Source: an uncultured Bacteroidota bacterium (GTDB taxonomy: Bacteria > Bacteroidota > Bacteroidia > Chitinophagales > Chitinophagaceae). Taken from it: a stretch of 64,000 nt of DNA. Shown piece after piece: positions 1-64,000 of this stretch. The stretch covers positions 1-64,000 of the forward strand of contig CAIVKC010000064.1 of NCBI GenBank assembly GCA_903906365.1. The letters run 5' to 3'. The first letter of the stretch is position 1. Each line of letters opens with the position of its first letter. A program made the translations under genes and the position numbers. The notes below the pieces were generated by a model. That model was not told the DNA's origin. It saw only the letters and a program-made list of their open reading frames with translations, and ran no database searches.

Positions 1-1089
1 GTATTTTATAACAACCCGGCTAAAAAACAATACGAAAAGATCGCCATCGCCCGCTATGATGTGGGAGACCATATCAGGGCCGGCTGGGACATGCAGCGTT
101 TTCCCAACCAGTGGGACGCCCTGCTGGAAATCATTACGCGCTTAAATCCACGCAATATCGCCTTGGATTATTCCACCAGCTTTGCCCATGCCGACGGGCT
201 GGACCACACAGAATATACCGAACTGGTCTCCAAGCTGCCCGGCGCCTTCAAAAGCCGGGTCGTATCGGCCGAGAAACTGGCCATTGCCTGGCTGGAGACC
301 CGCACGGCGCGCGAGATGGAAATCTATCCCCGGCTCGTGGATATCACACACCGCATCATTGAAGAAGGGTTTTCCGACCGGGTCATCACAGCCGGCATCA
401 CCAGCACCGAGGACCTGGTCTGGTGGTTCCGGCAGAAAATAAGGGATATGGGCCTGGATACCTGGTTTCATCCATCGGTCTCCATCCAGCGAGATGACAG
501 CACCCGCTTTGATCACCTGGCCAGTTTTTCCAAATCAACCGGTGAAGACATCATCCGGGAAGGAGACCTCCTACACGTGGATATTGGCATTACCTACCTG
601 CGGCTCAATACCGATATCCAGGAACATGCCTATGTCCTGCGCCACGGGGAGACCGCGCTGCCCTTAAGTCTGCAAAAGGCCTTTGCCAGCGCCAACCGGC
701 TGCAGGAGATCCTGACCGGGCAGTTTAAGGAAGGAAAGACCGGCAACCAGATCCTGCATGATGCCCTGGCTCAGGCCAACCAGGAGGGTATCCACTCCTC
801 AATTTATACCCATCCCCTGGGCTACCACGGTCACGCGGCCGGGCCCACCATCGGGCTCTGGGACCAGCAGCAGGGGGTACCCGGCGCCGGGGATTTCCCG
901 GTACACAACCATACGGTCTACTCCATTGAACTCAATGCCGCCTCCCGGATCCCGGAATGGAATAAGGAAGTGCGCATGATGCTCGAAGAGGACGGCTACT
1001 TTGATGAAAAGGGATTCCGCTTCATCAGTGGCCGGCAAAAGGAAGTCTATGTCATCCCCCGCCTGCCCTCCAATATCTTCATTCAATAA
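1..1089 (+). CDS. M24-family metallopeptidase (Xaa-Pro aminopeptidase-like), 5' end cut by window
   Basis: The reading frame is open from base 1, so the true start lies upstream and the GTG at 61 is not the start. The fold is that of pita-bread (M24) peptidases, which cleave N-terminal Xaa-Pro bonds using two metal ions. An N-terminal creatinase-like part is followed by the catalytic part. Candidate metal ligands are visible in order: the Asp pair in HVDIGITY and LNTDIQE, His in GYHGHAAGP, Glu in YSIELNA, and Glu in the C-terminal GRQKEVYVI. There is no signal peptide in the visible part. A HAD hydrolase gene starts 14 bp after its stop, so the two are probably co-transcribed. The exact substrate cannot be told: some M24 proteins of this kind are aminopeptidases and some are amidohydrolases. 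Confidence 0.85.
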   Translation, partial: VFYNNPAKKQYEKIAIARYDVGDHIRAGWDMQRFPNQWDALLEIITRLNPRNIALDYSTSFAHADGLDHTEYTELVSKLPGAFKSRVVSAEKLAIAWLETRTAREMEIYPRLVDITHRIIEEGFSDRVITAGITSTEDLVWWFRQKIRDMGLDTWFHPSVSIQRDDSTRFDHLASFSKSTGEDIIREGDLLHVDIGITYLRLNTDIQEHAYVLRHGETALPLSLQKAFASANRLQEILTGQFKEGKTGNQILHDALAQANQEGIHSSIYTHPLGYHGHAAGPTIGLWDQQQGVPGAGDFPVHNHTVYSIELNAASRIPEWNKEVRMMLEEDGYFDEKGFRFISGRQKEVYVIPRLPSNIFIQ

Positions 1090-1102
1090 ATATAGCAACC
1101 AC

Positions 1103-1723
1103 ATGAAACCCATCAACACCATTGTATTTGACCTGGGCGGTGTCCTGGTAGACTGGAACCCCGATTACGTTTTTAAGAAAGTATTCAGCGACCCGGGGGA
1201 ACTGGAATGGTTTTACCAGAACGTTTGTACCGCCGACTGGAATGAAGAGCAGGATGCCGGCCGTACCCTGGAGGAAGCCACCGAAACCCTGGTTAAAAAA
1301 TTCCCCGATCATGAGGCCCATATCCGGATGTATTATGACCACTGGGAGGAAATGCTGGGGGGACCGATAGAAAAGACCGTGGCCCTTCTTTCGCACCTGA
1401 AGCATAAGACCGATTACCGGCTCTATGCACTCACCAACTGGAGCGCGGAGACCTTCCCCATTGCCCTGGGACGCTATGAGTTCCTGCACTGGTTCCACGG
1501 GAGGCTTGTTTCCGGGGAGGAAAAGATGCGCAAGCCCTTCAAAGAAATCTATGAATTACTGATTGCCCGCTTCGGCATAGACCCCACCACTTCAGTTTAT
1601 GTAGATGACAATTACCGCAACCTCGTGCCGGCCAAAGAACTCGGCTTCCGGGTGATCCATTTCCAGAGCCCCGAACAGTTTAAAAAGGAGCTGGAAGCGC
1701 TGGGCGTCGGTTTTGAAGATTGA
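1103..1723 (+). CDS. HAD-IA family hydrolase (YihX-like phosphatase)
   Basis: A 206-residue cytoplasmic HAD-superfamily hydrolase. I chose the ATG at 1103 because motif I (FDLGGVLVDWNP) begins a few residues later; the frame extends further upstream but overlaps the preceding gene. Motif I has the nucleophile Asp, but its second Asp is replaced by Gly (DLGGV), as in the YihX/HAD-IA variant group. Motif II is LTNWS, a conserved Lys lies in EEKMRKP, and the acidic motif IV is YVDDNYRN. These support a sugar-phosphate or related small-phosphomonoester phosphatase. It follows the M24 peptidase gene by 13 bp, suggesting one transcript, although no functional link is evident. The substrate is unknown. 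Confidence 0.88.
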   Translation: MKPINTIVFDLGGVLVDWNPDYVFKKVFSDPGELEWFYQNVCTADWNEEQDAGRTLEEATETLVKKFPDHEAHIRMYYDHWEEMLGGPIEKTVALLSHLKHKTDYRLYALTNWSAETFPIALGRYEFLHWFHGRLVSGEEKMRKPFKEIYELLIARFGIDPTTSVYVDDNYRNLVPAKELGFRVIHFQSPEQFKKELEALGVGFED

Positions 1724-1797
1724 TGCGCCCCGGGGAGGTATGCTCCCCGCTTGGTTTTCTCCAAAAGGAAGGATCAGTTGTTTAGACAATTACTGTA

Positions 1798-1830
1798 ACC
1801 GATCGGAAGCAGTGAGGGCTCCCGATCGGT
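1798..1830. repeat. 9-bp inverted repeat between convergent genes
   Basis: Arms ACCGATCGG (1798-1806) and CCGATCGGT (1822-1830) are perfectly complementary across a 15-nt loop. The hairpin lies between the convergent genes ending at 1723 and 1982, where a bidirectional terminator would be expected, but no clear U-tract follows on either strand. The 9-mer TTTAGACAA flanks it directly at 1781-1789 and 1838-1846. Confidence 0.4.
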
Positions 1831-1981
1831 ATACCCTTTAGACAAACCATGTATACCAACCCTGGCGAACAGTCATCTCTATAAAAACCGGACCAATTGG
1901 ACCCGGTCTCTCCGTATGATGGCCCAAGGGAGGTCCCTTTTACCTGGTTGGAAAAGCACCCTGGCCGGGGGGCCTGTTCAA

Positions 1982-2716
1982 TTACTCGGCCAATTGCATC
2001 GTCATTTTGCGGCCATTTACATTGATCTCCTGCTTCCAAAGCCTTCTATCCGTCTTGTCAAAATAATAGGTGCTTTCCCCGTTGGCGCCGCTTCCGATTT
2101 CATCGGTTACAGTAACCACCCATACCTTTCTGAGCCCGTTTTTCTCAGACTGGTAGGAACCGCTGGATACTTTCTTGATGGAAGCGCTGATTACCCCCAT
2201 TTTTGCCGCCGGGTTATAATCGTAAATCCGCAAATCCTGCGTATAGCCTTCCTGCAGTGGGAGCCAGCCTATCAACACGGGATACAGGTTGCTGTCAAAA
2301 TAGTCTGAATGGGTCGTATCCCGGATGATGACATTGGTTTTATTCATTAAATCCCTGTAATACCCAGTAACCACTTTACCAAAATGCAGTACCATCTCCC
2401 TTTGCATATTACGGGAAGCGTGCCAGACGGGCTGGAGGTTTTCCAGGCGTGCAACGCTTGAATCAATCCAGGGTGTTTTCATGTTGGCCAAATTCACTTC
2501 CGTTACTACGGTAAGTTTGTCCGCTTCCTTCAGGATCTGGGTGGTGACCCTGCCTATCTGTTTTGGCAGGCTGTCTTTGATCATATACCAATTCATCTCA
2601 TAGCTCGTGCTGTTCACAAGGGTTTTATCAAACACGATATTAGAAGGGGTTAAATAAGGTTGTGCCTTCCCTGCCAGGGTCAGGGCAGCGAGCATGGACA
2701 GAAATATCAATTTCAT
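1982..2716 (-). CDS. secreted protein of unknown function, DUF3108-like
   Basis: A 244-residue protein with an N-terminal signal peptide (MKLIFLSMLAALTLAGKAQ), so it is probably periplasmic or outer-membrane associated. I chose the ATG at 2716 because it gives a clean signal peptide; the frame extends to 2773 without improving it. The remainder is rich in predicted beta strands, with the pattern of a lipocalin-like barrel: alternating hydrophobic stretches, then TYYFDKTDRRLWKQE near the C-terminus, reminiscent of DUF3108-type proteins in which a salt or detergent-like ligand is read out. That assignment is a weak pattern match. It converges with the HAD gene and has no evident operon partner. 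Confidence 0.7.
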   Translation of the reverse strand: MKLIFLSMLAALTLAGKAQPYLTPSNIVFDKTLVNSTSYEMNWYMIKDSLPKQIGRVTTQILKEADKLTVVTEVNLANMKTPWIDSSVARLENLQPVWHASRNMQREMVLHFGKVVTGYYRDLMNKTNVIIRDTTHSDYFDSNLYPVLIGWLPLQEGYTQDLRIYDYNPAAKMGVISASIKKVSSGSYQSEKNGLRKVWVVTVTDEIGSGANGESTYYFDKTDRRLWKQEINVNGRKMTMQLAE

Positions 2717-2927
2717 AGATTTTTTTTCTCTAAAATAAATTGGAATGCCGCCAGCTATAAACCGTCTATCCATTTGCCTGATGAAATTTGACCAGCGGCA
2801 GGGGCCATGGCAGTGGGGGCGGTTCGCCTGTCCTGCTTTAGCCCTCCTGCTCCTTTTAAAAAGAGGCCTGACTTCTCCTTTCCAGCATGGAATAAAAGCT
2901 TCCTATTCGCGTAGCCGGGGCTGTCAG

Positions 2928-2972
2928 AAAAAAAAGGCGGTAAAGGGGCTTTATACGCTCCGCTTTACCGCC
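2928..2972 (-). terminator. intrinsic terminator downstream of the WXXGXW gene
   Basis: On the minus strand a 10-bp perfect stem (GGCGGTAAAG/CTTTACCGCC, 2936-2945 and 2963-2972) is followed by eight U residues (A-run 2928-2935 on the plus strand). It lies 43 bp beyond the stop of the WXXGXW gene, in the correct orientation. Confidence 0.85.
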
Positions 2973-3014
2973 AGGCTAATTACTTAAGCTATGTTTTGAG
3001 TGGCTGGGAGCAGG

Positions 3015-3789
3015 TCAGATCCAGTCCCAGTGGCCGCCAATCCAGTACCAGCCGCCATCCTGGCGCAGGTGCCAGTAACCTCTAACCCAGTTGCGGTGGG
3101 GATCCCGGAGATTCCAGTAGCCAGGCTTCCAGGAAAAGCCGTTGTTATTCCAGACCCATTCCCCTTCGATCCATACATGGCGGGGTGAAGGAGCAGGCGG
3201 CCTGCTATAGATGGGTTCCGGCGGAGGCGCACTCACATATACGTTATCAGGTATGCGTTTCCAGTAACCGCGTATCCAATACCATTCCCCATCGGGCCAT
3301 TGGGCCCAGTGGCCTTTGACAAAGTATTTATTGGGATCGGGCACTACCCAGTACCCTGTCTGGTAGGCATAGTGGTTATTCTGCCATATCCAATCCCCTT
3401 CCACCCAAAGGTGCCTGGGTGATGGCTTGGGCGGGCGCAGGTAATAGGGTTCCGGCATCCAGTTTCCCACGCCGATATGGGGGATCGGTTTCCAGTAACC
3501 GGGCTGCCAATAGGAACTGCCGTCGGGGGTTATGCTTCCACTCGCCCCTCACCCAGATATGGTCTTTCTCCGGGACGGTCCAGTAACCGGGTTTATGGCG
3601 GTAATGGTCTCCTTCCGGCACCCATTCGCCGTCGATCCAGACATGGTTGACCGAGGGCGGAAGGGGCCTTTCGTAATAGGGTTCAGGCGGGATGATCTTA
3701 ATAGAAAAACTGATCTGGGCTTCTGCCTGCTTCAGCAAGAGTGTAAAAAACAGCAGTGCGGATAAAAACAATAAGGTCTTTTTTTTCAT
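3015..3789 (-). pseudogene. WXXGXW-repeat secreted protein, frameshifted in a C5 tract
   Basis: Two overlapping minus-strand frames together encode one protein. The 5' part starts at 3789 with a signal peptide (MKKKTLLFLSALLFFTLLL..AEA) and carries the units YYERPLPPSVNHVWIDGEW, GYWTVPEKDH and WVRGEWKHNP. It then goes out of frame. The 3' part continues the same pattern in the next frame (PDGSSYWQPGYW, WVEGDW, FVKGHW, WIRGYW, WVRGYW, WIGGHW) down to the stop at 3015. The join lies in a run of five C (3525-3529 on the plus strand as G5); three or six would restore the frame, and three would match the spacing W-x3-P-D-G of the other units. WXXGXW repeats occur in secreted Bacteroidota and proteobacterial proteins of unknown role. 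Sequencing error, phase variation and true decay cannot be separated here. Confidence 0.8.
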
Positions 3790-4304
3790 TGTTGCGGTTT
3801 TAGAAATAAACAATCCTGGGTTTACACCCATTGGAAAGGCTAAAATATTTATTTATACATCAGGTGAAAATAAATGTCTGTTACTTTTCAATTTGTTAAC
3901 AAGCGGGGCTGTTTCTCTCAGCGAACAAGGCTTCCATATGTGATGTTAGATAATTTTTTTTCTATATATGCTTTTCATATAACTCCGGGTCAGTACTTTA
4001 ACTGAATTGGGTAACCGGAATGAAAGGGATGGAACATAGTTTTGTTAGCCTCTCAGCCATCGCTTTAATAAAATTCCGGCCGGATATCCATACACTGTAA
4101 GCGGGATTTGGCTTTGAATGGCTCTTCATCTTTGAAAAATAAAAACAGGAAGCGATCAGGGCTGCCTTAAAGCAGCGGATTTTTGACTAATTATATTAAA
4201 ATTTCTCTGCACCCATAATCTACAATGACGGATTGATTTTAAAAGACTTCATTTCCATCTGCTTAGTTTTTGATTGGACAGAAATACATTATATTTATTG
4301 TCAT
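3790..4304. other. intergenic region upstream of two divergent genes
   Basis: No convincing gene is present. The region separates the divergent WXXGXW gene and DUF4838 gene, so it must hold both promoters. A weak Bacteroidota-type promoter (TTTG 4269-4272, 17-nt spacer, TATATTTA 4290-4297, one mismatch to TAnnTTTG) lies just before the chosen start at 4305, implying a very short leader. Confidence 0.4.
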
Positions 4305-6137
4305 ATGATAAAGCATCCCCGAATCTACTCATGCCTGCCTGCAGGTTATATTAAGGCCGCCTTCCTGATGGTTATGCTCTTTACTTTTTTTTGCCCCTGG
4401 CAGTCACGGGTTTATGGTAATGCCCGGGGGGACCAGCCTGAATATATCCTGTTTTCCAATCACCGGACCAGTTACTGCATCTGGCTGGGGGCGCAAGCCT
4501 CCCCTTCGGAGAAGTGGGCTGCCAAAGAACTGCATCACTGGCTTGAGCAGATCAGTGGGGCGGATTTTCCAATCCTACAGGCCGATCAGTCCGGAACCAC
4601 GGCAGCATCAGGCCCGCGAATAATTCTAGGTTACAATGAACTGGTCAAAGCAAAACTAAACATCCCCCTCCCTGCTCCCGCCGATGAATCCTTCCGCTAC
4701 CTGAGTGAGGGAGGCGATATCATGATTTTTGGCGGCAGGGAGCGTGGTACCCTCTATGGCGTGATGGCCTTCCTGGAAAATGAATTGGGTTGCCGCTGGT
4801 ACACCCCGGCTGTTTCGGTGATACCCCCAAGAGAGGAGCTCAGGTTCTCCCATTATGACCGGACTGAATCACCGGGCGTACGGGTACGAAATGACTTTTA
4901 TTTCGAGGCCTTTGATACGCTCTGGGCTGCCCGCAACCGGATGAACGGACGGATGGGTTATGTCAACCAGCCCGGCGGGGTGGAAGCCTACTGGGCCGTG
5001 CATACTTTTTATCCCCTGGTCCCCCCTGATGAATTCTTCGGCAAACACCCGGAATATTATAGTTTGGTAAACGGAAAAAGGACCCATGAATCGGCCCAGT
5101 TATGCCTGACCAACCCGCATGTGCTCTCCATCATAATAGACCGCATCAAAAAACGCATGCGGGAAAGCCCCGAATACCTGATCTATGACGTATCGCAGAA
5201 CGATAATTTCAACCCCTGTCAGTGCGATAAGTGCCAGCGGATTGTCCGTGAGGAGCAAAGCGAATCGGGGCTCATCATCTGGTTTGTCAACCAGGTGGCA
5301 GCGGCGGTGGAAAAGGAATTCCCGGATAAATACATCGGTACCCTGGCCTACCAGTATACCCGGACCCCGCCCAGGAACATCCGGCCCCGTGCCAATGTCG
5401 TGGTACGACTATGCCCGATTGAAGCCTGCGTGGCCCATGACCTGAAATCCTGCCCACAGAATCAATCCTTTATGCACGACCTGCTGGGCTGGTCCTCACT
5501 GGCCCCGCATTTATACATCTGGGACTATGTGGTCAATTTCAGCAATTATGTCATGCCCTACCCCAACATCCAGGTATTGCAGTCCAATATCCAGACCTTC
5601 CGGGACAACCATGCCATCGGTATTATGGAACAGGCTGCCTACCAGAGCCGGGGCGGGGAATTCGCTGAACTCAAATCTTATCTGATTTCCAAATTACTAT
5701 GGAACCCGGAAGCAAACACAGAAGACATCATCCGTGATTTTATGGACGGCTATTACGGCAGATCCGGCCGCTATATCCGGGCCTACCTGAACCTGCTGCA
5801 GGCCAGGATAACCCCGCAAACCCATATGCATATCGGCATAACTCCCCAGGACAGCCTGTTCACAGATGACCTGGTCACCAGCTCACTTAAATTGTTTGAA
5901 CAGGCAAAGACAGTGGCGGATAATGAAGATATATTCAAAAGGGTGGAAATGGCATCCCTTCCCATTCTATTTTTGCACTGCATGCGCAGTCCCGCCGCTG
6001 CCCGTAATGATGGCAGCTATCAAACCTTTTTGCGAGTGGCGAACAGGGAAAAAGTACTGTATTATAAAGAAGCCGATGCAAATGAAGTGGAAAGGGACCG
6101 CAGACAGTTTATGGAGCAAGTTGAAAAGGCAAATTGA
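4305..6137 (+). CDS. DUF4838 domain-containing secreted protein (glycosidase-like)
   Basis: About 610 residues. I chose the ATG at 4305 (MIKHPRIYSC) because it gives an N-terminal hydrophobic segment (AAFLMVMLFTFFCPW) suitable as a signal anchor or signal peptide; the frame opens at 4233. Residues about 40-170 resemble the N-terminal alpha/beta domain found before family GH67/GH20-like barrels (KWAAKELHHWLEQISG, then GRERGTLYGVMAFLE). The central part is typical DUF4838: VSQNDNFNPCQCDKCQ with a Cys cluster, then WFVNQVAAAVEKEFPDK and LAYQYTRTPP, the layout of a TIM-barrel glycosidase. Family members are commonly in polysaccharide loci, but no activity is established from this sequence. No partner gene is adjacent. 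Confidence 0.85.
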   Translation: MIKHPRIYSCLPAGYIKAAFLMVMLFTFFCPWQSRVYGNARGDQPEYILFSNHRTSYCIWLGAQASPSEKWAAKELHHWLEQISGADFPILQADQSGTTAASGPRIILGYNELVKAKLNIPLPAPADESFRYLSEGGDIMIFGGRERGTLYGVMAFLENELGCRWYTPAVSVIPPREELRFSHYDRTESPGVRVRNDFYFEAFDTLWAARNRMNGRMGYVNQPGGVEAYWAVHTFYPLVPPDEFFGKHPEYYSLVNGKRTHESAQLCLTNPHVLSIIIDRIKKRMRESPEYLIYDVSQNDNFNPCQCDKCQRIVREEQSESGLIIWFVNQVAAAVEKEFPDKYIGTLAYQYTRTPPRNIRPRANVVVRLCPIEACVAHDLKSCPQNQSFMHDLLGWSSLAPHLYIWDYVVNFSNYVMPYPNIQVLQSNIQTFRDNHAIGIMEQAAYQSRGGEFAELKSYLISKLLWNPEANTEDIIRDFMDGYYGRSGRYIRAYLNLLQARITPQTHMHIGITPQDSLFTDDLVTSSLKLFEQAKTVADNEDIFKRVEMASLPILFLHCMRSPAAARNDGSYQTFLRVANREKVLYYKEADANEVERDRRQFMEQVEKAN

Positions 6138-6452
6138 GGTCATACATCCGCTACATCATGAAGAATTAACAAATAAACAAATGATGAAAGCCAATAATTC
6201 TTGACCTTTCAATTACCAGGCCTTGATGAAAATGGGCCAACAAAAAAGACCCAAACATTAAAATCACCCAGCATAACACCTTTTAATATCCATAACAGAC
6301 ACGGAAACCGGGAAAAGCTAATATACCTCCTAAAATACCGCTAAAACACGGGGCTCTTGGGGGTAAAGGAGGGAATACATTTGTAAATAAATAATAACCA
6401 TAAAATCATTGTAGATTTAATTTGCATTTTTTAACCCCTAAACCTTCTAGTT
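6138..6452. other. AT-rich intergenic region before signalling cassette 1
   Basis: No gene was found. The last 100 bases are strongly AT-rich and must hold the promoter of the cassette starting at 6453. TTAATTTG at 6417-6424 is one mismatch from the TAnnTTTG element, but no good upstream element is spaced correctly. Confidence 0.35.
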
Positions 6453-7088
6453 ATGAATTCCGCTTTGTCCCTTTCCCGCTCTCTACTATTGCTATTAATT
6501 TTATATACCCTGTTTTGCTTCTCATGTACCCAACAGGGTCCAGTAAAACTTACCCATGAAGACTCTTTATCCATCTATAACGAAATGGCAAAATTACAAA
6601 AACAGGACACTTTCTATTTCGGGTCACCAAGCACGCCGGAGGACCAAAAAAGTGTTTCCAAACGCCTGCAATTATTTTCCACCCCAATACCCCCAGATTC
6701 AGCTTGGACCTTGGTTAATAACTATAAGAATAGTCCAATAAAGGAGTTTAAGGTATTTAATCCTACCCAGCAAACAACCGTTAATCTGGTTGCCTTCGAA
6801 ATTGACAGCAAAATCAAAAATGTCTTAAGTGACCCCAATGTAAGCGGCTTAAGAGTGTACCTTGGAAAACGAGGGGAAGATGGCTTTTACACTTTGGTCT
6901 TTATACCCAAAGATACATCTGGTAATAATTATTTTTCTTCCACAAGCCCCACCACTACGACTGCTGTTTCCCCATTCGACTGGAATTTACCTTGTCCTTA
7001 CAATTGCCCTCCAGGAACTTCAGGGCAGGCTTTTGGAGACAATGGAACTCCCAAACCGAGTGGTGCTATAAGCGTCACAAAGCATTAA
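6453..7088 (+). CDS. lipoprotein, first gene of signalling cassette 1 (unknown family)
   Basis: A 211-residue protein with a lipoprotein signal: a hydrophobic stretch LLLLLILYTLFCFSC ending in the acylated Cys (residue 25), followed by TQQGP. The mature part has a core NVSGLRVYLGKRG then YTLVFIPKD, and ends with a Cys- and Pro-rich tail (PCPYNCPPGTSG). The same core arrangement (VTGLRVYFVRYP.. LSLAFVPVKD, and CPPKC tail) is found in the gene at 26452, which also precedes a multi-TM protein, a histidine kinase and a LuxR-type regulator. I do not recognise a named family. The position suggests a periplasm- or surface-exposed component of a signalling unit with the next three genes, which follow at 11, 17 and 18 bp. 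Confidence 0.75.
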   Translation: MNSALSLSRSLLLLLILYTLFCFSCTQQGPVKLTHEDSLSIYNEMAKLQKQDTFYFGSPSTPEDQKSVSKRLQLFSTPIPPDSAWTLVNNYKNSPIKEFKVFNPTQQTTVNLVAFEIDSKIKNVLSDPNVSGLRVYLGKRGEDGFYTLVFIPKDTSGNNYFSSTSPTTTTAVSPFDWNLPCPYNCPPGTSGQAFGDNGTPKPSGAISVTKH

Positions 7089-7099
7089 AAACCTGATTA

Positions 7100-7762
7100 A
7101 TGATTAAAAACATCATTTACGAACTGGTGTTGTTGGCTGGTTGCCTGAATGGAGGATTCAATTTCAAAAAATTGAGCCCTCCATTCAGGTTTTTACTATA
7201 CCTGCTTATTCTGACCTTCATAACCGAGACATTCGCTTATTATGCAGCCATTCGATGGCGGAATAATTTGCTGATTTACAATCTATATACCCCACTGCAT
7301 TTCATTATAGTAAGTTCGGCCTATTACCGGCTGATTAATCTTCCTTTTTTCAAAAGGGGCATTCGATGGCTTTGCGTTTTATTTGTCCTTTATTCAGCTT
7401 TCGTCATCTATGTAAATTTTCGTCACAATGAATTTCCATTTGTGCTCATAATAGCAGATAGTATTATCATAGTTATTTACTCAGTTACTCTTTTTTATCA
7501 AATGGTCCGAAACCCCGTTAAAAAGAGCCTGCTTGCGGATGCTGTCTTCTGGTTTAATGCCAGTATGTTGATTTTTTTTACAAGTAGTTTCATGTTTTGG
7601 ATTTCTTACCGGTACCTAGCAGTGCATCATCAGTCGCTTATACAAATTTTTTATACGTTTCTGTCTATTTTGAACATCTTAAATTACAGTCTCTTAGGAT
7701 TGTCTCTTTACTTGGAGGCCAGGCAAAATAATACTTTGGCTTCGACTATAAATGTTAACTAA
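7100..7762 (+). CDS. multi-TM membrane protein of signalling cassette 1
   Basis: A 220-residue integral membrane protein. About six or seven hydrophobic segments are visible: residues about 5-20, 30-48, 62-80, 88-106, 115-135, 150-172 and 182-205. The features shared with the 220-residue protein at 26925 are the same length, an ITETFAYY/LVETAANI segment after TM2, a following NNLLIYNLY/NHFLFNLSE stretch, and D-A/P-x-FW (LLADAVFWFNA versus RDPAFWISL). I do not recognise a named family. The adjacent kinase has only one TM helix and no sensor domain, so this protein is the natural candidate for the sensing or signal-transfer component. That role is inferred from context only. Confidence 0.75.
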   Translation: MIKNIIYELVLLAGCLNGGFNFKKLSPPFRFLLYLLILTFITETFAYYAAIRWRNNLLIYNLYTPLHFIIVSSAYYRLINLPFFKRGIRWLCVLFVLYSAFVIYVNFRHNEFPFVLIIADSIIIVIYSVTLFYQMVRNPVKKSLLADAVFWFNASMLIFFTSSFMFWISYRYLAVHHQSLIQIFYTFLSILNILNYSLLGLSLYLEARQNNTLASTINVN

Positions 7763-7779
7763 ACTGTAGCTGCTGAAAA

Positions 7780-8556
7780 ATGGACTCGGAATTAGCGATA
7801 ATATTATTTTCAGCGATTGCATTCTTTATTCTGTTAGGAGTTTCCCTCTTACTTTTTGTATTGTATTATCAAAAAAAACATTTTCAATTCATCTCCGAAA
7901 AAGATTCGTTAAAAACAACCTTTCAAAGAGAGTTGCTCAATACCCAGCTTGAAATCCAGGAACAGACCCTAAAATATATTTCGCAGGAAATCCACGATAA
8001 TATTGGACAAATATTAAGCCTTGCCAAACTCCATTTGGCTACCGCAAATATTGATAAGCCTGAATCACTGCAACAAAAAATAGAAGATTCAAAGCAACTT
8101 GTCGGAAAAGCCATACAGGATCTTAGGGATTTATCAAAGAGCCTAAATACCGACTATATTGCACAAGTGGGGTTTGCCCGTTCCATAGAATATGAACTGG
8201 AAATGATTAAAAAAACGGGGTCTTTTGACACTGAAATAAATATCGAAGGACCCATTCAAAAAATAGAGTCCCAAAGGGAATTAATTCTATTTCGTATTAT
8301 TCAGGAGATATTGAATAATATAATCAAACATTCGAAAGCCACTTTAATAACTACCAGGATCCAATATCTTCCTGCCGAAATAAATATTTCCATCAAGGAT
8401 AACGGCATGGGATTTAATGTAGAGGATTCCCTGAATACCCACGCAGGGCTTGGAATCAAAAATATGTATAACCGAACCTCCCTGATTGGTGGGAATTTCC
8501 AAATAAACAGCATAGTTGGTCTTGGAACAACCATTCAGATAAATTTGCCAATATAG
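7780..8556 (+). CDS. sensor histidine kinase (HisKA_3/LytS-NarX type) of cassette 1
   Basis: A 258-residue kinase with one N-terminal TM helix (residues about 5-30), a short coiled coil, then the phosphoacceptor region SQEIHDNIGQILSLAK with His72, typical of the HisKA_3 group paired with NarL-type regulators. The ATPase domain follows: N box EILNNIIKHSKA, G1 DNGMGF, G2 GLGIKNM. There is no periplasmic sensor domain and no PAS or GAF domain, so input must come through the TM helix or a partner, probably the multi-TM protein just upstream. The regulator gene begins 18 bp downstream. It is expected to autophosphorylate on His72 and pass the phosphoryl group to Asp57 of the next protein. Confidence 0.93.
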   Translation: MDSELAIILFSAIAFFILLGVSLLLFVLYYQKKHFQFISEKDSLKTTFQRELLNTQLEIQEQTLKYISQEIHDNIGQILSLAKLHLATANIDKPESLQQKIEDSKQLVGKAIQDLRDLSKSLNTDYIAQVGFARSIEYELEMIKKTGSFDTEINIEGPIQKIESQRELILFRIIQEILNNIIKHSKATLITTRIQYLPAEINISIKDNGMGFNVEDSLNTHAGLGIKNMYNRTSLIGGNFQINSIVGLGTTIQINLPI

Positions 8557-8574
8557 TTTTTAAAAAATTATAAT

Positions 8575-9231
8575 ATGCTAAAAATAAATGTAGCGCTCGC
8601 AGATGATCATATTTTGCTTCGAAATGGACTAGCCAGCCTAATCAATAGCCTCGATAATTACAACGTTATTTTTGAGGCAAATCATGGAAAAGACTTTATT
8701 GAAAAACTTAAAGATCGTATCATTCCCGATATTGTATTAATGGATATCAATATGCCGGAGATGGATGGATATGAAACGACCAATTGGCTTAAACAAAATC
8801 ATCCTGAAGTAAAGGTGTTAGCCCTATCTATGTATGACAATGAACCATCCATTATAAAAATGCTTAAATGTGGCGCAAAAGGGTATGTATTAAAAGATAT
8901 TGAGCCGGCAGAATTTAAGACAGCGCTCGATTCCCTTGTCAACAAAGGGTTCTATTATTCAGACCTGGTTACGGGAAAATTAATTCATGCTGTAAACAAC
9001 AGTGATTCTACGGAACGAAACACATTAAATGGTGTTTCATTGTCTGACAGGGAAATTGAATTCCTGAAATACGCATGCTCTGAAATGACCTACAAAGAAA
9101 TTGCCGAAAAAATGTTTTTAAGCCCCCGGACCATAGATGGGTACCGCGATGAACTCTTTGAAAAATTACAGGTAAAATCCCGGGTAGGTCTTGTCATGTA
9201 CTCCATTAAAAACCGGCTTGTACATATTTAA
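8575..9231 (+). CDS. NarL/FixJ-family response regulator of cassette 1
   Basis: A 218-residue two-domain DNA-binding regulator. The receiver domain (residues about 3-125) has the acidic pair D10-D11, phosphoacceptor D57 (VLMDINMPEMDG), the conserved Thr/Ser position in LALSMYDN, and Lys in GYVLKD. The C-terminal LuxR-type HTH (about 150-215) reads LSDREIEFLKYACSEMTYKEIAEKMFLSPRTIDGYRD when taken in its parts, with the usual recognition helix. It is the output of the adjacent kinase. Its targets are unknown; autoregulation of the cassette is plausible but nothing in the sequence shows it. Last gene of the cassette; no clear terminator follows. Confidence 0.95.
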   Translation: MLKINVALADDHILLRNGLASLINSLDNYNVIFEANHGKDFIEKLKDRIIPDIVLMDINMPEMDGYETTNWLKQNHPEVKVLALSMYDNEPSIIKMLKCGAKGYVLKDIEPAEFKTALDSLVNKGFYYSDLVTGKLIHAVNNSDSTERNTLNGVSLSDREIEFLKYACSEMTYKEIAEKMFLSPRTIDGYRDELFEKLQVKSRVGLVMYSIKNRLVHI

Positions 9232-9477
9232 TTTGATTTGATTTTGCGTCGCTGGTGATATTAAATGATGCTAATTCCATTGCCGGGATGTGGAATATAT
9301 CCGTTTTTCCTCCGGGGAATGATTCATTGTTCGTTCAAAGGAAAGAATCTCTGTGCCTATGTCCTCACAAGGCTGATCGGATATACCTATAGCAATTACA
9401 AGGGCCTGGATGCTCCGGCCATTTTTCATGCGGGAAACAGGGGTGACTGGTAAAAATATTTGTCTGCCGGCTTTTTT

Positions 9478-10164
9478 TCAGGGTGTCCTTTCCAACATCC
9501 TGATTCCCTCCTCTCCCAACAGGATGAGTTTTGTTGCCATCCCATAAAACAGGGATGTTTCAAGAACGCCCGTAATCTTTTTGAGTTCAGGATTGATGCC
9601 GCTGAGCTCAGGCCAGTCGGCTAATCCCATCTCCACCAGCAGATTACCCCGCTCGGTCCTGGCAGGCCCTGAACCATTGGTTTGCTGCCTGATCCCTAAC
9701 AGGGATGCCGGATAGATTTCCCGGATCTTTCTGGTAACAAAGGCAGCTGCATCGGGGATGACTTCAAGGACCACCGGAAACTTCCCGTCAAAATGATCCA
9801 CATATTTGGCCTCTGTACCCATCAATATGAACTGGTCTGCCATCGAAGCAAAGAGCTTTTCGCGGGTATGGATACCCCCTCCGCTTTTCAGGGCATTCAA
9901 TTCCGAATCCACCTGGTCGCAGCCGTCTACATAGAGATGTAAATGGTCTGCTTTACCAATGTCTCCCAACTCAAAGCCCCCGGAAACCAACCACTCCCTG
10001 GTTGTGGCAGAAGAGGTAAAAAAAGTCAGCCCTTCTATCTCCCTTAGTTCGGGTCCTGCGGATTCCAGCAATTTGCGCACCGTGCTGCCATCTCCCCATC
10101 CCACCCGCTGACCTTCCCCGATCTGGGAGAGTATGTATTTTCCTGCTTCTGCTATGGAATCCAT
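9478..10164 (-). CDS. rpiA: ribose-5-phosphate isomerase A
   Basis: A 228-residue cytoplasmic enzyme interconverting ribose 5-phosphate and ribulose 5-phosphate in the non-oxidative pentose phosphate pathway. Family motifs are visible: GWGDGSTVRKLLE near the N-terminus (phosphate-binding loop), FFTSSATTREWL, HLYVDGCDQVDSELNALK (family DGADE motif, here DGCDQ), SGGGIHTREKLFAS with the catalytic-region Gly-rich loop and Lys, and the C-terminal GVLETSLFYGMATKLILLG. Length is normal. The DGADE variant DGCDQ replaces the usual Glu by Gln, which is worth noting because these residues line the active site. The gene is on the minus strand 317 bp beyond the ThuA gene and may be transcribed separately. 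Confidence 0.92.
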   Translation of the reverse strand: MDSIAEAGKYILSQIGEGQRVGWGDGSTVRKLLESAGPELREIEGLTFFTSSATTREWLVSGGFELGDIGKADHLHLYVDGCDQVDSELNALKSGGGIHTREKLFASMADQFILMGTEAKYVDHFDGKFPVVLEVIPDAAAFVTRKIREIYPASLLGIRQQTNGSGPARTERGNLLVEMGLADWPELSGINPELKKITGVLETSLFYGMATKLILLGEEGIRMLERTP

Positions 10165-10481
10165 GGTATGTATCAGGGGGTTTATGGCCTTTCCTTTATT
10201 GCTATCCGTTCCTAAATGCCAGCCCTGTCCCTAAATATAATGGGTTTAAAGCCGGCAGGATTCAAACCTTGATCATTTTTTTGGCTCCGTATCCATAGCC
10301 CCGTGGCTTTCCGCCTCCTTATAAAGCGCGCACCGGCCTGCTTTTCATATACACTGGATTTCCGGGGGTTCCCCTGCTGAAAAAATGCTTTCCGGGCGAG
10401 CCGCCGCATATACCCGCTCCAATCTCCCGCAAGTCCTCTCTGATGCCATGTTGCAGTGATTTACCTGCCTTGACAAATGGT
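10165..10481. other. intergenic region between thuA-like gene and rpiA
   Basis: I see no gene or clear signal here. Short open frames are present on both strands but show no family features. It probably holds the rpiA promoter on the minus strand. Confidence 0.4.
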
Positions 10482-11246
10482 TTATTTTTTCCCGGTAGCA
10501 GCCCAAAATATGCCCGCATAGAGATGGTCCAGGAAAGCCTGGTCGCTGAAATCGGTTGGCATATGGCCAAGGTTGGTATAAAAGGAGCGGCCGCCGTCGT
10601 AGGTATGATACCAGGCGATTGGATGCAGCTTGCCCATACCGACGCCCTTTCTCTGACCCCAGTCGGCTTTTGGATTATAGGAATTCTCATCCACTGCCAG
10701 GATATAATTCAGCCCGGTGGTCTTTTCCGGACCAAATTCATACCATTCATCCGTCCAGAGCCGGGGCGGGGCAAAACCGGTCAGCCCGGGAAAGCTGGGA
10801 TCCAGGATATTGAGTTTGGCGGTCTGGATCTGGGGATGGATATGGAACATCCGGCCCACCAGTTTGGTATACCATTCCCAGTCATACTCGGTATCCGAAG
10901 CGCTGTGGATACCGACAAAGCCTTTTCCTGCCTGGATAAAGCGCTCCATGACCTGTTGCTGGGCTGAATCAAAAATATCGCCTGTCGTATTGAGGAAAAT
11001 CACCAATTGAAACCCTTCCAGGTTTTTATCGGTAAAACTATTGGGATCCTTGAAAAGTTTTACTTCAAAATAATGTTTATTGGCCAGTTCCTGGATTGCC
11101 AGTACGCCTGCATGCTGGGATTCATGGTGGAAGCCACGGGTCGTGGTTACCAGCAGGGCCCTGAACTGTTTTTGCTGGGCAGGCGCATTCAGGGAAATGA
11201 GCAGGATGAGCACAACCAGGAGTGCGCGGGAGCGGAAGGTATGCAT
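10482..11246 (-). CDS. ThuA-like domain secreted protein
   Basis: A 254-residue protein with a signal peptide (RALLVVLILLISLNAPAQ). The mature part is a class I glutamine amidotransferase-like (ThuA) fold: FRALLVTTTRGFHHES at the first strand, LVIFLNTTGDIFD, then GKGFVGIHSASDTEYDWEWYTKLVG, WTDEWYEF, and HPIAWYHTYDGGRSFYTNLGH. ThuA was named from trehalose utilisation in rhizobia, and secreted ThuA proteins in Bacteroidota are usually annotated in sugar-metabolism contexts, but the reaction is unsettled. It lies between a thioredoxin-type gene (53 bp upstream) and rpiA, all on the minus strand, so the first two at least are likely co-transcribed. Confidence 0.9.
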   Translation of the reverse strand: MHTFRSRALLVVLILLISLNAPAQQKQFRALLVTTTRGFHHESQHAGVLAIQELANKHYFEVKLFKDPNSFTDKNLEGFQLVIFLNTTGDIFDSAQQQVMERFIQAGKGFVGIHSASDTEYDWEWYTKLVGRMFHIHPQIQTAKLNILDPSFPGLTGFAPPRLWTDEWYEFGPEKTTGLNYILAVDENSYNPKADWGQRKGVGMGKLHPIAWYHTYDGGRSFYTNLGHMPTDFSDQAFLDHLYAGIFWAATGKK

Positions 11247-11299
11247 GAGGGCTGATTTGAATGAGCAATGGGTGGAATCAATAAAACAAATTAGTACGG

Positions 11300-12439
11300 T
11301 TAATAATACCTGCCAATCAGCGGATGATCCACAATGGTTTTTTTCAGCTCGGCCGGATCGATCTGCCCCTGTTTGGCAAAGACGACCCTGCCTCCGGGCT
11401 CGACCAGCAGCGTATAGGGCAGGGCCCCCTGCCAGTTGGGATCAATCGTTTCGATCAACTTATATTTATTGTCATCATTGAACAAATAATTTTTAACCGA
11501 GGCCTGCTGGGTCTTCAGAAAGGCGAGTGCCTTTTGCATTTTAGCCGGGTCATCCGCGCTGATGGAGATGAATTCAAAATCCCTGCGGCGGTACATCCGG
11601 TTGATGGTGATAAAATCCTTGAATTCACCCACACAGGGTCCGCACCAGGTAGCCCATACATTGATCAGCCGCAGTTTATCGGAATGGTTGGCCAGCAGCT
11701 CCTTTAGTCCTTCGCTCCCAATGGTGTCCAGGGTGACCGGTTCTGCGGCCCATTCCTGCCGGGCTTTGGAAATCCAATCGCTTTTCTCCGTCCATTTCAC
11801 CGAACAGCCAAAAACCTTGGTGGTGGGGATCTCTACCGGCCGGCCGGCCAGCAGGGCCTCCAGGGCCTCCCGAGTCGTATTATTACCGGGCGTTTTGGTA
11901 GGCTTTTCGGTGTCATCGATCCTTCCGCTGTAGCGCAGCCTGCGCTGCTGGTCAAAGATGAATACATGGGGCGTCGCCACCGGACCATATTTGCGGGATA
12001 CCTCCTCTGTCTTTCCGTCATAGAGGTAAGGAAAATTAAAATGCTTGATGGCGGCTCTCTGTTTCATTTCCTCAAAACTGTCCCCCATATCGGTGTAACC
12101 CAGCTCATCCAGCCTGATGGACAGCGGATCATTGGGCATGATGGCCACCACCGCTACGCCTTTGGAGCGGTAATCACTGCTCAGCCGGATCAGCCGGTCC
12201 TCATAGGCCTGTGCGGTAGGGCAGTGATTGCAGGTGAATACCACGACCAGCAAGGTTGCATTTTTAAAGGAAGCCAGCGAATAGGTTTTTCCATCGGTGG
12301 CTGGCAGGCTGAAATCCGGCGCCGGGGACCCGATGGAAAGGGTGGGGTGCTCCCCGCTTCTTGTGGCAGAAGCGGCCGGAGCGGACTGAGCTGCTGTCGA
12401 CAGGAAAAAAACCAGCCCAGGGAAGACCTGTTTGATCAT
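11300..12439 (-). CDS. secreted protein with tandem redoxin and TlpA-type thioredoxin domains
   Basis: About 379 residues from the ATG at 12439, chosen because it gives a signal peptide (MIKQVFPGLVFFLSTAAQSAPA); an ATG at 12454 is an alternative and the frame extends to 12625. Domain 1 (about 33-185) is AhpC/TSA-like redoxin: SIGSPAPDFSLPATDGKTY, then FTCNHCPTAQAYEDRL with C70-C73. Domain 2 (about 235-375) is TlpA-like: LINVWATWCGPCVGEFKDF with C266-C269, and LPYTLLVEPGG with the cis-Pro. Two redox-active CXXC motifs in one polypeptide imply disulfide exchange in the periplasm, perhaps relayed between domains. The ThuA-like gene follows by 53 bp. Confidence 0.9.
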   Translation of the reverse strand: MIKQVFPGLVFFLSTAAQSAPAASATRSGEHPTLSIGSPAPDFSLPATDGKTYSLASFKNATLLVVVFTCNHCPTAQAYEDRLIRLSSDYRSKGVAVVAIMPNDPLSIRLDELGYTDMGDSFEEMKQRAAIKHFNFPYLYDGKTEEVSRKYGPVATPHVFIFDQQRRLRYSGRIDDTEKPTKTPGNNTTREALEALLAGRPVEIPTTKVFGCSVKWTEKSDWISKARQEWAAEPVTLDTIGSEGLKELLANHSDKLRLINVWATWCGPCVGEFKDFITINRMYRRRDFEFISISADDPAKMQKALAFLKTQQASVKNYLFNDDNKYKLIETIDPNWQGALPYTLLVEPGGRVVFAKQGQIDPAELKKTIVDHPLIGRYY

Positions 12440-13058
12440 GGTAGCAGTGAACATGGCGGCAATATTTTCTAAAAGGTACAACCAATTATTAAATGATGGC
12501 TTCGTTGCCGATGGATAAATCCGCAAGGGGTCAAAAGTGGTCAAAAGTGATGAGGTAAAATACTTATTTACCACCGGGCGGAGGGATGAAGTAAAAATGG
12601 AAGGAGTGAGATCTAAGAAAATCATGTAACCAAATCAAAAATATCACTCATACTATGTGGCTGGGGCTCCTGAGTAACCTCAGGCTATTGGCCAGGCATT
12701 TAAATGCCGGATATTTCCGTCCACCCTCCATTACTGGAATTTACAATACCTAATCAAGCCCCCTGCCAATAGCGTTATACCTAACCTCTATTTACAGAAA
12801 GGCCATATGATTGGCAGAGGCTGGATATTAATCACAGCCGGATCTGCCCTACCGGATACGGGCAAATCATTATTTATGAAATACCCCCTTCGGGGTATTG
12901 TACAGCCAGAATTATTGCGCCAATTTTAAGGGACTTTCATCTATGCAAAGGGTATCATGATTAACCTGGAATGATCCTGCCGGATCCGTCCAGTCTGAAT
13001 ATATACCCAGGCAGATGATGAAGATTCCTTTTTTTAAAAACCAGTAAAACCTGAAACT
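12440..13058. other. 620-bp intergenic region rich in inverted repeats
   Basis: No gene is evident. It contains a 6-bp hairpin CCTGAG-TAAC-CTCAGG (12669-12684), a perfect 14-bp palindrome GGCATTTAAATGCC (12695-12708) and the 18-bp palindrome listed at 12881. It separates divergent genes. Confidence 0.5.
12881..12898. promoter_or_regulatory. palindrome ATACCCC-N4-GGGGTAT, copy 1
   Basis: Perfect 7-bp arms with spacer CTTC. Identical arms recur at 14008 and 18165, each in a non-coding gap. The spacing and perfect symmetry suit a dimeric regulator's operator. This copy lies 160 bp before the beta-barrel gene at 13059. Confidence 0.5.
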
Positions 13059-13759
13059 ATGGATTTAAGAAGCGATTTTAAACTCACCTCCGTATCGGGA
13101 ACCATTGCCCAAAAGCAGCCACAGAGCCCCTATGCCCCCATTGATATCCTGCTAGGAAAATGGACGGGTCATGGATTTAACCAGATATGGCGCCCTTTAT
13201 TCGGCACCCCTGGCCAGGATCATTTCTGGAGTTAAATGAGACCACCGAAACCCTGGAGTTTGATATCATTCCCGGCGATAATCCAAAACGGGGCCTGCTG
13301 CAGGCCGATATCAATCTGCATGGCATACGCTATCTCCAGCAAATTAAGGACGCCCATGTCCTTGGCAGCAACGGGCTGCACGCCGGCATTCATGTCGAGC
13401 CCGGACTATGGCTCACGATTCCCTTTACGACCAATCCCAACGACCCCCAGACCGTCGCAAGGATCGGAGATATTCCCCATGACACTTCCTTCATCGCCCA
13501 AGGGACTTCATTGGGTACAATCAACCAGGCTCCGCCCTTTCAGCCGGCCAGCATAACGCCCTTTAAGATTGGTAACCCCGCGAGCCTGGTTCCCTTCCCC
13601 GAATCAGACCTTTTCAAAGCCACCCCCTTTCGAACGCCGGCTTCTGATATTCCCAACGTCACACAGGCCATGGTGGACAATCCAAACCTGGTGCTGGAAG
13701 ATGCCATCAAGGGCCAACACATCATTTCCACGGCCAACAACTACCCAGTACCGATATAA
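13059..13759 (+). pseudogene. heme-binding/nitrobindin-like beta-barrel protein, single-base frameshift
   Basis: Two plus-strand frames form one gene of about 233 codons. Frame 1 (ATG 13059, stop 13233-13235) gives an N-terminus with PIDILLGKWTGHGFNQIWRP and ends GQDHFWS. Frame 2 (open from about 13187) continues FLELNETTETLEFDIIPGD, then GLLQADINLHGIRYLQQI, GLHAGIHVEPGLWLTIP and NITPF-like stretches through residue ~190 of that frame. A single extra T in the TTT at 13223-13225 would give DHFLELNETTETLEF and restore one frame. The GKWxGxG opening resembles THAP4/nitrobindin-like barrels, a family often labelled heme-binding; the function here is unproven. The gene may be truly inactivated or the base may be missing from the assembly. 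Confidence 0.72.
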
Positions 13760-14078
13760 TACGCTCAATTAGGTGATGGCTCAAAATAATCCGGACGGAG
13801 GCCAAAGCAGTTTCTGGTAAGTCCTGTTGGGGAGGCTGGCAGTTTCCCGGAATTCGCTTTTATTATATCATAGCTCATGCTTAAACCAAAGCCAGTTGCT
13901 TGCCCAGTTGATTTTGTGGTAAAGTGGAGAAATCGCTTATAGTTTTAAATGGCCGAGGAGATAGTTTAATACAGTGAAAGGGGTTCTATTTGAGTGGGAT
14001 TTCCATTATACCCCTAAAGGGGTATTGCTGGCAAAATATTTAAGTTCGAAATTGCTCTGTAACATAAATCTCTGTAAA
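13760..14078. other. intergenic region before the haem-c lipoprotein gene
   Basis: No gene found. It carries the second ATACCCC-N4-GGGGTAT palindrome, which falls inside an upstream extension of the next reading frame, arguing for the later start at 14079. Confidence 0.45.
14008..14025. promoter_or_regulatory. palindrome ATACCCC-N4-GGGGTAT, copy 2
   Basis: Perfect 7-bp arms with spacer TAAA, 53 bp before the start codon of the lipoprotein gene at 14079, a typical operator distance. Same arms as the copies at 12881 and 18165. Confidence 0.55.
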
Positions 14079-15305
14079 ATGAAATATTCACAAGCTTATA
14101 AAAATGTCATCGGTCTGATGGCGATATCCTTGTTCCTTTACATGGGATGCGACCAAAAAGCAAGCGAGCAAAAAGCCAGTATTGCCGTTTCTCCAACCGT
14201 CTCCGATTCGGAGTTCCTAGCAAATGCTGGTAGCCTTGCAATGAACGATCCCGACAAATTCAACTGGACTATTTTTTCGAGAATATGTAAGCCGGCAGCA
14301 TCTCAGGAAGGCGGGTCAGGCAAACCGGCAACGAACGATGTGGTTTGGGAAACTTGGGCCGATGATGTCAGGACCTATCCGCAATCCCCGGATCCTGCGA
14401 ATCCCCCCGAATGGCCGGGGTACGGTATTGCCCCGCAACGCAAAACGCTTGAACCTATCACCCAGCAGTCATTTAGGGCTCACTTATTGCAAAAGCTTGG
14501 GCAAGTGGTGCCCTTAATAGCACCAAATGGTGGGTCGGAAGAGGTGAGAAGAAATAAAACAAGTTTTGATTTTATTATCAAGAATGGACTCTGGTATCAG
14601 CAGGGGCTTGCTTCAGAGTTCAAGATTAGGACATCAAATACTTATGAACCCCTTTCTTTCCCAACTGGCGCGGTGGAAGTAAAAGCCATTTGGAGAAAAA
14701 TACCGAAGGACTCAATGGCTTTTTTTCACTGGAATTATGACGCTGCTGGAGATTTATACGGTCTCATTGCCTTGCACATTATGACCAAGGCACTACCAAA
14801 TTGGACTTGGGCGACTTGGGAATGGGTTGGAAATACCGGAAGGTGCGATGACTTAGGCTGTCACGATTCGTTTGGTGTCGTACCAGCAAATGTTAGCCCT
14901 AACGGCAGCGAAGATAAAGGCTATGCTCCAGGCAGATTGACGGCTTCGCTCGTCCAGCTTTTCAAAGACCAAGGGGTGGCGGACGAATGGAAAAACTATC
15001 GGCTTAAAGGATCACAGGTCGATTGGACCGATGCAACTGGGCGTACTACCTTATTGGGAAATTCAATCACAGAATCCGGCTTTGTGCAGACCTCCTCATG
15101 TATCACATGCCATTCTGTAGCCAGCTTTAATGCGAAAGGGGTCTTTCAAAATACAATAGGATTCACTCCTTCGGGCCAGAGCCAGAATGGGCCAGTAAAC
15201 CCTAGTAATTTCTGGACATTGGGTGCACCTCCATTCGGCAAGTTAGTCTACTTGCAATACGACTTTGTGTGGGGGGTGCTGAGAGCAAAAGCAAGTACAA
15301 AATAA
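14079..15305 (+). CDS. lipoprotein with a CXXCH haem-c motif
   Basis: 408 residues from the ATG at 14079, chosen because it opens a lipoprotein signal (hydrophobic LMAISLFLYMGC with Cys24); the frame runs up to 13974. The mature protein has a single canonical haem-c attachment motif, SSCITCHSV (C341, C344, H345), and a second Cys-His cluster RCDDLGCHDSF (C256, C261, H262) that has the wrong spacing for standard haem lyase but could bind metal. A signature AIWRKIP and the aromatic HWNYDAAGDL and NWTWATWEWVG stretches lie between. I do not recognise a named enzyme. It is probably periplasmic or outer-membrane attached and redox active. A small gene follows after 9 bp, so the two are likely translated together. 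Confidence 0.8.
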   Translation: MKYSQAYKNVIGLMAISLFLYMGCDQKASEQKASIAVSPTVSDSEFLANAGSLAMNDPDKFNWTIFSRICKPAASQEGGSGKPATNDVVWETWADDVRTYPQSPDPANPPEWPGYGIAPQRKTLEPITQQSFRAHLLQKLGQVVPLIAPNGGSEEVRRNKTSFDFIIKNGLWYQQGLASEFKIRTSNTYEPLSFPTGAVEVKAIWRKIPKDSMAFFHWNYDAAGDLYGLIALHIMTKALPNWTWATWEWVGNTGRCDDLGCHDSFGVVPANVSPNGSEDKGYAPGRLTASLVQLFKDQGVADEWKNYRLKGSQVDWTDATGRTTLLGNSITESGFVQTSSCITCHSVASFNAKGVFQNTIGFTPSGQSQNGPVNPSNFWTLGAPPFGKLVYLQYDFVWGVLRAKASTK

Positions 15306-15314
15306 TAACTTTAT

Positions 15315-15749
15315 ATGCCATACAGAAACGAATTTTTAGGATCAGGCCTGTGGACTTACCGCAGCTTGCTCAACAATCCGGACCTTTCAGTAGATTTTGA
15401 TTCTCTTGAATTTGGAAGGGCAAAGCTATTGATAGAGGCCTCAGCCGATGGATTGCTGAAAGGAAAAGTCTATGATACTGGATGGGAGCTTACCTTGAAA
15501 GGGTCTTTTCAATACGGTAACCCTTCTGTACTTTGGTTCCAAGGAGCAGGCACGGTAAACGGTTCTCCATGGGTTTACGATTATCTCTGTTATATTGTGC
15601 CATTTATACCCAATGGGGTGGGTCAGGTGCAAGCTTTAGTCGGAAGCGTGACGAGGGCTATTCCCCATCCTGATGGCAGAGGCGGTACAAGCCCGGCTGG
15701 GGTAGTCTGTTCATTTTATGCAGTGCGGCAGCCTTATTCCACAAAGTAA
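15315..15749 (+). CDS. hypothetical protein, partner of the haem-c lipoprotein
   Basis: A 144-residue protein without a signal peptide or TM helix. The pattern of strands (LWTYRSLLNNPDL, AKLLIEASADGLLKGKVYD, WELTLKGSFQYG, VLWFQGAGTVNG) suggests a small all-beta fold, with a C-terminal VVCSFYAVRQ. I do not recognise a family. It begins 9 bp after the haem-c lipoprotein, so co-expression is likely. A role in handling or assembling that protein's product is possible but not shown. Confidence 0.65.
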   Translation: MPYRNEFLGSGLWTYRSLLNNPDLSVDFDSLEFGRAKLLIEASADGLLKGKVYDTGWELTLKGSFQYGNPSVLWFQGAGTVNGSPWVYDYLCYIVPFIPNGVGQVQALVGSVTRAIPHPDGRGGTSPAGVVCSFYAVRQPYSTK

Positions 15750-15815
15750 TTTTGAGGGGGCGGGAATCACTCGATTTAAAAGGATTTGCCCAGGAGAAAA
15801 GCAAATAAAACCAGT

Positions 15816-16367
15816 TTAATGGAGTAATACTTGGTGATGCTTTGGTTTTTCACCCAACCCCTGGTTATTCCTGTTTCTCAGTAAAAGGGTTAATCCATAA
15901 AACAGGGTGATGGGGATTACTATGAATGGAATAATGGAAAACGCCCATTTGATTCTCACGATATCATAATATAACCAGGAAAAATCTTCCCGTTGCCGGA
16001 TGGACATATTCATCAGGTAATTGTTTTCACAACAGTCAAACAGCCCCGTCATCACAGATACCACATAGACCCATCCAGGGATGGTCAGGTCAAATACATC
16101 CAACAGAATCCCAAAGGAAAACAAGGTCAATAAAGTATACCCCAATACAAAGTAATAATCCACGATGGTATTGTTCATAAGGACATGAAAGCATACCTCC
16201 CTGGAAGAGTCAGGGGCGATTGCCTGGATATATGTATTCAGGGAATCCGGGCAGGGGGCAAGTTCGATTTTTATAATGTTTTCAACACGGTAATATTTCT
16301 GGTTAACCACCGTGGCCGTCGTTGCAAATAACAGACTGAGGATCCACAAGAACCATTGCTTATTCAT
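15816..16367 (-). CDS. four-TM membrane protein of unknown function
   Basis: 183 residues. Hydrophobic segments are at about 5-22, 72-92, 97-113 and 145-168; between TM1 and TM2 is a 45-residue loop with two Cys (APCPDS, REVCFH), and the C-terminus is basic. TM3 is followed by FDCCENNYLMNMSIR, a notable CC pair. I recognise no family. It lies 9 bp downstream of the patatin gene on the same strand, so it probably shares its transcript and may act in lipid metabolism with it; that link is inferred. Confidence 0.7.
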   Translation of the reverse strand: MNKQWFLWILSLLFATTATVVNQKYYRVENIIKIELAPCPDSLNTYIQAIAPDSSREVCFHVLMNNTIVDYYFVLGYTLLTLFSFGILLDVFDLTIPGWVYVVSVMTGLFDCCENNYLMNMSIRQREDFSWLYYDIVRIKWAFSIIPFIVIPITLFYGLTLLLRNRNNQGLGEKPKHHQVLLH

Positions 16368-16376
16368 TGTATTATT

Positions 16377-17990
16377 TTAAGATTGGGATTCCTTTGATTT
16401 TCTTGTTATCAGATATTGCTGCCAGTCAAAATTTTCCAATTGGGTGATCGCAGCCTTGGCTCCCTCCAGGAATATATCTATTTTGGTTTGGAATTTCATC
16501 CCAAAATCAAGGGAATTAAACCGGTTTGTATTGACAGTACTCACCAGCTGTTTGAATTCCTGATGTGACCTTAAAAAATCCGAATCGTAAAAATTTCTAA
16601 AGGTGGAAATAAATGAAACGATGAACTTGAAAACCGAGAGTGAAAAAAATTTTTGTCTTATCGAAGCCGTATCATTTCCCGGCTCAGGGGCCGGGCTGCC
16701 AAGTAAAACACCAAAAGTTGGCCAATTGGGCATGGTGGGGGGTGGTACATGGAACTCCCGGATGGGAAAATTGGAGAGCATGCCGCCATCTACGAACCTG
16801 GCCAGCATATCCACTGTTCCCGAAGGCGGCTTACCACTTCTAACCTGTACAAAAAAGTCGTCCGGATACATCGCATAAAAAATAAAGGGTAAAGACATGG
16901 ACGCCCGCACGAAAGCCGCAGGGCTTACCAAACCCGCATAATTCTTATTCCAATAATCGGTGCTGTTTTCAGGGAATTTAACGATCCGGTTATGGGTGAG
17001 GTTTGCCGTTATAAAAACAATTCTTGGTAGTCGTTCTTCTCTATAATCAGTTATTACCCCATTTATGTTCACCGGGTAGATCGGCTGCGTTTCCTTTTTC
17101 TTATGGTCCATTAAGTCATCGCTGGTATAAACATTGACATACTTGGTTTCCAGTATGGTCTTCATCCATTCGTAGGGTTTTTTTCCGGGATTGAAACCCA
17201 TATGCTTTCTAAACAGACTGAAGACACTTATAATCACAATCAATATAACGGCCAATATCCCCAGTGTACCCAGGATGAAATTATAATCATTGATTTGCCT
17301 TTCGCTTAAGTTATTTGAATGATTAAATATCTTTTTATCCATAAGGGTATAAAAGCAATAAGACGCGCCCAACATCAGCATTGGCAAAATCACCCAAAAA
17401 ACCGGCAATATCTTATGGATGACATTTATTCTTTTGACCAGCCAGCATTGAATTTTCCCCAAAATGCCTTCTCTGTCCAAAAAAGCACTAAACCCGTAAT
17501 TTGCCACCAGATAAGCCAGCATCTCTGATTTAACCGCATGACTGTTTTCCCGGAAAGGGGATTTTTCCCGGTAAATCCTTTCAGGGACTGCGGCCAGCAA
17601 CAGGGTATTGATCGCGCCGGCACTGGTGCCGGCCATACTCCGAAATCTAACCCCCACTTTTTCCATGATATATGTATACCCCAACAGTCCAATACCCAGC
17701 ATGGTGCCGCCCTGCTGGACAAGATCAACGACCGGTCTTTCCAGGATGACTCCGTCCACTTCTTCTTTAATCCTGGTTGATCCGCAAATGTTTGTTCTTA
17801 AGGTACCATCCTTAATCCGCGTATTGATAATATGGCTCATCGCTAAAAGATTATCTGCCTGCTCCAATAATTGGCGGGTGTTATTGACCCTTTCTTCCTT
17901 GTTTTGCCCCTGGCCGCAAAGGCAGTTCAAATCTTCTAAAAAATCATCGATGGTAACCGGTTTGCCTGATTCAGGGAAAGTCTGTTTCAT
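16377..17990 (-). CDS. patatin-like phospholipase with internal TM helices
   Basis: 537 residues. The patatin Ser-Asp dyad is present: glycine-rich oxyanion region QQGGTMLGIGLLG (about 92-104), nucleophile elbow GTSAGA with Ser123, a conserved SPAAFVRASMSLPFIF block (about 356-371) and the Asp motif FVDGGMLSNFP with Asp401. The oxyanion motif is GGTxxG rather than GGGxxG. Unusually, two long hydrophobic segments (about 193-215 and 237-260) separate the nucleophile part from the Asp part, so the enzyme is probably membrane embedded, with both catalytic parts on one face. There is no signal peptide. Expected activity is acyl-ester hydrolysis of membrane lipids. The 4-TM protein gene follows after 9 bp. 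Confidence 0.88.
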   Translation of the reverse strand: MKQTFPESGKPVTIDDFLEDLNCLCGQGQNKEERVNNTRQLLEQADNLLAMSHIINTRIKDGTLRTNICGSTRIKEEVDGVILERPVVDLVQQGGTMLGIGLLGYTYIMEKVGVRFRSMAGTSAGAINTLLLAAVPERIYREKSPFRENSHAVKSEMLAYLVANYGFSAFLDREGILGKIQCWLVKRINVIHKILPVFWVILPMLMLGASYCFYTLMDKKIFNHSNNLSERQINDYNFILGTLGILAVILIVIISVFSLFRKHMGFNPGKKPYEWMKTILETKYVNVYTSDDLMDHKKKETQPIYPVNINGVITDYREERLPRIVFITANLTHNRIVKFPENSTDYWNKNYAGLVSPAAFVRASMSLPFIFYAMYPDDFFVQVRSGKPPSGTVDMLARFVDGGMLSNFPIREFHVPPPTMPNWPTFGVLLGSPAPEPGNDTASIRQKFFSLSVFKFIVSFISTFRNFYDSDFLRSHQEFKQLVSTVNTNRFNSLDFGMKFQTKIDIFLEGAKAAITQLENFDWQQYLITRKSKESQS

Positions 17991-18659
17991 ATATCGTGTT
18001 TAGTATTTGAGCTGTTTTCGGGAATTCTTTTTGAATACCCTCCTTCGCCATCGCGTACAGAGGGCCATTCAACATGTCTACATTTACTCAAAAAAATACC
18101 GGCTCCATGCAGCAAATCAGGGTATTTATGAAAGACTAATTTATCGAAAACCCTCAAAGTCACCATACCCCTTTCGGGGTATATCAGGTCCGATTAATCC
18201 AGGTCCCGGATGGATTGAAAATGGGTCTTTCATTGGGTGTATTATCCTAAAATAAAGTACCCGACTGTCCAATGGGATCTATATATTCTGTTTTGAGAGA
18301 CCACTGGCAGACCCATGGTCAACGAATCGGATTAATCCATAAACCGCCCCGGTGGCTTTTTGATCGGGGCCATTTTAGAAAACAACCCGATAGTGGGATA
18401 AGCTGCCCGGCTGGCTCCGAACGCGCTGCTTTTTAAAGGGTATTCTGATGACCGGATAAAGACTACTGGAAAAACCAAAGTACTTGCTTATCTTTAGTGT
18501 GACAGGGACTTGTCCGCAAGAGATCCCGGTCAGCCGATCGTAAGACCATCGCCTCCATTGCCAATACCGACAGCATCCAGCCACCATCATACAAGGCCGG
18601 GGTCCGTCCTTTTATTGCAATAACTGCCCCCTGTTCATTCAACAATTAATATCAAGCAT
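17991..18659. other. intergenic region between divergent patatin and isomerase genes
   Basis: No gene is convincing. It holds the third ATACCCC-N4-GGGGTAT palindrome at 18165. The rest shows no clear repeat or terminator. Confidence 0.45.
18165..18182. promoter_or_regulatory. palindrome ATACCCC-N4-GGGGTAT, copy 3
   Basis: Perfect 7-bp arms with spacer TTTC, 174 bp upstream of the patatin start codon on the minus strand. Third copy within 5.3 kb; none was noticed elsewhere in the window with intact arms. Confidence 0.5.
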
Positions 18660-19553
18660 ATGAAAGAATCGACTCTTTCCAATCCGGATGCGTCTGCCCG
18701 GGGCAGGCAGTCCTCCCGGCGCGATTTCCTGAAAATGTCGGGTGCACTGGCCGGTGGCGCCCTCCTGCTGCCCAGGCTGTTGCGCGCCAGTGGCCCCGGC
18801 GGGCTTAAGAACAGGGGTATCCAGCTCTATACGGTCCGGGCCGAAATGACTGCAGATGCCAAAGGCACTTTACAAAAACTAGCCCGCATGGGCATCAGCG
18901 AAATCGAATCAGCCCGTTCGGATAAAGGCAATTATTACGGCCTGCAGCCAAAGGAAATCAGGCAGATTTGCGCTGACCTGGGCATGACCCTTCGCAGCGG
19001 GCATGTCCATGTGGATAAGGACTGGGAAAGATCCCTGGATCAGGCCGCTGAAACCGGCCAGCAATATATCATCTCCGCCATCCTGCCTTCCCCCGGGCAG
19101 ACCCGCTCCAATTACCAGGCGGCGGCCGATCGTTTCAACAGCCTGGGCGAACAGTGCAAAAAAGCGGGGCTCCGCTTTGGCTACCATAACCACGACAGTG
19201 AATTTGAGTTGGAATCGGGAAAAATCCTATACGATGTGTTGCTGGAAAGGACAGATCCGGCGCTGGTAACCATGGAACTGGACCTGGGCTGGGTAGTGGC
19301 CGCCGGTCAGGATCCGCTGAAATATTTCAGGGACCATCCGGGCCGCTTTGCCCTCTGGCACTTAAAGGATATGGATATGACCCGCAGGGTCTCCACCGAA
19401 TTCGGCAGGGGCAGCGTGCCCATCCCTGAAATCCTGCGCCATGCCGGCCAGTCGGGTATGAAGCATTTTTTCCTCGAACAGGAAGAATATGCCCACAGCG
19501 CTTTTGAAAGCATTCAACTGGACCTGGATTACCTGCGCCAGCTCCATGACTAG
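18660..19553 (+). CDS. Tat-exported sugar phosphate isomerase/epimerase (TIM barrel)
   Basis: 297 residues. A twin-arginine signal is clear: SSRRDFLKMSGALAGGALLLP at about 18-38 (RR at 20-21). The mature part is a xylose isomerase-like TIM barrel (AP endonuclease 2 family): GIQLYTVRAEM at the first strand, MGISEIESAR, LRSGHVHVD, RFGYHNHDSEFE with the metal-binding His, ALVTMELDLGWVVAAGQDP, LWHLKDMD, and HFFLEQEEYA with the last metal Glu. The active-site layout therefore appears intact. Secreted members are common in Bacteroidota next to sugar-related proteins. A TolB-like propeller gene starts 59 bp downstream on the same strand, so the two are likely one operon. Confidence 0.92.
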   Translation: MKESTLSNPDASARGRQSSRRDFLKMSGALAGGALLLPRLLRASGPGGLKNRGIQLYTVRAEMTADAKGTLQKLARMGISEIESARSDKGNYYGLQPKEIRQICADLGMTLRSGHVHVDKDWERSLDQAAETGQQYIISAILPSPGQTRSNYQAAADRFNSLGEQCKKAGLRFGYHNHDSEFELESGKILYDVLLERTDPALVTMELDLGWVVAAGQDPLKYFRDHPGRFALWHLKDMDMTRRVSTEFGRGSVPIPEILRHAGQSGMKHFFLEQEEYAHSAFESIQLDLDYLRQLHD

Positions 19554-19612
19554 CCGCTTAACATTTCAAACCCTACACAAATATTCCCCTATTTTTTTTA
19601 AATACTGAAGCG

Positions 19613-21202
19613 ATGAAAATAACGATGGCCGCTACACGCTTTGCCTTTGCCCGTCTTACCATTCTGGGGTTATTGCTGTTGATGATCCAGGCTTCCACGG
19701 CCCAGCACCCGGTAGGTGTTTTCGATGACCATACCGATATAGGCCATCCCAAGCTCGCGGGCGCAGCCAGCTATGACGAGCAGACACAAACCTACCTGCT
19801 GACCGGAGCGGGCTCCAATATCTGGTTCAACCGCGATGAATTCCATTTTGTCTATAAAAAGATCAGCGGGGATTTTATCCTGACCGCGGATTTTGATTTT
19901 GCGGGCGACACCGCAGGGGCAGCCGGTCACCGCAAGACCGGCTGGATGGTCCGGGAGTCCCTGGACGAGGGCGCAGCCAGCATGAACGCCTGCAAGCATA
20001 TCGACGGGCTGACCGTACTGCAGTGGCGCCCTTACCGCGGTATGTTCATGCGCGATCCGGAAGACGAGCTCTTTTATCCCAAAAAAGGCGGTCAGACCAT
20101 CCTGTTGCAGCGGGTCGGCAACCGGCTTACCATGATGATCGCCCACCCCGGTGAACCCCTTCAACTGGTGGGCACCCACCGGATGGAGGATTTAAAGCAG
20201 GAAGTACTGGTCGGCATTTATATTTGCTCCCACGATTCAGATGCCTTGGCCAGCGCGAAGGTCTGGAACCTGCGCATCGATCAGCCTGTATACAGTACCT
20301 ATACCTCCAACCCGCATGTAGCAGCCCCTCCCATGCAGGAGGTGATGGACAGCCGCCTGGAAACAGTAGAAATCTCAGACGGAAAAAGAAGGGTGGTTTA
20401 TGAATCCAGAGGCCGCCTGGAAGCGCCTAATTATATGCCCGATGGCAAGACCCTGCTATTCAATCAGGGCGGATTGCTATACCGCATCCCCGAAGGTGGC
20501 GGAAAACCGGAAAAATTCAATACCGGTTCAGTTACAACAAACAACAATGACCATGCGATCTCTTTTGACGGACGCATGCTCGGCATCTCCAGTCACCGGG
20601 AGGGTTTACCCGGCGGCGGTTCCACGGTCTATGTGCTGCCCATTTCAGGGGGCGAACCACGGCTCATCACGGCGGCCACGCCCTCCTACCTGCATGGCTG
20701 GAATCCCAACGGCCGGGAGCTGGCCATCGTAGCACAGCGCAACGGCTCCAGGATCTACAATCTCTATAAGGTCTCTATCGCAGATGGTAAAGAAACGCCG
20801 CTGACCAGCAATACCTCCGGTCATGTGGACGGGCCAGAATACAGTCCCGACGGTAAATTCATATACTATAACGCCAACCTCACCGGAACCATGCAGATCT
20901 GGCGGATGAAACCCGACGGATCGGGAAGGGAACAGCTGACCTTTGATGAGTACCATAACTGGTTTCCTCATATTTCACCGGATGGCAAATCGATTGTCTT
21001 TATTTCCTTTCCGGGAGATATTGATCCCAACGCCCATCCCTCCTATAAGCAGGTGATGCTGCGGGTTATGCCGCTCAGCGGCCCGGGAGGGCCACGGGTG
21101 CTGGCCTATCTCTATGGCGGACAGGGTACGCTCAATGCGCCTTCCTGGTCTCCGGACTCCCGCCGCGTGGCTTTTGTCAGCAATTCGGTAAAAACCCATT
21201 AG
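19613..21202 (+). CDS. secreted TolB-like beta-propeller (PD40 repeats), copy A
   Basis: 529 residues with a signal peptide (FARLTILGLLLLMIQASTAQ). Residues about 30-225 form a DUF1349-like beta-sandwich (GVFDDHTDIGHPKLAG, GDFILTADFDF, GWMVRESL). Residues about 245-525 carry TolB-type PD40 propeller blades with the usual sequence: GKTLLFNQGGLLYRIP, SFDGRMLGISSH, GPEYSPDGKFIYYN, PHISPDGKSIVFIS and PSWSPDSRRVAFVS. It is a close paralogue of the minus-strand protein at 47860, which ends the fructan operon. No catalytic residues are identifiable; binding or scaffolding at the envelope is the usual suggestion. It follows the isomerase by 59 bp and is followed by a terminator. Confidence 0.88.
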   Translation: MKITMAATRFAFARLTILGLLLLMIQASTAQHPVGVFDDHTDIGHPKLAGAASYDEQTQTYLLTGAGSNIWFNRDEFHFVYKKISGDFILTADFDFAGDTAGAAGHRKTGWMVRESLDEGAASMNACKHIDGLTVLQWRPYRGMFMRDPEDELFYPKKGGQTILLQRVGNRLTMMIAHPGEPLQLVGTHRMEDLKQEVLVGIYICSHDSDALASAKVWNLRIDQPVYSTYTSNPHVAAPPMQEVMDSRLETVEISDGKRRVVYESRGRLEAPNYMPDGKTLLFNQGGLLYRIPEGGGKPEKFNTGSVTTNNNDHAISFDGRMLGISSHREGLPGGGSTVYVLPISGGEPRLITAATPSYLHGWNPNGRELAIVAQRNGSRIYNLYKVSIADGKETPLTSNTSGHVDGPEYSPDGKFIYYNANLTGTMQIWRMKPDGSGREQLTFDEYHNWFPHISPDGKSIVFISFPGDIDPNAHPSYKQVMLRVMPLSGPGGPRVLAYLYGGQGTLNAPSWSPDSRRVAFVSNSVKTH

Positions 21203-21332
21203 GGGATCGGTCGAAAAAATACGCTTTCGTGCAAGGGTAACAGGGACAATTATTTCCTATAAAACTGTTTATGTCCCTGATCACGCGAAAAACCGGTGAA
21301 GGCGGCCATAAACAGGGCTGCCTAAAAACAAG

Positions 21333-21366
21333 AAAGCCTGTAAACATTCCATTTTACAGGCTTTTT
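21333..21366 (+). terminator. intrinsic terminator after TolB-like gene A
   Basis: A perfect 12-bp stem (AAAGCCTGTAAA 21333-21344, TTTACAGGCTTT 21353-21364) with an 8-nt loop is followed by more T residues. It lies between the convergent genes ending at 21202 and 21436 and may serve both strands. Confidence 0.85.
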
Positions 21367-21435
21367 CCATTTGTTGACAGGTTTGGATCGGAAATGAAAC
21401 AGGCTCCGGTCTTCTATTATTGGCGCATGCTTACC

Positions 21436-23961
21436 CTATGGGTATTCAAATACCAATCTCCTGGTTCCGGCCGATTGAAAATTCACGCTGATTCTACCCT
21501 GGCTGTCTGGAGTAAGGATTACATGACCGTTTTCCATCCTTTGGGCAACGGTGGCGCCCGGTGGAACCTGAACTACAAAACCACCCGGTTGGTTGGCATG
21601 GATTACGCACCAGGAAAGTTTCCCCTTCTTCCAGCCCGCATCGAGCTGCCCTCCGCCCCTAACGCAGAGTCCGTGAAAACTTCCCTCCTGCCAGGCATCA
21701 GGCAGGGCCGGTAAAACCAGGATGACACCGCCCTGGCTCTGCAGGAGCATCTCTGCGATGCCCGCGCTACCGCCAAAATTACCATCGATCTGATAGGGCG
21801 GATGGGCACAGAACAGGTTGGGATAGGAGCCCCCGCCGTCCATATAGTTGAAATCGCTTTCAGCCGTGGGTTTGAGCAGGCTCCGAAACAGTTTGAAGGC
21901 ACGGTTGCCATCCCTGAGCCGGGCCCAGAGATTCATCTTCCAGGCCAGCGACCAGCCGGTACCCTGATCACCCCTGGCTTCCAGGGTGGCTTTTACGGCC
22001 ATGGCCATGTCAGGAGTCTCCGAAACGGTGATCTCCTGACCGGGGAACAGGCCCCAGGTGGGGGATACATGGCGGTGATGGGGTTCCGTTTCTTTGTAAT
22101 TCTCCAGCCACTCCATGATCCTGCCATCCGGAGCGATCCGGTTAGGGGCTATAAGCTCAGAGGCCGACTCTACCTGCCGGCGCAGGCCGGCATCCATGTC
22201 CAGGATGACCGACGCGTCCCGAACATGGCTGAACAGGGCCCTGATGATCTGGTTATCGATGGTGGGGCCCATGCATACACTGGCCTCCTGGCCATTGGGC
22301 AAAACAAAGGCATTCTCCGGTGAATTGGAAGGCGAAGTGACCAGCCAGCCATGCGCCGGCTCCTTTACCATGGAACTCAGGTAAAACTCAGCGGAGCCTT
22401 TCAGGATGGGGTAAATCTTTTGCAGGTATTCCCTGTCTTTGGTAAAGGCGTAATGCTCCCAGAGGTCATCGCAAATCCAGCCGGAACCGGTATTGGTCGA
22501 ACCCCAGGAAGGATATTCTCCCGGTGAGGTATATCCCCAGACATTGGTAATGGTATGGGCCACCCAGCCCCTGGCTTTGTAATAGGTCCTGGCGGTCTTT
22601 TCACCCGGGCTGACCAGTCCGCTGACCAGCCGGTAATAGGGTTCATTGAGCATCGGCAGGTTAGCCACCTCAATGGGCCAGTGGTTCATCTGGATATTGA
22701 TGTCCAGATGAAAGTCCCCGTTCCAGGGCGTCTGTACCGTATTGGACCAGAGCCCCTGCAGGTTCGGGGGTAACAATCCCGGACGGGTGCTGCAGATGGC
22801 CAGGTACCGACCGTACTGAAAATACAGGGCGCCCAATGCCGGGTCCGCGGGATCATTAACAAAGGCCCGCAGCCTTTCGTCGGTGGGCAGCCGCGAGGCG
22901 GGGGACGATCCCAAATCCAGGGCAGCCCGGTTAAAAAGCGTTTGAAAAGCCTGGGTATGGGATTTTTTGATATTGTCGTAGGGTCTGCGCATGGCTGCTT
23001 CCAGCAACCCGGCCGATCTGGCTTCAAAATCCCGTCCATAGGATGGATCCTCGGAGCCGGGCAGCCCGGCATAGTCTGTAGTCACCGAGATATAGATCGT
23101 CAGGCTGCTGGCTTTTTGAACCGCCAGGGTGCTGTCCCCTGCCAGCAGGCGGCCTCCTTCGGCTTTCATGCGCAGCCGGACCAGGTATTTCATGCCATGG
23201 CCGTCGGTCCCGTTGTTGAGCTGTCCTTTCATCTGCAGTTCCCCGCCCGATACCAGGGTCACAAAATGCTCCGGCCTGTCAAGGGAGGCGCCGATATTGA
23301 GGGCACCCGGCTGGCTGGCGGTAAAATGAAGGATGATCAGGTCTCCGGAAAAACTGCTGAAATATTCCCTGGTATAAGTAATGGCTCCGCGGGTATAACG
23401 GCATTGGGAAACCGCTTCGGAAAGCTTCAGGTCCCGGATATAATCGGCAGGTACCGAATCTGCGGCCGTAACCGGAGCGGGGGTCTTCCCATAGTCAAAG
23501 CTGAGGTGCAGGTTTCCCAGCAGCTGGTAGCTGCCATAGGGCACATTGGCACCGTTGCCTTCCCCGGAACCCTTTCCTTTACATACAAAGGATTTATACA
23601 TCAGTTCCTGGGCGCTGTCGTTTTTGCCGGCGGCCAGCAGGGACCGGACGCTGTCCAGGTATTTTCCGGCCTGGGGGTCATCGGCTTCCTGTTTGCCGCC
23701 GGACCACAGGGTGATCTCGTTGAGGACCACCTGCTCTTTAAACACCCCGCCGTCTGCCATCGCGCCCAGCCGGCCATTGCCCAGTGGAAGACTGGCCTCC
23801 CAGAAGGCGGCCGGTTTGCGATACCATAACCGGAGCGGATCCTTATGCCCGGCAGGCCCGGGGGCAACAGGGTGCGGCCGCTGGGCCAGGCAGGGCAGGG
23901 AGGCCGCCAGCAGGGACAGGGCCAGGCCCAACAAATTTCTTTTCAGCTTTTCTGCAATCAT
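21436..23961 (-). CDS. GH95 family glycosidase (alpha-L-fucosidase-like), secreted
   Basis: 841 residues with a signal peptide ([17 protein letters not shown]). The N-terminal GH95 domain opens [19 protein letters not shown], then [19 protein letters not shown] (about 45-90). The catalytic barrel has [17 protein letters not shown] (421-437), [11 protein letters not shown] with Glu549 in the acid region, and [16 protein letters not shown] with Asp726. In the characterised AfcA enzyme the base machinery uses two Asn in an N-I-N motif; here the first position reads Asp (D420-I421-N422). GH95 enzymes cleave alpha-1,2-L-fucose or alpha-L-galactose. It is separated from the upstream haloperoxidase gene by a terminator, and its direction is opposite to the TolB gene. 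Confidence 0.92.
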
Positions 23962-24119
23962 GGGTTGTTGTTTATCGGGGGATTGAGTAATTCAGTGGTT
24001 TGCGCAGTGCGAAAATGGAGATTTCAACCGCGCTGGCTAAAATTAAGGGAATGTTTTTCAGGGAAGGATAATATTTCAGTGGCCCTGGTATAAGGGGTGT
24101 TCCGGGGAGGGGAATGGAT

Positions 24120-24155
24120 AAAAAAATCCCCTGCGTAATACAGGGGATTTTTTTT
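24120..24155. terminator. intrinsic terminator after the haloperoxidase gene
   Basis: Stem ATCCCCTG/CAGGGGAT with a short loop, an A-run on one side (24120-24126) and eight T on the other (24148-24155), so it can terminate both strands. On the minus strand it lies 20 bp beyond the stop at 24177 and before the GH95 start. Confidence 0.88.
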
Positions 24156-24176
24156 AAATCGATTGGCAGGGCAGGC

Positions 24177-25499
24177 TTATTTTTTCATGTGCAGCTTGCC
24201 CGTCACATAAGCCCCGACTTCCTTACCGAATGCGTTGCTCCGGATACAGGAATAATAAAAATGCAGTCCGCCGTAAAAACGGGCGAGCTCATTTTCAGCG
24301 GCCGCTTCCCTAAATGACTTGTATGAACGGCTCCTGATCCCAAATTCCAGTTCCGTGGTATCGGTATAGGCGAAATTGTCTCCGAAGGTGCTGGTCAGGG
24401 CTTCCGCACAGGCAGCCGAGATCGTACAGTGCCCGCAGGTATATTCCGGGAAAGGCGGGGTCTGCAGGTGCGGCCTCCAGTTGGGGTTCAGGTATTTGTC
24501 TATGACTGTTTCCGGGCGCACCGTATTATAGGTGTATTTGACGTTCCAGCATTCAATGAAGGCATCATAGAGGGCGATCGCCGTCTTAGCGTAGGCATAG
24601 GCGGTGGTCGGAAAATCAGCGCCGGATTTTAGGGCGGCGATTCCGGTGATGCTCATCCAGTGGCCGCCGGGAGAAAACTTCTTGGTACCGAACATCAGGT
24701 GTCCCGATACATTGAGTTTAAAGGGATTGTCATCCCAGAAATCGGCGATCCAGGCTTGTTCGGGGGTGAGGCTGTCCACCGCACGTTCGATTTTAACTAC
24801 TTCCTGGTAGTAGTCACTTTTTTTATCGGTGATGTTAAAGGGATAAGGCGGGGCGGGCATGAACTGCCTGACCGAATCGACCACCAGGGTGCGCAGTTCA
24901 TTCCAGTGGGGTTCCATCGCGCGGGAGTAGGCAGGGGGGGTGGGCACCCATCTGCCGGGTTCGTCCTTAACGGTATACTGACTTGCACTGCGGGTTTGGG
25001 CGTAGTTGTCTTTGCGGCTCCAGGCCAGTATGACTGCGGAGACCGTATCTGCGTAGGCCACCGAATTGGACAATACCTCGGAAGGCATGCCGTGATCAGA
25101 GGCCAGTTTTTTAAGGCTGTCCACATATTCCCTCATGCTTCCTTCCGGGAAGGTCACCGATTCCCCGAGCCGGCAATAGGCCAGCAGGGAGGCCAGTTCC
25201 ACACTCAGGGGTTGCCCGGCGGCTGGAGCAGGAATGGCAGGCAGTTCGTAGATCTGTCCGGCCAGGGACCGGAAGCGCTCCGGATAGCCCGCCGCCACGA
25301 CTTCATAGCCGGCAATGGCCGCATACATATAGTTACGGGAAGCGACGATGGGACTGAAATTGTTACCCATCACCACCGAATTGAGCTGGTATACGGTCCT
25401 GCAGTAGAGGTTGGGGTCTTTGAGTACCTGGTCATAATCGGATTTGCGGTGGCAGGCAGCCAGGCCCACCAGGCATAGTATACAGAGGAGTTTGTTCAT
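24177..25499 (-). CDS. vanadium-dependent haloperoxidase-like / PAP2 lipoprotein
   Basis: 440 residues with a lipoprotein signal (MNKLLCILCLVGLAACHRK, Cys16). The C-terminal half has the vanadate or phosphate pocket of the vanadium haloperoxidase / acid-phosphatase superfamily: KYTYNTVRPETVIDK (Lys and Arg), PFPEYTCGHCTISAACAEAL (family SGH motif, here CGH), and ARFYGGLHFYYS (Gly-Gly-x-His). The Ser of SGH, which contacts the oxyanion in characterised enzymes, is Cys, and the following Ser is also Cys. Haloperoxidase and phosphatase activities cannot be told apart from the motifs. It is expected on the periplasmic side of a membrane. It has no close operon partner and is bounded downstream by a terminator. 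Confidence 0.88.
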   Translation of the reverse strand: MNKLLCILCLVGLAACHRKSDYDQVLKDPNLYCRTVYQLNSVVMGNNFSPIVASRNYMYAAIAGYEVVAAGYPERFRSLAGQIYELPAIPAPAAGQPLSVELASLLAYCRLGESVTFPEGSMREYVDSLKKLASDHGMPSEVLSNSVAYADTVSAVILAWSRKDNYAQTRSASQYTVKDEPGRWVPTPPAYSRAMEPHWNELRTLVVDSVRQFMPAPPYPFNITDKKSDYYQEVVKIERAVDSLTPEQAWIADFWDDNPFKLNVSGHLMFGTKKFSPGGHWMSITGIAALKSGADFPTTAYAYAKTAIALYDAFIECWNVKYTYNTVRPETVIDKYLNPNWRPHLQTPPFPEYTCGHCTISAACAEALTSTFGDNFAYTDTTELEFGIRSRSYKSFREAAAENELARFYGGLHFYYSCIRSNAFGKEVGAYVTGKLHMKK

Positions 25500-26451
25500 A
25501 AAATGACGTCCGGGCAGTTTGGAAATACCCGCGGCAATTTAGCAGATACCCCTATATTATTTACTGATTTCAGTCAGATAAATTTTTGACCGTCAGCCTT
25601 CAAAGTCATTTTTGGGCCCCTTGGGTGCCTGCTGGCCAAAACCTCCTTTAGCAGGCCAATGGATGCCCCCCTGCGTCCCCGGTGTTAAAAAAGCACCAGT
25701 ACCAGACCGGCACGGCTCAGCCGGCAGGAACCGGGCCCAGACAGGGCGCCGGCAGTCCCATGGAGTCAACTGTGGCTCCCCAGATCCCCGGGAATCAAAG
25801 CCTGTTTGGATAATTTCCTAGCGATATCAGGTAAAAAAGCATTAGAAACGGGAGGGTTACATGAGTATTTTTATACTGCAGTTCGATGGTCTTTAACAAT
25901 GTACAATCGCCCGCAACCGGCTCCCCTTTACAGGGACGGCCATTGCGGGCTTTGTGCTTTTATACTCCGGGGTAAATCCCTACCTACGGCATTTTCATCC
26001 ACCGTCCACATTTGTCTGTATCTGTCGCAAAAGCAGTTTATATCCCCAGGCACAACGGGCAGGCAGACCTCATCAAAAGTATGAAATAATTTTTCCTGGC
26101 ATAACAGAAAACAAATTGATTTATAGGGTAGCCCGATTGCTGAAAACAAAGTGAAATGAATGTAATATCCATGATCAAACATCCCTGATTTCAATAAGAT
26201 GATTAGGGAATTACCTGGGGCTGACTTTGACAGAAAGCCGTTGAGCGCAGGCCTTCCGAACCGATTGCACGGATTGAGAAATTTGCCATCAAGAAAAAAC
26301 CCGCCTGTTTTCACAGGCTGGCTCAACGGGCCACCTGAGTTAACCAGGATGGCATATCCCATATTTATGGTATTTGATAAGAAGCCCAAAGCACTTAGAT
26401 TGTTCTTCGTTGGCTGAAAATGGCCAATCATCAAAAACACACATTACCATT
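25500..26451. other. 952-bp intergenic region without a convincing gene
   Basis: No open frame here shows family features; a 170-codon minus frame (25928-26440) lacks any recognisable pattern. Present are ACTGA-TT-TCAGT (25563-25574), 64 bp before the haloperoxidase start, and a minus-strand terminator-like hairpin: GCCTGT-GAAA-ACAGGC (26303-26318) followed by six U at 26299-26294. That terminator has no minus-strand gene to serve. Confidence 0.45.
26294..26318 (-). terminator. orphan terminator-like hairpin
   Basis: On the minus strand a 6-bp stem with a GAAA tetraloop is followed by GGG and a six-U tract. No minus-strand gene ends nearby, so it may be a chance structure, mark a small RNA, or be left over from a lost gene. 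Confidence 0.45.
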
Positions 26452-26862
26452 ATGTTTAAACCCATCCCGGTTGCAACGCTCTCCGCCTGGAGGGCTTTAT
26501 ACACCCAAAACACAGATCTCCCGACGGTGAGCGAATCTGCAGGCATCAGCCTGGAGCTGCTGAAAAATTTCATCGCCGCTGCTGAAAAGGACTGCCCCGG
26601 AGTAACCGGTCTGCGGGTGTATTTTGTCCGTTATCCGCTGGAAAATGACCTTTCTTACCTTCAAAAGGTCGGAAATAAGCCGGTTTCCCAGCTTTCCCTC
26701 GCCTTTGTGCCCGTAAAAGACAATAACCCGGGCAGTTTTGGCGGGGTAGATTTTCCCATGCCCGATGATCCCTCCCAAATTCTCACGCTGGCAGTATGCG
26801 CACCGGAGGGCCCCCAATGGGATGAATCCACCGGCCTGTGTCCTCCCAAATGCGTCTGGTAG
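26452..26862 (+). CDS. first gene of signalling cassette 2 (unknown family)
   Basis: 136 residues from the ATG at 26452; the frame opens at 26374 with a poor N-terminus, so I prefer MFKPIPVATLSAWRAL. No signal peptide or lipobox is evident, unlike its counterpart at 6453. The shared core is GISLELLKNFIAAAEKD, then VTGLRVYFVRYPLEN and SQLSLAFVPVKDN, matching the VAFEIDSKIKNVL, VSGLRVYLGKRG and YTLVFIPKD of the first cassette. The C-terminus STGLCPPKCVW mirrors the CPYNCPPG tail. I recognise no named family. The gene heads an operon-like run with a multi-TM protein, kinase and regulator at 62 bp, then overlapping, then 12 bp. Confidence 0.7.
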   Translation: MFKPIPVATLSAWRALYTQNTDLPTVSESAGISLELLKNFIAAAEKDCPGVTGLRVYFVRYPLENDLSYLQKVGNKPVSQLSLAFVPVKDNNPGSFGGVDFPMPDDPSQILTLAVCAPEGPQWDESTGLCPPKCVW

Positions 26863-26924
26863 GAGGCGTAAGGGATCGCCAAAATTTATCAGCCATTGCC
26901 GGCTTTGTTTTTTAATTTGAGGGA

Positions 26925-27587
26925 ATGATTATGCTGCATTTCATTGGAGTTTATTTCACCCTGATTTTTGTCTGGATGGCCTGCCTCGCTGCAGGGACTG
27001 TGGCAGGAAAACCAGTTCCTGCCCATTACCGCAGCCTTGCCTGGCTCATCCTGTTGCTGGGCCTGGTGGAGACCGCAGCCAATATCCTTGCCTTCAATAA
27101 CATAAAGAACCATTTCCTGTTTAACCTCTCTGAATCCGTCCGCTTTTTGGGGGTGGCCCGCTTTTTCTATGTCGTGCTGGCCAATTCGGCCCTTAAAAAA
27201 ATTGCCCTTGGCTTCCTGTTCCTCTTCCCGGTATTTGTGCTGGCCAATATGGTGCTGGTCCAGGGCTTTTTTACCCTGAACACCGCCAGTTATGTCCTGG
27301 GAGGCAGTTTTGTTCTGCTGCTGTCAGTGGCCTATATCTGGCAGTTATATATCAGCGACGAGACCAGGAGCATTTTCCGCGATCCTGCCTTTTGGATCAG
27401 CCTGGCTTACCTGCTGTTCCTGGCAGTTTCGGTTCCCTATATCGGGATGCTTAACTACCTGTGGAACAAATACCCTTCCTTTACCAGTCATTATTACGAT
27501 TATATTTTTCAAACGGCCTTAATCATCCATAATATTTTATTAACCGCAGGATTCCTATGTATGAGACCCTCTTTGAAGCAAAACTGA
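26925..27587 (+). CDS. multi-TM membrane protein of signalling cassette 2
   Basis: 220 residues, the same length as the counterpart at 7100. About seven hydrophobic segments are seen, at roughly 6-26, 37-55, 68-86, 90-112, 118-140, 153-175 and 190-212. Shared positions include the LLGLVETAANILAF segment (counterpart LTFITETFAYYAA), the NNIKNHFLFNLSE stretch (counterpart WRNNLLIYNLY), and RDPAFWISLAY (counterpart ADAVFWFNASM). The weak but co-linear similarity suggests a common family I cannot name. Its 3' end overlaps the kinase start by 31 nt, pointing to translational coupling and a shared role in sensing. Confidence 0.75.
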   Translation: MIMLHFIGVYFTLIFVWMACLAAGTVAGKPVPAHYRSLAWLILLLGLVETAANILAFNNIKNHFLFNLSESVRFLGVARFFYVVLANSALKKIALGFLFLFPVFVLANMVLVQGFFTLNTASYVLGGSFVLLLSVAYIWQLYISDETRSIFRDPAFWISLAYLLFLAVSVPYIGMLNYLWNKYPSFTSHYYDYIFQTALIIHNILLTAGFLCMRPSLKQN

Positions 27588-28396
27588 TCCTGGTGGTCTG
27601 TACGGCGCTGATCCTGCTGCTGATTTCAGTGATCATTGCCGCACTGCTCATCGAACAGAAACGAAAGTTCACCCACCGCCAGGAACTCACCGACCTGCAA
27701 AACCAGTATGACAAGACCCTCCTGCAGGCCGAGCTCAAAATCCAGGAGGAAACCTTTAAAGCCATCTCACGCAACCTCCATGATAACATCGGCTCCAATA
27801 TCTCCACGGCGATGCTGCTGCTCTATAAGGATGATGCCATGGCCGCCGGTGAAATGGAATCCAACCGGCAGGACGCCCTGCACCTGCTCGACAGGGTGGT
27901 CGATGACCTTAAGGAGATCGCCCGCAGCCTGAACCCGGACTATCTTTCCGAAATTGGCTTGGGTGAAGCCATCCGGCAAACGGCTTCCAAACTGGAAAAT
28001 TCCAGGAGATTCCGCGTAGTCCTTCAAATCGGTGAACCCCCTCATCCGCTGGACCAGAAAAAAATGCTGATCCTGTTTTACATATTCCAGGAAGCGGTCA
28101 ATAATATCATCACCCATGCCGGGGCGCAAACCATCGAGATCCGGCTGGATTACCAGCCAGCCGTCCTGTTGCTCAACATCTCCGATGATGGCAGGGGAAT
28201 ACCCCCGACGCAGGCCCCGGGCAGAAAAAAGGGCTCCGGGCTGATCAATATAAACAAACATGCCCGGCTGATTGGTGCAAGGCTGGATATCCAAAGCCGG
28301 CCCGGGCTGGGCACAACCATCCTGGTAACGGTACCGGACCCTTATGGCGGGGAAAAATCCCCGCCCACAGATACAAAATCATGGTCTGAATTATAA
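27557..28396 (+). CDS. sensor histidine kinase (HisKA_3 type) of cassette 2
   Basis: 279 residues. One N-terminal TM helix (about 9-32) is followed by a coiled-coil and AISRNLHDNIGSNISTAMLL with phosphoacceptor His75. The ATPase domain has the N box FQEAVNNIITHAGA, G1 DDGRGIP, and G2 GSGLININKHA. There is no periplasmic loop or PAS domain. It starts inside the preceding gene (31-nt overlap) and the regulator follows after 12 bp. It is the counterpart of the kinase at 7780 and again lacks its own input domain, supporting signal input through the multi-TM protein. Confidence 0.93.
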   Translation: MYETLFEAKLILVVCTALILLLISVIIAALLIEQKRKFTHRQELTDLQNQYDKTLLQAELKIQEETFKAISRNLHDNIGSNISTAMLLLYKDDAMAAGEMESNRQDALHLLDRVVDDLKEIARSLNPDYLSEIGLGEAIRQTASKLENSRRFRVVLQIGEPPHPLDQKKMLILFYIFQEAVNNIITHAGAQTIEIRLDYQPAVLLLNISDDGRGIPPTQAPGRKKGSGLININKHARLIGARLDIQSRPGLGTTILVTVPDPYGGEKSPPTDTKSWSEL

Positions 28397-28408
28397 AATG
28401 AATGACTT

Positions 28409-29068
28409 ATGGTAAGACTCGCCATCATAGAAGATAACGTCGAATACCGCAGTACCCTTTGCCGCCTGCTGCAGCGTGACCCCGCCGTGGAGATGCTCCA
28501 TGAACTGGGCAGCTGCGTAGGTATGGTGGCCCTTTTCCAGGAGGCCCTGCCCGATGTGGTCATCATGGATATTGACCTGCCCCTGGTCAACGGCATTGAA
28601 GGGGTCTGGGAACTCAAGCAAAAATGGCCGGATATCAAAATACTCATGCTCACCGTATTTGAGGAGGCCGATAAGATCTTCGGGGCCATCAAAGCCGGAG
28701 CCAACGGGTACCTGCTCAAAAAAGACCCGCCCAATAAGATCCTGGAAGCCGTCTTCAACCTGGTGGGCGGGGAGTCCATCATGAACGGCATCATCGCAGC
28801 CAAGGTCATGGAATATTTCAAAAGACAGGCTGCGGATGCGCCCCGCATGGATAGCTACCACATCACCGATAAGGAAAAAGACATCCTGGGCAAACTGGTT
28901 CAGGGACTGGGCTATAAACAAATCGCATCAGACTGCTCCATTACCCGGGAAACCCTCAATACCCACATGAAAAATATTTACCGCAAACTCAATGTCCATT
29001 CCCGGGCGGAGGTCTCCGCCCGGTTCGGGGAACACTTCAAAAAGGACTTCGGACCAGGGTTTTTCTAG
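28409..29068 (+). CDS. NarL/FixJ-family response regulator of cassette 2
   Basis: 219 residues. The receiver (about 3-125) has the acidic residues E8-D9, phosphoacceptor D54 (VVIMDIDLPLVNG), Thr in MLTVFEEADKIF, and Lys in GYLLKKDPP. The LuxR-type HTH (about 150-215) includes ITDKEKDILGKLVQG, YKQIASDCSITRETLNTHMK and VHSRAEVSARF. It is the output partner of the kinase at 27557. Targets are unknown. No terminator directly follows; one is found 420 bp downstream. Confidence 0.95.
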   Translation: MVRLAIIEDNVEYRSTLCRLLQRDPAVEMLHELGSCVGMVALFQEALPDVVIMDIDLPLVNGIEGVWELKQKWPDIKILMLTVFEEADKIFGAIKAGANGYLLKKDPPNKILEAVFNLVGGESIMNGIIAAKVMEYFKRQAADAPRMDSYHITDKEKDILGKLVQGLGYKQIASDCSITRETLNTHMKNIYRKLNVHSRAEVSARFGEHFKKDFGPGFF

Positions 29069-29802
29069 GTAAATACCATTAAATTATCCTTCAGTTATAC
29101 CCAATATTGGGGATTGTTTTAGAGCCGGGGCATACTTATTTTTACGTAGCATTTTAATAAATGGACCGTTTACCACCTCCGAAGGGCAGGGAAACAGGAA
29201 TAATGACCGGAAGGGTAGAAAAAACACACTTTTGGCCTTCCTACAGATATTATCGGGGTAATAAGGACATAAATTATTAAATGCATAATTAAATTAATGT
29301 GACTAGCGTGTTTTTGCGATGCCAGGCAGTTTTCCTGTCTATGGGCCTTGCTAAAACCCGGCGCTTTTAAAGAAACCATTCGTACGCTTTTTTTTATAAG
29401 TGGCTGTTTAATCAGGCCATGACCATTAAACCTTTCCTTTTTTAGTGTGTGGTTCTTATCCGTTCCACGTGATTGCACCTTGTAAGAAAAAAGCGGTGAC
29501 TTAAAAAACCGCCGTTTTTTTCAACCTGGGTATTCCCTCCTGCTGGTTGTCATGCCCCATTATCATTTTATCCCGGTTATTCCCCCTGACTCTTTTATTT
29601 AATTTCTGCTTAAGCCGCCGCCACGGTGCTGATGGCAGGGGCGGGACCTAATCGTAATCCCGGAAAATGAACCGGCCGGGCCGGGGAATCCTCCCGTTCG
29701 CTGCCGCAGGGAATGAGCCCGCGGGTCTGCTGCGTGCTGAAATGTTCTATCTTTCCTCATGGGATCCCTGGTCCCTGTCCATGTTTTACATGATAAAAAA
29801 AT
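29069..29802. other. 734-bp intergenic region with a distal terminator
   Basis: No gene is convincing; the long minus-strand frame entering here is a shadow of the aminoacylase gene. It contains the 12-bp palindrome CCCAATATTGGG within 29100-29116 and a plus-strand terminator at 29493. The 420-bp stretch between the regulator and this terminator could hold a small transcript or an untranslated tail. Confidence 0.45.
29493..29521 (+). terminator. intrinsic terminator downstream of cassette 2
   Basis: Stem GCGGT (29493-29497)/ACCGC (29508-29512) with a 10-nt loop, followed by seven T residues (29515-29521). Confidence 0.65.
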
Positions 29803-31503
29803 TTGAAAAAAATGAATATTCCCCTGCTGGTTTTTATCCTGTCCGCCGGCCTGCATAGCGGGCCCCCAAACCCTTCCTACCAGACCATCATCCGCAACGG
29901 CCTGCTCTATGACGGCAGTGGCGGCCGGCCTTACCGGGCAGACATCGGGATTTCGGGCGATACCATCGCCTTCATCGGCAACCTCCGAAATGCCCGGGCC
30001 GCCAGGGAAATAGATGCCCGCGGCCTGGCCGTGGCCCCCGGCTTCATCAATATGCTCAGCCATTCGGAGACATCGCTGATCCAGGATGGCCGCTCCCAGG
30101 GGGATATCCGTCAGGGGGTTACCCTGGAAATACTGGGCGAATCCAGCATGGGACCGCTCAGGCCGCAGGGATCTGAAGTGGCCCCCTCGGACCGGGTGCC
30201 CTGGAATACGCTGGGAGAATACCTGACCTTCCTGGAAAAAAAGGGTATATCCTGCAATATCGGCTCTTTTGTAGGCACCGGCACGGTGCGGGTATTTGTC
30301 CTGGGAGAAGCCGATATCGCGCCTACGGCGGCCCAGCTGGACAGCATGAAGTGGCTGGTCGACCAGGCCATGGAAGAGGGCGCGATGGGCATCACCAATG
30401 CGCTGATCTATCCGCCGATGTCGTTTTCCAAAACCGATGAACTCATCGCACTGGCCAAAGAAGCCTCCCGCTATGGCGGCATGTACACCAGCCATATACG
30501 CAGTGAAGGCAATAAGCTGTTTGAAGCGGTGAATGAACTGATCACCATATCAAGGCAGGCCCGTATCCGTTCGGAGATCTATCATCTCAAAGAAGCCGGC
30601 CAGGATAATTTCTGGAAACTGGACAGCCTGATTCATATCGTGGAAACCGCCCGAAAACAGGGATTGCCCATCACCGCCGATATGTATACCTATAACCGGA
30701 GCTCAACGGGCCTGAGCGCCTCGTTTCCACCCAGCCTGCAGGATGGCGGCTTTGACAGCCTGCTTGCCCGGCTGCATAAAAAGGAGATCAGGGACCAGAT
30801 GAAAAAGGACATGAATACCAATGCCCTGGACTGGGAGAACACCTATTACCAGGCCGGCGGGGCCAGTGGTGTCCTGCTGCTCGGATTCAACAAGGACAGT
30901 TTAAGAAAATACATCGGAAAAACGCTCGCTGAAGTGGCCGCCCTGCGTGGGCAAAGTCCCGAAGAAACAGCCATGGACCTGATATTGGAAGACAGCACCC
31001 GCATTGAAGTGGTCTACTCCTCCATGAAGGAGGGCAATGTCAGCAAGGAAGTGGGTCTGCCTTGGGTCAGTTTTGGCTCGGATGCCGCCTCCCAGGCGCC
31101 GGAAGGAGATTTCCTGGTGTCCAACCCACACCCGAGGGCCTACGGGAATTTTGCCCGCGTGCTGGGTAAATACGCCCGGGATGAAAAGGCGGTCAGCCTG
31201 CCCATGGCCATTTACAAACTGTCCAAACTTCCCGCCACCAATTTAAAGCTGGTAAAAAGAGGCGGGCTTCTCCCAGGCTATTATGCAGACATCGTTGTCT
31301 TCGACCCCGAAAAGGTCGCCGACCATGCCAGTTTTGAAAACCCGCAGGTGTATTCCACCGGCGTGCTGGATGTATGGGTAAACGGGGTGCTGGTCCTGGA
31401 TAACGGCGTGCATACCGGGGCCAAGCCCGGCCGGTTTATCAAGGGACCGGGATATAAAAAGGGCCTCCTGGTACAGTCAAGTCCGGCTATCCCTGCCCGC
31501 TAA
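29803..31503 (+). CDS. D-aminoacylase / N-acyl-D-amino-acid amidohydrolase-like protein
   Basis: 566 residues from TTG 29803, which adds two Lys before the hydrophobic signal (MKKMNIPLLVFILSAGLHS); ATG 29812 is the alternative start. It is an amidohydrolase-superfamily barrel with N- and C-terminal sandwich strands (IIRNGLLYDGSGGRPYRADIGISGD; GLLPGYYADIVVFDPEKV; VWVNGVLVLDNG). The first metal motif, usually GFIDxHTHxD, reads GFINMLSHSE, so the HxH pair is missing. Later ligands remain: TSHIRSEG (His), SEIYHLKEAG (His) and SFGSDAA (Asp). This matches a Bacteroidota subgroup of D-aminoacylase-like proteins, some of which bind a single metal. The substrate is likely an N-acylated D-amino acid, but this is family inference. 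Confidence 0.87.
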   Translation: MKKMNIPLLVFILSAGLHSGPPNPSYQTIIRNGLLYDGSGGRPYRADIGISGDTIAFIGNLRNARAAREIDARGLAVAPGFINMLSHSETSLIQDGRSQGDIRQGVTLEILGESSMGPLRPQGSEVAPSDRVPWNTLGEYLTFLEKKGISCNIGSFVGTGTVRVFVLGEADIAPTAAQLDSMKWLVDQAMEEGAMGITNALIYPPMSFSKTDELIALAKEASRYGGMYTSHIRSEGNKLFEAVNELITISRQARIRSEIYHLKEAGQDNFWKLDSLIHIVETARKQGLPITADMYTYNRSSTGLSASFPPSLQDGGFDSLLARLHKKEIRDQMKKDMNTNALDWENTYYQAGGASGVLLLGFNKDSLRKYIGKTLAEVAALRGQSPEETAMDLILEDSTRIEVVYSSMKEGNVSKEVGLPWVSFGSDAASQAPEGDFLVSNPHPRAYGNFARVLGKYARDEKAVSLPMAIYKLSKLPATNLKLVKRGGLLPGYYADIVVFDPEKVADHASFENPQVYSTGVLDVWVNGVLVLDNGVHTGAKPGRFIKGPGYKKGLLVQSSPAIPAR

Positions 31504-31618
31504 CCATATCCCCTTAACAGGCATGGTTCATGGCCCGCCAATGGGACCAGCCGCCAGCCGGGCTGAGCTGAACATAGACGGACCCATTGCGTAGAAGGAT
31601 CGCCACCGGGGATAGCCT

Positions 31619-31626
31619 TATATTTG
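31619..31626 (+). promoter_or_regulatory. candidate Bacteroidota -7 element (TATATTTG)
   Basis: A perfect match to TAnnTTTG lies 16 bp before the start codon at 31642. No good TTTG-type -33 element is spaced correctly, so the promoter call is tentative and the leader would be very short. Confidence 0.4.
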
Positions 31627-31641
31627 ACAACATTTTCCCGT

Positions 31642-33948
31642 ATGAAATTTCTTTTGGGGTGCCGGATGGTTTGGATTTGGATGGGGCTGCTGCTGGGTAC
31701 CCAGCAGCAGGCGGCCTTTGCCCAGGCGGTGATCCGGGGAAGGGTGCTGGATAAAACCACCCGGGAACCGCTGGAACTGGCCGTGGTGACCGAACTTCCC
31801 TCGGGACGCACCGCGCTCACCGACCGGCTTGGCCAATTCAGCCTGACCGTCACGGGGACCCCCCGCAGCCTGACCGTTTCCTTTATCGGCTACCGGATCC
31901 TGGAACTGCCCGTTGGCAGCGCAGGCTCCGGGACCCTTACCCTCCTGCTGGAAAAAGGTCCGCTCGACTTAAAGGAGGTGGTCATCACCAGCAATTCCAG
32001 GTCCTCCACTTTTCATAACCTGAGCCGCATCGACCTGAACCTCACCCCTGCCCGCTCTGCCCAGGACCTGCTGCGGCTGGTCCCCGGCCTGTTCATCGCC
32101 CAGCACCAGGGGGGCGGAAAGGCAGAGCAGATCTTCCTGCGCGGATTTGACGCCGATCACGGCACCGATGTGGCCGTCTCGGTGGACGGCCTGCCGGTCA
32201 ACATGGTCTCCCAGGCCCACGGCCAGGGTTATGCGGACCTGCATTTCCTGATTCCGGAAACGGTAGCCGGTTATGATTTTGGCAAGGGTCCCTATTATGC
32301 AGACAAAGGAGATTTCAATACCGCGGGTTATATCGCTTACCAGACCAGGAGCCTCCTGGATAAAAACATGGTGAAACTCGAAGGGGGGCTCTATAACACC
32401 GGTCGCATCGTCACCCTGCTGAACCTGCTGGGCAGCCCGGCAGCTGCGGGAAAGCCCTCGGCCTATGTGGCAGCCGAGGCGCAATATTCTGACGGCGGAC
32501 CCTTTAGCGTGCCGGAGCATTTCAACCGTGGCAACCTGTTTGGAAAATTCAACGCCTGCCTGGGAGCCAGCAGCAAACTCACCCTCACCCTGTCGACCTT
32601 TTCTTCGGCCTGGCGGGCCTCCGGGGAGATCCCCGAAAGGGCCGTGTCCGAAGGATATATCTCCGGGCGGTTCGGGGCCCTGGACAGCCTGCAGGGCGGC
32701 TATACCAGCCGCAGCAATGCGCTGGTCAAAATCACCAGCACGCCCGGGCATCATTATACGTTGGAAAACACGGCCTTCTACTCGCGCTATTTTTTCAACC
32801 TCGTGTCCAATTTCACCTTCCATTATTTCTATCCCGGCACCGGAGACGAATTCCGCCAGCATGAATCCCGTAACCTGCTGGGTTATGACGGCCGTATCTC
32901 CAGGCAGTTCTTTTTTAGCGGCCTGTCGCTGCTCTCTGCAGCGGGCGCCGGCATTCGACAGGATGGCATCAATCCCTCCTACATCGCCAATGTGCAAAAC
33001 GGAGGAACCATCCTCAATTACCTGCAGGCAGGACATACCCGGGAATCCAACCTGCACGGATACCTGGAACAGACCCTGGAAGCCGGCCGCTGGCTGATCA
33101 ACGGAGGCCTGCGGTTCGATTACTTCCGGTTCTTCTATGCCAACACCGCCCCCGTCGATGACACGGCCGCCGCCGTTTTTTTAGGACGCCCTCCAAAAGC
33201 AGCCAAAAGCCAGCTGAGCCCCAAACTCAACTTCCAGTATACGGTAAGCCCCCAGCTGCAATTTTACCTGAAGACCGGCCGGGGATTTCATTCCAACGAT
33301 GCCCGGATCGTGATTGCCAACCAGGGATACCAGGTATTGCCGGAAGCCTGGGCCGCCGATCTGGGACTTAACTGGAAGCCGCTGCCCCGGCTCTTCATCA
33401 ATACGGCCTTATGGTACCTGTACCTGGCCCAGGAATTTACCTTTGGATCAGACCTGGGAGACCAGGCCGTTTCACCGGGGGGCAAAACCAGGCGGGAGGG
33501 AATTGATTTTTCGGCGCGCTACCAGATCAACGACTGGCTCTACGGTAACCTGAACCTGGACCTGGCCAGGCCCAGGAGCATCGGGGAGGCCAAAGGCATG
33601 GATTATCTTCCCCTGGCCCCTACTTTCACCAGCACGGCGGGGCTGGATGTTCGTTTCAAAAACGGGCTGAACGGAGCCCTTTCCTACCGATACATGCATG
33701 ACCGGCCGGGTAATGCCGATTACAGCCTGACTGCCAAAGGGTATTTTGTGACGGACCTCACGGCCAATTATACCACCTCCAGCTATGAGATAGGCATCGC
33801 CGTGGAAAACCTGCTCAATATCTCCTGGGATGAATCGGAGTTTGAGTATCTGTCACGGCTCAAAGGGGAATCCAGGCCGGTGGACCAGATGAGTTATACC
33901 CCCGGCGTCCCCTTTTTCCTCAGGCTGAAATGCTCCCTGTTCTTTTAA
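31642..33948 (+). CDS. TonB-dependent outer-membrane receptor with regulatory-like N-domain
   Basis: 768 residues from the ATG at 31642 (MKFLLGCRMVWIWMGLLLG), preferred over the frame start at 31624. After the signal peptide an Ig-like carboxypeptidase regulatory domain is seen (VIRGRVLDKTTREPLELA, about 33-110), then a plug domain (VVITSNSRSSTFHNLSR, QDLLRLVPGLFIAQHQGGGKAEQIFLRG in its parts, GTDVAVSVDGLPVN), then a long beta barrel ending in the aromatic LRLKCSLFF. There is no SusD partner. Such receptors import siderophores, cobalamin, small peptides or oligosaccharides; the ligand cannot be read here. The D-aminoacylase gene is 138 bp upstream on the same strand, so a shared transcript for peptide-derived substrate is possible but unproven. 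Confidence 0.9.
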   Translation: MKFLLGCRMVWIWMGLLLGTQQQAAFAQAVIRGRVLDKTTREPLELAVVTELPSGRTALTDRLGQFSLTVTGTPRSLTVSFIGYRILELPVGSAGSGTLTLLLEKGPLDLKEVVITSNSRSSTFHNLSRIDLNLTPARSAQDLLRLVPGLFIAQHQGGGKAEQIFLRGFDADHGTDVAVSVDGLPVNMVSQAHGQGYADLHFLIPETVAGYDFGKGPYYADKGDFNTAGYIAYQTRSLLDKNMVKLEGGLYNTGRIVTLLNLLGSPAAAGKPSAYVAAEAQYSDGGPFSVPEHFNRGNLFGKFNACLGASSKLTLTLSTFSSAWRASGEIPERAVSEGYISGRFGALDSLQGGYTSRSNALVKITSTPGHHYTLENTAFYSRYFFNLVSNFTFHYFYPGTGDEFRQHESRNLLGYDGRISRQFFFSGLSLLSAAGAGIRQDGINPSYIANVQNGGTILNYLQAGHTRESNLHGYLEQTLEAGRWLINGGLRFDYFRFFYANTAPVDDTAAAVFLGRPPKAAKSQLSPKLNFQYTVSPQLQFYLKTGRGFHSNDARIVIANQGYQVLPEAWAADLGLNWKPLPRLFINTALWYLYLAQEFTFGSDLGDQAVSPGGKTRREGIDFSARYQINDWLYGNLNLDLARPRSIGEAKGMDYLPLAPTFTSTAGLDVRFKNGLNGALSYRYMHDRPGNADYSLTAKGYFVTDLTANYTTSSYEIGIAVENLLNISWDESEFEYLSRLKGESRPVDQMSYTPGVPFFLRLKCSLFF

Positions 33949-33991
33949 CACCCTCGGGCGGCCCCCGTTTACTGACCTGCGCGCAAGCCGC

Positions 33992-35476
33992 TTACAAACC
34001 AAAGGCATAATAATAACTGCCGGGAATATGGGGGTATACCCCTTCCAGCATCACGCCACCCTGCAGGGATCCGAGCAGGGAGAGAAATTCCCGGGTATCT
34101 TTTACTGCCCTGCCGTTTACCTTAATGATCACAAATCCCTCCTGCATATTGGTATTGTTCTGGATTTTGCCGGGACCGATCCCGGTTACCTTTACGCCTA
34201 CCTCCAACCCGAGTTCTTTTTTATCCCTGGCAGAAAGATCGGAGACTTCCACACCCAGTATTTTAAGCAAGTCGCGTTCCGTCCTGGCTGCCAGGGCTTC
34301 CTGGGGCAGTGCCCTCAGGGTGACCAGGATCTCTTTTTGAGCGCCGTCCCTAAGCACGGTGAGTTTGATTTTTTCCCCCGGATGGCGGATGGCGATGGCC
34401 TCGGTGAGCTGGTTGGAAGAAGTCAAGGGCTGGCCGTCGGCTTTGACCACGACATCGCCGGGACGGATACCGGCCTCCCGGGCAGCGCTGTTTTCCAGCA
34501 GGCTGTCCACCAGGACGCCTGTAAGTCCGCTCATTCCCAGGGACCGGGCCCGGTCTCCGTTCAGGTCGCTGATGACCACGCCCAGGGTGGCTCTCAGCAC
34601 ATGACCATGCTGCAGCAGGTCGTTCATGACCTTTTTTACAATTTCTACCGGGATGGCAAAGGAATAACCGGCATAGGCGCCGGTGGGGGTGGCAATAGCG
34701 GCATTGATGCCGACCAGCTGGCCGTTCACATCCACCAGGGCCCCGCCGCTGTTACCGGGATTTACGGCAGCATCGGTTTGTATGAAGGACTCTACGGCAT
34801 ATTTGTCTGTGAGAATATGGATATTGCGCGCCTTGGCGCTCACGATACCCGCCGTCACGGTGGAGGCCAGGTTGAAGGGGTTGCCCACTGCCAGCACAAA
34901 GTCCCCCACTTCAATGGAATCAGAATTGCCAAAACGGATGAAGGGCAGGTCCTTTGCCTCGATTTTAAGAAGCGCCAGATCCGTGGCCGGATCGGTACCG
35001 ATCCTGCTGGCCCGGAAACTCCGTTCGTTGGAGAGGATGACCTCGATGCTGTCTGCGCCTTCCACCACGTGATTATTGGTAACGATATAACCATCCGCGC
35101 TGATGATGACCCCGGAGGCACTGCCGATGCGGACCTGGGGGGTACTCTCCCTGGGCGGTGCCTGGCGGTGCAGGAAATCATTGTCAAAAAAGTCCCGGAA
35201 CAGGTCGGGGATTTCGGGTTCCGCCTTAGCTGGAAAAACCGATTTGATATGCACCACGGCGGGGGTAGCCAAACGGGCGGCATACCGGAAGTTGAGCTGC
35301 CCAGGCTGAAATGGCGCCCTGTACGGCTCCTCCCGGAGGGCCGAATTGGCCTGCTTCTCTTCAAAAGACAGTCCGGAGCCTGCCGGGACCAGGGTATCCT
35401 GCTTTTTTTGCTGTCCGCTGCAGCCGGCCAGCAGGAACAGGGCACAGCCATGCAGGATGAGGCCTTTGATGATCAT
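33992..35476 (-). CDS. HtrA/DegP-like periplasmic serine protease
   Basis: 494 residues with a lipoprotein signal (ILHGCALFLLAGCSG, Cys19), so it is likely anchored in the envelope. The chymotrypsin-like domain has the triad His136 (TNNHVVEGADS), Asp166 (TDPATDLALLKI) and Ser243 (DAAVNPGNSGGALVDVNG). Two PDZ-type domains follow, at about 290-380 (LGVVISDLNG, GDVVVKADGQPL) and 395-490 (GFVIIKVNGRAV). The family degrades or refolds envelope proteins. Starting at 35476 gives a clean lipobox, and the gene is not followed by a same-strand partner within 40 bp. A 484-codon frame on the opposite strand covers it but is a codon-pattern shadow. Confidence 0.93.
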   Translation of the reverse strand: MIIKGLILHGCALFLLAGCSGQQKKQDTLVPAGSGLSFEEKQANSALREEPYRAPFQPGQLNFRYAARLATPAVVHIKSVFPAKAEPEIPDLFRDFFDNDFLHRQAPPRESTPQVRIGSASGVIISADGYIVTNNHVVEGADSIEVILSNERSFRASRIGTDPATDLALLKIEAKDLPFIRFGNSDSIEVGDFVLAVGNPFNLASTVTAGIVSAKARNIHILTDKYAVESFIQTDAAVNPGNSGGALVDVNGQLVGINAAIATPTGAYAGYSFAIPVEIVKKVMNDLLQHGHVLRATLGVVISDLNGDRARSLGMSGLTGVLVDSLLENSAAREAGIRPGDVVVKADGQPLTSSNQLTEAIAIRHPGEKIKLTVLRDGAQKEILVTLRALPQEALAARTERDLLKILGVEVSDLSARDKKELGLEVGVKVTGIGPGKIQNNTNMQEGFVIIKVNGRAVKDTREFLSLLGSLQGGVMLEGVYPHIPGSYYYAFGL

Positions 35477-35672
35477 ATTTAGCTCCCGGCCGCTTTTTAT
35501 TTCCTCTTGGCCGGTAAAGGCAAAATTGGGTGCTCGCCAACGGGGGCAAAATGACCCTGGTCACCCTGGCCTATGATAAAAGGGAAACAAGCCATCGGGA
35601 TGCCGTTTGAAGGGGGCGAATTAACACCTTCATATCCCGGGGCCCTCTTCTTAAAGGAGGTTGTCCGCCGCT

Positions 35673-36584
35673 CTATTTTACAAGCCTGGGCTTTCGGAGA
35701 TTGGCAATTACCAGCCCCGAGATCACAAGCAGGCCACTGACCAAATGAAGAAAGGTGAATTTTTCACCCAGGAACAGGACGGCTTCGATGGTGGCAAAAA
35801 CGGGGATGAGATTACCAAACAGGGCAGTACCGGAGGCGCCCAGTTTGGTGATCGAGGCATTCCAGCAAAAAAAGGCGATGATCGAATTGCCGATGCCCAG
35901 GTACAGGATGATATAGACCATATTGGGTGTCCAGTGAACGGAAGGGGCCTGCATGATTTCAAGCGCATAGAATGGGGAAAGCAGCAGGGTGCCCAGGGTA
36001 AAAAGGACAAACAGGAAAACGAGGGCGGAAATTTCCGGGGGCTTTTTTCTGACCAGCGTGTTATAGACCGCAAAGGTGAAAGCACTGATCAGGATCAACA
36101 GGTCGCCTTTGCCAAAACGCAGACCGGAGAGTTTTTGTAGGCTTCCCTGGCTCAGCAGGAAAAGGATCCCGGCGATACAGAGGATAAGACCGCTCACCCG
36201 CCAGCCGCCGACAGGCTCCTTGAGAAATACCGCGGCCAGCAGGGTCGCAAAAACGGGAGCCGAAGTCGTTCCGATCAGCGCCAGGTTGATTGCCGAAGTA
36301 TAATGACCGGCCAGGTAGATGAAGGTGTTGAAAATGGTCACCCCCGTCAGCGCTGTCCAAAAAATATATTGCCTGTGCTTAAAGAGGAGCTTCCTTTCCA
36401 GCAGGAATTTTCTGAAAGCCAGCGGAAAGATGCACACGGAGGCCACCGACCACCGGTAAAAGGCCAGTGAGACCGGGGGAAGGGCTTTGGAAATCCCGCG
36501 GGCGATCACATAATTACCAGACCAGATCAGGGTGGTCAGCACCGCAAGGGCTATACCGGTATAAAAGTTTTTCCTTGCCGACAT
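35673..36584 (-). CDS. EamA/DMT-family transporter
   Basis: 303 residues from the ATG at 36584 (MSARKNFYTGIALAV), chosen because it starts just before TM1; the frame extends to 36713 with a non-hydrophobic extension. About ten TM helices in two EamA repeats of five are visible (for example ALAVLTTLIWSGNYVIARG at repeat 1 and GDLLILISAFTFAVYNTLV at repeat 2). Repeat ends carry LAAVFLKEPVGGWRVSGLILC and LFLGEKFTFLHLVSGLLVIS, the usual E-rich hinge. EamA proteins export or import metabolites; the substrate is unknown. It lies 196 bp from the HtrA gene, also on the minus strand, and divergently from the siderophore receptor. Confidence 0.92.
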   Translation of the reverse strand: MSARKNFYTGIALAVLTTLIWSGNYVIARGISKALPPVSLAFYRWSVASVCIFPLAFRKFLLERKLLFKHRQYIFWTALTGVTIFNTFIYLAGHYTSAINLALIGTTSAPVFATLLAAVFLKEPVGGWRVSGLILCIAGILFLLSQGSLQKLSGLRFGKGDLLILISAFTFAVYNTLVRKKPPEISALVFLFVLFTLGTLLLSPFYALEIMQAPSVHWTPNMVYIILYLGIGNSIIAFFCWNASITKLGASGTALFGNLIPVFATIEAVLFLGEKFTFLHLVSGLLVISGLVIANLRKPRLVK

Positions 36585-36847
36585 GTAACAATTATAAAAG
36601 TCAACCCGGCCAGTGAACATATTTGAAAAAAAAAGCCGGCCGGTAAATATACTCCGGCTCTTTGAGAACCACGCCAACATTATTTGTCCTCCCTTTATTA
36701 GTTCATCTTCCAAAAACCGGTGAGATTTTCAAAACATGCAATAATTAATTTACCATGAATTGTCCGTGACAAAAAATGGCAGCGGGAAATCTTTTTCTAA
36801 TTTCGTCGCCTTCTTTCCAACAGGACAAAACGACCAAATCAACGTTT

Positions 36848-39211
36848 ATGATGAAAGCCCGGCCATGCGCCCTTCTGCTTATCTCCCTGCTGCTGTCCTT
36901 TGCCGGGGGATATGCCCAAAAAAATTTCACTGCCCTCAAAGGCAGGATCCTGTCTCAGGAGGGAATCCCGGTGTATGCCACCCTGGAGCTGAAAAATAAC
37001 CACCGGACCACGCTGAGCGATGAGCGCGGAAATTTCCGGATTCGTAACCTGAAAGCCGGTGCTGACACGCTGCTCATCAGTGCTGTCGAGTTCCAACCGG
37101 TGGCGATGGCCGTCCGGCTGTTTAAGGACTCCCTGCTGGACCTTGGAAGTATTCAACTAAAGACCCTGTCCCGGGAACTGCAGCGCGTGGAAGTCACCAG
37201 CCCTGCGGCCGGTTCCTACAAAAGCGATTACACCTACCTGGCTACCAAGACCCGGATGCCCCAGGCGGATCTGCCCCAAGGGGTTTCCACCATCACCAGC
37301 GAAAAGATCAAAGACCGGATGGATTTCAGGCTCAAGGACGCGGTGGATGAAGCATCCGGGGTAAATAATTATTCCGGCTACGATGAATATACCATCCGGG
37401 GATTCCGGGCTGACAATGGCAGGCTGATTAATGGGCTGCGCGGATACAATACCACCTTTACCAGCCCCCTGCTGGTTAACGTGGAAAGGATTGAAGTGAT
37501 TAAAGGCCCTACTTCCACCCTCTATGGCAATTGCGACCCGGGCGGCAATATCAATATGGTGACCAAAAAGCCGCTTTTGACCAGGCAGGGTGAAATAGCC
37601 CTGTTTGGCGGAAGCTGGGACCATCTGCGGGCAACCGGGGATATCACTGGACCAGTCAACGGCAGCAAGACCCTGCTGTATCGTTTCAATGCAGGCTACG
37701 ACAACAGCCATTCCTTCAGGAATGAACTGTTTGCCCGGTCATACCAGCTGGCCCCATCCCTGTCTTTTATACCCAATGACAGGCTCCAGCTCCATGTTGA
37801 TTTTTCCTTTACCCATGTCAATACCCTGCTGGACCGGGGGCAGCCGGGATTCCTCCATGACACCCTGCTGAAATCGACCCCTGTCTCCCTGATGGTCTCC
37901 CAGCCCGGCGATTTCCTCCGTGAATCGGACCTGGCCACCAGTGTCGCGCTTTCCTATAAACTCAACAGCCATATCAGTTTCAACGCAGGCTACCTGAATT
38001 ACCAAACCCGCCAGCAGGTAGGCGAACACGGCGTGCACAGTTTCATCACCCCCGATTCGGTCAACCTGTATTTCAGCAGCTGGAATTGCCAGACCCTGAC
38101 CAATACCCTCACCGCCTATTTCAACGACGCTTTTCGCACCGGGCCCCTCAGCCACCACCTGCTGGTCGGCTATGACCGGGTGCAAAGCCGGGTGAACCTG
38201 GACCAGCAGTATTTTGAGCAGCCCGGTGTTTTTGGAACCGGCAGCGGGATCGTGGGCACTTTCAGCCTGGCGCGCCCCCGTTACAGGGACACCCAACCGG
38301 ACATTTACCGCAAATCCGACTACCAGTCCGATGCCACCGATGTGGATGCCTCGGCCTATAGCACCCAGGGGGTATACCTGCAGGACCAGGCGGACTGGAA
38401 GAAATGGAAACTGCTCATCGGGCTCCGGGAAGAATTCTATCATGCCGGTGATGAAACGGACAGCAGCGATGATGACGGACTCAGGGTCTTCCTGCCAAGG
38501 ATCGGACTGGTATACGCACTTCGGACAGACCTAAGCCTCTATGCCACCTACAATGCGGGTTTTGACCCTTTTGAAGCCTCTTCCAGTACCCAGGTATTTG
38601 ACCAGCCGTTCAAACCTGTCCACAGCCAGTTGCTGGAAATCGGGTCAAAAGCCAGCTGGTTTGAAAACAGGCTGGCTGCTTCCCTGGCCATTTACCAGCT
38701 GACCCTGCAAAATGTGGCGGTCAACGCCAACCAGATATCCAACCCGAACCTTTTTGTGCAACAGGGGGAGGACCGCTCCCGCGGTATCGAGGCAGAGGCC
38801 AACGGGTATATTCTACCCGGCCTTAGCCTGTCGCTCTCCTTTGCCTATTGCGATGCCCGGGTGACCAAAAGCCTGGTGGGCAGTGAGGTCGGCAGCCGGG
38901 TGGAGAACGCCCCATTATATTCGGGAAGCTCGCTGGTTAAATATACTTTCGGCAAGGGCCTGCTCAAAGGATTCGGGCTCCTGGCCGGGCACAGCCAGGT
39001 CAGCCGCCGGACAACACTGTCGCCGGGCCTGCACCTGCCCGGATACATGGTTGTCAATGCGGCCCTCAGCTATGCCCGAAGCCACTTCAGTGTAGCCTGT
39101 AATTTGAACAATATCTTCAACCGGGTTTACTGGATAGGAGCCTATAATACAGTCAATAAATGGCCGGGTGCCCCATCCAACGGGATGATCCGGCTGGGAT
39201 ATGCCTTTTAA
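36848..39211 (+). CDS. TonB-dependent siderophore receptor
   Basis: 787 residues from the ATG at 36848 (MMKARPCALLLISLLLSFAGGYAQ), a typical signal peptide; the frame starts further upstream at 36776. A carboxypeptidase-regulatory-like domain (ALKGRILSQEGIPVYATLEL) precedes the plug domain (PQGVSTITSEKIKDRM, GVNNYSGYDEYTIRGF, ERIEVIKGPTSTLYGNCDPGG), then a 22-strand barrel ending NLNNIFNRVYWIGAYN..GYAF. PTSTLYG and the FRADNGRLINGLRG plug loop are typical of FhuE/FpvA-like siderophore receptors. It should import a ferric siderophore with TonB energy. No siderophore biosynthesis genes are nearby, so it may use foreign siderophores. Confidence 0.93.
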   Translation: MMKARPCALLLISLLLSFAGGYAQKNFTALKGRILSQEGIPVYATLELKNNHRTTLSDERGNFRIRNLKAGADTLLISAVEFQPVAMAVRLFKDSLLDLGSIQLKTLSRELQRVEVTSPAAGSYKSDYTYLATKTRMPQADLPQGVSTITSEKIKDRMDFRLKDAVDEASGVNNYSGYDEYTIRGFRADNGRLINGLRGYNTTFTSPLLVNVERIEVIKGPTSTLYGNCDPGGNINMVTKKPLLTRQGEIALFGGSWDHLRATGDITGPVNGSKTLLYRFNAGYDNSHSFRNELFARSYQLAPSLSFIPNDRLQLHVDFSFTHVNTLLDRGQPGFLHDTLLKSTPVSLMVSQPGDFLRESDLATSVALSYKLNSHISFNAGYLNYQTRQQVGEHGVHSFITPDSVNLYFSSWNCQTLTNTLTAYFNDAFRTGPLSHHLLVGYDRVQSRVNLDQQYFEQPGVFGTGSGIVGTFSLARPRYRDTQPDIYRKSDYQSDATDVDASAYSTQGVYLQDQADWKKWKLLIGLREEFYHAGDETDSSDDDGLRVFLPRIGLVYALRTDLSLYATYNAGFDPFEASSSTQVFDQPFKPVHSQLLEIGSKASWFENRLAASLAIYQLTLQNVAVNANQISNPNLFVQQGEDRSRGIEAEANGYILPGLSLSLSFAYCDARVTKSLVGSEVGSRVENAPLYSGSSLVKYTFGKGLLKGFGLLAGHSQVSRRTTLSPGLHLPGYMVVNAALSYARSHFSVACNLNNIFNRVYWIGAYNTVNKWPGAPSNGMIRLGYAF

Positions 39212-39317
39212 ATGGGCTTTTTCTGTCCTCCCCTTTCAGCCGGAATTGCCTTTACCCTCCCGGGAAATAAGGCTCATTAACCGCCTGAATTCCACCGTTT
39301 TTGAGGGGATTTTAAAA

Positions 39318-39348
39318 TTTTTCTATTTATACGAAAATAATATCTTTG
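39318..39348 (+). promoter_or_regulatory. candidate Bacteroidota promoter of the GYF_2-receiver gene
   Basis: TATCTTTG (39341-39348) is a perfect TAnnTTTG -7 element, and a TTTT at 39318-39321 lies 19 nt upstream in the -33 position (consensus TTTG). The predicted start would be about 110 nt before the ATG at 39465, leaving a long leader with no obvious structure. Confidence 0.5.
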
Positions 39349-39464
39349 AATCTGGTTGCAGACCAATACTTTACCTCTGAAAAGAATACCCGATACCGCC
39401 CGACGAAAGCCCTGTTCTGGTTACACCAATGCCGTGATGGCAATGGAAAAACAAAAGGGAAAGC

Positions 39465-41195
39465 ATGCTTTCATTTTTACTATTACGTAATAATAAACAA
39501 TCGGGGCCTTACTCACTGGAGGAACTCACCGCTACAGGCATACGGTCTTCGGATCTGTTCTGGATAGAGGGAAGGAGCACCAGCTGGCGTAATCCAGAAG
39601 AAATAGAAGAACTGCAGGCCGTCCTGACTGCTTCATCCATGAGCCTGTCCAATCCGCAGATGGCCAATTTGAATCTGCAGGCACAGCTCCGGAGCGGACA
39701 ACGCACTGACAAATCCGCTTTTGCCGCAGGATCTTCCCCTCAAAATAAGGCTTCGGCCGCGGCTGCCGACCGCGATCAGAAGCGCGCGGAGGAAGCGGGA
39801 GGTGGACCGCCCATAGAACCGGCCACCAAGCGCAGCCGCATCATGCGGGATTTCCTGTATTCCATCAAAGAGACCTCCGATCCCATTACCGGTTCGGGTT
39901 TGGATGCCGGCAGCCAGGACGATATGATCTCAGGGACTGCGCCCTCCCATGTTATCAAGGTCATCATAGCAGATGACCACAGCATGTTCCGTGAAGGCGT
40001 GAAGATGACCCTGTCGCGCAAAAAAGACATCCAGATGATCGGAGAAGCAGAAAACGGTGTGCAGTTGCTGCACCTGCTGCGGCACCACCGCCCCGATGTG
40101 ATCCTGTTGGACATACAGATGCCTGTTATGGATGGCATTGCCGCACTGGGCTCCATTCACCGGCTTTACCCCGATATCAGGGTCGTGATGCTGTCCATGC
40201 ATGACGGCAATTCCATGGTCTCCCGGCTGATGGAAAAAGGAGCCAACGCCTTTTTAACCAAAACGGCCGATTCGGAATCCATCTATGAGGCGATCAAGAC
40301 CGTATACGCCAAAAATTACTATTTCAATGAACTGACCAATATGGCCATGCTGGAAAGCCTCCGTTCCAAAAACAAGGCCTCCGAAAAAGTCACCATCCCC
40401 CGCTATGAGGAAAGCTCGGACCTGATGGTCAGGCTCAAGGAAGCGCAGGTCAAATCGGCCCGCAGGCAAAGCCTGCAGAAATTCAGAAAGCAGGCGCTTG
40501 TTGCCCTGATCTCCCTGGTGCTGATCGCAGGCGGCATTCTGGCCGGCCTGTCCATTAAAGGCAGCACCAAATCCAAGATCATCAGCGGACCGGCTGCCCC
40601 GGCGGCATCCAGCAGGCCCGCTTTTTCCGCGCCAAAGCAAATCCCGCAGGCCGCTGTGCCGGCCGGCCTTTTACCGCAGAGTCCGGCTCCGCAGAAAGCG
40701 GAAATTACCCGGGAACCGGCCGCAGCCGGACAGCTACCCGTCCTGAAAAAAGAAAGGGCGGTCAGTAACAGGTCCAAAGACAGCGTTCACCGGCTCTCCG
40801 AGCAGCTTTCCGGACAGCTGAGTCCGCAGATCATCCCGGAACCGGCAGAGGAACCCAAACACGAAGTGGCGGCCGCTCCTGATAACCGGGCCATGGTGAA
40901 AAACTCCATCCGAAACCTGGTCACCGTATCGGGAGACGGGTTTCACAAAGGGATCCTGGGGGGCATTTCCAATATTGAACTAACGGTGAAGAACCATACC
41001 AAATACACCATCGATAAAGTGGTGGTGGAAGTGCAGTACATTTTAAAAGATGACAAAGTGTACAAAACGGAGCTGCTTAATTTCCAGGACATCTCCCCGG
41101 AGTCCAGTGAGCAGCTGGAAGCCCCCAAAAGCTCCCGCGGGGTGCGCATCGAATATAAGATCATATCCATCAGTTCCCGTGAACTGGATATCTGA
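39465..41195 (+). CDS. GYF_2-receiver-TM fusion protein (membrane-anchored response regulator)
   Basis: 576 residues. Residues 1-55 are a GYF_2 (DUF4339) domain: LRNNKQSGPYSLEELTATG then DLFWIEGRSTSWRNPEEI. After a low-complexity linker, residues about 163-290 are a CheY-like receiver with D170-D171, phosphoacceptor D216 (DVILLDIQMPVMDG), Ser/Thr in VVMLSMHD, and Lys266. Then a TM helix (about 344-364, QALVALISLVLIAGGILAG), a Pro/Ala-rich linker and a C-terminal domain of about 100 residues (GGISNIELTVKNHTKYTIDK, KVVVEVQYIL). There is no HTH or enzyme output. The receiver would be cytoplasmic and the C-terminal domain periplasmic. A lone receiver gene follows at 41440. The partner kinase is not local. 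Highly unusual layout for a regulator. Confidence 0.85.
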   Translation: MLSFLLLRNNKQSGPYSLEELTATGIRSSDLFWIEGRSTSWRNPEEIEELQAVLTASSMSLSNPQMANLNLQAQLRSGQRTDKSAFAAGSSPQNKASAAAADRDQKRAEEAGGGPPIEPATKRSRIMRDFLYSIKETSDPITGSGLDAGSQDDMISGTAPSHVIKVIIADDHSMFREGVKMTLSRKKDIQMIGEAENGVQLLHLLRHHRPDVILLDIQMPVMDGIAALGSIHRLYPDIRVVMLSMHDGNSMVSRLMEKGANAFLTKTADSESIYEAIKTVYAKNYYFNELTNMAMLESLRSKNKASEKVTIPRYEESSDLMVRLKEAQVKSARRQSLQKFRKQALVALISLVLIAGGILAGLSIKGSTKSKIISGPAAPAASSRPAFSAPKQIPQAAVPAGLLPQSPAPQKAEITREPAAAGQLPVLKKERAVSNRSKDSVHRLSEQLSGQLSPQIIPEPAEEPKHEVAAAPDNRAMVKNSIRNLVTVSGDGFHKGILGGISNIELTVKNHTKYTIDKVVVEVQYILKDDKVYKTELLNFQDISPESSEQLEAPKSSRGVRIEYKIISISSRELDI

Positions 41196-41439
41196 GAAAC
41201 AGTTCCGGCCTGCTGCATAATTTCTAAAAATATTCCCTGTCGCAGATTGAAAGAAGCCGGATAAAATCACCTCCCCCCGGGGCATATTCCCCGGATGGAA
41301 GTAATCATATACCCCCGGTATGACAGCAATAGGCAGATCAGGTGACCTGGGTCATTTCTATCCGGTCATGGATCGATTAATTTTTGGCATTATTGAAAGA
41401 CCTCCAACAGGGCCTGTTACCCCAATAATACACTCCTGT

Positions 41440-41808
41440 ATGAAGACGATTCTGTTAATTGACGAAAATGAAATCATGCGCAAGAACAATGAGGAGATTC
41501 TGGAACTCTCTGATTACAGCGTATTGACTGCCGAAACCGGCACCGATGGCCTGGAGTTGGCAAAGGCTAAGGTTCCCGACCTGATTATCTGCGATGTCAG
41601 GACCCTCAACGAAGACGGGGATCATCTTTGGAAGGACCTCAATAACCTGAAAGAAAAAAAGCATATCCCAGTGCTCTTTATCAACAACCCCAATGAAGCG
41701 GCCCGGTTGCCGGCCGGACCCGGATCGGCCGCCATTGAATACCTGAACAAACCCTACCAGGGTGATGAATTACTGGAAACCGTTGCCCGCTGCCTGGAGC
41801 ATTCCTGA
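41440..41808 (+). CDS. single-domain receiver protein (CheY-like)
   Basis: 122 residues from the ATG at 41440; the frame extends upstream to 41320 but the receiver starts here (MKTILLIDENEIMRKNNEEI). Acidic residues D8-E9, phosphoacceptor D52 (DLIICDVRTLNEDG), the Thr/Ser position is Asn in VLFINNPNEA, and Lys in YLNKPYQGDE. It has no output domain. Lone receivers act as phosphate sinks, shuttles or by binding partners. It sits 244 bp after the GYF_2-receiver fusion on the same strand and may belong to the same pathway. Confidence 0.9.
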   Translation: MKTILLIDENEIMRKNNEEILELSDYSVLTAETGTDGLELAKAKVPDLIICDVRTLNEDGDHLWKDLNNLKEKKHIPVLFINNPNEAARLPAGPGSAAIEYLNKPYQGDELLETVARCLEHS

Positions 41809-42271
41809 TTTGACCGGTTGATAAATTCTTCGGGTATCACCCGGTGAGGGGCCCCATCCTGGCGGATTCCCATGGATCAACCGCTGCCGGTTACATTCTA
41901 AAACCAAAAGACGGGGAATGACAGTTAAAAAAAGGCAGATCATCGCGGGAGCGGTATAGACGATCCCGTGTTTATCCTACCACCTTATTACCAGGCCAGA
42001 AAAAAGGTAACTCAAATCCAATCAGAACTCACTTCACATGGTTTGCTCCTTCAGGCCGGATACTGGTTTTAACAAGCGTCCCTCATCTGTAAATCATGTA
42101 AGAATTAAAACCGATTATGTAATGGCAGGGTACCGCCGTCTTGGTATTTTTAGGCAGGATCATGGCTCCTGTCATACCCAGGGCTGGCCCACCATTCATC
42201 AACGGGGGGGTAGCCTGCTGTTGTTGAACCCTGCCTTTGCTGTTATCCCTGCCGTTTAACTATTAATAAAA
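41809..42271. other. intergenic region before the DUF3943 gene
   Basis: No gene is evident. A short hairpin CGGGT-ATC-ACCCG (41831-41843) lies 23 bp after the receiver stop but lacks a U-tract. The rest shows no clear feature. Confidence 0.4.
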
Positions 42272-43858
42272 ATGAAAAAAGCGCCCCTGATCTGTGTCCT
42301 GATGATCCTTGCAGGTGAACTCTGTGCCCAAAACCCGGCCCGGGATACCATCCAGCCCGGACGGGGAGACCGGGAAGCGCAGCTCAAAGAAATCAAAGAG
42401 AGGAAGGTGAAGCTGCATTCCGATACGACGGGGAACCAGCCCAGTACACAATCGGCGATCGATACCACCAAAAGGAACAAATACAACGACCTGCACCATG
42501 ATGATACGGCATTCAACAGGAGGTATCCGCTTTGGAAACCTTCCCTGCAGGTGGTGGGCGAAAATGTAGTGCTCAACCTGCTGGACCGTTCGGTACTGCA
42601 CCTGCAGTTTGCCCAGGTGGATTTTACGACCTGGAAACGGACCCTGTCCGCCGGGTTCCCCTGGGGAACCGGCTGGGAATGGGATCAGGACCGGTTCGGG
42701 AATAATTTTTTTTCCCATCCCATGATGGGCAGCTTCTATTATAATGCAGCCAGGTCCAACGGGTATAATTACTGGCAGTCCGCTCCCTTTGTATTTGCCG
42801 GCAGCTATATGTGGAAGATCTTCGGAGAAAACGGCAAACCCGAAAGGGAGGACCTGATCAATACCACTTTCGACGGGATTCTGCTGGGGGAGGTGCTCTA
42901 CCGGCTCAGCTCCAATATACTCGACGACCGAAGCTCAGGAAGGGAAAGGGTTTTGCGTGAAGTGCTGGCCGGCCTGGTGGATCCGGTAAGGGGTTTCAAC
43001 CGGCTGTTGCAGGGTAAATCCTTTCGCCGCACCAACCGGGAGATCTACCAGAAGGAACCACTCAATATAACCCTGTATGCAGGCTCGCACCATATCAATA
43101 ATTCGGAAAATAATTTTCTCAGTGGCAAGGGAAACGAAATGCTGAATGCCCAGCTGGATTATGGCAACCCTTTTGAGGACCGGCCGCGCAAACCCTTTGA
43201 TTTTTTCAGACTGCGGGCAGAACTTACTTTCGGCGGCGGCCGCAAGCTGGTCGATAATATAACCGGCTACGGAATACTCTTTGGCCACAACATGCAATGG
43301 GGAAAAATGGCGGTACTGGCAGGCGGATTTCAGTACTATGATTATTTTGACACCAAATCATTTGAGCTTTCTACCATCGCCTTTGGGGGTGGTATCTTTT
43401 CCAAGCTGCCGCTGAGCAGTACCTCTAACCTCTATACCCATATCAACCTGGCCCTAGTACCTTTTGCCGGCAGCAGTGTGACGGTGGTTTCTGACACCTC
43501 CCAGTACCGTGATTACCGATTTGCCTATGGAGTGGAAGGCAAGATAGAAAGCAGTGTCAACCTGGGAAAATATGCCATGATTACCCTGCTTTACAATTAT
43601 TATCTGATACATGCCTTTGACAATACCGGCAATAGTGAATCCCGCATAGGTACGCTGGGAAACAATTATATCAGTATGCTCAAGCCTAAGATAACCATAC
43701 AGCTCTACCGGGCCCTGAGCTTTGGTATGGAACACAGCATCTATTTCAACAATCATTTCCAGCAGGGATTCCCGGAGCTGCATACCGCCCAGACCGAGCA
43801 GCGGGTATTCCTGATGCTTTACCTGGAAGACGCTCAAAGAAGGGGTCATTATAACTGA
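42272..43858 (+). CDS. DUF3943 domain-containing secreted protein
   Basis: 528 residues with a signal peptide (MKKAPLICVLMILAGELCAQ). After a charged segment the protein is a DUF3943 protein: VVGENVVLNLLDRSV (near 93-107), AGFPWGTGWEWDQDRFGNNFFSHP, YNAARSNGYNYWQSAP, then a long beta-rich C-terminal half ending in VFLMLYLED. DUF3943 proteins are common in Bacteroidota and are thought to be envelope-associated, perhaps barrel-forming given the FGGGRK..GYGILFG alternating strands, but their function is unknown. It starts 463 bp after the lone receiver and has no downstream partner on this strand. Confidence 0.88.
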   Translation: MKKAPLICVLMILAGELCAQNPARDTIQPGRGDREAQLKEIKERKVKLHSDTTGNQPSTQSAIDTTKRNKYNDLHHDDTAFNRRYPLWKPSLQVVGENVVLNLLDRSVLHLQFAQVDFTTWKRTLSAGFPWGTGWEWDQDRFGNNFFSHPMMGSFYYNAARSNGYNYWQSAPFVFAGSYMWKIFGENGKPEREDLINTTFDGILLGEVLYRLSSNILDDRSSGRERVLREVLAGLVDPVRGFNRLLQGKSFRRTNREIYQKEPLNITLYAGSHHINNSENNFLSGKGNEMLNAQLDYGNPFEDRPRKPFDFFRLRAELTFGGGRKLVDNITGYGILFGHNMQWGKMAVLAGGFQYYDYFDTKSFELSTIAFGGGIFSKLPLSSTSNLYTHINLALVPFAGSSVTVVSDTSQYRDYRFAYGVEGKIESSVNLGKYAMITLLYNYYLIHAFDNTGNSESRIGTLGNNYISMLKPKITIQLYRALSFGMEHSIYFNNHFQQGFPELHTAQTEQRVFLMLYLEDAQRRGHYN

Positions 43859-44097
43859 GTAATGTTCCGAGCCACTATGGCCTGCCTGCCGTTTATTCTT
43901 TTAACAGGCAATCCCAGTAAATCAGCCGGCAGATTTGACACCCATGGCTGGGAAGGGGGAATTTGCCCCATGCTCTTACATCCTCCTGCTGCCCCAGGCT
44001 TTCATTAACAAATGGCTGCTGGTATTTGCCCGGGGTTTCCCTTTTTGAAATTTCATCCAAAGTGACGGAAAAAAAAGGGGTCGCTGGGCTGATCGCC

Positions 44098-44658
44098 TTA
44101 GAGTCCTTCGAGGGTACTACGTTTTTTATCGCGGATTTTTTTAAAGCAGGATGGGGTTAATCCGGTTACTTTCTTGAACTGGTTGGACAGGTGGGGCAGG
44201 CTGCTATATCCCATTTTCCAGGCGATCTCCGATATATTCAGTTCATTATAACCCAGTAATTCTTTGACTCTTTCAATTTTATGAACGATCAGGAAATGCT
44301 CGATGGTGACGCCCTGGGTTTCAGAAAACAGGTTGGATAGATAGGTATAGTTGTGTTGGAGCTTTTCGCTCAGGTAATCGGAAAAATTAATTTCCAGCGG
44401 TTCTTCAAAGTAATGAACAAGCTCCACGATGGTGCTTTTGATCTTTTCAATCAGGATGCTTTTGCTATCGCCCATCAGCTCTATGCCGGATTTTTTCAAA
44501 GAGCTATTTAAGGCTTCCCAGGTCTGTGGGGAAATATCTTCTTCAATATCTGCTTCTCCCAGTTCCACATACCGGTAATGTAACCCCATGCTGGTTAATT
44601 CCGATTTGACGAGCATTTTGCAGCGGAGGCTAACCATAGACTTCAGGAAGAGTTTCAT
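44098..44658 (-). CDS. AraC-family transcriptional regulator with HMA-like N-terminus
   Basis: 186 residues from the ATG at 44658 (MKLFLKSMVSLRCKMLVKSELTSMG split around the Cys), chosen because the conserved N-domain starts there; the frame runs up to 44730. The first 70 residues resemble the HMA-like domain that precedes AraC HTH motifs in many Bacteroidota regulators, whose usual CxxC is here SxxC, so metal binding is doubtful. The C-terminal HTH (about 105-182) reads FSDYLSEKLQHNYTYLSNLF, then ISEIAWKMGYSSLPHLSNQF and KKVTGLTPSCFKK. It should bind DNA as an activator. The regulated genes are unknown. Confidence 0.9.
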   Translation of the reverse strand: MKLFLKSMVSLRCKMLVKSELTSMGLHYRYVELGEADIEEDISPQTWEALNSSLKKSGIELMGDSKSILIEKIKSTIVELVHYFEEPLEINFSDYLSEKLQHNYTYLSNLFSETQGVTIEHFLIVHKIERVKELLGYNELNISEIAWKMGYSSLPHLSNQFKKVTGLTPSCFKKIRDKKRSTLEGL

Positions 44659-45528
44659 AATCGTTATTTTAACTGCCTTTTCTTTCATCCAACTGATAAG
44701 GTAAACGTCATGCCTTGTAATGTGTGACATTAAACACTTTAGGCAGACCCAATAGCGTTTCCCATGGTTTTATTCCATTAGTCAAGGGCCTGTACCAGGG
44801 GCACTGGTCGGTGGCAGGTGTTTTAACAAACAGGCCGAAGGGGAGAAATACAAATGATCTGCGTTTTATAATACCCTCGATGACCTACATCAAGCCAGCT
44901 AAATAGGGAGTTTGCAAGGGCCGTGCCGGGATTAACCCGCTCGAGGACCCTGCGCCAGACACCCGGGGAGTGAAACGGGGCAGCCAGCATATGGCAGGCC
45001 AACCCAGGGGACAGGAAGCCATCAGTTCACCTGCCCATTCGAAGGTTGTTTTTGGGGTGATCGGTCAGGGGGGCAACGAAACGCCCGTATAATCAGGATC
45101 CTGAAAAAAAAGCGGCCCTTCAAAGCTGCTCCAGGGAAATCCCATGTGGTAAGAATATCCTTGGGGTTGCCAACAGGGGAATATATTGCCCGGTTTCATC
45201 TGCCCGGGGATAACCAGGTGGGGAAGTCTGTGCATACCGGATGATAAAAGCCATCAGTGGCAAAGCCAGCGCGCTTTTTGATTTAGGAGCGAAGGGCCCT
45301 GGGCAACTGTCCGAAATAGCCTCCTGCAGGCGGAATTTCAGCCGGAATCCATCGCGGGCCGACCAGTGCCGGTACCGTCCCGAAACGGTACTTTTCGAGG
45401 GGCAGGGGAAAACCTCCCACCAGGCAAGCAACAAACAGATCCGGCTGATCAGGTCCGTTTTAAGGGCCCGACAAACGGGAAATCACCATTATCCAACAGG
45501 CAACATCAAAGCCTTCAAAGCTATCGTC
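44659..45528. other. 870-bp intergenic region without a convincing gene
   Basis: Open frames here are short and lack family features. No clear hairpin, promoter or repeat was seen. It separates the divergent AraC gene and the small membrane-protein gene. Confidence 0.4.
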
Positions 45529-45810
45529 ATGAAATTCATTTATTATTCGCTTGGTGTCCTGCTGGTCATCGCCTGGGGAGCAGGATGCCTAAAGTATCCC
45601 CACCACAAGGAGGTGCATCTGCTGCTCGCTATGGCGCTGCTGACCGGCTCAGTCCTTTCCTACCGGAAAAAACCGGTTGTATTGCAGGATCCGAAGCAAG
45701 CGACCCAACAAGGGACTCCCGGCGAGCAAAGGGCAGACTATGGCGCAGCGCGGGAAGAATTATACCAGTCAGCGGGCAGCAATGAATCAACCCGGGCTTT
45801 GCTTTCTTAG
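45529..45810 (+). CDS. small two-TM membrane protein
   Basis: 93 residues from the ATG at 45529; the frame runs up to 45241 but this start places a TM helix at once (MKFIYYSLGVLLVIAWGAGC, about 5-20) and a second at about 28-43 (EVHLLLAMALLTGSVLSY). The layout resembles the short lmo0937/DUF5670-type membrane proteins, two helices and a basic tail, but the match is loose. The C-terminal 50 residues are polar and low in conservation signals. A terminator-like hairpin follows about 150 bp downstream. Coding status is moderately supported only. Confidence 0.5.
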   Translation: MKFIYYSLGVLLVIAWGAGCLKYPHHKEVHLLLAMALLTGSVLSYRKKPVVLQDPKQATQQGTPGEQRADYGAAREELYQSAGSNESTRALLS

Positions 45811-45962
45811 CTCGGCTTCCGGGAAGAAAGCCTCCCTGAATCCAAGACTTCCATCATGCACCAAGTGCCCAATCAGCGGCTTGTTGCCCGCCTGAAGCGT
45901 TTATCCTGCAGGTAACGGCGCTCCGTATGCGTTTATCGTTTGATTGGAAAATATATTATTCC

Positions 45963-46015
45963 CCGCTGCAGGGGTTTTATGCCTTACATAAATCCCCCTG
46001 CGGGAGTAGTTTTTG
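45963..46015 (+). terminator. long hairpin with U-tract
   Basis: Imperfect stem of about 15 pairs: CCCGCTGCAGGGG and TTTATG on the left pair with CATAAA and CCCCTGCGGG on the right around a CCTTA loop, with bulges. It is followed after GAGTAG by five T (46010-46014). Suitable as a plus-strand intrinsic terminator. Confidence 0.6.
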
Positions 46016-46082
46016 TACTTTTCACCCTGCACATAATTGTTGGTTTAGCCTGGATAAAAAGGGACCAATCTTGGCGGAGATA

Positions 46083-46107
46083 GGCTTACGCATTTTTTCA
46101 GTAAGCC
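46083..46107 (+). repeat. hairpin GGCTTAC/GTAAGCC
   Basis: Perfect 7-bp arms (46083-46089 and 46101-46107) around an 11-nt loop containing TTTTTT, followed by ATTTT. Possibly a second terminator. Confidence 0.5.
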
Positions 46108-46118
46108 ATTTTGGGTTT

Positions 46119-46144
46119 ACGGCCTGTTGATATCAACAGGCCGT
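46119..46144. repeat. perfect 26-bp palindrome
   Basis: Two 13-nt halves, ACGGCCTGTTGAT and its exact reverse complement, with no spacer. It can be a cruciform or operator on DNA or a hairpin in RNA; the plus strand continues with TTC only, so it is not a classical terminator. Confidence 0.6.
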
Positions 46145-46338
46145 TTCAACATGAAAACCATGCTCATTTTGCAGGACTGTTATCACCCTCCCCCGGCCGG
46201 ACGCCTGCCCTTGGCTGCCCAAACCCAGGGCTTCCATGTAAGGAAATAATATTAACTTGGCAGGGAGACCATCTGGGCTCGTTCCACCTCAAAAAAACAA
46301 GGGTTTGCTGCGCACGGCCGGCCCGTCAAAGACGCATT

Positions 46339-46749
46339 ATGAATTTAGTGATCAACAAACTCCAGCATGTGGGTATTCCGGTTACGGACCTGGACATTTC
46401 TGAAGCCTTCTACCGCTCTCTGGGATTCAGCCTGGTGATGGATGAGGGATTTGAATTCGAAGGCAGCCAGGGCAGGTGCCGCATGATGCAGCTCCATGAC
46501 ATCCTCATCGAGCTCTACCAGATGCCCGAACCGCAGTTAAGTGAGATCCGCACCCGAAGCGACGGGCAAATCGACCACATCGCTTTTGACGTGAGTGATA
46601 TTGAACAAACCTATGGGGCACTGAAGGCGGCTTCCTTTACCATCCTGCAGGAAGCGCCCGTGTTCCTTCCCTTCTGGAAAAACGGCTGCCGTTTTTTCCA
46701 CATCCTGGGGCCCGACCGGGAAAGGATCGAATTTAACCAGGTGCTGTGA
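46339..46749 (+). CDS. VOC/glyoxalase-fold protein
   Basis: 136 residues from the ATG at 46339 (MNLVINKLQHVGIPV); the frame runs to 46111 but the first beta-alpha unit starts here. The vicinal oxygen chelate fold has its four metal ligands visible: His in LQHVGIPVTDLD, Glu in IELYQMP, His in IDHIAFDVSD and Glu in ERIEFNQVL. Two paired beta-alpha-beta-beta-beta modules span the length. Members include glyoxalase I, dioxygenases and epimerases, so the reaction is unknown. The HAD phosphatase gene follows 80 bp downstream on the same strand. Confidence 0.88.
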   Translation: MNLVINKLQHVGIPVTDLDISEAFYRSLGFSLVMDEGFEFEGSQGRCRMMQLHDILIELYQMPEPQLSEIRTRSDGQIDHIAFDVSDIEQTYGALKAASFTILQEAPVFLPFWKNGCRFFHILGPDRERIEFNQVL

Positions 46750-46829
46750 AGCAGTTGAAATAAAATAGCTGGGGCCGGACGGTAAAGGGCCTTTAAGAAA
46801 TGAAACGAATTTTTCATACTTGCTGAACC

Positions 46830-47660
46830 ATGGATACCCTGATTTTTATAGACATGGACGGGACCCTCCTCAATGAGGCCCACCAGATATTGCCAGGTTC
46901 TCAGGCTGCCATCCGCAGGATCACGGCCATGGGTGGGATCCGGGTAATCCTTTCCAGCGCGCGCCCTCCACGAGCCATGGAGAAATACCATGTCCAGCTT
47001 GGTTTGCGGTCTCCCCTTATTTGTTACAACGGGGCCCTTATTCTGCATGGAGACTACCCGGAAAGATTTGATATTTTGCGCAGTGCTGCCATTGCGCCCG
47101 GTTATCTGGATACCATAACGGAACAGGCAGCCCAATATGGATTGACCGCCAGCTACTACCATTTGAACGACTGGTATGTTCATACCCATGACCAGTGGAT
47201 ACTCCAGGAAGAAGTGATTACGGGTACAAAAGCAACCTTACAGGAAAAATCATGGCTGGGCAGTCTTTGGCCGGAACTGGACGGGCCCAATAAAATCCTG
47301 CTCATGGGCAAGCCATCTGATATAACGGCTGCCGAGATGGAATTAAAGGGACGCTGGGGGAAGGACCTCAGTATCTATAAGTCAAAGGACACCTACCTGG
47401 AAATTATGAATCCGTCGGCTTCCAAAAAAACGGCCATGGAATGGCTGCAGCATCAATACGGACTCTCCCCATCGAACCTCATAGCCATAGGCGACCATTT
47501 TAACGATGTGGAGATGCTCCGCTATGCGGGGCTGGGCATCGCCATGGGCAATGCCCCTGAGGCTGTCAAAGCCCAGGCAGATTTTGTGACCCTGGACCAT
47601 AATGCGGAAGGAATTGCCTTTGCCCTGGATAAGTTCTTTCCCGGGTCAGCCCTGCCATAA
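46830..47660 (+). CDS. Cof-type HAD-IIB phosphatase
   Basis: 276 residues. Motif I FIDMDGTLLNE has the DxD pair (Asp8, Asp10); motif II Ser in VILSSARPP; Lys in MNPSASKKTAM; motif IV GDHFNDVEMLRYAGLGIAMGNA with the Mg-binding Asp residues. The inserted C2-type cap occupies about 85-190. These Cof/YbiV proteins hydrolyse sugar phosphates and cofactors such as FMN or HMP-PP. Preceded by the VOC gene 80 bp upstream; followed by a terminator hairpin before the convergent fructan operon. Confidence 0.92.
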   Translation: MDTLIFIDMDGTLLNEAHQILPGSQAAIRRITAMGGIRVILSSARPPRAMEKYHVQLGLRSPLICYNGALILHGDYPERFDILRSAAIAPGYLDTITEQAAQYGLTASYYHLNDWYVHTHDQWILQEEVITGTKATLQEKSWLGSLWPELDGPNKILLMGKPSDITAAEMELKGRWGKDLSIYKSKDTYLEIMNPSASKKTAMEWLQHQYGLSPSNLIAIGDHFNDVEMLRYAGLGIAMGNAPEAVKAQADFVTLDHNAEGIAFALDKFFPGSALP

Positions 47661-47718
47661 CCTCTTAACAGTGCGGTCTGCTGAGATGATCCTCCCTCCT
47701 GCCGGTCAGGCAGGTACG

Positions 47719-47756
47719 AAACGAGCCCCGACGGTTCTAACCGCCGGGGCTCGTTT
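47719..47756. terminator. strong hairpin between convergent operons
   Basis: Stem AAACGAGCCCCG (47719-47730) with CGGGGCTCGTTT (47745-47756), extended by CGGT/ACCG around a TCTA loop. The A and T ends are short, so it may serve either strand as a bidirectional terminator. Confidence 0.7.
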
Positions 47757-47859
47757 ACTAGCGTTATACCTGTTGATAAGATAATTAGAAACCGATGGGC
47801 ATGGTTAAGCAAGATCTGGCTGTCCATATTTGTTTGCATACACACCGCTACCACCTCCA

Positions 47860-49386
47860 TCAGGGATTGGAAACCTGCGCATCGGTATTGCTGATGAAGG
47901 CCACTCTTTTAGAGTCCGGAGACCAAGAGGGCACATTGATGGAACCCTGCCCCCCGTAAAAATAAGCGATCACTTTGGGGGTTCCTCCCGCCGCCGGCAT
48001 CAGCCGCAGGTAGACATGTTTGTAGGGAGGGTGAATACCCGGTTCCACTTCCGTAGTCAAAAATGACAGAAATACGATCCACTTGCCATCGGGAGAAATA
48101 TGGGCAAACCAGTTATTGAGATCATCATTGGTGACCTGCTCCTGGTCGGAGCCATCGGGCTTCATGCGCCAGATCTGCATCAATCCGGAGCGCACCGAAT
48201 TAAAATAGATATACCTGCCGTCGGGTGAATATTCGGGGCCGTCGTCGAGGCCCTTGGCGGTGGTAAGGCGCTGTTCGGGGCCGCCGGAGGCAGGGATCCG
48301 GTAAACATCATAGTCCCCATTTCGCTGGGCGCAGTATACCAGGGAGAGGCCATCAGGTGACCAGCCGTGCAAATAGGAAGGTCCCGCGGGAGTGACCTGC
48401 CGGGGCAGGCCCCCGGTCACCGGCACAGTATAGATGATGGATCCGCCCAGGTCCCTACGGGTGCTGCTCAGGCCGAGCATCCTGCCGTCAAAAGATATAA
48501 CATGGTCATTGTTATTGCTTTTTACTTCCCCGGTATTGATCAGCGTGCGCAGCCGGCTTTGAAGATCGAACCGGTAGATCAACCCGTCTGAACCATTGAA
48601 AATAATGGATCGGCCGTCGCTGGTCCAGTTGGGTCCCTGGATGGAAAGGGGTGCTGTATAGACCGTCTCCCTATGGCCGCTGGCAATATCGAGCAGTTCC
48701 AGGTTACTTCCCAGGGTCATCTGCGTGGTCTGGTCGGCCACGCCTTTAAAGGGAATGGTGATATTCACGTTGGAGAAGACCCCTGTTTCCAACACGTCGG
48801 CATTGTGGCTGCCTACAAAAAGCCCGACATAGACTTCCTCTCCCAGGTCCAGGCTGGCCAGGGTGTCCGTCTCAAAGACCTCACCGTAGCGGGCGGCGCG
48901 CATGATATACTGGTTACCCCGTCTTTCCAGCTGCAGGATATCGGCCTTGGTCATTTTGAGTTTGTGTTCTTCGGTCTGCGCCCCCTGCGAGCGGCGGAAC
49001 TGCAGGGAGGTCAGCCCGTCGCCATGCTCTACGGCATTGACATGCGGGGAATTCCCCTCCAGGCTCTTTCTCACCATCCAACCCACTTTGCGGTGGTAAC
49101 CCACCCAGCTGCCCAAAAATTCTGCGCGGGCCGAAACGATGAAATCCCCCTTTATTTTCTTCCACACATACTGAAATTCATCGTGATCCGCCCAGACATT
49201 GTATCCTGCCCCGGAGATCACGTACTGGCCTGTGGCGGCAATGAAAGTCGCGGAGCCCGGTTTGACGCCCTGTCCTACATCGCAATGATTTTCAAAGAGG
49301 CCTACCGGCTGCTGTGAAAATAAGGCCGTCTGCAGCAGCAGCAGCAGGGCAAGGAGCCCTGAGGAAGGAAGGATTTTTTTTATCAT
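47860..49386 (-). CDS. secreted TolB-like beta-propeller, copy B, last gene of fructan operon
   Basis: 508 residues with a signal peptide (SGLLALLLLLQTALFSQ). The architecture matches copy A at 19613: a DUF1349-like sandwich (GLFENHCDVGQGVKPG, GDFIVSARAEF, GWMVRKSLEG) then TolB PD40 blades (NWTSDGRSIIFN, SFDGRMLGLSST, GPEYSPDGRYIYFN, HISPDGKWIVFLSF, PSWSPDSKRVAFIS). Its start lies 5 bp after the thioredoxin-like gene stop, so it is translated from the end of the fructan operon. No catalytic residues are evident. A role at the cell surface, perhaps binding carbohydrate, is inferred from context. Confidence 0.88.
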   Translation of the reverse strand: MIKKILPSSGLLALLLLLQTALFSQQPVGLFENHCDVGQGVKPGSATFIAATGQYVISGAGYNVWADHDEFQYVWKKIKGDFIVSARAEFLGSWVGYHRKVGWMVRKSLEGNSPHVNAVEHGDGLTSLQFRRSQGAQTEEHKLKMTKADILQLERRGNQYIMRAARYGEVFETDTLASLDLGEEVYVGLFVGSHNADVLETGVFSNVNITIPFKGVADQTTQMTLGSNLELLDIASGHRETVYTAPLSIQGPNWTSDGRSIIFNGSDGLIYRFDLQSRLRTLINTGEVKSNNNDHVISFDGRMLGLSSTRRDLGGSIIYTVPVTGGLPRQVTPAGPSYLHGWSPDGLSLVYCAQRNGDYDVYRIPASGGPEQRLTTAKGLDDGPEYSPDGRYIYFNSVRSGLMQIWRMKPDGSDQEQVTNDDLNNWFAHISPDGKWIVFLSFLTTEVEPGIHPPYKHVYLRLMPAAGGTPKVIAYFYGGQGSINVPSWSPDSKRVAFISNTDAQVSNP

Positions 49387-49391
49387 GGTGT

Positions 49392-49889
49392 TTACTTTTT
49401 GAATTTTTTGAGCTGATTGGAAAATCGGAACATGCTTTCCTCGTTGTCTTCATAGTCAAGCAGTTCATGGGTAACCGAATACAGGAACATCGCCGGATAA
49501 CGCCTGGGCTTAAACTGGGTGATGAAATTGTTGTTGACATCCTGCAGGAGGGTGACATTTTTTTTTGTGGCAAGTCCCGGACCGAATTTGGACATGAAGG
49601 CGCTAATCCGGTCCTTATCGGAGAGGGTGATCAGATAGATGGCCACAGACTGGTAATCCCGGTAATTTTTGGCCAGGTTCGTCATGGCATGCTGGCAGTG
49701 GTCGCAGTCGGTGTCAAAGAAAAAAAAGAAAAGAGGCTGCCCCTTGGGCAAATTACCGGGGGTAAAAAGGGTCTTATCCATCCGGAAGAAATGAAAATCG
49801 GGCAGCTTGGGTGAAGGCACCTGGGCAGACAGTTCCACAGTGAGGGCCAGGTACATGACCAGGGTAATCAGCCTGTTTCTAAAAGCCAT
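49392..49889 (-). CDS. secreted thioredoxin-like protein of fructan operon
   Basis: 165 residues from the ATG at 49889 (MAFRNRLITLVMYLALTV signal-like start); the frame extends to 49925. The thioredoxin-fold part has FFFFFDTDCDHCQHAM with C62 and C65 (CDHC motif) and YPAMFLYSVTHE with the cis-Pro. This CXXC variant resembles TlpA-type or DsbC-like redox proteins. Only 5 bp separate it from the TolB-like gene and 125 bp from the GH32 gene, all minus strand. Periplasmic disulfide handling for exported enzymes is a plausible but unproven role. Confidence 0.87.
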   Translation of the reverse strand: MAFRNRLITLVMYLALTVELSAQVPSPKLPDFHFFRMDKTLFTPGNLPKGQPLFFFFFDTDCDHCQHAMTNLAKNYRDYQSVAIYLITLSDKDRISAFMSKFGPGLATKKNVTLLQDVNNNFITQFKPRRYPAMFLYSVTHELLDYEDNEESMFRFSNQLKKFKK

Positions 49890-50014
49890 AGGAGGTTCGT
49901 TTTTTATTAGATTCGTGCCATTCAAATAGTTGGGGAGCGTGGAAACGCCCCCCGCTTAAACCATTGATTCAACCGGGTTGAATCATTTTTTGCTAAAAAA
50001 AGTTATCCCGGGGG

Positions 50015-51598
50015 CTATTTCATATTAGCCACTGCCTGGGCATGCGCTTGTTTTTTACCGATCCCGGAAAGGTCCCAGTACTTCAGGGAACGGATCACCG
50101 TTTTTCCCCCTTCCGAAAACACCGAAAGGCCCGTAGCCTTCCTGTCCGGGTAGATATAGGTGGTCAGTACCCTAGTGCCCCCGTCTGCAAATATTTCCAG
50201 CGAGGATTTGTCCAATAGTATTTCCAGTCTCAGGTGACCGCCCGGGGCTTCCACTGCCACCACCTGCCGGTTTGTTACATCCTCCTGCCTGCCTGCGCCG
50301 GCCCGGCCACCCTGCTCCACGAAGAGTTCGCCCCTGGCGGCGTCATAGCCAATCGTGGTTTCTGAGAGGGGCTTGCCATGACTGTCCTGCAACCGGGCGA
50401 GGTGAAAACCGGCGACCGAAGAAGGGCCCGCCTGCAGGTCTGCCTGAATCCACCAGGCATTGCCAGCGGCCCGGTGGCCGGAATCCAGGATCAGTTCATG
50501 TCCTTTCTCCACAGACCCGTTTTCTTTGGTAAAGGGGGCTGCCCCACTAAGCCCGTCGAGCTGGCTTTCCACCAGGGCAGCGGGCGTTTGCACCAGCCTG
50601 TATCCGGCGGGTGTTGGCTTTATGGAAAGATCCCGAGGAATGGACATCTGCCCCGTCCAGGGGAAAGTGGGGCGGTTGCCCGGGATCATCCAGCCGATGA
50701 AGGTGTTTTTTCCCGGGGGAAGGTCATTCCAGGGAATGGCCGCATAAAAGCTGTTTCCCTCATCGACCAGCAGGGTCGTATCAATGGGGTTATCATTGAT
50801 GAACTGTTTTCCGTCAAAATCACCTACAAAATATTGCATGAGGGGTTTTGGGCCGCCGCCATAGGAGGCCATCAGCACCCATTTGGTCTTTCCATGGCCG
50901 CCGGTGACAGGCAACTCTTGCAGCGAAGGGCACTCCCAGATGCCGGTTCGAAGACCGGCGGGCCCAAATTCGCTCAAACGTTCCCAATCCTTCAGGTTGG
51001 GGGAACTGTAAAACAGGATGGTGTTTTCTTTGGGTGAGGCCACCACCATCAGCCATTTTTTCAATGCAGCGTTCCAGCGAACCGAAGGGTCGCGAAAATC
51101 TTTTTTCTGCAGGTCTATGACGGGATTTTTTTCATAATTGGTAAAGCTCATGCCCCCGTCGTTGCTGTAGGCGATGAACTGCGATTCCTTTTGCAGGTTG
51201 GGCTGGTCAGCCGTATAGATCGCTACCAGGCAGCCTCCTTTCTTACAGAACCCGCTGGTGTTGTCGCGGTCCCAGACCGCACTGCCGGAAAAAATCCAGG
51301 TGGTGTCCCGGTCGATTTTTTCCGGGATGGCGATGGGCAGGTGCTTCCAGTGCACCAGGTCTGTGCTGGTGGCATGTCCCCAGCTCATATGACCCCAATG
51401 GTTCTCAAAGGGGTTTTGCTGATTAAAAAGATGGTACTTCCCATGTAAAAACAGCAGCCCGTTGGGGTCGTTGGTCCAGTTTGAAACCGGGGTGAAATGA
51501 TAGAGGGGCCTCCACTGCTCGGTGGACACCTGCTTTTCCTGGGCAAAGCCGGCACCTGCGGGGAAAAGACAAACAAGGCAATACAGCAGTCGTTTCAT
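50015..51598 (-). CDS. GH32 fructan hydrolase, copy 1
   Basis: 527 residues with a signal peptide (MKRLLYCLVCLFPAGAGFAQ). The five-bladed GH32 propeller has nucleophile Asp44 (WTNDPNG), transition-state Asp170 (FRDPSV) and acid/base Glu222 (WECPSL). A C-terminal beta-sandwich follows (SLEIFADGGTRVLTTYIYP). The family hydrolyses levan, inulin or sucrose-type beta-fructosides; exo or endo action is not decided by these motifs. It is preceded 30 bp upstream by the other GH32 gene and followed by the thioredoxin-like gene. Confidence 0.96.
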   Translation of the reverse strand: MKRLLYCLVCLFPAGAGFAQEKQVSTEQWRPLYHFTPVSNWTNDPNGLLFLHGKYHLFNQQNPFENHWGHMSWGHATSTDLVHWKHLPIAIPEKIDRDTTWIFSGSAVWDRDNTSGFCKKGGCLVAIYTADQPNLQKESQFIAYSNDGGMSFTNYEKNPVIDLQKKDFRDPSVRWNAALKKWLMVVASPKENTILFYSSPNLKDWERLSEFGPAGLRTGIWECPSLQELPVTGGHGKTKWVLMASYGGGPKPLMQYFVGDFDGKQFINDNPIDTTLLVDEGNSFYAAIPWNDLPPGKNTFIGWMIPGNRPTFPWTGQMSIPRDLSIKPTPAGYRLVQTPAALVESQLDGLSGAAPFTKENGSVEKGHELILDSGHRAAGNAWWIQADLQAGPSSVAGFHLARLQDSHGKPLSETTIGYDAARGELFVEQGGRAGAGRQEDVTNRQVVAVEAPGGHLRLEILLDKSSLEIFADGGTRVLTTYIYPDRKATGLSVFSEGGKTVIRSLKYWDLSGIGKKQAHAQAVANMK

Positions 51599-51628
51599 AT
51601 GCTTGTTAATTTTGTTAAAGGATGCATG

Positions 51629-53143
51629 CTATTTCCAGATGCCTTTATAGGGTCGGAACTCCACTTTGTTGAAATTCATCCGGGCCTCCGAACGCAGGGC
51701 GATCTTATCAAGGGGCTCCCTGGGGAAGAACGTTTCGGTCATCACAGTAAGTCCGTCATCGGCAAAGAGCTCCACGGAAGCCACGTCGATGAACAGTGTG
51801 AGTCGCAGGTTCGCCGATTCAGATAGCCGCGGTGCAAAATGCCGGGCCGCGAAGTCCGGCTGGAAATCCACTTTGCCCGAATGGGTCCGGTCTATATAAT
51901 ATCTGTGAGCCGCTGACTGGTAGCCAATCACGACGCTGTCTCCGGCTGGACTCGTAAGGGTCACCGAAAAATCACGCAGGCTGTCCAGGCCCAGGTCCAG
52001 CCGGGCAGGCAGCCGGATGCCGGTGAGTTCGGCGTATTGGGCCCGGGTGGCCATCTCCGTTAGCTCGCCCAGGGGATCGAGGGCCTGTCCACTGAGTTCA
52101 GCCACGGGCTGGCTTGCAAGGAGCAGTTCCTCCCGGGTGTGCATCAGTTTCAGCTCGCGGGGCAGGGTCATCGCACTTCTCCAACGGAGGGTGGGGACCT
52201 GGTTGGCATAGAGCCAGTTGGTCATCCAACCGATCAGGATGCGGCGGTTGCCGGTATTGGAAAAAGTGACGCCCGCATATTCATCGGGGCCATAATCCAG
52301 CCATTTGGTGCGGGTACTGAAGGGCGTGAACTGGTGGCCGTCAAAATCGCCGGTAAAATACTGGGTGGACGATCCCTTGTTGGGCCCGCCCGGGTTGAGA
52401 TTGACCAGCAGTACCCATACCGTCCGGTTGCCGTCGGGCAGGGAAAACAGGTCGGGGCATTCCCAAACACCGCCATGGGCGCCCAGTCCGCTGCCGAATT
52501 CACTCTCTTTTTTCCAGTGCTTCAGGTCGGGTGAGGAATAGAAGGTCACCCTGTCTTTGGTAGCCAGGGTCATGATCCAGCGCCGGCCTGCTTCATACCA
52601 CATGACTTTGGGGTCGCGGAAATCAGAGATCCCCGGGTTATCCAGCACCGGGTTACCGGGATATTTGACCCAGGTCTGTCCCCTGTCCAGGCTGTAGGCG
52701 ATGCTTTGCTTTTCCCGGTCCCGGTCCTGGGTGGCTTTGGGATTGTGGGAGGTATAAATGGCTACCATGGGCGGATGGGCGAGGCTCCCCAGGCCGGAGG
52801 AGTTGGTCTGATCGATCACCGCGCTGCCGGAGAAAATATATCCCAGGCTGTCCGGGTACAGGGCGATAGGCTGCTGCTCCCAGTGCACGAGATCGCGGCT
52901 GGTGGCATGTCCCCAGTGCATCGGTCCCCAGGTAGTGCTGTAAGGATGGTATTGAAAGAACAGGTGATAGGTGCCCTGGAAATAGACCATCCCGTTGGGA
53001 TCGTTGATCCAGTGTTCCTGCGGGGAAAAATGCAGCTGCGGGCGGTATGGTTCGTGGTAGATGGTTTCCTGGGCGCCTGAGTGCAAAGCAAAGAGCTCAC
53101 AAAAGAGCATTGCGGCGACAAAAGGGATGCTGCTGCTTTTCAT
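51629..53143 (-). CDS. GH32 fructan hydrolase, copy 2
   Basis: 504 residues with a signal peptide (FVAAMLFCELFALHSGAQ). Catalytic motifs: Asp48 (WINDPNG), Asp177 (FRDPKV), Glu228 (WECPDL), and the C-terminal sandwich motif SVELFADDGLTVMTETFFP. It is distinct from copy 1 (different loop around the acid/base, FGSGLGAHGGVWECP), suggesting complementary bond or chain-end specificity. Located between SusD (90 bp upstream) and GH32 copy 1 (30 bp downstream) in the fructan operon. Confidence 0.96.
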   Translation of the reverse strand: MKSSSIPFVAAMLFCELFALHSGAQETIYHEPYRPQLHFSPQEHWINDPNGMVYFQGTYHLFFQYHPYSTTWGPMHWGHATSRDLVHWEQQPIALYPDSLGYIFSGSAVIDQTNSSGLGSLAHPPMVAIYTSHNPKATQDRDREKQSIAYSLDRGQTWVKYPGNPVLDNPGISDFRDPKVMWYEAGRRWIMTLATKDRVTFYSSPDLKHWKKESEFGSGLGAHGGVWECPDLFSLPDGNRTVWVLLVNLNPGGPNKGSSTQYFTGDFDGHQFTPFSTRTKWLDYGPDEYAGVTFSNTGNRRILIGWMTNWLYANQVPTLRWRSAMTLPRELKLMHTREELLLASQPVAELSGQALDPLGELTEMATRAQYAELTGIRLPARLDLGLDSLRDFSVTLTSPAGDSVVIGYQSAAHRYYIDRTHSGKVDFQPDFAARHFAPRLSESANLRLTLFIDVASVELFADDGLTVMTETFFPREPLDKIALRSEARMNFNKVEFRPYKGIWK

Positions 53144-53233
53144 CTGTCAAGTTTTTTTTCAGTGGAAAGATAGGAAGGCAGGATCGCTGCCTTCCTATCA
53201 CAATATAAATGAATCAGCAGAGTTCCCAAGCTG

Positions 53234-55000
53234 CTAATATCCCTTGTTCTGGGTATAGATCCCGTTGGTGAAGGTGATCTGCTCCTGCGGAATCGGGAAA
53301 TATTCATGCTGGTTCTTGGTAAAGTGCGCACTGCTCAGGAAGGCGTGCCTGTTTTTTTCAATGGCAAAATAGGCATTGAGCGTTTCGGCAGCTATCCCCC
53401 AGCGCACCAAATCAAAGAACCGCGGGCTTTCCATGGCAAACTCCAGCCTGCGTTCCCATTGAAGGGCCTTGAAGGCAGTGGGCTGGTCCCAGACGGCAAT
53501 GTTGACGCCGGGCTTATAGACACTGACCTGGTAATTGGAGGGAAAAGAGCCGTCGGCTTTTTTGACCAGGTTGGTGGAAGCCGCCGCACGGGCGCGAATC
53601 AGGTTGATATTATAGAGCGGGTCATTGACTGCGCCGGTGCCCGGATTGCCGGACTGGATCTTGGCCTCCGCATTCATCAGCAGCACATCATCAAAACGGA
53701 TGACATCCATGTTGACGGAGGTGCCGTAGAAGGGCCCGAGCTTTTTAAAGCAGGCGCAGGTGGCCAGCTGCAGTTCCTTCATGGTCCCAAAACCGCCGTA
53801 TACACCCGCCAGCCTTTCCCAGCTGTGGTCATAGGGGATGGCCGCATCGTATTTGAAAGGATGGCCCTTGATGCCGATGGTGTGGTCGATGCGCGGATCT
53901 ACGGGCGTACCGGTGGCAGTCAGGCTGTCATCTGTTAGGACAACATCATTGAAGTGATCAAATCTCGGCAGTCCGTTGGCATCTGTGCTAAAGGAGTTAA
54001 CCAGGTCCTGGCTGGGAATATGGAAGGCGCAGCATCCGTATTGCGGGGCACCGGCAAAATAATTTAGGCTGGTACTCATATTGAGCCTGCCGCCGATGGC
54101 CGTTCCGTCATTGATGGAATATTGTATGGCGAATACCGATTCAGGGCTGTTGTCATGGCCGTCCAGGAAATTATAAGCGTAATCAGGATTGAGCGAGTAA
54201 TTACCGGAATTGATCACATCATCGGTGAGTTTGATGACTTCCTGCAGCTTGGCCTGGTCAATACCGGTCACATTGTAATTGTCATCCTGGGTATAGGCAT
54301 GGTAGAGCAGCGCCTTGGCCTTATATGCTTTGGCAGAAAGCTGGTTGGCCCTGCCGGGTTCTCCGGGCTGGGAGGTGGGGAGGTCGTCGATGGCCACCTG
54401 GAAATCCGCCTCGATCTTGGACCAGAGCGAATCATTGCTCATGGTGTTGGGTACCTTCAGGATCTGTTCATTGGTCAGGGTCTCATCGAACATCGGGATA
54501 TTGCGGAAAAGCACTTTTAGCAGGAAATACATATGCCCCCGCAGAAAATGCATCTCCCCGATGCGTACCGTCCGTTTAGGGAACTGGGCGTCGGTGAGGT
54601 TATTGAGCGCACGCAGGGCAGTATTGATGCGGGCGATGGCGGCATAGGCCCTGATCCAGGTACCGGGGAATCCAAAGTCACCCGCGCCGTTGTTGGAGGA
54701 GTTGACCAGGTAGAACTGTTCGTATTTATCCATCTGCTGCTGGTCACCGATATCTCCGCCGCCTTTGTAGGCGTCATCGGAACGCACACTGCCGTATTCC
54801 CACATGCTGGTAATGGGGGCATCCCACCAGTCGTTGGCTATGCCGGCATAGGCAGCCGTCGCCAGGCCGTCCACAGCCGTGGGGCTGGAGAGGTCAGCAG
54901 CGGACAGGGCGCCCTGCGGCTTGTAGTCCAGGTATTTTTTGCATCCCACTGTAAGCAGGAGGGCTGCGGCTATTAATAATCTGATGCTATGATGTTTCAT
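53234..55000 (-). CDS. susD: SusD/RagB-family outer-membrane lipoprotein
   Basis: 588 residues. Lipoprotein signal MKHHSIRLLIAAALLLTVGC (Cys20). N-terminal SusD-like (YLDYKPQGALSAADLSSPTAVDGLATAAYAGI in its parts) and the C-terminal RagB-like region (QWERRLEFAMESPRFFDLVRWG) match the TPR-based glycan-binding partner of SusC. It would cap the SusC barrel and bind fructan at the surface. It starts 18 bp after susC. The substrate class is deduced from the two following GH32 genes and the fructose-type sensor. Confidence 0.95.
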   Translation of the reverse strand: MKHHSIRLLIAAALLLTVGCKKYLDYKPQGALSAADLSSPTAVDGLATAAYAGIANDWWDAPITSMWEYGSVRSDDAYKGGGDIGDQQQMDKYEQFYLVNSSNNGAGDFGFPGTWIRAYAAIARINTALRALNNLTDAQFPKRTVRIGEMHFLRGHMYFLLKVLFRNIPMFDETLTNEQILKVPNTMSNDSLWSKIEADFQVAIDDLPTSQPGEPGRANQLSAKAYKAKALLYHAYTQDDNYNVTGIDQAKLQEVIKLTDDVINSGNYSLNPDYAYNFLDGHDNSPESVFAIQYSINDGTAIGGRLNMSTSLNYFAGAPQYGCCAFHIPSQDLVNSFSTDANGLPRFDHFNDVVLTDDSLTATGTPVDPRIDHTIGIKGHPFKYDAAIPYDHSWERLAGVYGGFGTMKELQLATCACFKKLGPFYGTSVNMDVIRFDDVLLMNAEAKIQSGNPGTGAVNDPLYNINLIRARAAASTNLVKKADGSFPSNYQVSVYKPGVNIAVWDQPTAFKALQWERRLEFAMESPRFFDLVRWGIAAETLNAYFAIEKNRHAFLSSAHFTKNQHEYFPIPQEQITFTNGIYTQNKGY

Positions 55001-55018
55001 ATTCTGTTTTTTTTAAGA

Positions 55019-58000
55019 TTATAAGTTTGCGCTTATTCCAAAAGTAACGGCAGTGGGAACGGGCCACAGGTCAAAGGTGTTGGCTCTTTCAGGATCCTTG
55101 GAGGTGAACTGCTTACTTTTAAAGGCAAACAGATTTTGTCCGGAAACGAATACCCGCAAAGACTCCATCTTGATGCTGTTGGCCAGGTTCTTCGGCAGGT
55201 TATATCCCAGCATTAAATTGCGCAGCTTGAAATAGGAAGCGTTCACGTAGTAGAAATCGGAAGTCCTGTCTTCTCCATTGTGGTTGAGCAGGCTGAGGGC
55301 CGGAATCTTGGAACCCGTGTTCTGCGGGGTCCATGCGCTCAACGTGCCGGGCCCGAAATTGTTCCTGGCATTGACAAAGGAGTTGAAAAATTTGGTGGGG
55401 TCAAAGCCCGTCTTGCCGGCTACGCCGGAACCAAACAGGGAGAGGTCAAAGTTTTTGTAATTGAGTTCAATGCGTATGCCGTATTCCAGCTTGGGCAGGG
55501 TATTGCCGAGCCAGGTCTGGTCATTGGCGTCGATCTTGCCGTCTCCGTTTACGTCCACGTAGCGGAGGCGTCCGGCGCCTTTCAGGGCTCCGTCAAATAC
55601 GCCGGGCTGGGTGGGCGCGGCAGCCGCTTCCTGCTGGCTCTGGAATAGTCCGGCTGTCTTATAGCCAAAAATGGCAAACTGGGAATGTCCCACGATATTG
55701 TGGTTGGCGTCACCGGGATAGGCAGGGCGCACGTTATCGGGAATAGAAGTAACGACATTGTTCCAGTGGCTGGCATTGCCCGTGATGGAGTAACCCAGAC
55801 CGCCGGAGGTCTTGTTGTGATAACCCAGGATGAATTCCCATCCCTTGTTATCCATGGAGGCCCCGTTGAGGAACTGGTTCTGCCCTTCCCCGAGTGCCCC
55901 TGCTACCGGGGGGCTGATCAAAATTCCGGTGGTCTTGCGGACAAAATAATCAAAGGAACCACTGATCTTTTCATTGAACAGGCCGAAATCCAGGCCGAAG
56001 TTGTTTTCTGTGGACTGTTCCCATTTCAGGTTCGGATTACCGCGCTGGGTCTGCACGAATCCGGAAGGAAGGGTGCCTGTATTGACCCCGTAAAGGTCAT
56101 AGGCCGTACCGGTATTGAGCCATAGGGGGAAGGCGGGGCTGCTGGTACCGTAATTGGCCTGCAGCAGGGTATAGGCCGACACATTGCCCAGGCTGATCTG
56201 GTTACCCACAGTTCCGCGTCCTGCCCGCAGTTTGAGGTTTGATACATTTTTGACGCCCTGGAAGAACTCTTCGTTGTTGATTCTCCAGCCCACGGTGAAG
56301 GAAGGGAAGACGCCGTAGGGATTGTTGGTGCCGAATTTGGAGGAACCGTCACGGCGCAGCGTGAAGGAGGCCAGGTAACGGTCGGAATATCCATAGAAGA
56401 GTTTACCGAATTCACTCAGCAGGCGGTAGCCGGTGGCTGACCCGTTGTTGGTCTGGGCACCCACGCCGGAACTCAGCTGCAGGTAATTGACATCCTGCAG
56501 GGCAAAATTGGTGGTGGCTGCCCCGAAGGTGGAAAAGTCATTTCTCACCGCTTCGGTGCCGGCCAGGACATTAAGCCGGTGCTTACCCATTTCCAGGTTG
56601 TAATTCAGGGTATTGGTCCAGGTGAAGGTGAATTCCTTGGTTTCCTGCAGGGCCAGGCTGTTGAAAGAGCGCACGGGACCTTCGGTACCGATCAGGGCGG
56701 CGTTTTTGGCGATGCCGTCTGAATTTTCAAAACCCAGGCTGGTATGGTAGACCAGGTGTTTGATCAATTCCAGGTCCAGGAACACATTACCCTGGGCCAG
56801 GAACTGGTTGCGCGTATTGAACCGGTTGAGGTATTGCATATCCACCGGGTTGTTGCGGTCGGTATAACCGGCTCCGATCGGACCGGCATAGGAGCCATCG
56901 GTCTTGTAAACCGGGATCGTCGGCGACAGGGTCAGGGCCAGTCCGGGGGTGGCTGCTCCGCCTACGTCATTGGTTGAATTGATCTGCGAAGTTCTGCTCA
57001 GCTGGAGGTTTTCCCCTATTTTCAATTTGCCGTTAAAGGCGGTGGTATGGGAGTTGATGCGGGCATTGAAACGCTGGTAGTCGGTAAAGACGATCAGGCC
57101 GTTGTTATCATAATATCCCAGGTCGATCAAAAACCCGCTCTTGGAATTGCCGGCAGAGATGGCCAGGTCATTGGAAGTGATGGTAGCCGGTTTGAACAGG
57201 GCGTTCTGCCAGTTGGTATTGCCGACCGGTTCAGTCTTGTCGCCGCCTACATAAGGCGCAATATTTACCTTGCTTAAAGAAGGATGGGCATAATCATTAT
57301 TCCAGTCAAAGGTATAAATCTGGCTGACCAGCTGGTTGGGGTCTGTAGAGTCATTGACTGCCGCACGCCAGAGGGCCGTACCCCGGTCATAGGAATTGAG
57401 CACTTTTTCCTGCCAGGGTTTTTCGGTCTGGGAGGTCAGCGATGAATTGAACTGGATCCGCACCTTGTCTGTCCCCGAAGTACCATCCTTGGTGGTCACG
57501 ATGATCACCCCGTTGGAGGCGCGGGATCCGTAAATGGAAGCTGCGGAAGCGTCCTTGAGTACCTGTATGGTGGCGATGGATGATACATTGATGTTGGCAA
57601 AATCCTCGTAACGGGTGGTGGGGAAACCGTCAATGATGTATAAAGGGTTGGAACTGGTCAGGGTGTTGACTCCGCGGATCAGGATATTGGGCGCCCCGCC
57701 GTTAGCACCCGTGGGGGAACCATCGGTCTGGATATAAAGCCCGGGGACCTGTCCCTGAAGCGCCAGCATGGGGCTTACGGCTGGTATGCTCTTAATATTA
57801 TTGAGGTTTACCACCGAAACGGCGCCGGTCAGATCCACTTTCTTTTCCGTTTTGTACCCGGTGACCACAATCTGGTTCAGGTCATTGTTGGCCTCTTCCA
57901 GAGCGATGGCCAGGGAACCGGTTGCCGCGGTCAATTTTACTTTCTGCGCCGTCATGCCCACAAAAGAAAAGCTGATTTCCTGGCCTGCAGCTGCCTGAAT

Positions 58001-58174
58001 GGAAAATTTGCCCTCTGCGTCCGTCAAAACGGACTTTTTATTAACCGAGACGGAAACACCCTGCAGGGGTTCTCCGCTGGCCTTGCTGGTGACCCTTCCG
58101 GAAATGATTTTTTGTTGCGCAAAAGAAAACAAAGCCAGCAACAACATTGGCAGCAAGATTTGTAATTTTCTCAT
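55019..58174 (-). CDS. susC: SusC/RagA-family TonB-linked outer-membrane receptor
   Basis: 1051 residues, usual length. Signal peptide (LLPMLLLALFSFAQQ), carboxypeptidase-D regulatory-like domain (ISGRVTSKASGEPLQGVSVS), TonB box-like stretch, plug with IVVTGYKTEKKVDLTGAVS, NILIRGVNTLTSSNPLYIIDG and ASIYGSRASNGVIIVTTK, then the long barrel with SusC features, closing FGISANL. It imports oligosaccharides bound by SusD. Precedes susD by 18 bp; follows the PfkB gene by 71 bp. Part of the fructan operon. Confidence 0.97.
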   Translation of the reverse strand: MRKLQILLPMLLLALFSFAQQKIISGRVTSKASGEPLQGVSVSVNKKSVLTDAEGKFSIQAAAGQEISFSFVGMTAQKVKLTAATGSLAIALEEANNDLNQIVVTGYKTEKKVDLTGAVSVVNLNNIKSIPAVSPMLALQGQVPGLYIQTDGSPTGANGGAPNILIRGVNTLTSSNPLYIIDGFPTTRYEDFANINVSSIATIQVLKDASAASIYGSRASNGVIIVTTKDGTSGTDKVRIQFNSSLTSQTEKPWQEKVLNSYDRGTALWRAAVNDSTDPNQLVSQIYTFDWNNDYAHPSLSKVNIAPYVGGDKTEPVGNTNWQNALFKPATITSNDLAISAGNSKSGFLIDLGYYDNNGLIVFTDYQRFNARINSHTTAFNGKLKIGENLQLSRTSQINSTNDVGGAATPGLALTLSPTIPVYKTDGSYAGPIGAGYTDRNNPVDMQYLNRFNTRNQFLAQGNVFLDLELIKHLVYHTSLGFENSDGIAKNAALIGTEGPVRSFNSLALQETKEFTFTWTNTLNYNLEMGKHRLNVLAGTEAVRNDFSTFGAATTNFALQDVNYLQLSSGVGAQTNNGSATGYRLLSEFGKLFYGYSDRYLASFTLRRDGSSKFGTNNPYGVFPSFTVGWRINNEEFFQGVKNVSNLKLRAGRGTVGNQISLGNVSAYTLLQANYGTSSPAFPLWLNTGTAYDLYGVNTGTLPSGFVQTQRGNPNLKWEQSTENNFGLDFGLFNEKISGSFDYFVRKTTGILISPPVAGALGEGQNQFLNGASMDNKGWEFILGYHNKTSGGLGYSITGNASHWNNVVTSIPDNVRPAYPGDANHNIVGHSQFAIFGYKTAGLFQSQQEAAAAPTQPGVFDGALKGAGRLRYVDVNGDGKIDANDQTWLGNTLPKLEYGIRIELNYKNFDLSLFGSGVAGKTGFDPTKFFNSFVNARNNFGPGTLSAWTPQNTGSKIPALSLLNHNGEDRTSDFYYVNASYFKLRNLMLGYNLPKNLANSIKMESLRVFVSGQNLFAFKSKQFTSKDPERANTFDLWPVPTAVTFGISANL

Positions 58175-58245
58175 AATTGATCTTTTTTGTTGTGAAGGAA
58201 TAGTTTGGTTTGAACATTCATAATTGACATGGTTATCTAGATTTA

Positions 58246-59148
58246 TTAATCACTTGGCCGGTGGAGCATGCGGTCGATCTCCCCCATTTCATAAGTTGGG
58301 CAGGGGCTGTGGGAAGCGGCCACCAACGCCCCGAGGGCGCAGCTGTATTGGAGGGATTCCGCCGCTTTGCCTCCCTGCATCCAGTTGACCAGGAAAGCGG
58401 CGAGCGCAGCCTCCGCGCTGCCATTGGCTGCAAGGAGGGGGAACCTGCGCTCTGAATAGATCCTTCCTTCCGCATTGAGCAGGGAACCCTGTGGTCCCAT
58501 GGAGACCAGGATGCGCGGAATGCCAAAGCGGTCCTGCAGGATACGGATGCGGTCTGTTTCATTTTTATAATCACTGAACCACCCGGTGATCAGTTCCAGC
58601 TCCGGGAGGCTGAGTTGGAGCAGGCTCAGCCCGCAGAGGAGGGTCTCCAGGTTTTTCCGGTTGTAATAGGGGGCCTGCAACCGGAGGTCCAGCACCCGGG
58701 CCGGAGCCATTTCCCGCAGGCGCATCAGGGTGTTCCGGCTGGTTTCACTGCGGGCGATGAGGCTGCTGAAGACCAGGTAGTGCGCCTTTTTGATCAGGGG
58801 TTCAAAGGCTTCTTCCCATTCGATATGGTCCCAGGCAGCCGGCATGAGGATATCAGCCTGACCGGCACGGGGTTCCTGCGCCCCTGTCATGGATTGTCCG
58901 GTGGGCAGGTGGTAATCGACCTGTACATACTCGGTGGGAATTTGGCAGGCTTCCATGAACTGGAACAATTTTTCCCCTTCGGGATCTATGCCCACGCGCG
59001 ATAGGAGGGCTGGAGGCTGGCCCAGTTTAGCCAGGTGGTAGGCAACCTGCAGAGGCCCGCTGCCGGGAATTGGCCTTCCACCGGAGTAATCCCAGAGGAT
59101 CTCACCGAAGCAAACAAGGGAATAGATATTTTCAGGCTGCTTGATCAC
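58246..59148 (-). CDS. PfkB-like sugar kinase with altered active-site signatures
   Basis: 300 residues. The overall ribokinase/PfkB fold is recognisable: SLVCFGEILWDYSG, PLQVAYHLAKLGQPPALLSRVGIDPEGE, then ILVSMGPQGSLL. The position suits a fructokinase as in other fructan loci. However, signature 1 reads GSGPLQVAYHLAKLG where GGAPxNVAxHL is usual, so the substrate-contacting Asn is Gln34. Signature 2, usually DTxGAGDAF with the catalytic Asp, reads AANGSAEAALAAF (about 240-252): the Asp position is Glu246. The expected FDxNxR and VKxNxxE motifs are also altered (VLDLRLQAP, LQLSLPELEL). The protein may be a weak, altered or non-catalytic kinase. Located 71 bp before susC in the operon. Confidence 0.85.
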   Translation of the reverse strand: MIKQPENIYSLVCFGEILWDYSGGRPIPGSGPLQVAYHLAKLGQPPALLSRVGIDPEGEKLFQFMEACQIPTEYVQVDYHLPTGQSMTGAQEPRAGQADILMPAAWDHIEWEEAFEPLIKKAHYLVFSSLIARSETSRNTLMRLREMAPARVLDLRLQAPYYNRKNLETLLCGLSLLQLSLPELELITGWFSDYKNETDRIRILQDRFGIPRILVSMGPQGSLLNAEGRIYSERRFPLLAANGSAEAALAAFLVNWMQGGKAAESLQYSCALGALVAASHSPCPTYEMGEIDRMLHRPSD

Positions 59149-59292
59149 AATCGTTTTACTGATATTATAATTGGGTTCTGTTAGGATCTCCGTTTTCCGC
59201 CCCCTGCTTCACCGCCTCCCCGTTTCAGCATGAGAGGATTGCGAATTTTACTCCCCGGCAGGTACACCTCCCGGAGGCGCTGGCCCGCAACT

Positions 59293-60624
59293 TCAATGCA
59301 ACACCAGCGTATGCTCAATCTGTTCCAGGGACTTCCCTTTTGTTTCAGGCATGACCTTCCAGACGAACAGGAGCTGCAGGCACATCATCACGCAAAAGAA
59401 CAGGAAGGTGTTTCCGCCGCCTGCTTTTTGGGAGAGGTATGGAAAGGAAAAAGCAATCAGGGCTGCCATGATCCAGTGGGTGGTGCTTCCCAGGGTCTGG
59501 CCCTTGGCCCTGACCTGGTTGGGGAAAATCTCCGAGATAAAAACCCAGATGACCGCCCCTTGCGAAAAGGCAAAAAAAGCAATATAGATAAACAGGAATA
59601 CGGGTACGGCCCAGCTGTTCAGGTTGGCCGCATAAAAGGAATAGGAGACCATGCCGAGGGTGAAAATCAGTCCCGCGGATCCGATCAGCATCAGGGTACG
59701 GCGCCCGATGCGGTCAATGAAATTCATGGCCAGCAGGGTAAAGGAGAAATTGATCACCCCGATTCCCACTGTGGAAAGCAGGGAGGAGTTGCGGCCCAGA
59801 CCGGTCATTTCAAAAATGCGGGGTGAATAATAAATAATGGCGTTGATGCCCGAAACCTGGTTGAAAACGGCAAAGGCAATAGCCAGCATGACGGGTATGC
59901 GGTAGCGTTTGGAGAACAGCGGGTCTTTCAGCAGGATGGATTTCTCCTGTTTATCGGTAAGGAGGATCTCACTGATGATCTGGTCGGAGGTTTCCGCATT
60001 GATGACCTCAAAGATTTTGCGTGCCTCTTCCACCCGGCCCTTTTTCATGATCAGCCAGCGCGGACTTTCCGGCAGCAGGCGGAGCAGGACAAAAAAGAGG
60101 GCAGAGGGCAGGGCCTGTATTCCCAGCATCAGGCGCCAGGAATGCTCCCCGGTGAGCCCGATCAGGTAATTGGATAAGTAGGAGATGACGATCCCAAAGA
60201 CCACGTTGAACTGAAAGAGCCCGACCAGTTTACCCCTGCGGGCGGCCGGTGAGATCTCGGAAATATAGATGGGGGCTGTTACCGAAGAGGCTCCCACACC
60301 CAGGCCGCCCAGCAGCCGGAAGGCAAGAAAGGCATACCAGTTCACCGAAAGGGCCGTGCCCAGGGAAGAAACCAGGTACAGGAAGGCGATGAAATAGAGG
60401 GTTTTTTTTCGCCCGAGCCTGTCGGAGGGAATGGCGCCAAACAGGGCGCCGATGATGGTGCCGATCAGTGCGATGGATACGGTAAGGCCGTGCTGAACCG
60501 TATTAAGGCCCCAGTATTGCTGTATGGATTGTTCAGCCCCGGAGATCACCGCTGTATCAAAGCCGAACAGAAATCCACCCAGGGCGATGACCAGGGACCA
60601 CAGAAATACTTTTCGATTGTTCAT
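59293..60624 (-). CDS. MFS sugar porter (fructose importer candidate)
   Basis: 443 residues from the ATG at 60624 (MNNRKVFLWSLVIALGGFLFGFDTAVISG), the start of TM1; the frame runs to 60657. Twelve TM helices with sugar-porter signatures: GDRLGRKK-type SDRLGRKKTLYF, SPAARRGKLVGLFQF, PESPRWLIMKKGRVEEA, and the C-terminal PETKGKSLEQIE. It should import fructose or short fructosides across the inner membrane by proton symport. First gene of the minus-strand fructan operon, 144 bp ahead of the PfkB gene, divergent from the sensor gene at 60928. Confidence 0.94.
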   Translation of the reverse strand: MNNRKVFLWSLVIALGGFLFGFDTAVISGAEQSIQQYWGLNTVQHGLTVSIALIGTIIGALFGAIPSDRLGRKKTLYFIAFLYLVSSLGTALSVNWYAFLAFRLLGGLGVGASSVTAPIYISEISPAARRGKLVGLFQFNVVFGIVISYLSNYLIGLTGEHSWRLMLGIQALPSALFFVLLRLLPESPRWLIMKKGRVEEARKIFEVINAETSDQIISEILLTDKQEKSILLKDPLFSKRYRIPVMLAIAFAVFNQVSGINAIIYYSPRIFEMTGLGRNSSLLSTVGIGVINFSFTLLAMNFIDRIGRRTLMLIGSAGLIFTLGMVSYSFYAANLNSWAVPVFLFIYIAFFAFSQGAVIWVFISEIFPNQVRAKGQTLGSTTHWIMAALIAFSFPYLSQKAGGGNTFLFFCVMMCLQLLFVWKVMPETKGKSLEQIEHTLVLH

Positions 60625-60927
60625 ATGGCAATTAGCTTGAAGGGCCAATATCAGCATTGAACCAAAGAAGTCTTTCTGAAATGATTATTCCTTTTTTTAA
60701 AATCGTACTATTTTTAAATTGGGATTAAATGGCTGATTAACAGCCTTCACAATTATGTGAATTGTACACACTGCGCCTTCCCATTTACAATTTTGTATGC
60801 CTTTCTTGCAAACCCGTACCGCGGGTGACTGACCTTCATCCAGGGACTGTTAAGGGTAAATATGAATTTGAAAATAAATAATACGCGTTTAAATGCGGCT
60901 ATATGAAAAATAGTTGAATTTTACGCC
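60625..60927. promoter_or_regulatory. divergent control region of the fructan operon and its sensor
   Basis: No gene. It separates the MFS start (minus) from the sensor start (plus), so it holds the promoters of both and probably the binding site of the sensor's AraC domain. No clean TAnnTTTG element was found on either strand. An inverted repeat lies at 60746. Confidence 0.6.
60746..60761. promoter_or_regulatory. inverted repeat TTCACA-ATTA-TGTGAA
   Basis: Perfect 6-bp arms with a 4-nt spacer, about 120 bp before the MFS start and 167 bp before the sensor start. A nested ACAATT/AATTGT repeat overlaps it (60749-60765). Candidate operator; the binding protein is unknown. Confidence 0.4.
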
Positions 60928-63738
60928 ATGACTGCTTATTGTCTTGCCAGAAAGATCCGGATGATCATGGGCATAGGGATCCCTCAGGCCTTTATGGCTT
61001 GGCTGATCCTAATAGGTGCAGGCTGCTCTTCGGCGAAGACGGAGAAGAAGTTCCGTATCGGTTTTTCCCAGTGCACCGGTACTGAAAACTGGAAAAAAGC
61101 CACCCGGGAAGGCATGATGCGTGAACTGGCCTTTCACCCGGGTACCGAGCTCATCTATAAAAGCGCCAAGGACAGCTCTGAACTACAGGTCAAACAGATC
61201 AAGGAACTCCTATCCCAGAATATTGATATCCTGCTGGTTTCCCCCAACGAAGCACAGCCCCTGACTTCGGTGGTGGAGGAGGCATTCAACCAGGGCATCC
61301 CGGTGGTGGTCATCGACCGGAAGACTTCCTCGAACCTCTATACGAGTTTTGTGGGCATTGATAATTATGAGCTGGGCAAAATGGCCGGTCATTATATTGC
61401 CAACCTTTTCCATGATACAGCCTCCATCATAGAAGCCATTGGCCTCAAAGGCTCTACCCCTACCCTGGAGCGTCAGCGGGGATTTGAAGAAGCCATTCGG
61501 GCCAACCCGGGAATGCACATCAAGGCCCGGGTCTATGGCAACTGGCTGCAGGGGAAGTCCTACGAGGAATTCCTCAAGATTCAAAACCTATTGAGCCCCG
61601 GGGACATTGTCTGGGCACAGAACGACCCCATGGCACTGGGAGCCTATGAGGTCTATAAGAAGAAGGGCATAGAATCGACAGCCCGCTTTTTTGGTGTCGA
61701 CGGCCTCAGCGGGCCGGGCGGTGGCATCAATATGGTCAATGACCGGATCCTGCAGGCTACCTTCCTAAACCCCACCGGCGGGGAGGAAGCCATCCAGCTG
61801 GCCTTTAAGATCCTGAATAAAGAGCCTTTTGACAAGGAAAATATCCTGCCCTCGGTAGTGATCGATTCCACCAACGTGCGGATCATGAAACTGCAAACAG
61901 ATAAGATCGCGGCCCAGCAGCAGAGCATTGAAAAGCAGCAGAACCTCATGCAGGAGCAGGAGCGGATCTACCGCAATCAGCGCATCCTGCTGTACTCAGC
62001 GATTGCGGCCCTGATTCTGGCACTGGTACTGGGTAGCATCGCCTTTTTTTCCCTTCGCATCAACCGGCGCATCAACCGCAGCCTGGCCCTCAAGAACGAA
62101 GAGATTCTCTCCCAGCGAAACCAGCTCATGGAAATGACGACCCGGGCCGAAGAGGCCACGGAAGCGAAATTCAATTTCTTCACCAATATCTCCCATGAAC
62201 TCAGAACACCGCTTACCCTTATACTGGCCCCGTTGGAAGACGTGCTGAGTTCCCCCAAACTGCATTTTACCATCAAGCAGAATGTGCACCTGGTGCACCG
62301 CAATGCCATCCGGCTGCTGAGACTCATCAACCAGCTCATGGATTTCCGCAAAATTGAAAGCAGCCAGATGAACCTGCGGGCCACCGAAAACAACCTCGGT
62401 GAGTTCGTCGAGGATATCACCAACTCATTCCGGGACCTGGCCAGACGCAAATCCATTTCTTTCAATGTAATCCAGAAATCCGGTCCGCTGATGGTCTGGT
62501 TTGATGTCACGATGCTGGATAAAGTCCTTTTCAACCTGCTCTCCAACGCTTTTAAGTTCACCGGTGAACACGGTCATATTCAGGTCAGTGTGGAAAAAGA
62601 CCCAGGTGCTGACCGGGTGCTGATCAGGGTGGAAGACTCCGGCATCGGCATGACCCCGGAGGAATCCGCCCATGCTTTTGAACTGTTTTATCAGGGTCAC
62701 CGTACCACCTTCAAGGGCACCGGCCTGGGTCTGTCCCTGTCCAAGGAACTCATAAGACTGCATCATGGCAATATCCAGATCAAAAGCGAAAAATGGAAGG
62801 GCACCTGTTTTGAAATCAGCCTGCCGCTGGGAAGCGCTCACCTGGAGCCCGGGGAGATTTTTTCGGAAAAACCTGCCCAGCAGCCCACCTACGAGGATAT
62901 AAAAATTTATACTACGGACATCGAACCGGTACAAAGCAGGGATCCTTCCTCCACCCGGACACAAAAGGACTTTTCCATCCTCATCATTGAGGACAGCATT
63001 GACCTTCGTTCTTTCCTGAAAAACCGCCTGGAGGATTTCTATGAGATCCATGAGGCTGATAATGGTGATAAGGGTATTTCAATGGCCTATGATATCGTAC
63101 CGGACCTCATTATTTCTGACATCATTCTGCCCGCCCCTGACGGGCTGCAGATCACCGAAGCCCTTAAAAAGGATATCCGGACCTCCCATATACCCATCAT
63201 CCTGCTCACGGCCAAGTCCAGCATGCAGGAGCAGATTGCGGGCATTAAGTCAAGGGCCGACGCCTTTATCACCAAACCCTTCAACCTCGAATACCTGGAG
63301 GAGACCATCAAGAGCCTGCTGAAAAACAGGGCCCAGCTGCGGGATCATTTTACCAGCGAGCTTCCCACGGAATCCAGGTCAAACTCCTCCACCAAAATTG
63401 ACCGGAAATTCATCAGCGAATTCACGGCCATCGTGGAAAACAACCTCTCCAACGAGGAGTTTTCGGTAGACAACATGTGCCGGGAAATAGGTATCTCCCG
63501 GGTGCAGCTATACCGAAAGGTAAAGGCCCTGATCGGCTATAACGTCAATGACTATATCCTGGCGGTAAGGCTGCAGAAGGCCAAATTCCTGCTGGTGCAT
63601 GAGGAATTACCCATTTCTGAGGTGGCCAGCAAGGTCGGATTCTCCTCGCAGGCCTATTTCTCCACGGTCTTCAAATCCAAATTCGCCGTCACGCCTACCG
63701 AATACAAGGAAAACAAAAAGAAAGGTAAGAAACCATAG
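60928..63738 (+). CDS. hybrid two-component sensor-regulator of fructan locus
   Basis: 936 residues, all in one protein. A lipoprotein-like or signal-anchor start (AWLILIGAGCSS, Cys33) precedes a periplasmic substrate-binding domain (about 41-320; FRIGFSQCTGTENW, VVVIDRKTSSN, VWAQNDPMALGAYEVY, GVDGLSGPGGG), of the LacI-like sugar-binding type found in the fructose-sensing hybrid sensors of fructan loci. One TM helix (353-375), HisKA with His423 (FTNISHELRTPLTL), HATPase (NLLSNAFKFTGEHGH, GTGLGLSLSKEL), receiver with Asp731 (LIISDIILPAPDG) and Lys783, and an AraC HTH (about 840-925, VASKVGFSSQAYFSTVF). It should bind fructose and activate the divergent operon. Confidence 0.95.
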   Translation: MTAYCLARKIRMIMGIGIPQAFMAWLILIGAGCSSAKTEKKFRIGFSQCTGTENWKKATREGMMRELAFHPGTELIYKSAKDSSELQVKQIKELLSQNIDILLVSPNEAQPLTSVVEEAFNQGIPVVVIDRKTSSNLYTSFVGIDNYELGKMAGHYIANLFHDTASIIEAIGLKGSTPTLERQRGFEEAIRANPGMHIKARVYGNWLQGKSYEEFLKIQNLLSPGDIVWAQNDPMALGAYEVYKKKGIESTARFFGVDGLSGPGGGINMVNDRILQATFLNPTGGEEAIQLAFKILNKEPFDKENILPSVVIDSTNVRIMKLQTDKIAAQQQSIEKQQNLMQEQERIYRNQRILLYSAIAALILALVLGSIAFFSLRINRRINRSLALKNEEILSQRNQLMEMTTRAEEATEAKFNFFTNISHELRTPLTLILAPLEDVLSSPKLHFTIKQNVHLVHRNAIRLLRLINQLMDFRKIESSQMNLRATENNLGEFVEDITNSFRDLARRKSISFNVIQKSGPLMVWFDVTMLDKVLFNLLSNAFKFTGEHGHIQVSVEKDPGADRVLIRVEDSGIGMTPEESAHAFELFYQGHRTTFKGTGLGLSLSKELIRLHHGNIQIKSEKWKGTCFEISLPLGSAHLEPGEIFSEKPAQQPTYEDIKIYTTDIEPVQSRDPSSTRTQKDFSILIIEDSIDLRSFLKNRLEDFYEIHEADNGDKGISMAYDIVPDLIISDIILPAPDGLQITEALKKDIRTSHIPIILLTAKSSMQEQIAGIKSRADAFITKPFNLEYLEETIKSLLKNRAQLRDHFTSELPTESRSNSSTKIDRKFISEFTAIVENNLSNEEFSVDNMCREIGISRVQLYRKVKALIGYNVNDYILAVRLQKAKFLLVHEELPISEVASKVGFSSQAYFSTVFKSKFAVTPTEYKENKKKGKKP

Positions 63739-63815
63739 CTGCGCAGGATGATCCCTGTGGAACGCCTATTCCCTTTGCTTTTATTTGAAGGGAAGTCCGT
63801 ATTTGTAAAAAACGG

Positions 63816-64000
63816 CTAAGGCCGAACCGGCTCCCACAGCATCAGGGGCTGGTTATTGAGGGCGATAAGCAGGGCGGATTTGCCAGAAGGCCTGCGTATC
63901 CATTTGAAGTCCCTGATTTCCCCGCCAACAGTGGGCAGGGTAGAGAGCCTGTCCATTCCGGCTTTCAGGCTGTCAAAAGAAAAGATCGTGGGCACCATGG
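63816..64000 (-). CDS. partial C-terminus of a possible VCBS-like repeat protein
   Basis: The frame runs off the right edge, so only about 61 C-terminal residues are seen. They read as beta-rich: GEIRDFKWIRRPSGKSALLIALNN then QPLMLWEPVRP. Endings of this kind close VCBS/FG-GAP-repeat proteins, but the fragment is too short to be sure. It converges with the sensor gene, with 77 bp between stops. Confidence 0.5.
   Translation of the reverse strand, partial: MVPTIFSFDSLKAGMDRLSTLPTVGGEIRDFKWIRRPSGKSALLIALNNQPLMLWEPVRP

Follow-up and report, generated by a model that had tools for sequence, protein, structure and literature searches.

The window, by which we mean the whole stretch of 64,000 nucleotides analysed here, carries two copies of a four-gene cassette that represents a large and apparently undescribed family of signalling systems. 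Each cassette encodes, in this order, a small partner protein (SP), a seven-transmembrane (7TM) protein (TM), a histidine kinase (HK) and a NarL-type response regulator (RR). We consider it probable that SP and the 7TM protein make up a split receptor which serves a one-helix kinase and its NarL-type regulator. The 7TM protein, predicted to have its N-terminus outside and its C-terminus inside, would stand in for the missing input domain of the kinase and act on that single-helix protein, which would then phosphorylate its regulator. SP, built of a core domain and a short proline/cysteine tail, would be a regulatory partner dedicated to the 7TM protein. In some cassettes it would sit outside, whether as a lipoprotein, as a secreted or anchored protein or as part of a fusion with the 7TM protein, and in others it is leaderless. 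SP and the 7TM protein would sense a signal that travels from SP or a ligand to the 7TM protein, the kinase and finally the regulator, with a conserved Pro-x-Phe-Trp motif, located where helix 6 ends on the inner side, as the candidate site of coupling to the kinase.

In the first copy the four genes lie on one strand with gaps of 11, 17 and 18 bp, and the initial annotation, which had placed them within 18 bp of each other and had seen the same order a second time, is borne out on both points by the open reading frames (Table 1). In the second copy the start of HK2 falls inside TM2, the two genes sharing 31 bp. Two more SP-TM-HK-RR cassettes occur in the same genome, one on contig C22 and one on C50, where the RR is followed by an additional TM gene, the fifth of the genome. 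Judged by their sequences the two window cassettes are related beyond chance: TM and SP profiles built without the window rows, when run on the window proteins, recovered both small proteins, SP2 weakly, and both membrane proteins, the latter having been annotated as alike from the outset. A second SP profile found SP2 at E 0.0084 and did not find SP1. By sequence SP2 is the weakest link, for which three features compensate: the TM gene that follows it, the GLRVY strand and the LCPPKC tail.

Table 1. Genes of the two cassettes in the window, with the evidence for each call
Gene	Product	Position	Strand	Evidence
SP1	Small partner protein, 211 aa	6453..7088	+	ORF; outside-window family profile, E 3.6e-18
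TM1	7TM-family membrane protein, 220 aa	7100..7762	+	ORF; outside-window profile, E 8.3e-42
HK1	Histidine kinase, HisKA_3 + HATPase_c	7780..8556	+	ORF; domain matches
RR1	NarL-type response regulator, GerE HTH	8575..9231	+	ORF; domain matches
SP2	Small partner protein, 136 aa	26452..26862	+	ORF; outside-window profile, E 7.6e-5
TM2	7TM protein, 220 aa	26925..27587	+	ORF; AlphaFold2; outside-window profile, E 3.2e-33
HK2	Histidine kinase, HATPase_c	27557..28396	+	ORF; domain matches
RR2	NarL-type response regulator, GerE HTH	28409..29068	+	ORF; domain matches

Pfam comparisons of the kinases gave HisKA_3 (8.2e-10) and HATPase_c (2.8e-11) for HK1, and HATPase_c (5.2e-13) for HK2, in which HisKA_3 reached just 0.069, below the cut-off; RR1 and RR2 both carry Response_reg and GerE above the cut-off. 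Inspection of the sequences points to His72 of HK1 (EIHDNIGQ) and His75 of HK2 (NLHDNIGS), and to Asp57 of RR1 and Asp54 of RR2. By these features the cassettes belong to the two-component systems with a HisKA_3 kinase and a NarL-type regulator. Each kinase shows a single N-terminal hydrophobic stretch in its sequence and almost no outside part, and neither matched an input domain in Pfam or NCBIfam, so that a kinase without input domain and a NarL-type regulator, as first annotated, both stand. Among the models matched below the cut-off were LiaS and UhpB for the kinases and UhpA for the regulator. At two loci outside the class (L231 and L232) a PAS-like insert can be read in the kinase sequence.

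A search with the single sequence of TM1 found matches in 47 of 118 genomes, and profile searches of 78 relatives recovered TM in 48 and SP in 41. Across the class Bacteroidia the TM profile matched at least 80 of 295 sampled genomes, from 51 of 156 genera, a lower bound because at most ten candidates were scored per genome; SP was found in 33 of 296 genomes sampled from the phylum, three of these outside the class. The genome that holds the window is counted in every sample that lists it. One genome has 11 TM matches, and a scan of named genomes, from which 80 loci were kept, included Niastella, Terrimonas, Puia, Hydrotalea, Chitinophaga and Agriterribacter. Of the 75 SP matches in the 78 genomes, 69 are followed on their own strand, within 800 bp, by one of the TM matches listed; two of the 75, on G022 C112, belong to a single gene. 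In the other direction, an SP profile match stands in front of 68 of the 150 TM matches listed, with 29 among the 30 best and 3 among the 30 last, and many TM genes lacking such a match are preceded by a divergent SP-like ORF with a leader and a CPP-type tail.

The gene order was counted in two sets, namely set A, with 78 TM clusters found at the 80 named loci, and set B, with 120 TM clusters at loci fetched by their TM match. In set A the kinase was present in 74 clusters, SP in 72, the regulator in 71 and the complete cassette in 66. In set B: 1) the kinase is the next or next-but-one gene in 110 clusters; 2) SP is in front in 99 (85 by profile and 14 by tail motif), a figure lowered by the 20 loci that had been picked for a TM match without SP profile match; 3) the regulator lies close behind in 90; and 4) the cassette is complete in 78. 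In 90 of the 110 kinase-bearing clusters TM overlaps with the gene that follows it, although this count may be overstated by the use of longest-ORF starts. Ten set B clusters have no kinase behind TM, three of them being cut by a contig end and three others being an extra TM behind the RR; in 21 clusters no SP was recognised ahead of TM, in one case owing to a contig end. Five further loci, where an over-long kinase ORF hid the TM ORF, stand outside these counts, and all five have TM followed by HK: SP was called by profile at L237, an SP-like ORF with a CPQ or CPP tail lies in front at L179 and L187 (no RR being seen at the L187 locus), an uncalled anchored ORF of 183 aa lies in front at L246, and an SP-profile match overlaps the TM ORF at L238. 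Variants include loci with two or three consecutive TM genes (L031, L071, L078, L083 and L266), loci with the RR before SP (L020 and L024) and some TM genes that stand apart from any cassette gene (L047). Neither a rare co-occurrence of these genes nor a known family that claims the small or membrane proteins, the two outcomes that the initial annotation had named as speaking against a common system, emerged from the neighbourhoods or the profile searches.

The four cassette genes have been inherited together. Tree distances were compared in 100 of the 137 complete cassettes, after sampling 20 of the named set and dropping duplicates, and the correlations along the proposed path were 0.73 for SP-TM, 0.76 for TM-HK and 0.81 for HK-RR, with 0.65 for SP-HK, 0.65 for TM-RR and 0.56 for SP-RR; the largest permuted correlation was 0.18. 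Such co-divergence by itself is no proof of contacts, since the gene order is the same as the proposed path and linked inheritance could explain it.

No convincing Pfam or NCBIfam family was found for SP1 or SP2, nor for TM1 or TM2. The GLRVY core and Cys/Pro tail that the first annotation had pointed out in both can indeed be read from the sequences, the tail being CPYNC in SP1 (C181 and C185) and LCPPKC in SP2 (C130 and C134). This tail is, on sequence grounds, a hallmark of the SP family: C[PI]x1-3C occurs in 121 of 178 different SPs versus 11 of 964 control ORFs, and [ND]xGx[LI]xPP in 44 of 178 versus none of the 964, the controls including unverified ORFs. Beyond the 80 named loci the two motifs are found in 63 and 12 of 113 SPs, respectively. 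Some SP groups have tails without the cysteines, in which the prolines are kept. The SP2 model is weak (pLDDT 62.8), with one long helix and a few strands, and a useful fold match was not found for it.

The annotation of the small protein as a lipoprotein fits SP1, in which a hydrophobic stretch leading up to FCFSC (Cys25) looks lipoprotein-like by eye even as the lipobox pattern gave no match, and fails for SP2, which shows no leader from either possible start, as well as for many relatives. A hydropathy rule, with one case (L088) relabelled by hand, assigned a lipoprotein, secreted or anchored leader to 43 of 172 different SP-TM pairs; besides the second window copy, most of the 80 named loci have a leaderless SP. 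On a quick tree of 133 members the leader state changes at least 17 times, compared with a mean of 36.5 after shuffling and none of 500 shuffles as low, and five of the changes are forced by well-supported branches. One close group brings together leadered SPs (L159 and L167) and leaderless ones (L158, L160, L161, L162 and L165), which align over their full length except for the leader and small gaps, and all five leaderless members have in-frame stops upstream. Leaders have hence been gained or lost among relatives, and SP appears from its sequence to switch location. The leaderless SP of so many cassettes is a poor fit to a purely extracytoplasmic co-receptor.

At one locus, L255, the two proteins are fused: a polypeptide of 516 aa consists of a signal peptide (read from the sequence), an SP domain, a CPPHC tail and a 7TM region, and before it lies an SP-like ORF of 298 aa that has no leader. 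When L255 was left out of the profile, the search matched the SP part of the fusion at E 3.5e-8 and the 298-aa ORF at 1.7e-7, the first non-SP ORF following at 0.0055. The SP domain of the fusion is thereby predicted to lie outside, immediately before helix 1. This natural fusion supports the idea that SP and the 7TM protein work together, and along with the lack of a kinase input domain it favours the earlier suggestion that the two form the receptor, a role that we infer.

The AlphaFold2 model of TM2 has seven long helices (mean pLDDT 93.6, pTM 0.89), and when it was compared with the PDB by Foldseek the first 36 rows were GPCRs, with a zinc transporter at row 37. The predicted fold may thus be GPCR-like. 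Any likeness to GPCRs is in the predicted fold only: the TM profile had a single match among PDB sequences (Hen1, E 2.4), with no sequence homology to GPCRs, and GPCR models were absent from the Pfam matches of 34 TM members. The gene next to TM codes for a histidine kinase. At E 0.05 no Pfam or NCBIfam family was matched by more than one of these 34, and none was named LiaF. None of the fetched ORFs matched the TM and HK profiles together. The topology is predicted to be N-out/C-in, with 2.5-3.4 lysines and arginines per sequence in loops 1 and 3 and the C-tail versus 0.7-1.3 in loops 2, 4 and 6; the signal is weak at loop 5, which has as many acidic as basic residues. Among 133 TM members (numbered by TM2 positions) the strongest columns include three where helix 6 ends on the inner side, namely W157 (117 W), F156 (116 F) and P154 (74 P). 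The strongest columns also include polar ones in the outer half or middle, namely E49 (91 E, 18 D), N62 (92 N), N67 (65 N, 34 H) and E73 (75 E), and helix 7 contributes N199 and Y/N203; in TM2 the residues at 73, 199 and 203 are R, L and N, respectively. This pattern suggests a polar pocket that faces outside and a coupling site inside.

Two-component systems with accessory proteins are already known as a kind. SaeS and SaeR belong to other kinase and regulator classes, and QseE has its own sensor part. The LiaFSR and VraTSR systems use a HisKA_3 kinase and a NarL-type regulator, and LiaF consists of few helices and a C-terminal domain; we know of no SP-type gene in them. The 7TMR-DISM receptors combine an outside domain, a 7TM region and a signalling output, unlike the present cassettes in that all is in one polypeptide. 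Their 7TM model (PF07695) is found in 21 of 29 genomes, including the one studied here; as a family for the TM proteins it was rejected, with no hmmscan match and hhalign probabilities of 0.3-3.2% against 11 rows (within-family control 99.9%). The 5TM-5TMR_LYT model (PF07694) of LytS and BtsS, without a match in this genome, was discarded likewise (no hmmscan match; 0.5% against 8 rows, within-family control 99.9%), as was HisKA_7TM (PF16927), which matched neither the 34 TM members nor this genome. A precedent for the proposed 7TM receptor is BtsS, a 7TM N-out kinase that binds pyruvate by residues of three helices on the periplasmic side (PMC10653868); LytS and BtsS resemble the cassettes in seven helices, an outside N-terminus and a kinase output, and differ in having receptor and kinase in one protein.

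The initial annotation knew no described system with this arrangement, which was too strong a statement, as SaePQRS (PMC5083920) and LiaFSR (PMC3543457) are similar in make-up. The former account describes, for S. aureus, a lipoprotein SaeP, a membrane protein SaeQ with four helices, the regulator SaeR and the kinase SaeS, and a SaePQS ternary complex; SaePQ activate SaeS as a phosphatase. The four kinds of gene and, in Sae, a complex of accessory proteins with the kinase are the points of likeness; a SaePQRS-like cassette is ruled out by the seven helices predicted here versus four in SaeQ, by the SPs that are often leaderless, SP2 among them, and by the kinase preceding the regulator versus the P-Q-R-S order. 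LiaF is a negative regulator of LiaRS (PMC3543457), and LiaX is an extra protein in enterococci (PMC10269926). An accessory membrane protein next to a kinase and regulator is common to both, whereas the LiaF architecture is not seen in our TM proteins, and LiaFSR was ruled out since no LiaF-named or common family was seen in the 34 TM members (Pfam and NCBIfam, E 0.05). The lipoprotein QseG binds and activates the kinase QseE directly through its C-terminal domain, and the abstract of that report mentions no 7TM subunit (PMC12691602). Judged by the features that were compared, SP and TM fall outside the Sae, Qse and Lia families. The proposed way of working nevertheless has precedent in the accessory control of kinases by SaePQ on SaeS, QseG on QseE and LiaF on LiaRS.

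Other readings of the cassette can be weighed against a split receptor. UhpC is a transporter-type protein with a sensing role, and the 7TM protein could similarly be a transporter or channel that senses, with SP as its binding protein; this is improbable, for although the membrane protein is likewise separate and precedes a kinase and a regulator that have sub-threshold matches to the UhpB and UhpA models, the TM proteins are of about 220 aa with seven helices, the 34 members share no transporter family in Pfam or NCBIfam, and GPCRs fill every Foldseek row ahead of the lone zinc transporter. SP might instead be a signalling pro-protein: its conserved C-terminal tail would be set free or exported, and the 7TM protein and kinase would detect it, as in an Agr-like cell-cell system. 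The conservation of the tail motifs over the controls and the many leaderless SPs would suit this, but diffusion is not to be expected of SPs that are lipoproteins, anchored or fused to the 7TM protein, a processing gene is not evident in the cassette and some SP groups lack the tail cysteines; we regard this reading as improbable.

A stronger competitor, if still an unlikely one, is that SP and the 7TM protein are accessory brakes or amplifiers of a membrane kinase that does its own sensing, in the manner of SaePQ or LiaF. The similar Sae cassette with its ternary complex (PMC5083920) and the negative regulation of LiaRS by LiaF (PMC3543457) speak for it, as do the sub-threshold matches of the kinases to LiaS and UhpB among others. 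Against it, a kinase with one hydrophobic helix has nearly no outside part with which to sense, and the polar residues of the 7TM protein inside the membrane would rather favour a receptor.

Within the libraries searched and the literature found, the SP and 7TM families appear new, as do a free-standing 7TM protein in the likely role of receptor for a kinase that has no input domain, its predicted fold, which may be GPCR-like, and the switching location of SP. We tentatively venture a bolder picture, itself more doubtful than not by a wide measure, of a large family of stand-alone GPCR-shaped receptors in Bacteroidota, which signal to a separate kinase via the inner tip of helix 6. Every receptor would have a small protein of its own as ligand or co-receptor, which docks by its conserved proline/cysteine tail and which evolution can put on one side of the membrane or the other. 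If true, bacteria would, as animals do, pair a seven-helix receptor with an effector that is a separate protein, here a bacterial seven-helix receptor with a predicted fold like that of GPCRs. At least one in four or so of the Bacteroidia genomes sampled carries this 7TM family, which has no model in Pfam or NCBIfam, and the cassettes offer a route to what these bacteria sense. The split between receptor and kinase would be a natural one in which each part can be swapped and tested, and close relatives whose SP domain is the same but differs in having or lacking a lipoprotein leader may serve as a natural experiment on where an accessory signalling protein acts.

Genes of the 7TM membrane protein family also occur outside the usual order of small partner protein (SP), 7TM protein, histidine kinase and NarL-type response regulator. 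The placement of the fifth, divergent family member of the source genome (see table) recurs in L048, L055, L056, L243, L245 and L254, where a family gene likewise follows the cassette regulator. On contig C12 of the sampled genome G002 (locus L047), two to three family ORFs stand in tandem, and the SP, kinase and regulator profiles found no match in the 8 kb stretch that contains them; these ORFs are perhaps orphan receptors. Both forms of the small protein, the leaderless SP-like one and the SP-7TM fusion with its signal peptide, occur together in a single operon in locus L255. In L231 and L232, from genomes outside Bacteroidia, the cassette kinase carries an additional PAS-like domain, read from its sequence, between the membrane helix and the kinase core.

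Coordinates of cassette-associated features
Feature	Location	Remarks
Genes flanking copy 1	window 4311-6134 and 9481-12625	DUF4838 protein, ribose-5-phosphate isomerase A, ThuA, redoxin/thioredoxin
Fifth, divergent TM-family gene of the source genome	C50:24490-25080	behind the response regulator of the C50 cassette
Leaderless SP-like ORF, then directly SP-7TM fusion with signal peptide	L255:549-3012	

A lipid A acyltransferase-like gene lies near the cassette in 8 loci (L018, L032, L127, L131, L133, L136, L257 and L260), and a link to envelope lipids via this neighbor is possible. The paralog typified by the C22 cassette of the source genome occupies an inherited core-gene neighborhood, seen in L003 and many of L057-L128, which are named Chitinophagaceae loci. 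Among the clustered loci its neighbors include purH-like (46 loci), comEC-like (42) and carB-like (41) genes, these figures being absolute locus counts; all of these gene names, including that of the acyltransferase, are sequence-based readings. The inherited core-gene neighborhood suggests a conserved role for the C22-type paralog.
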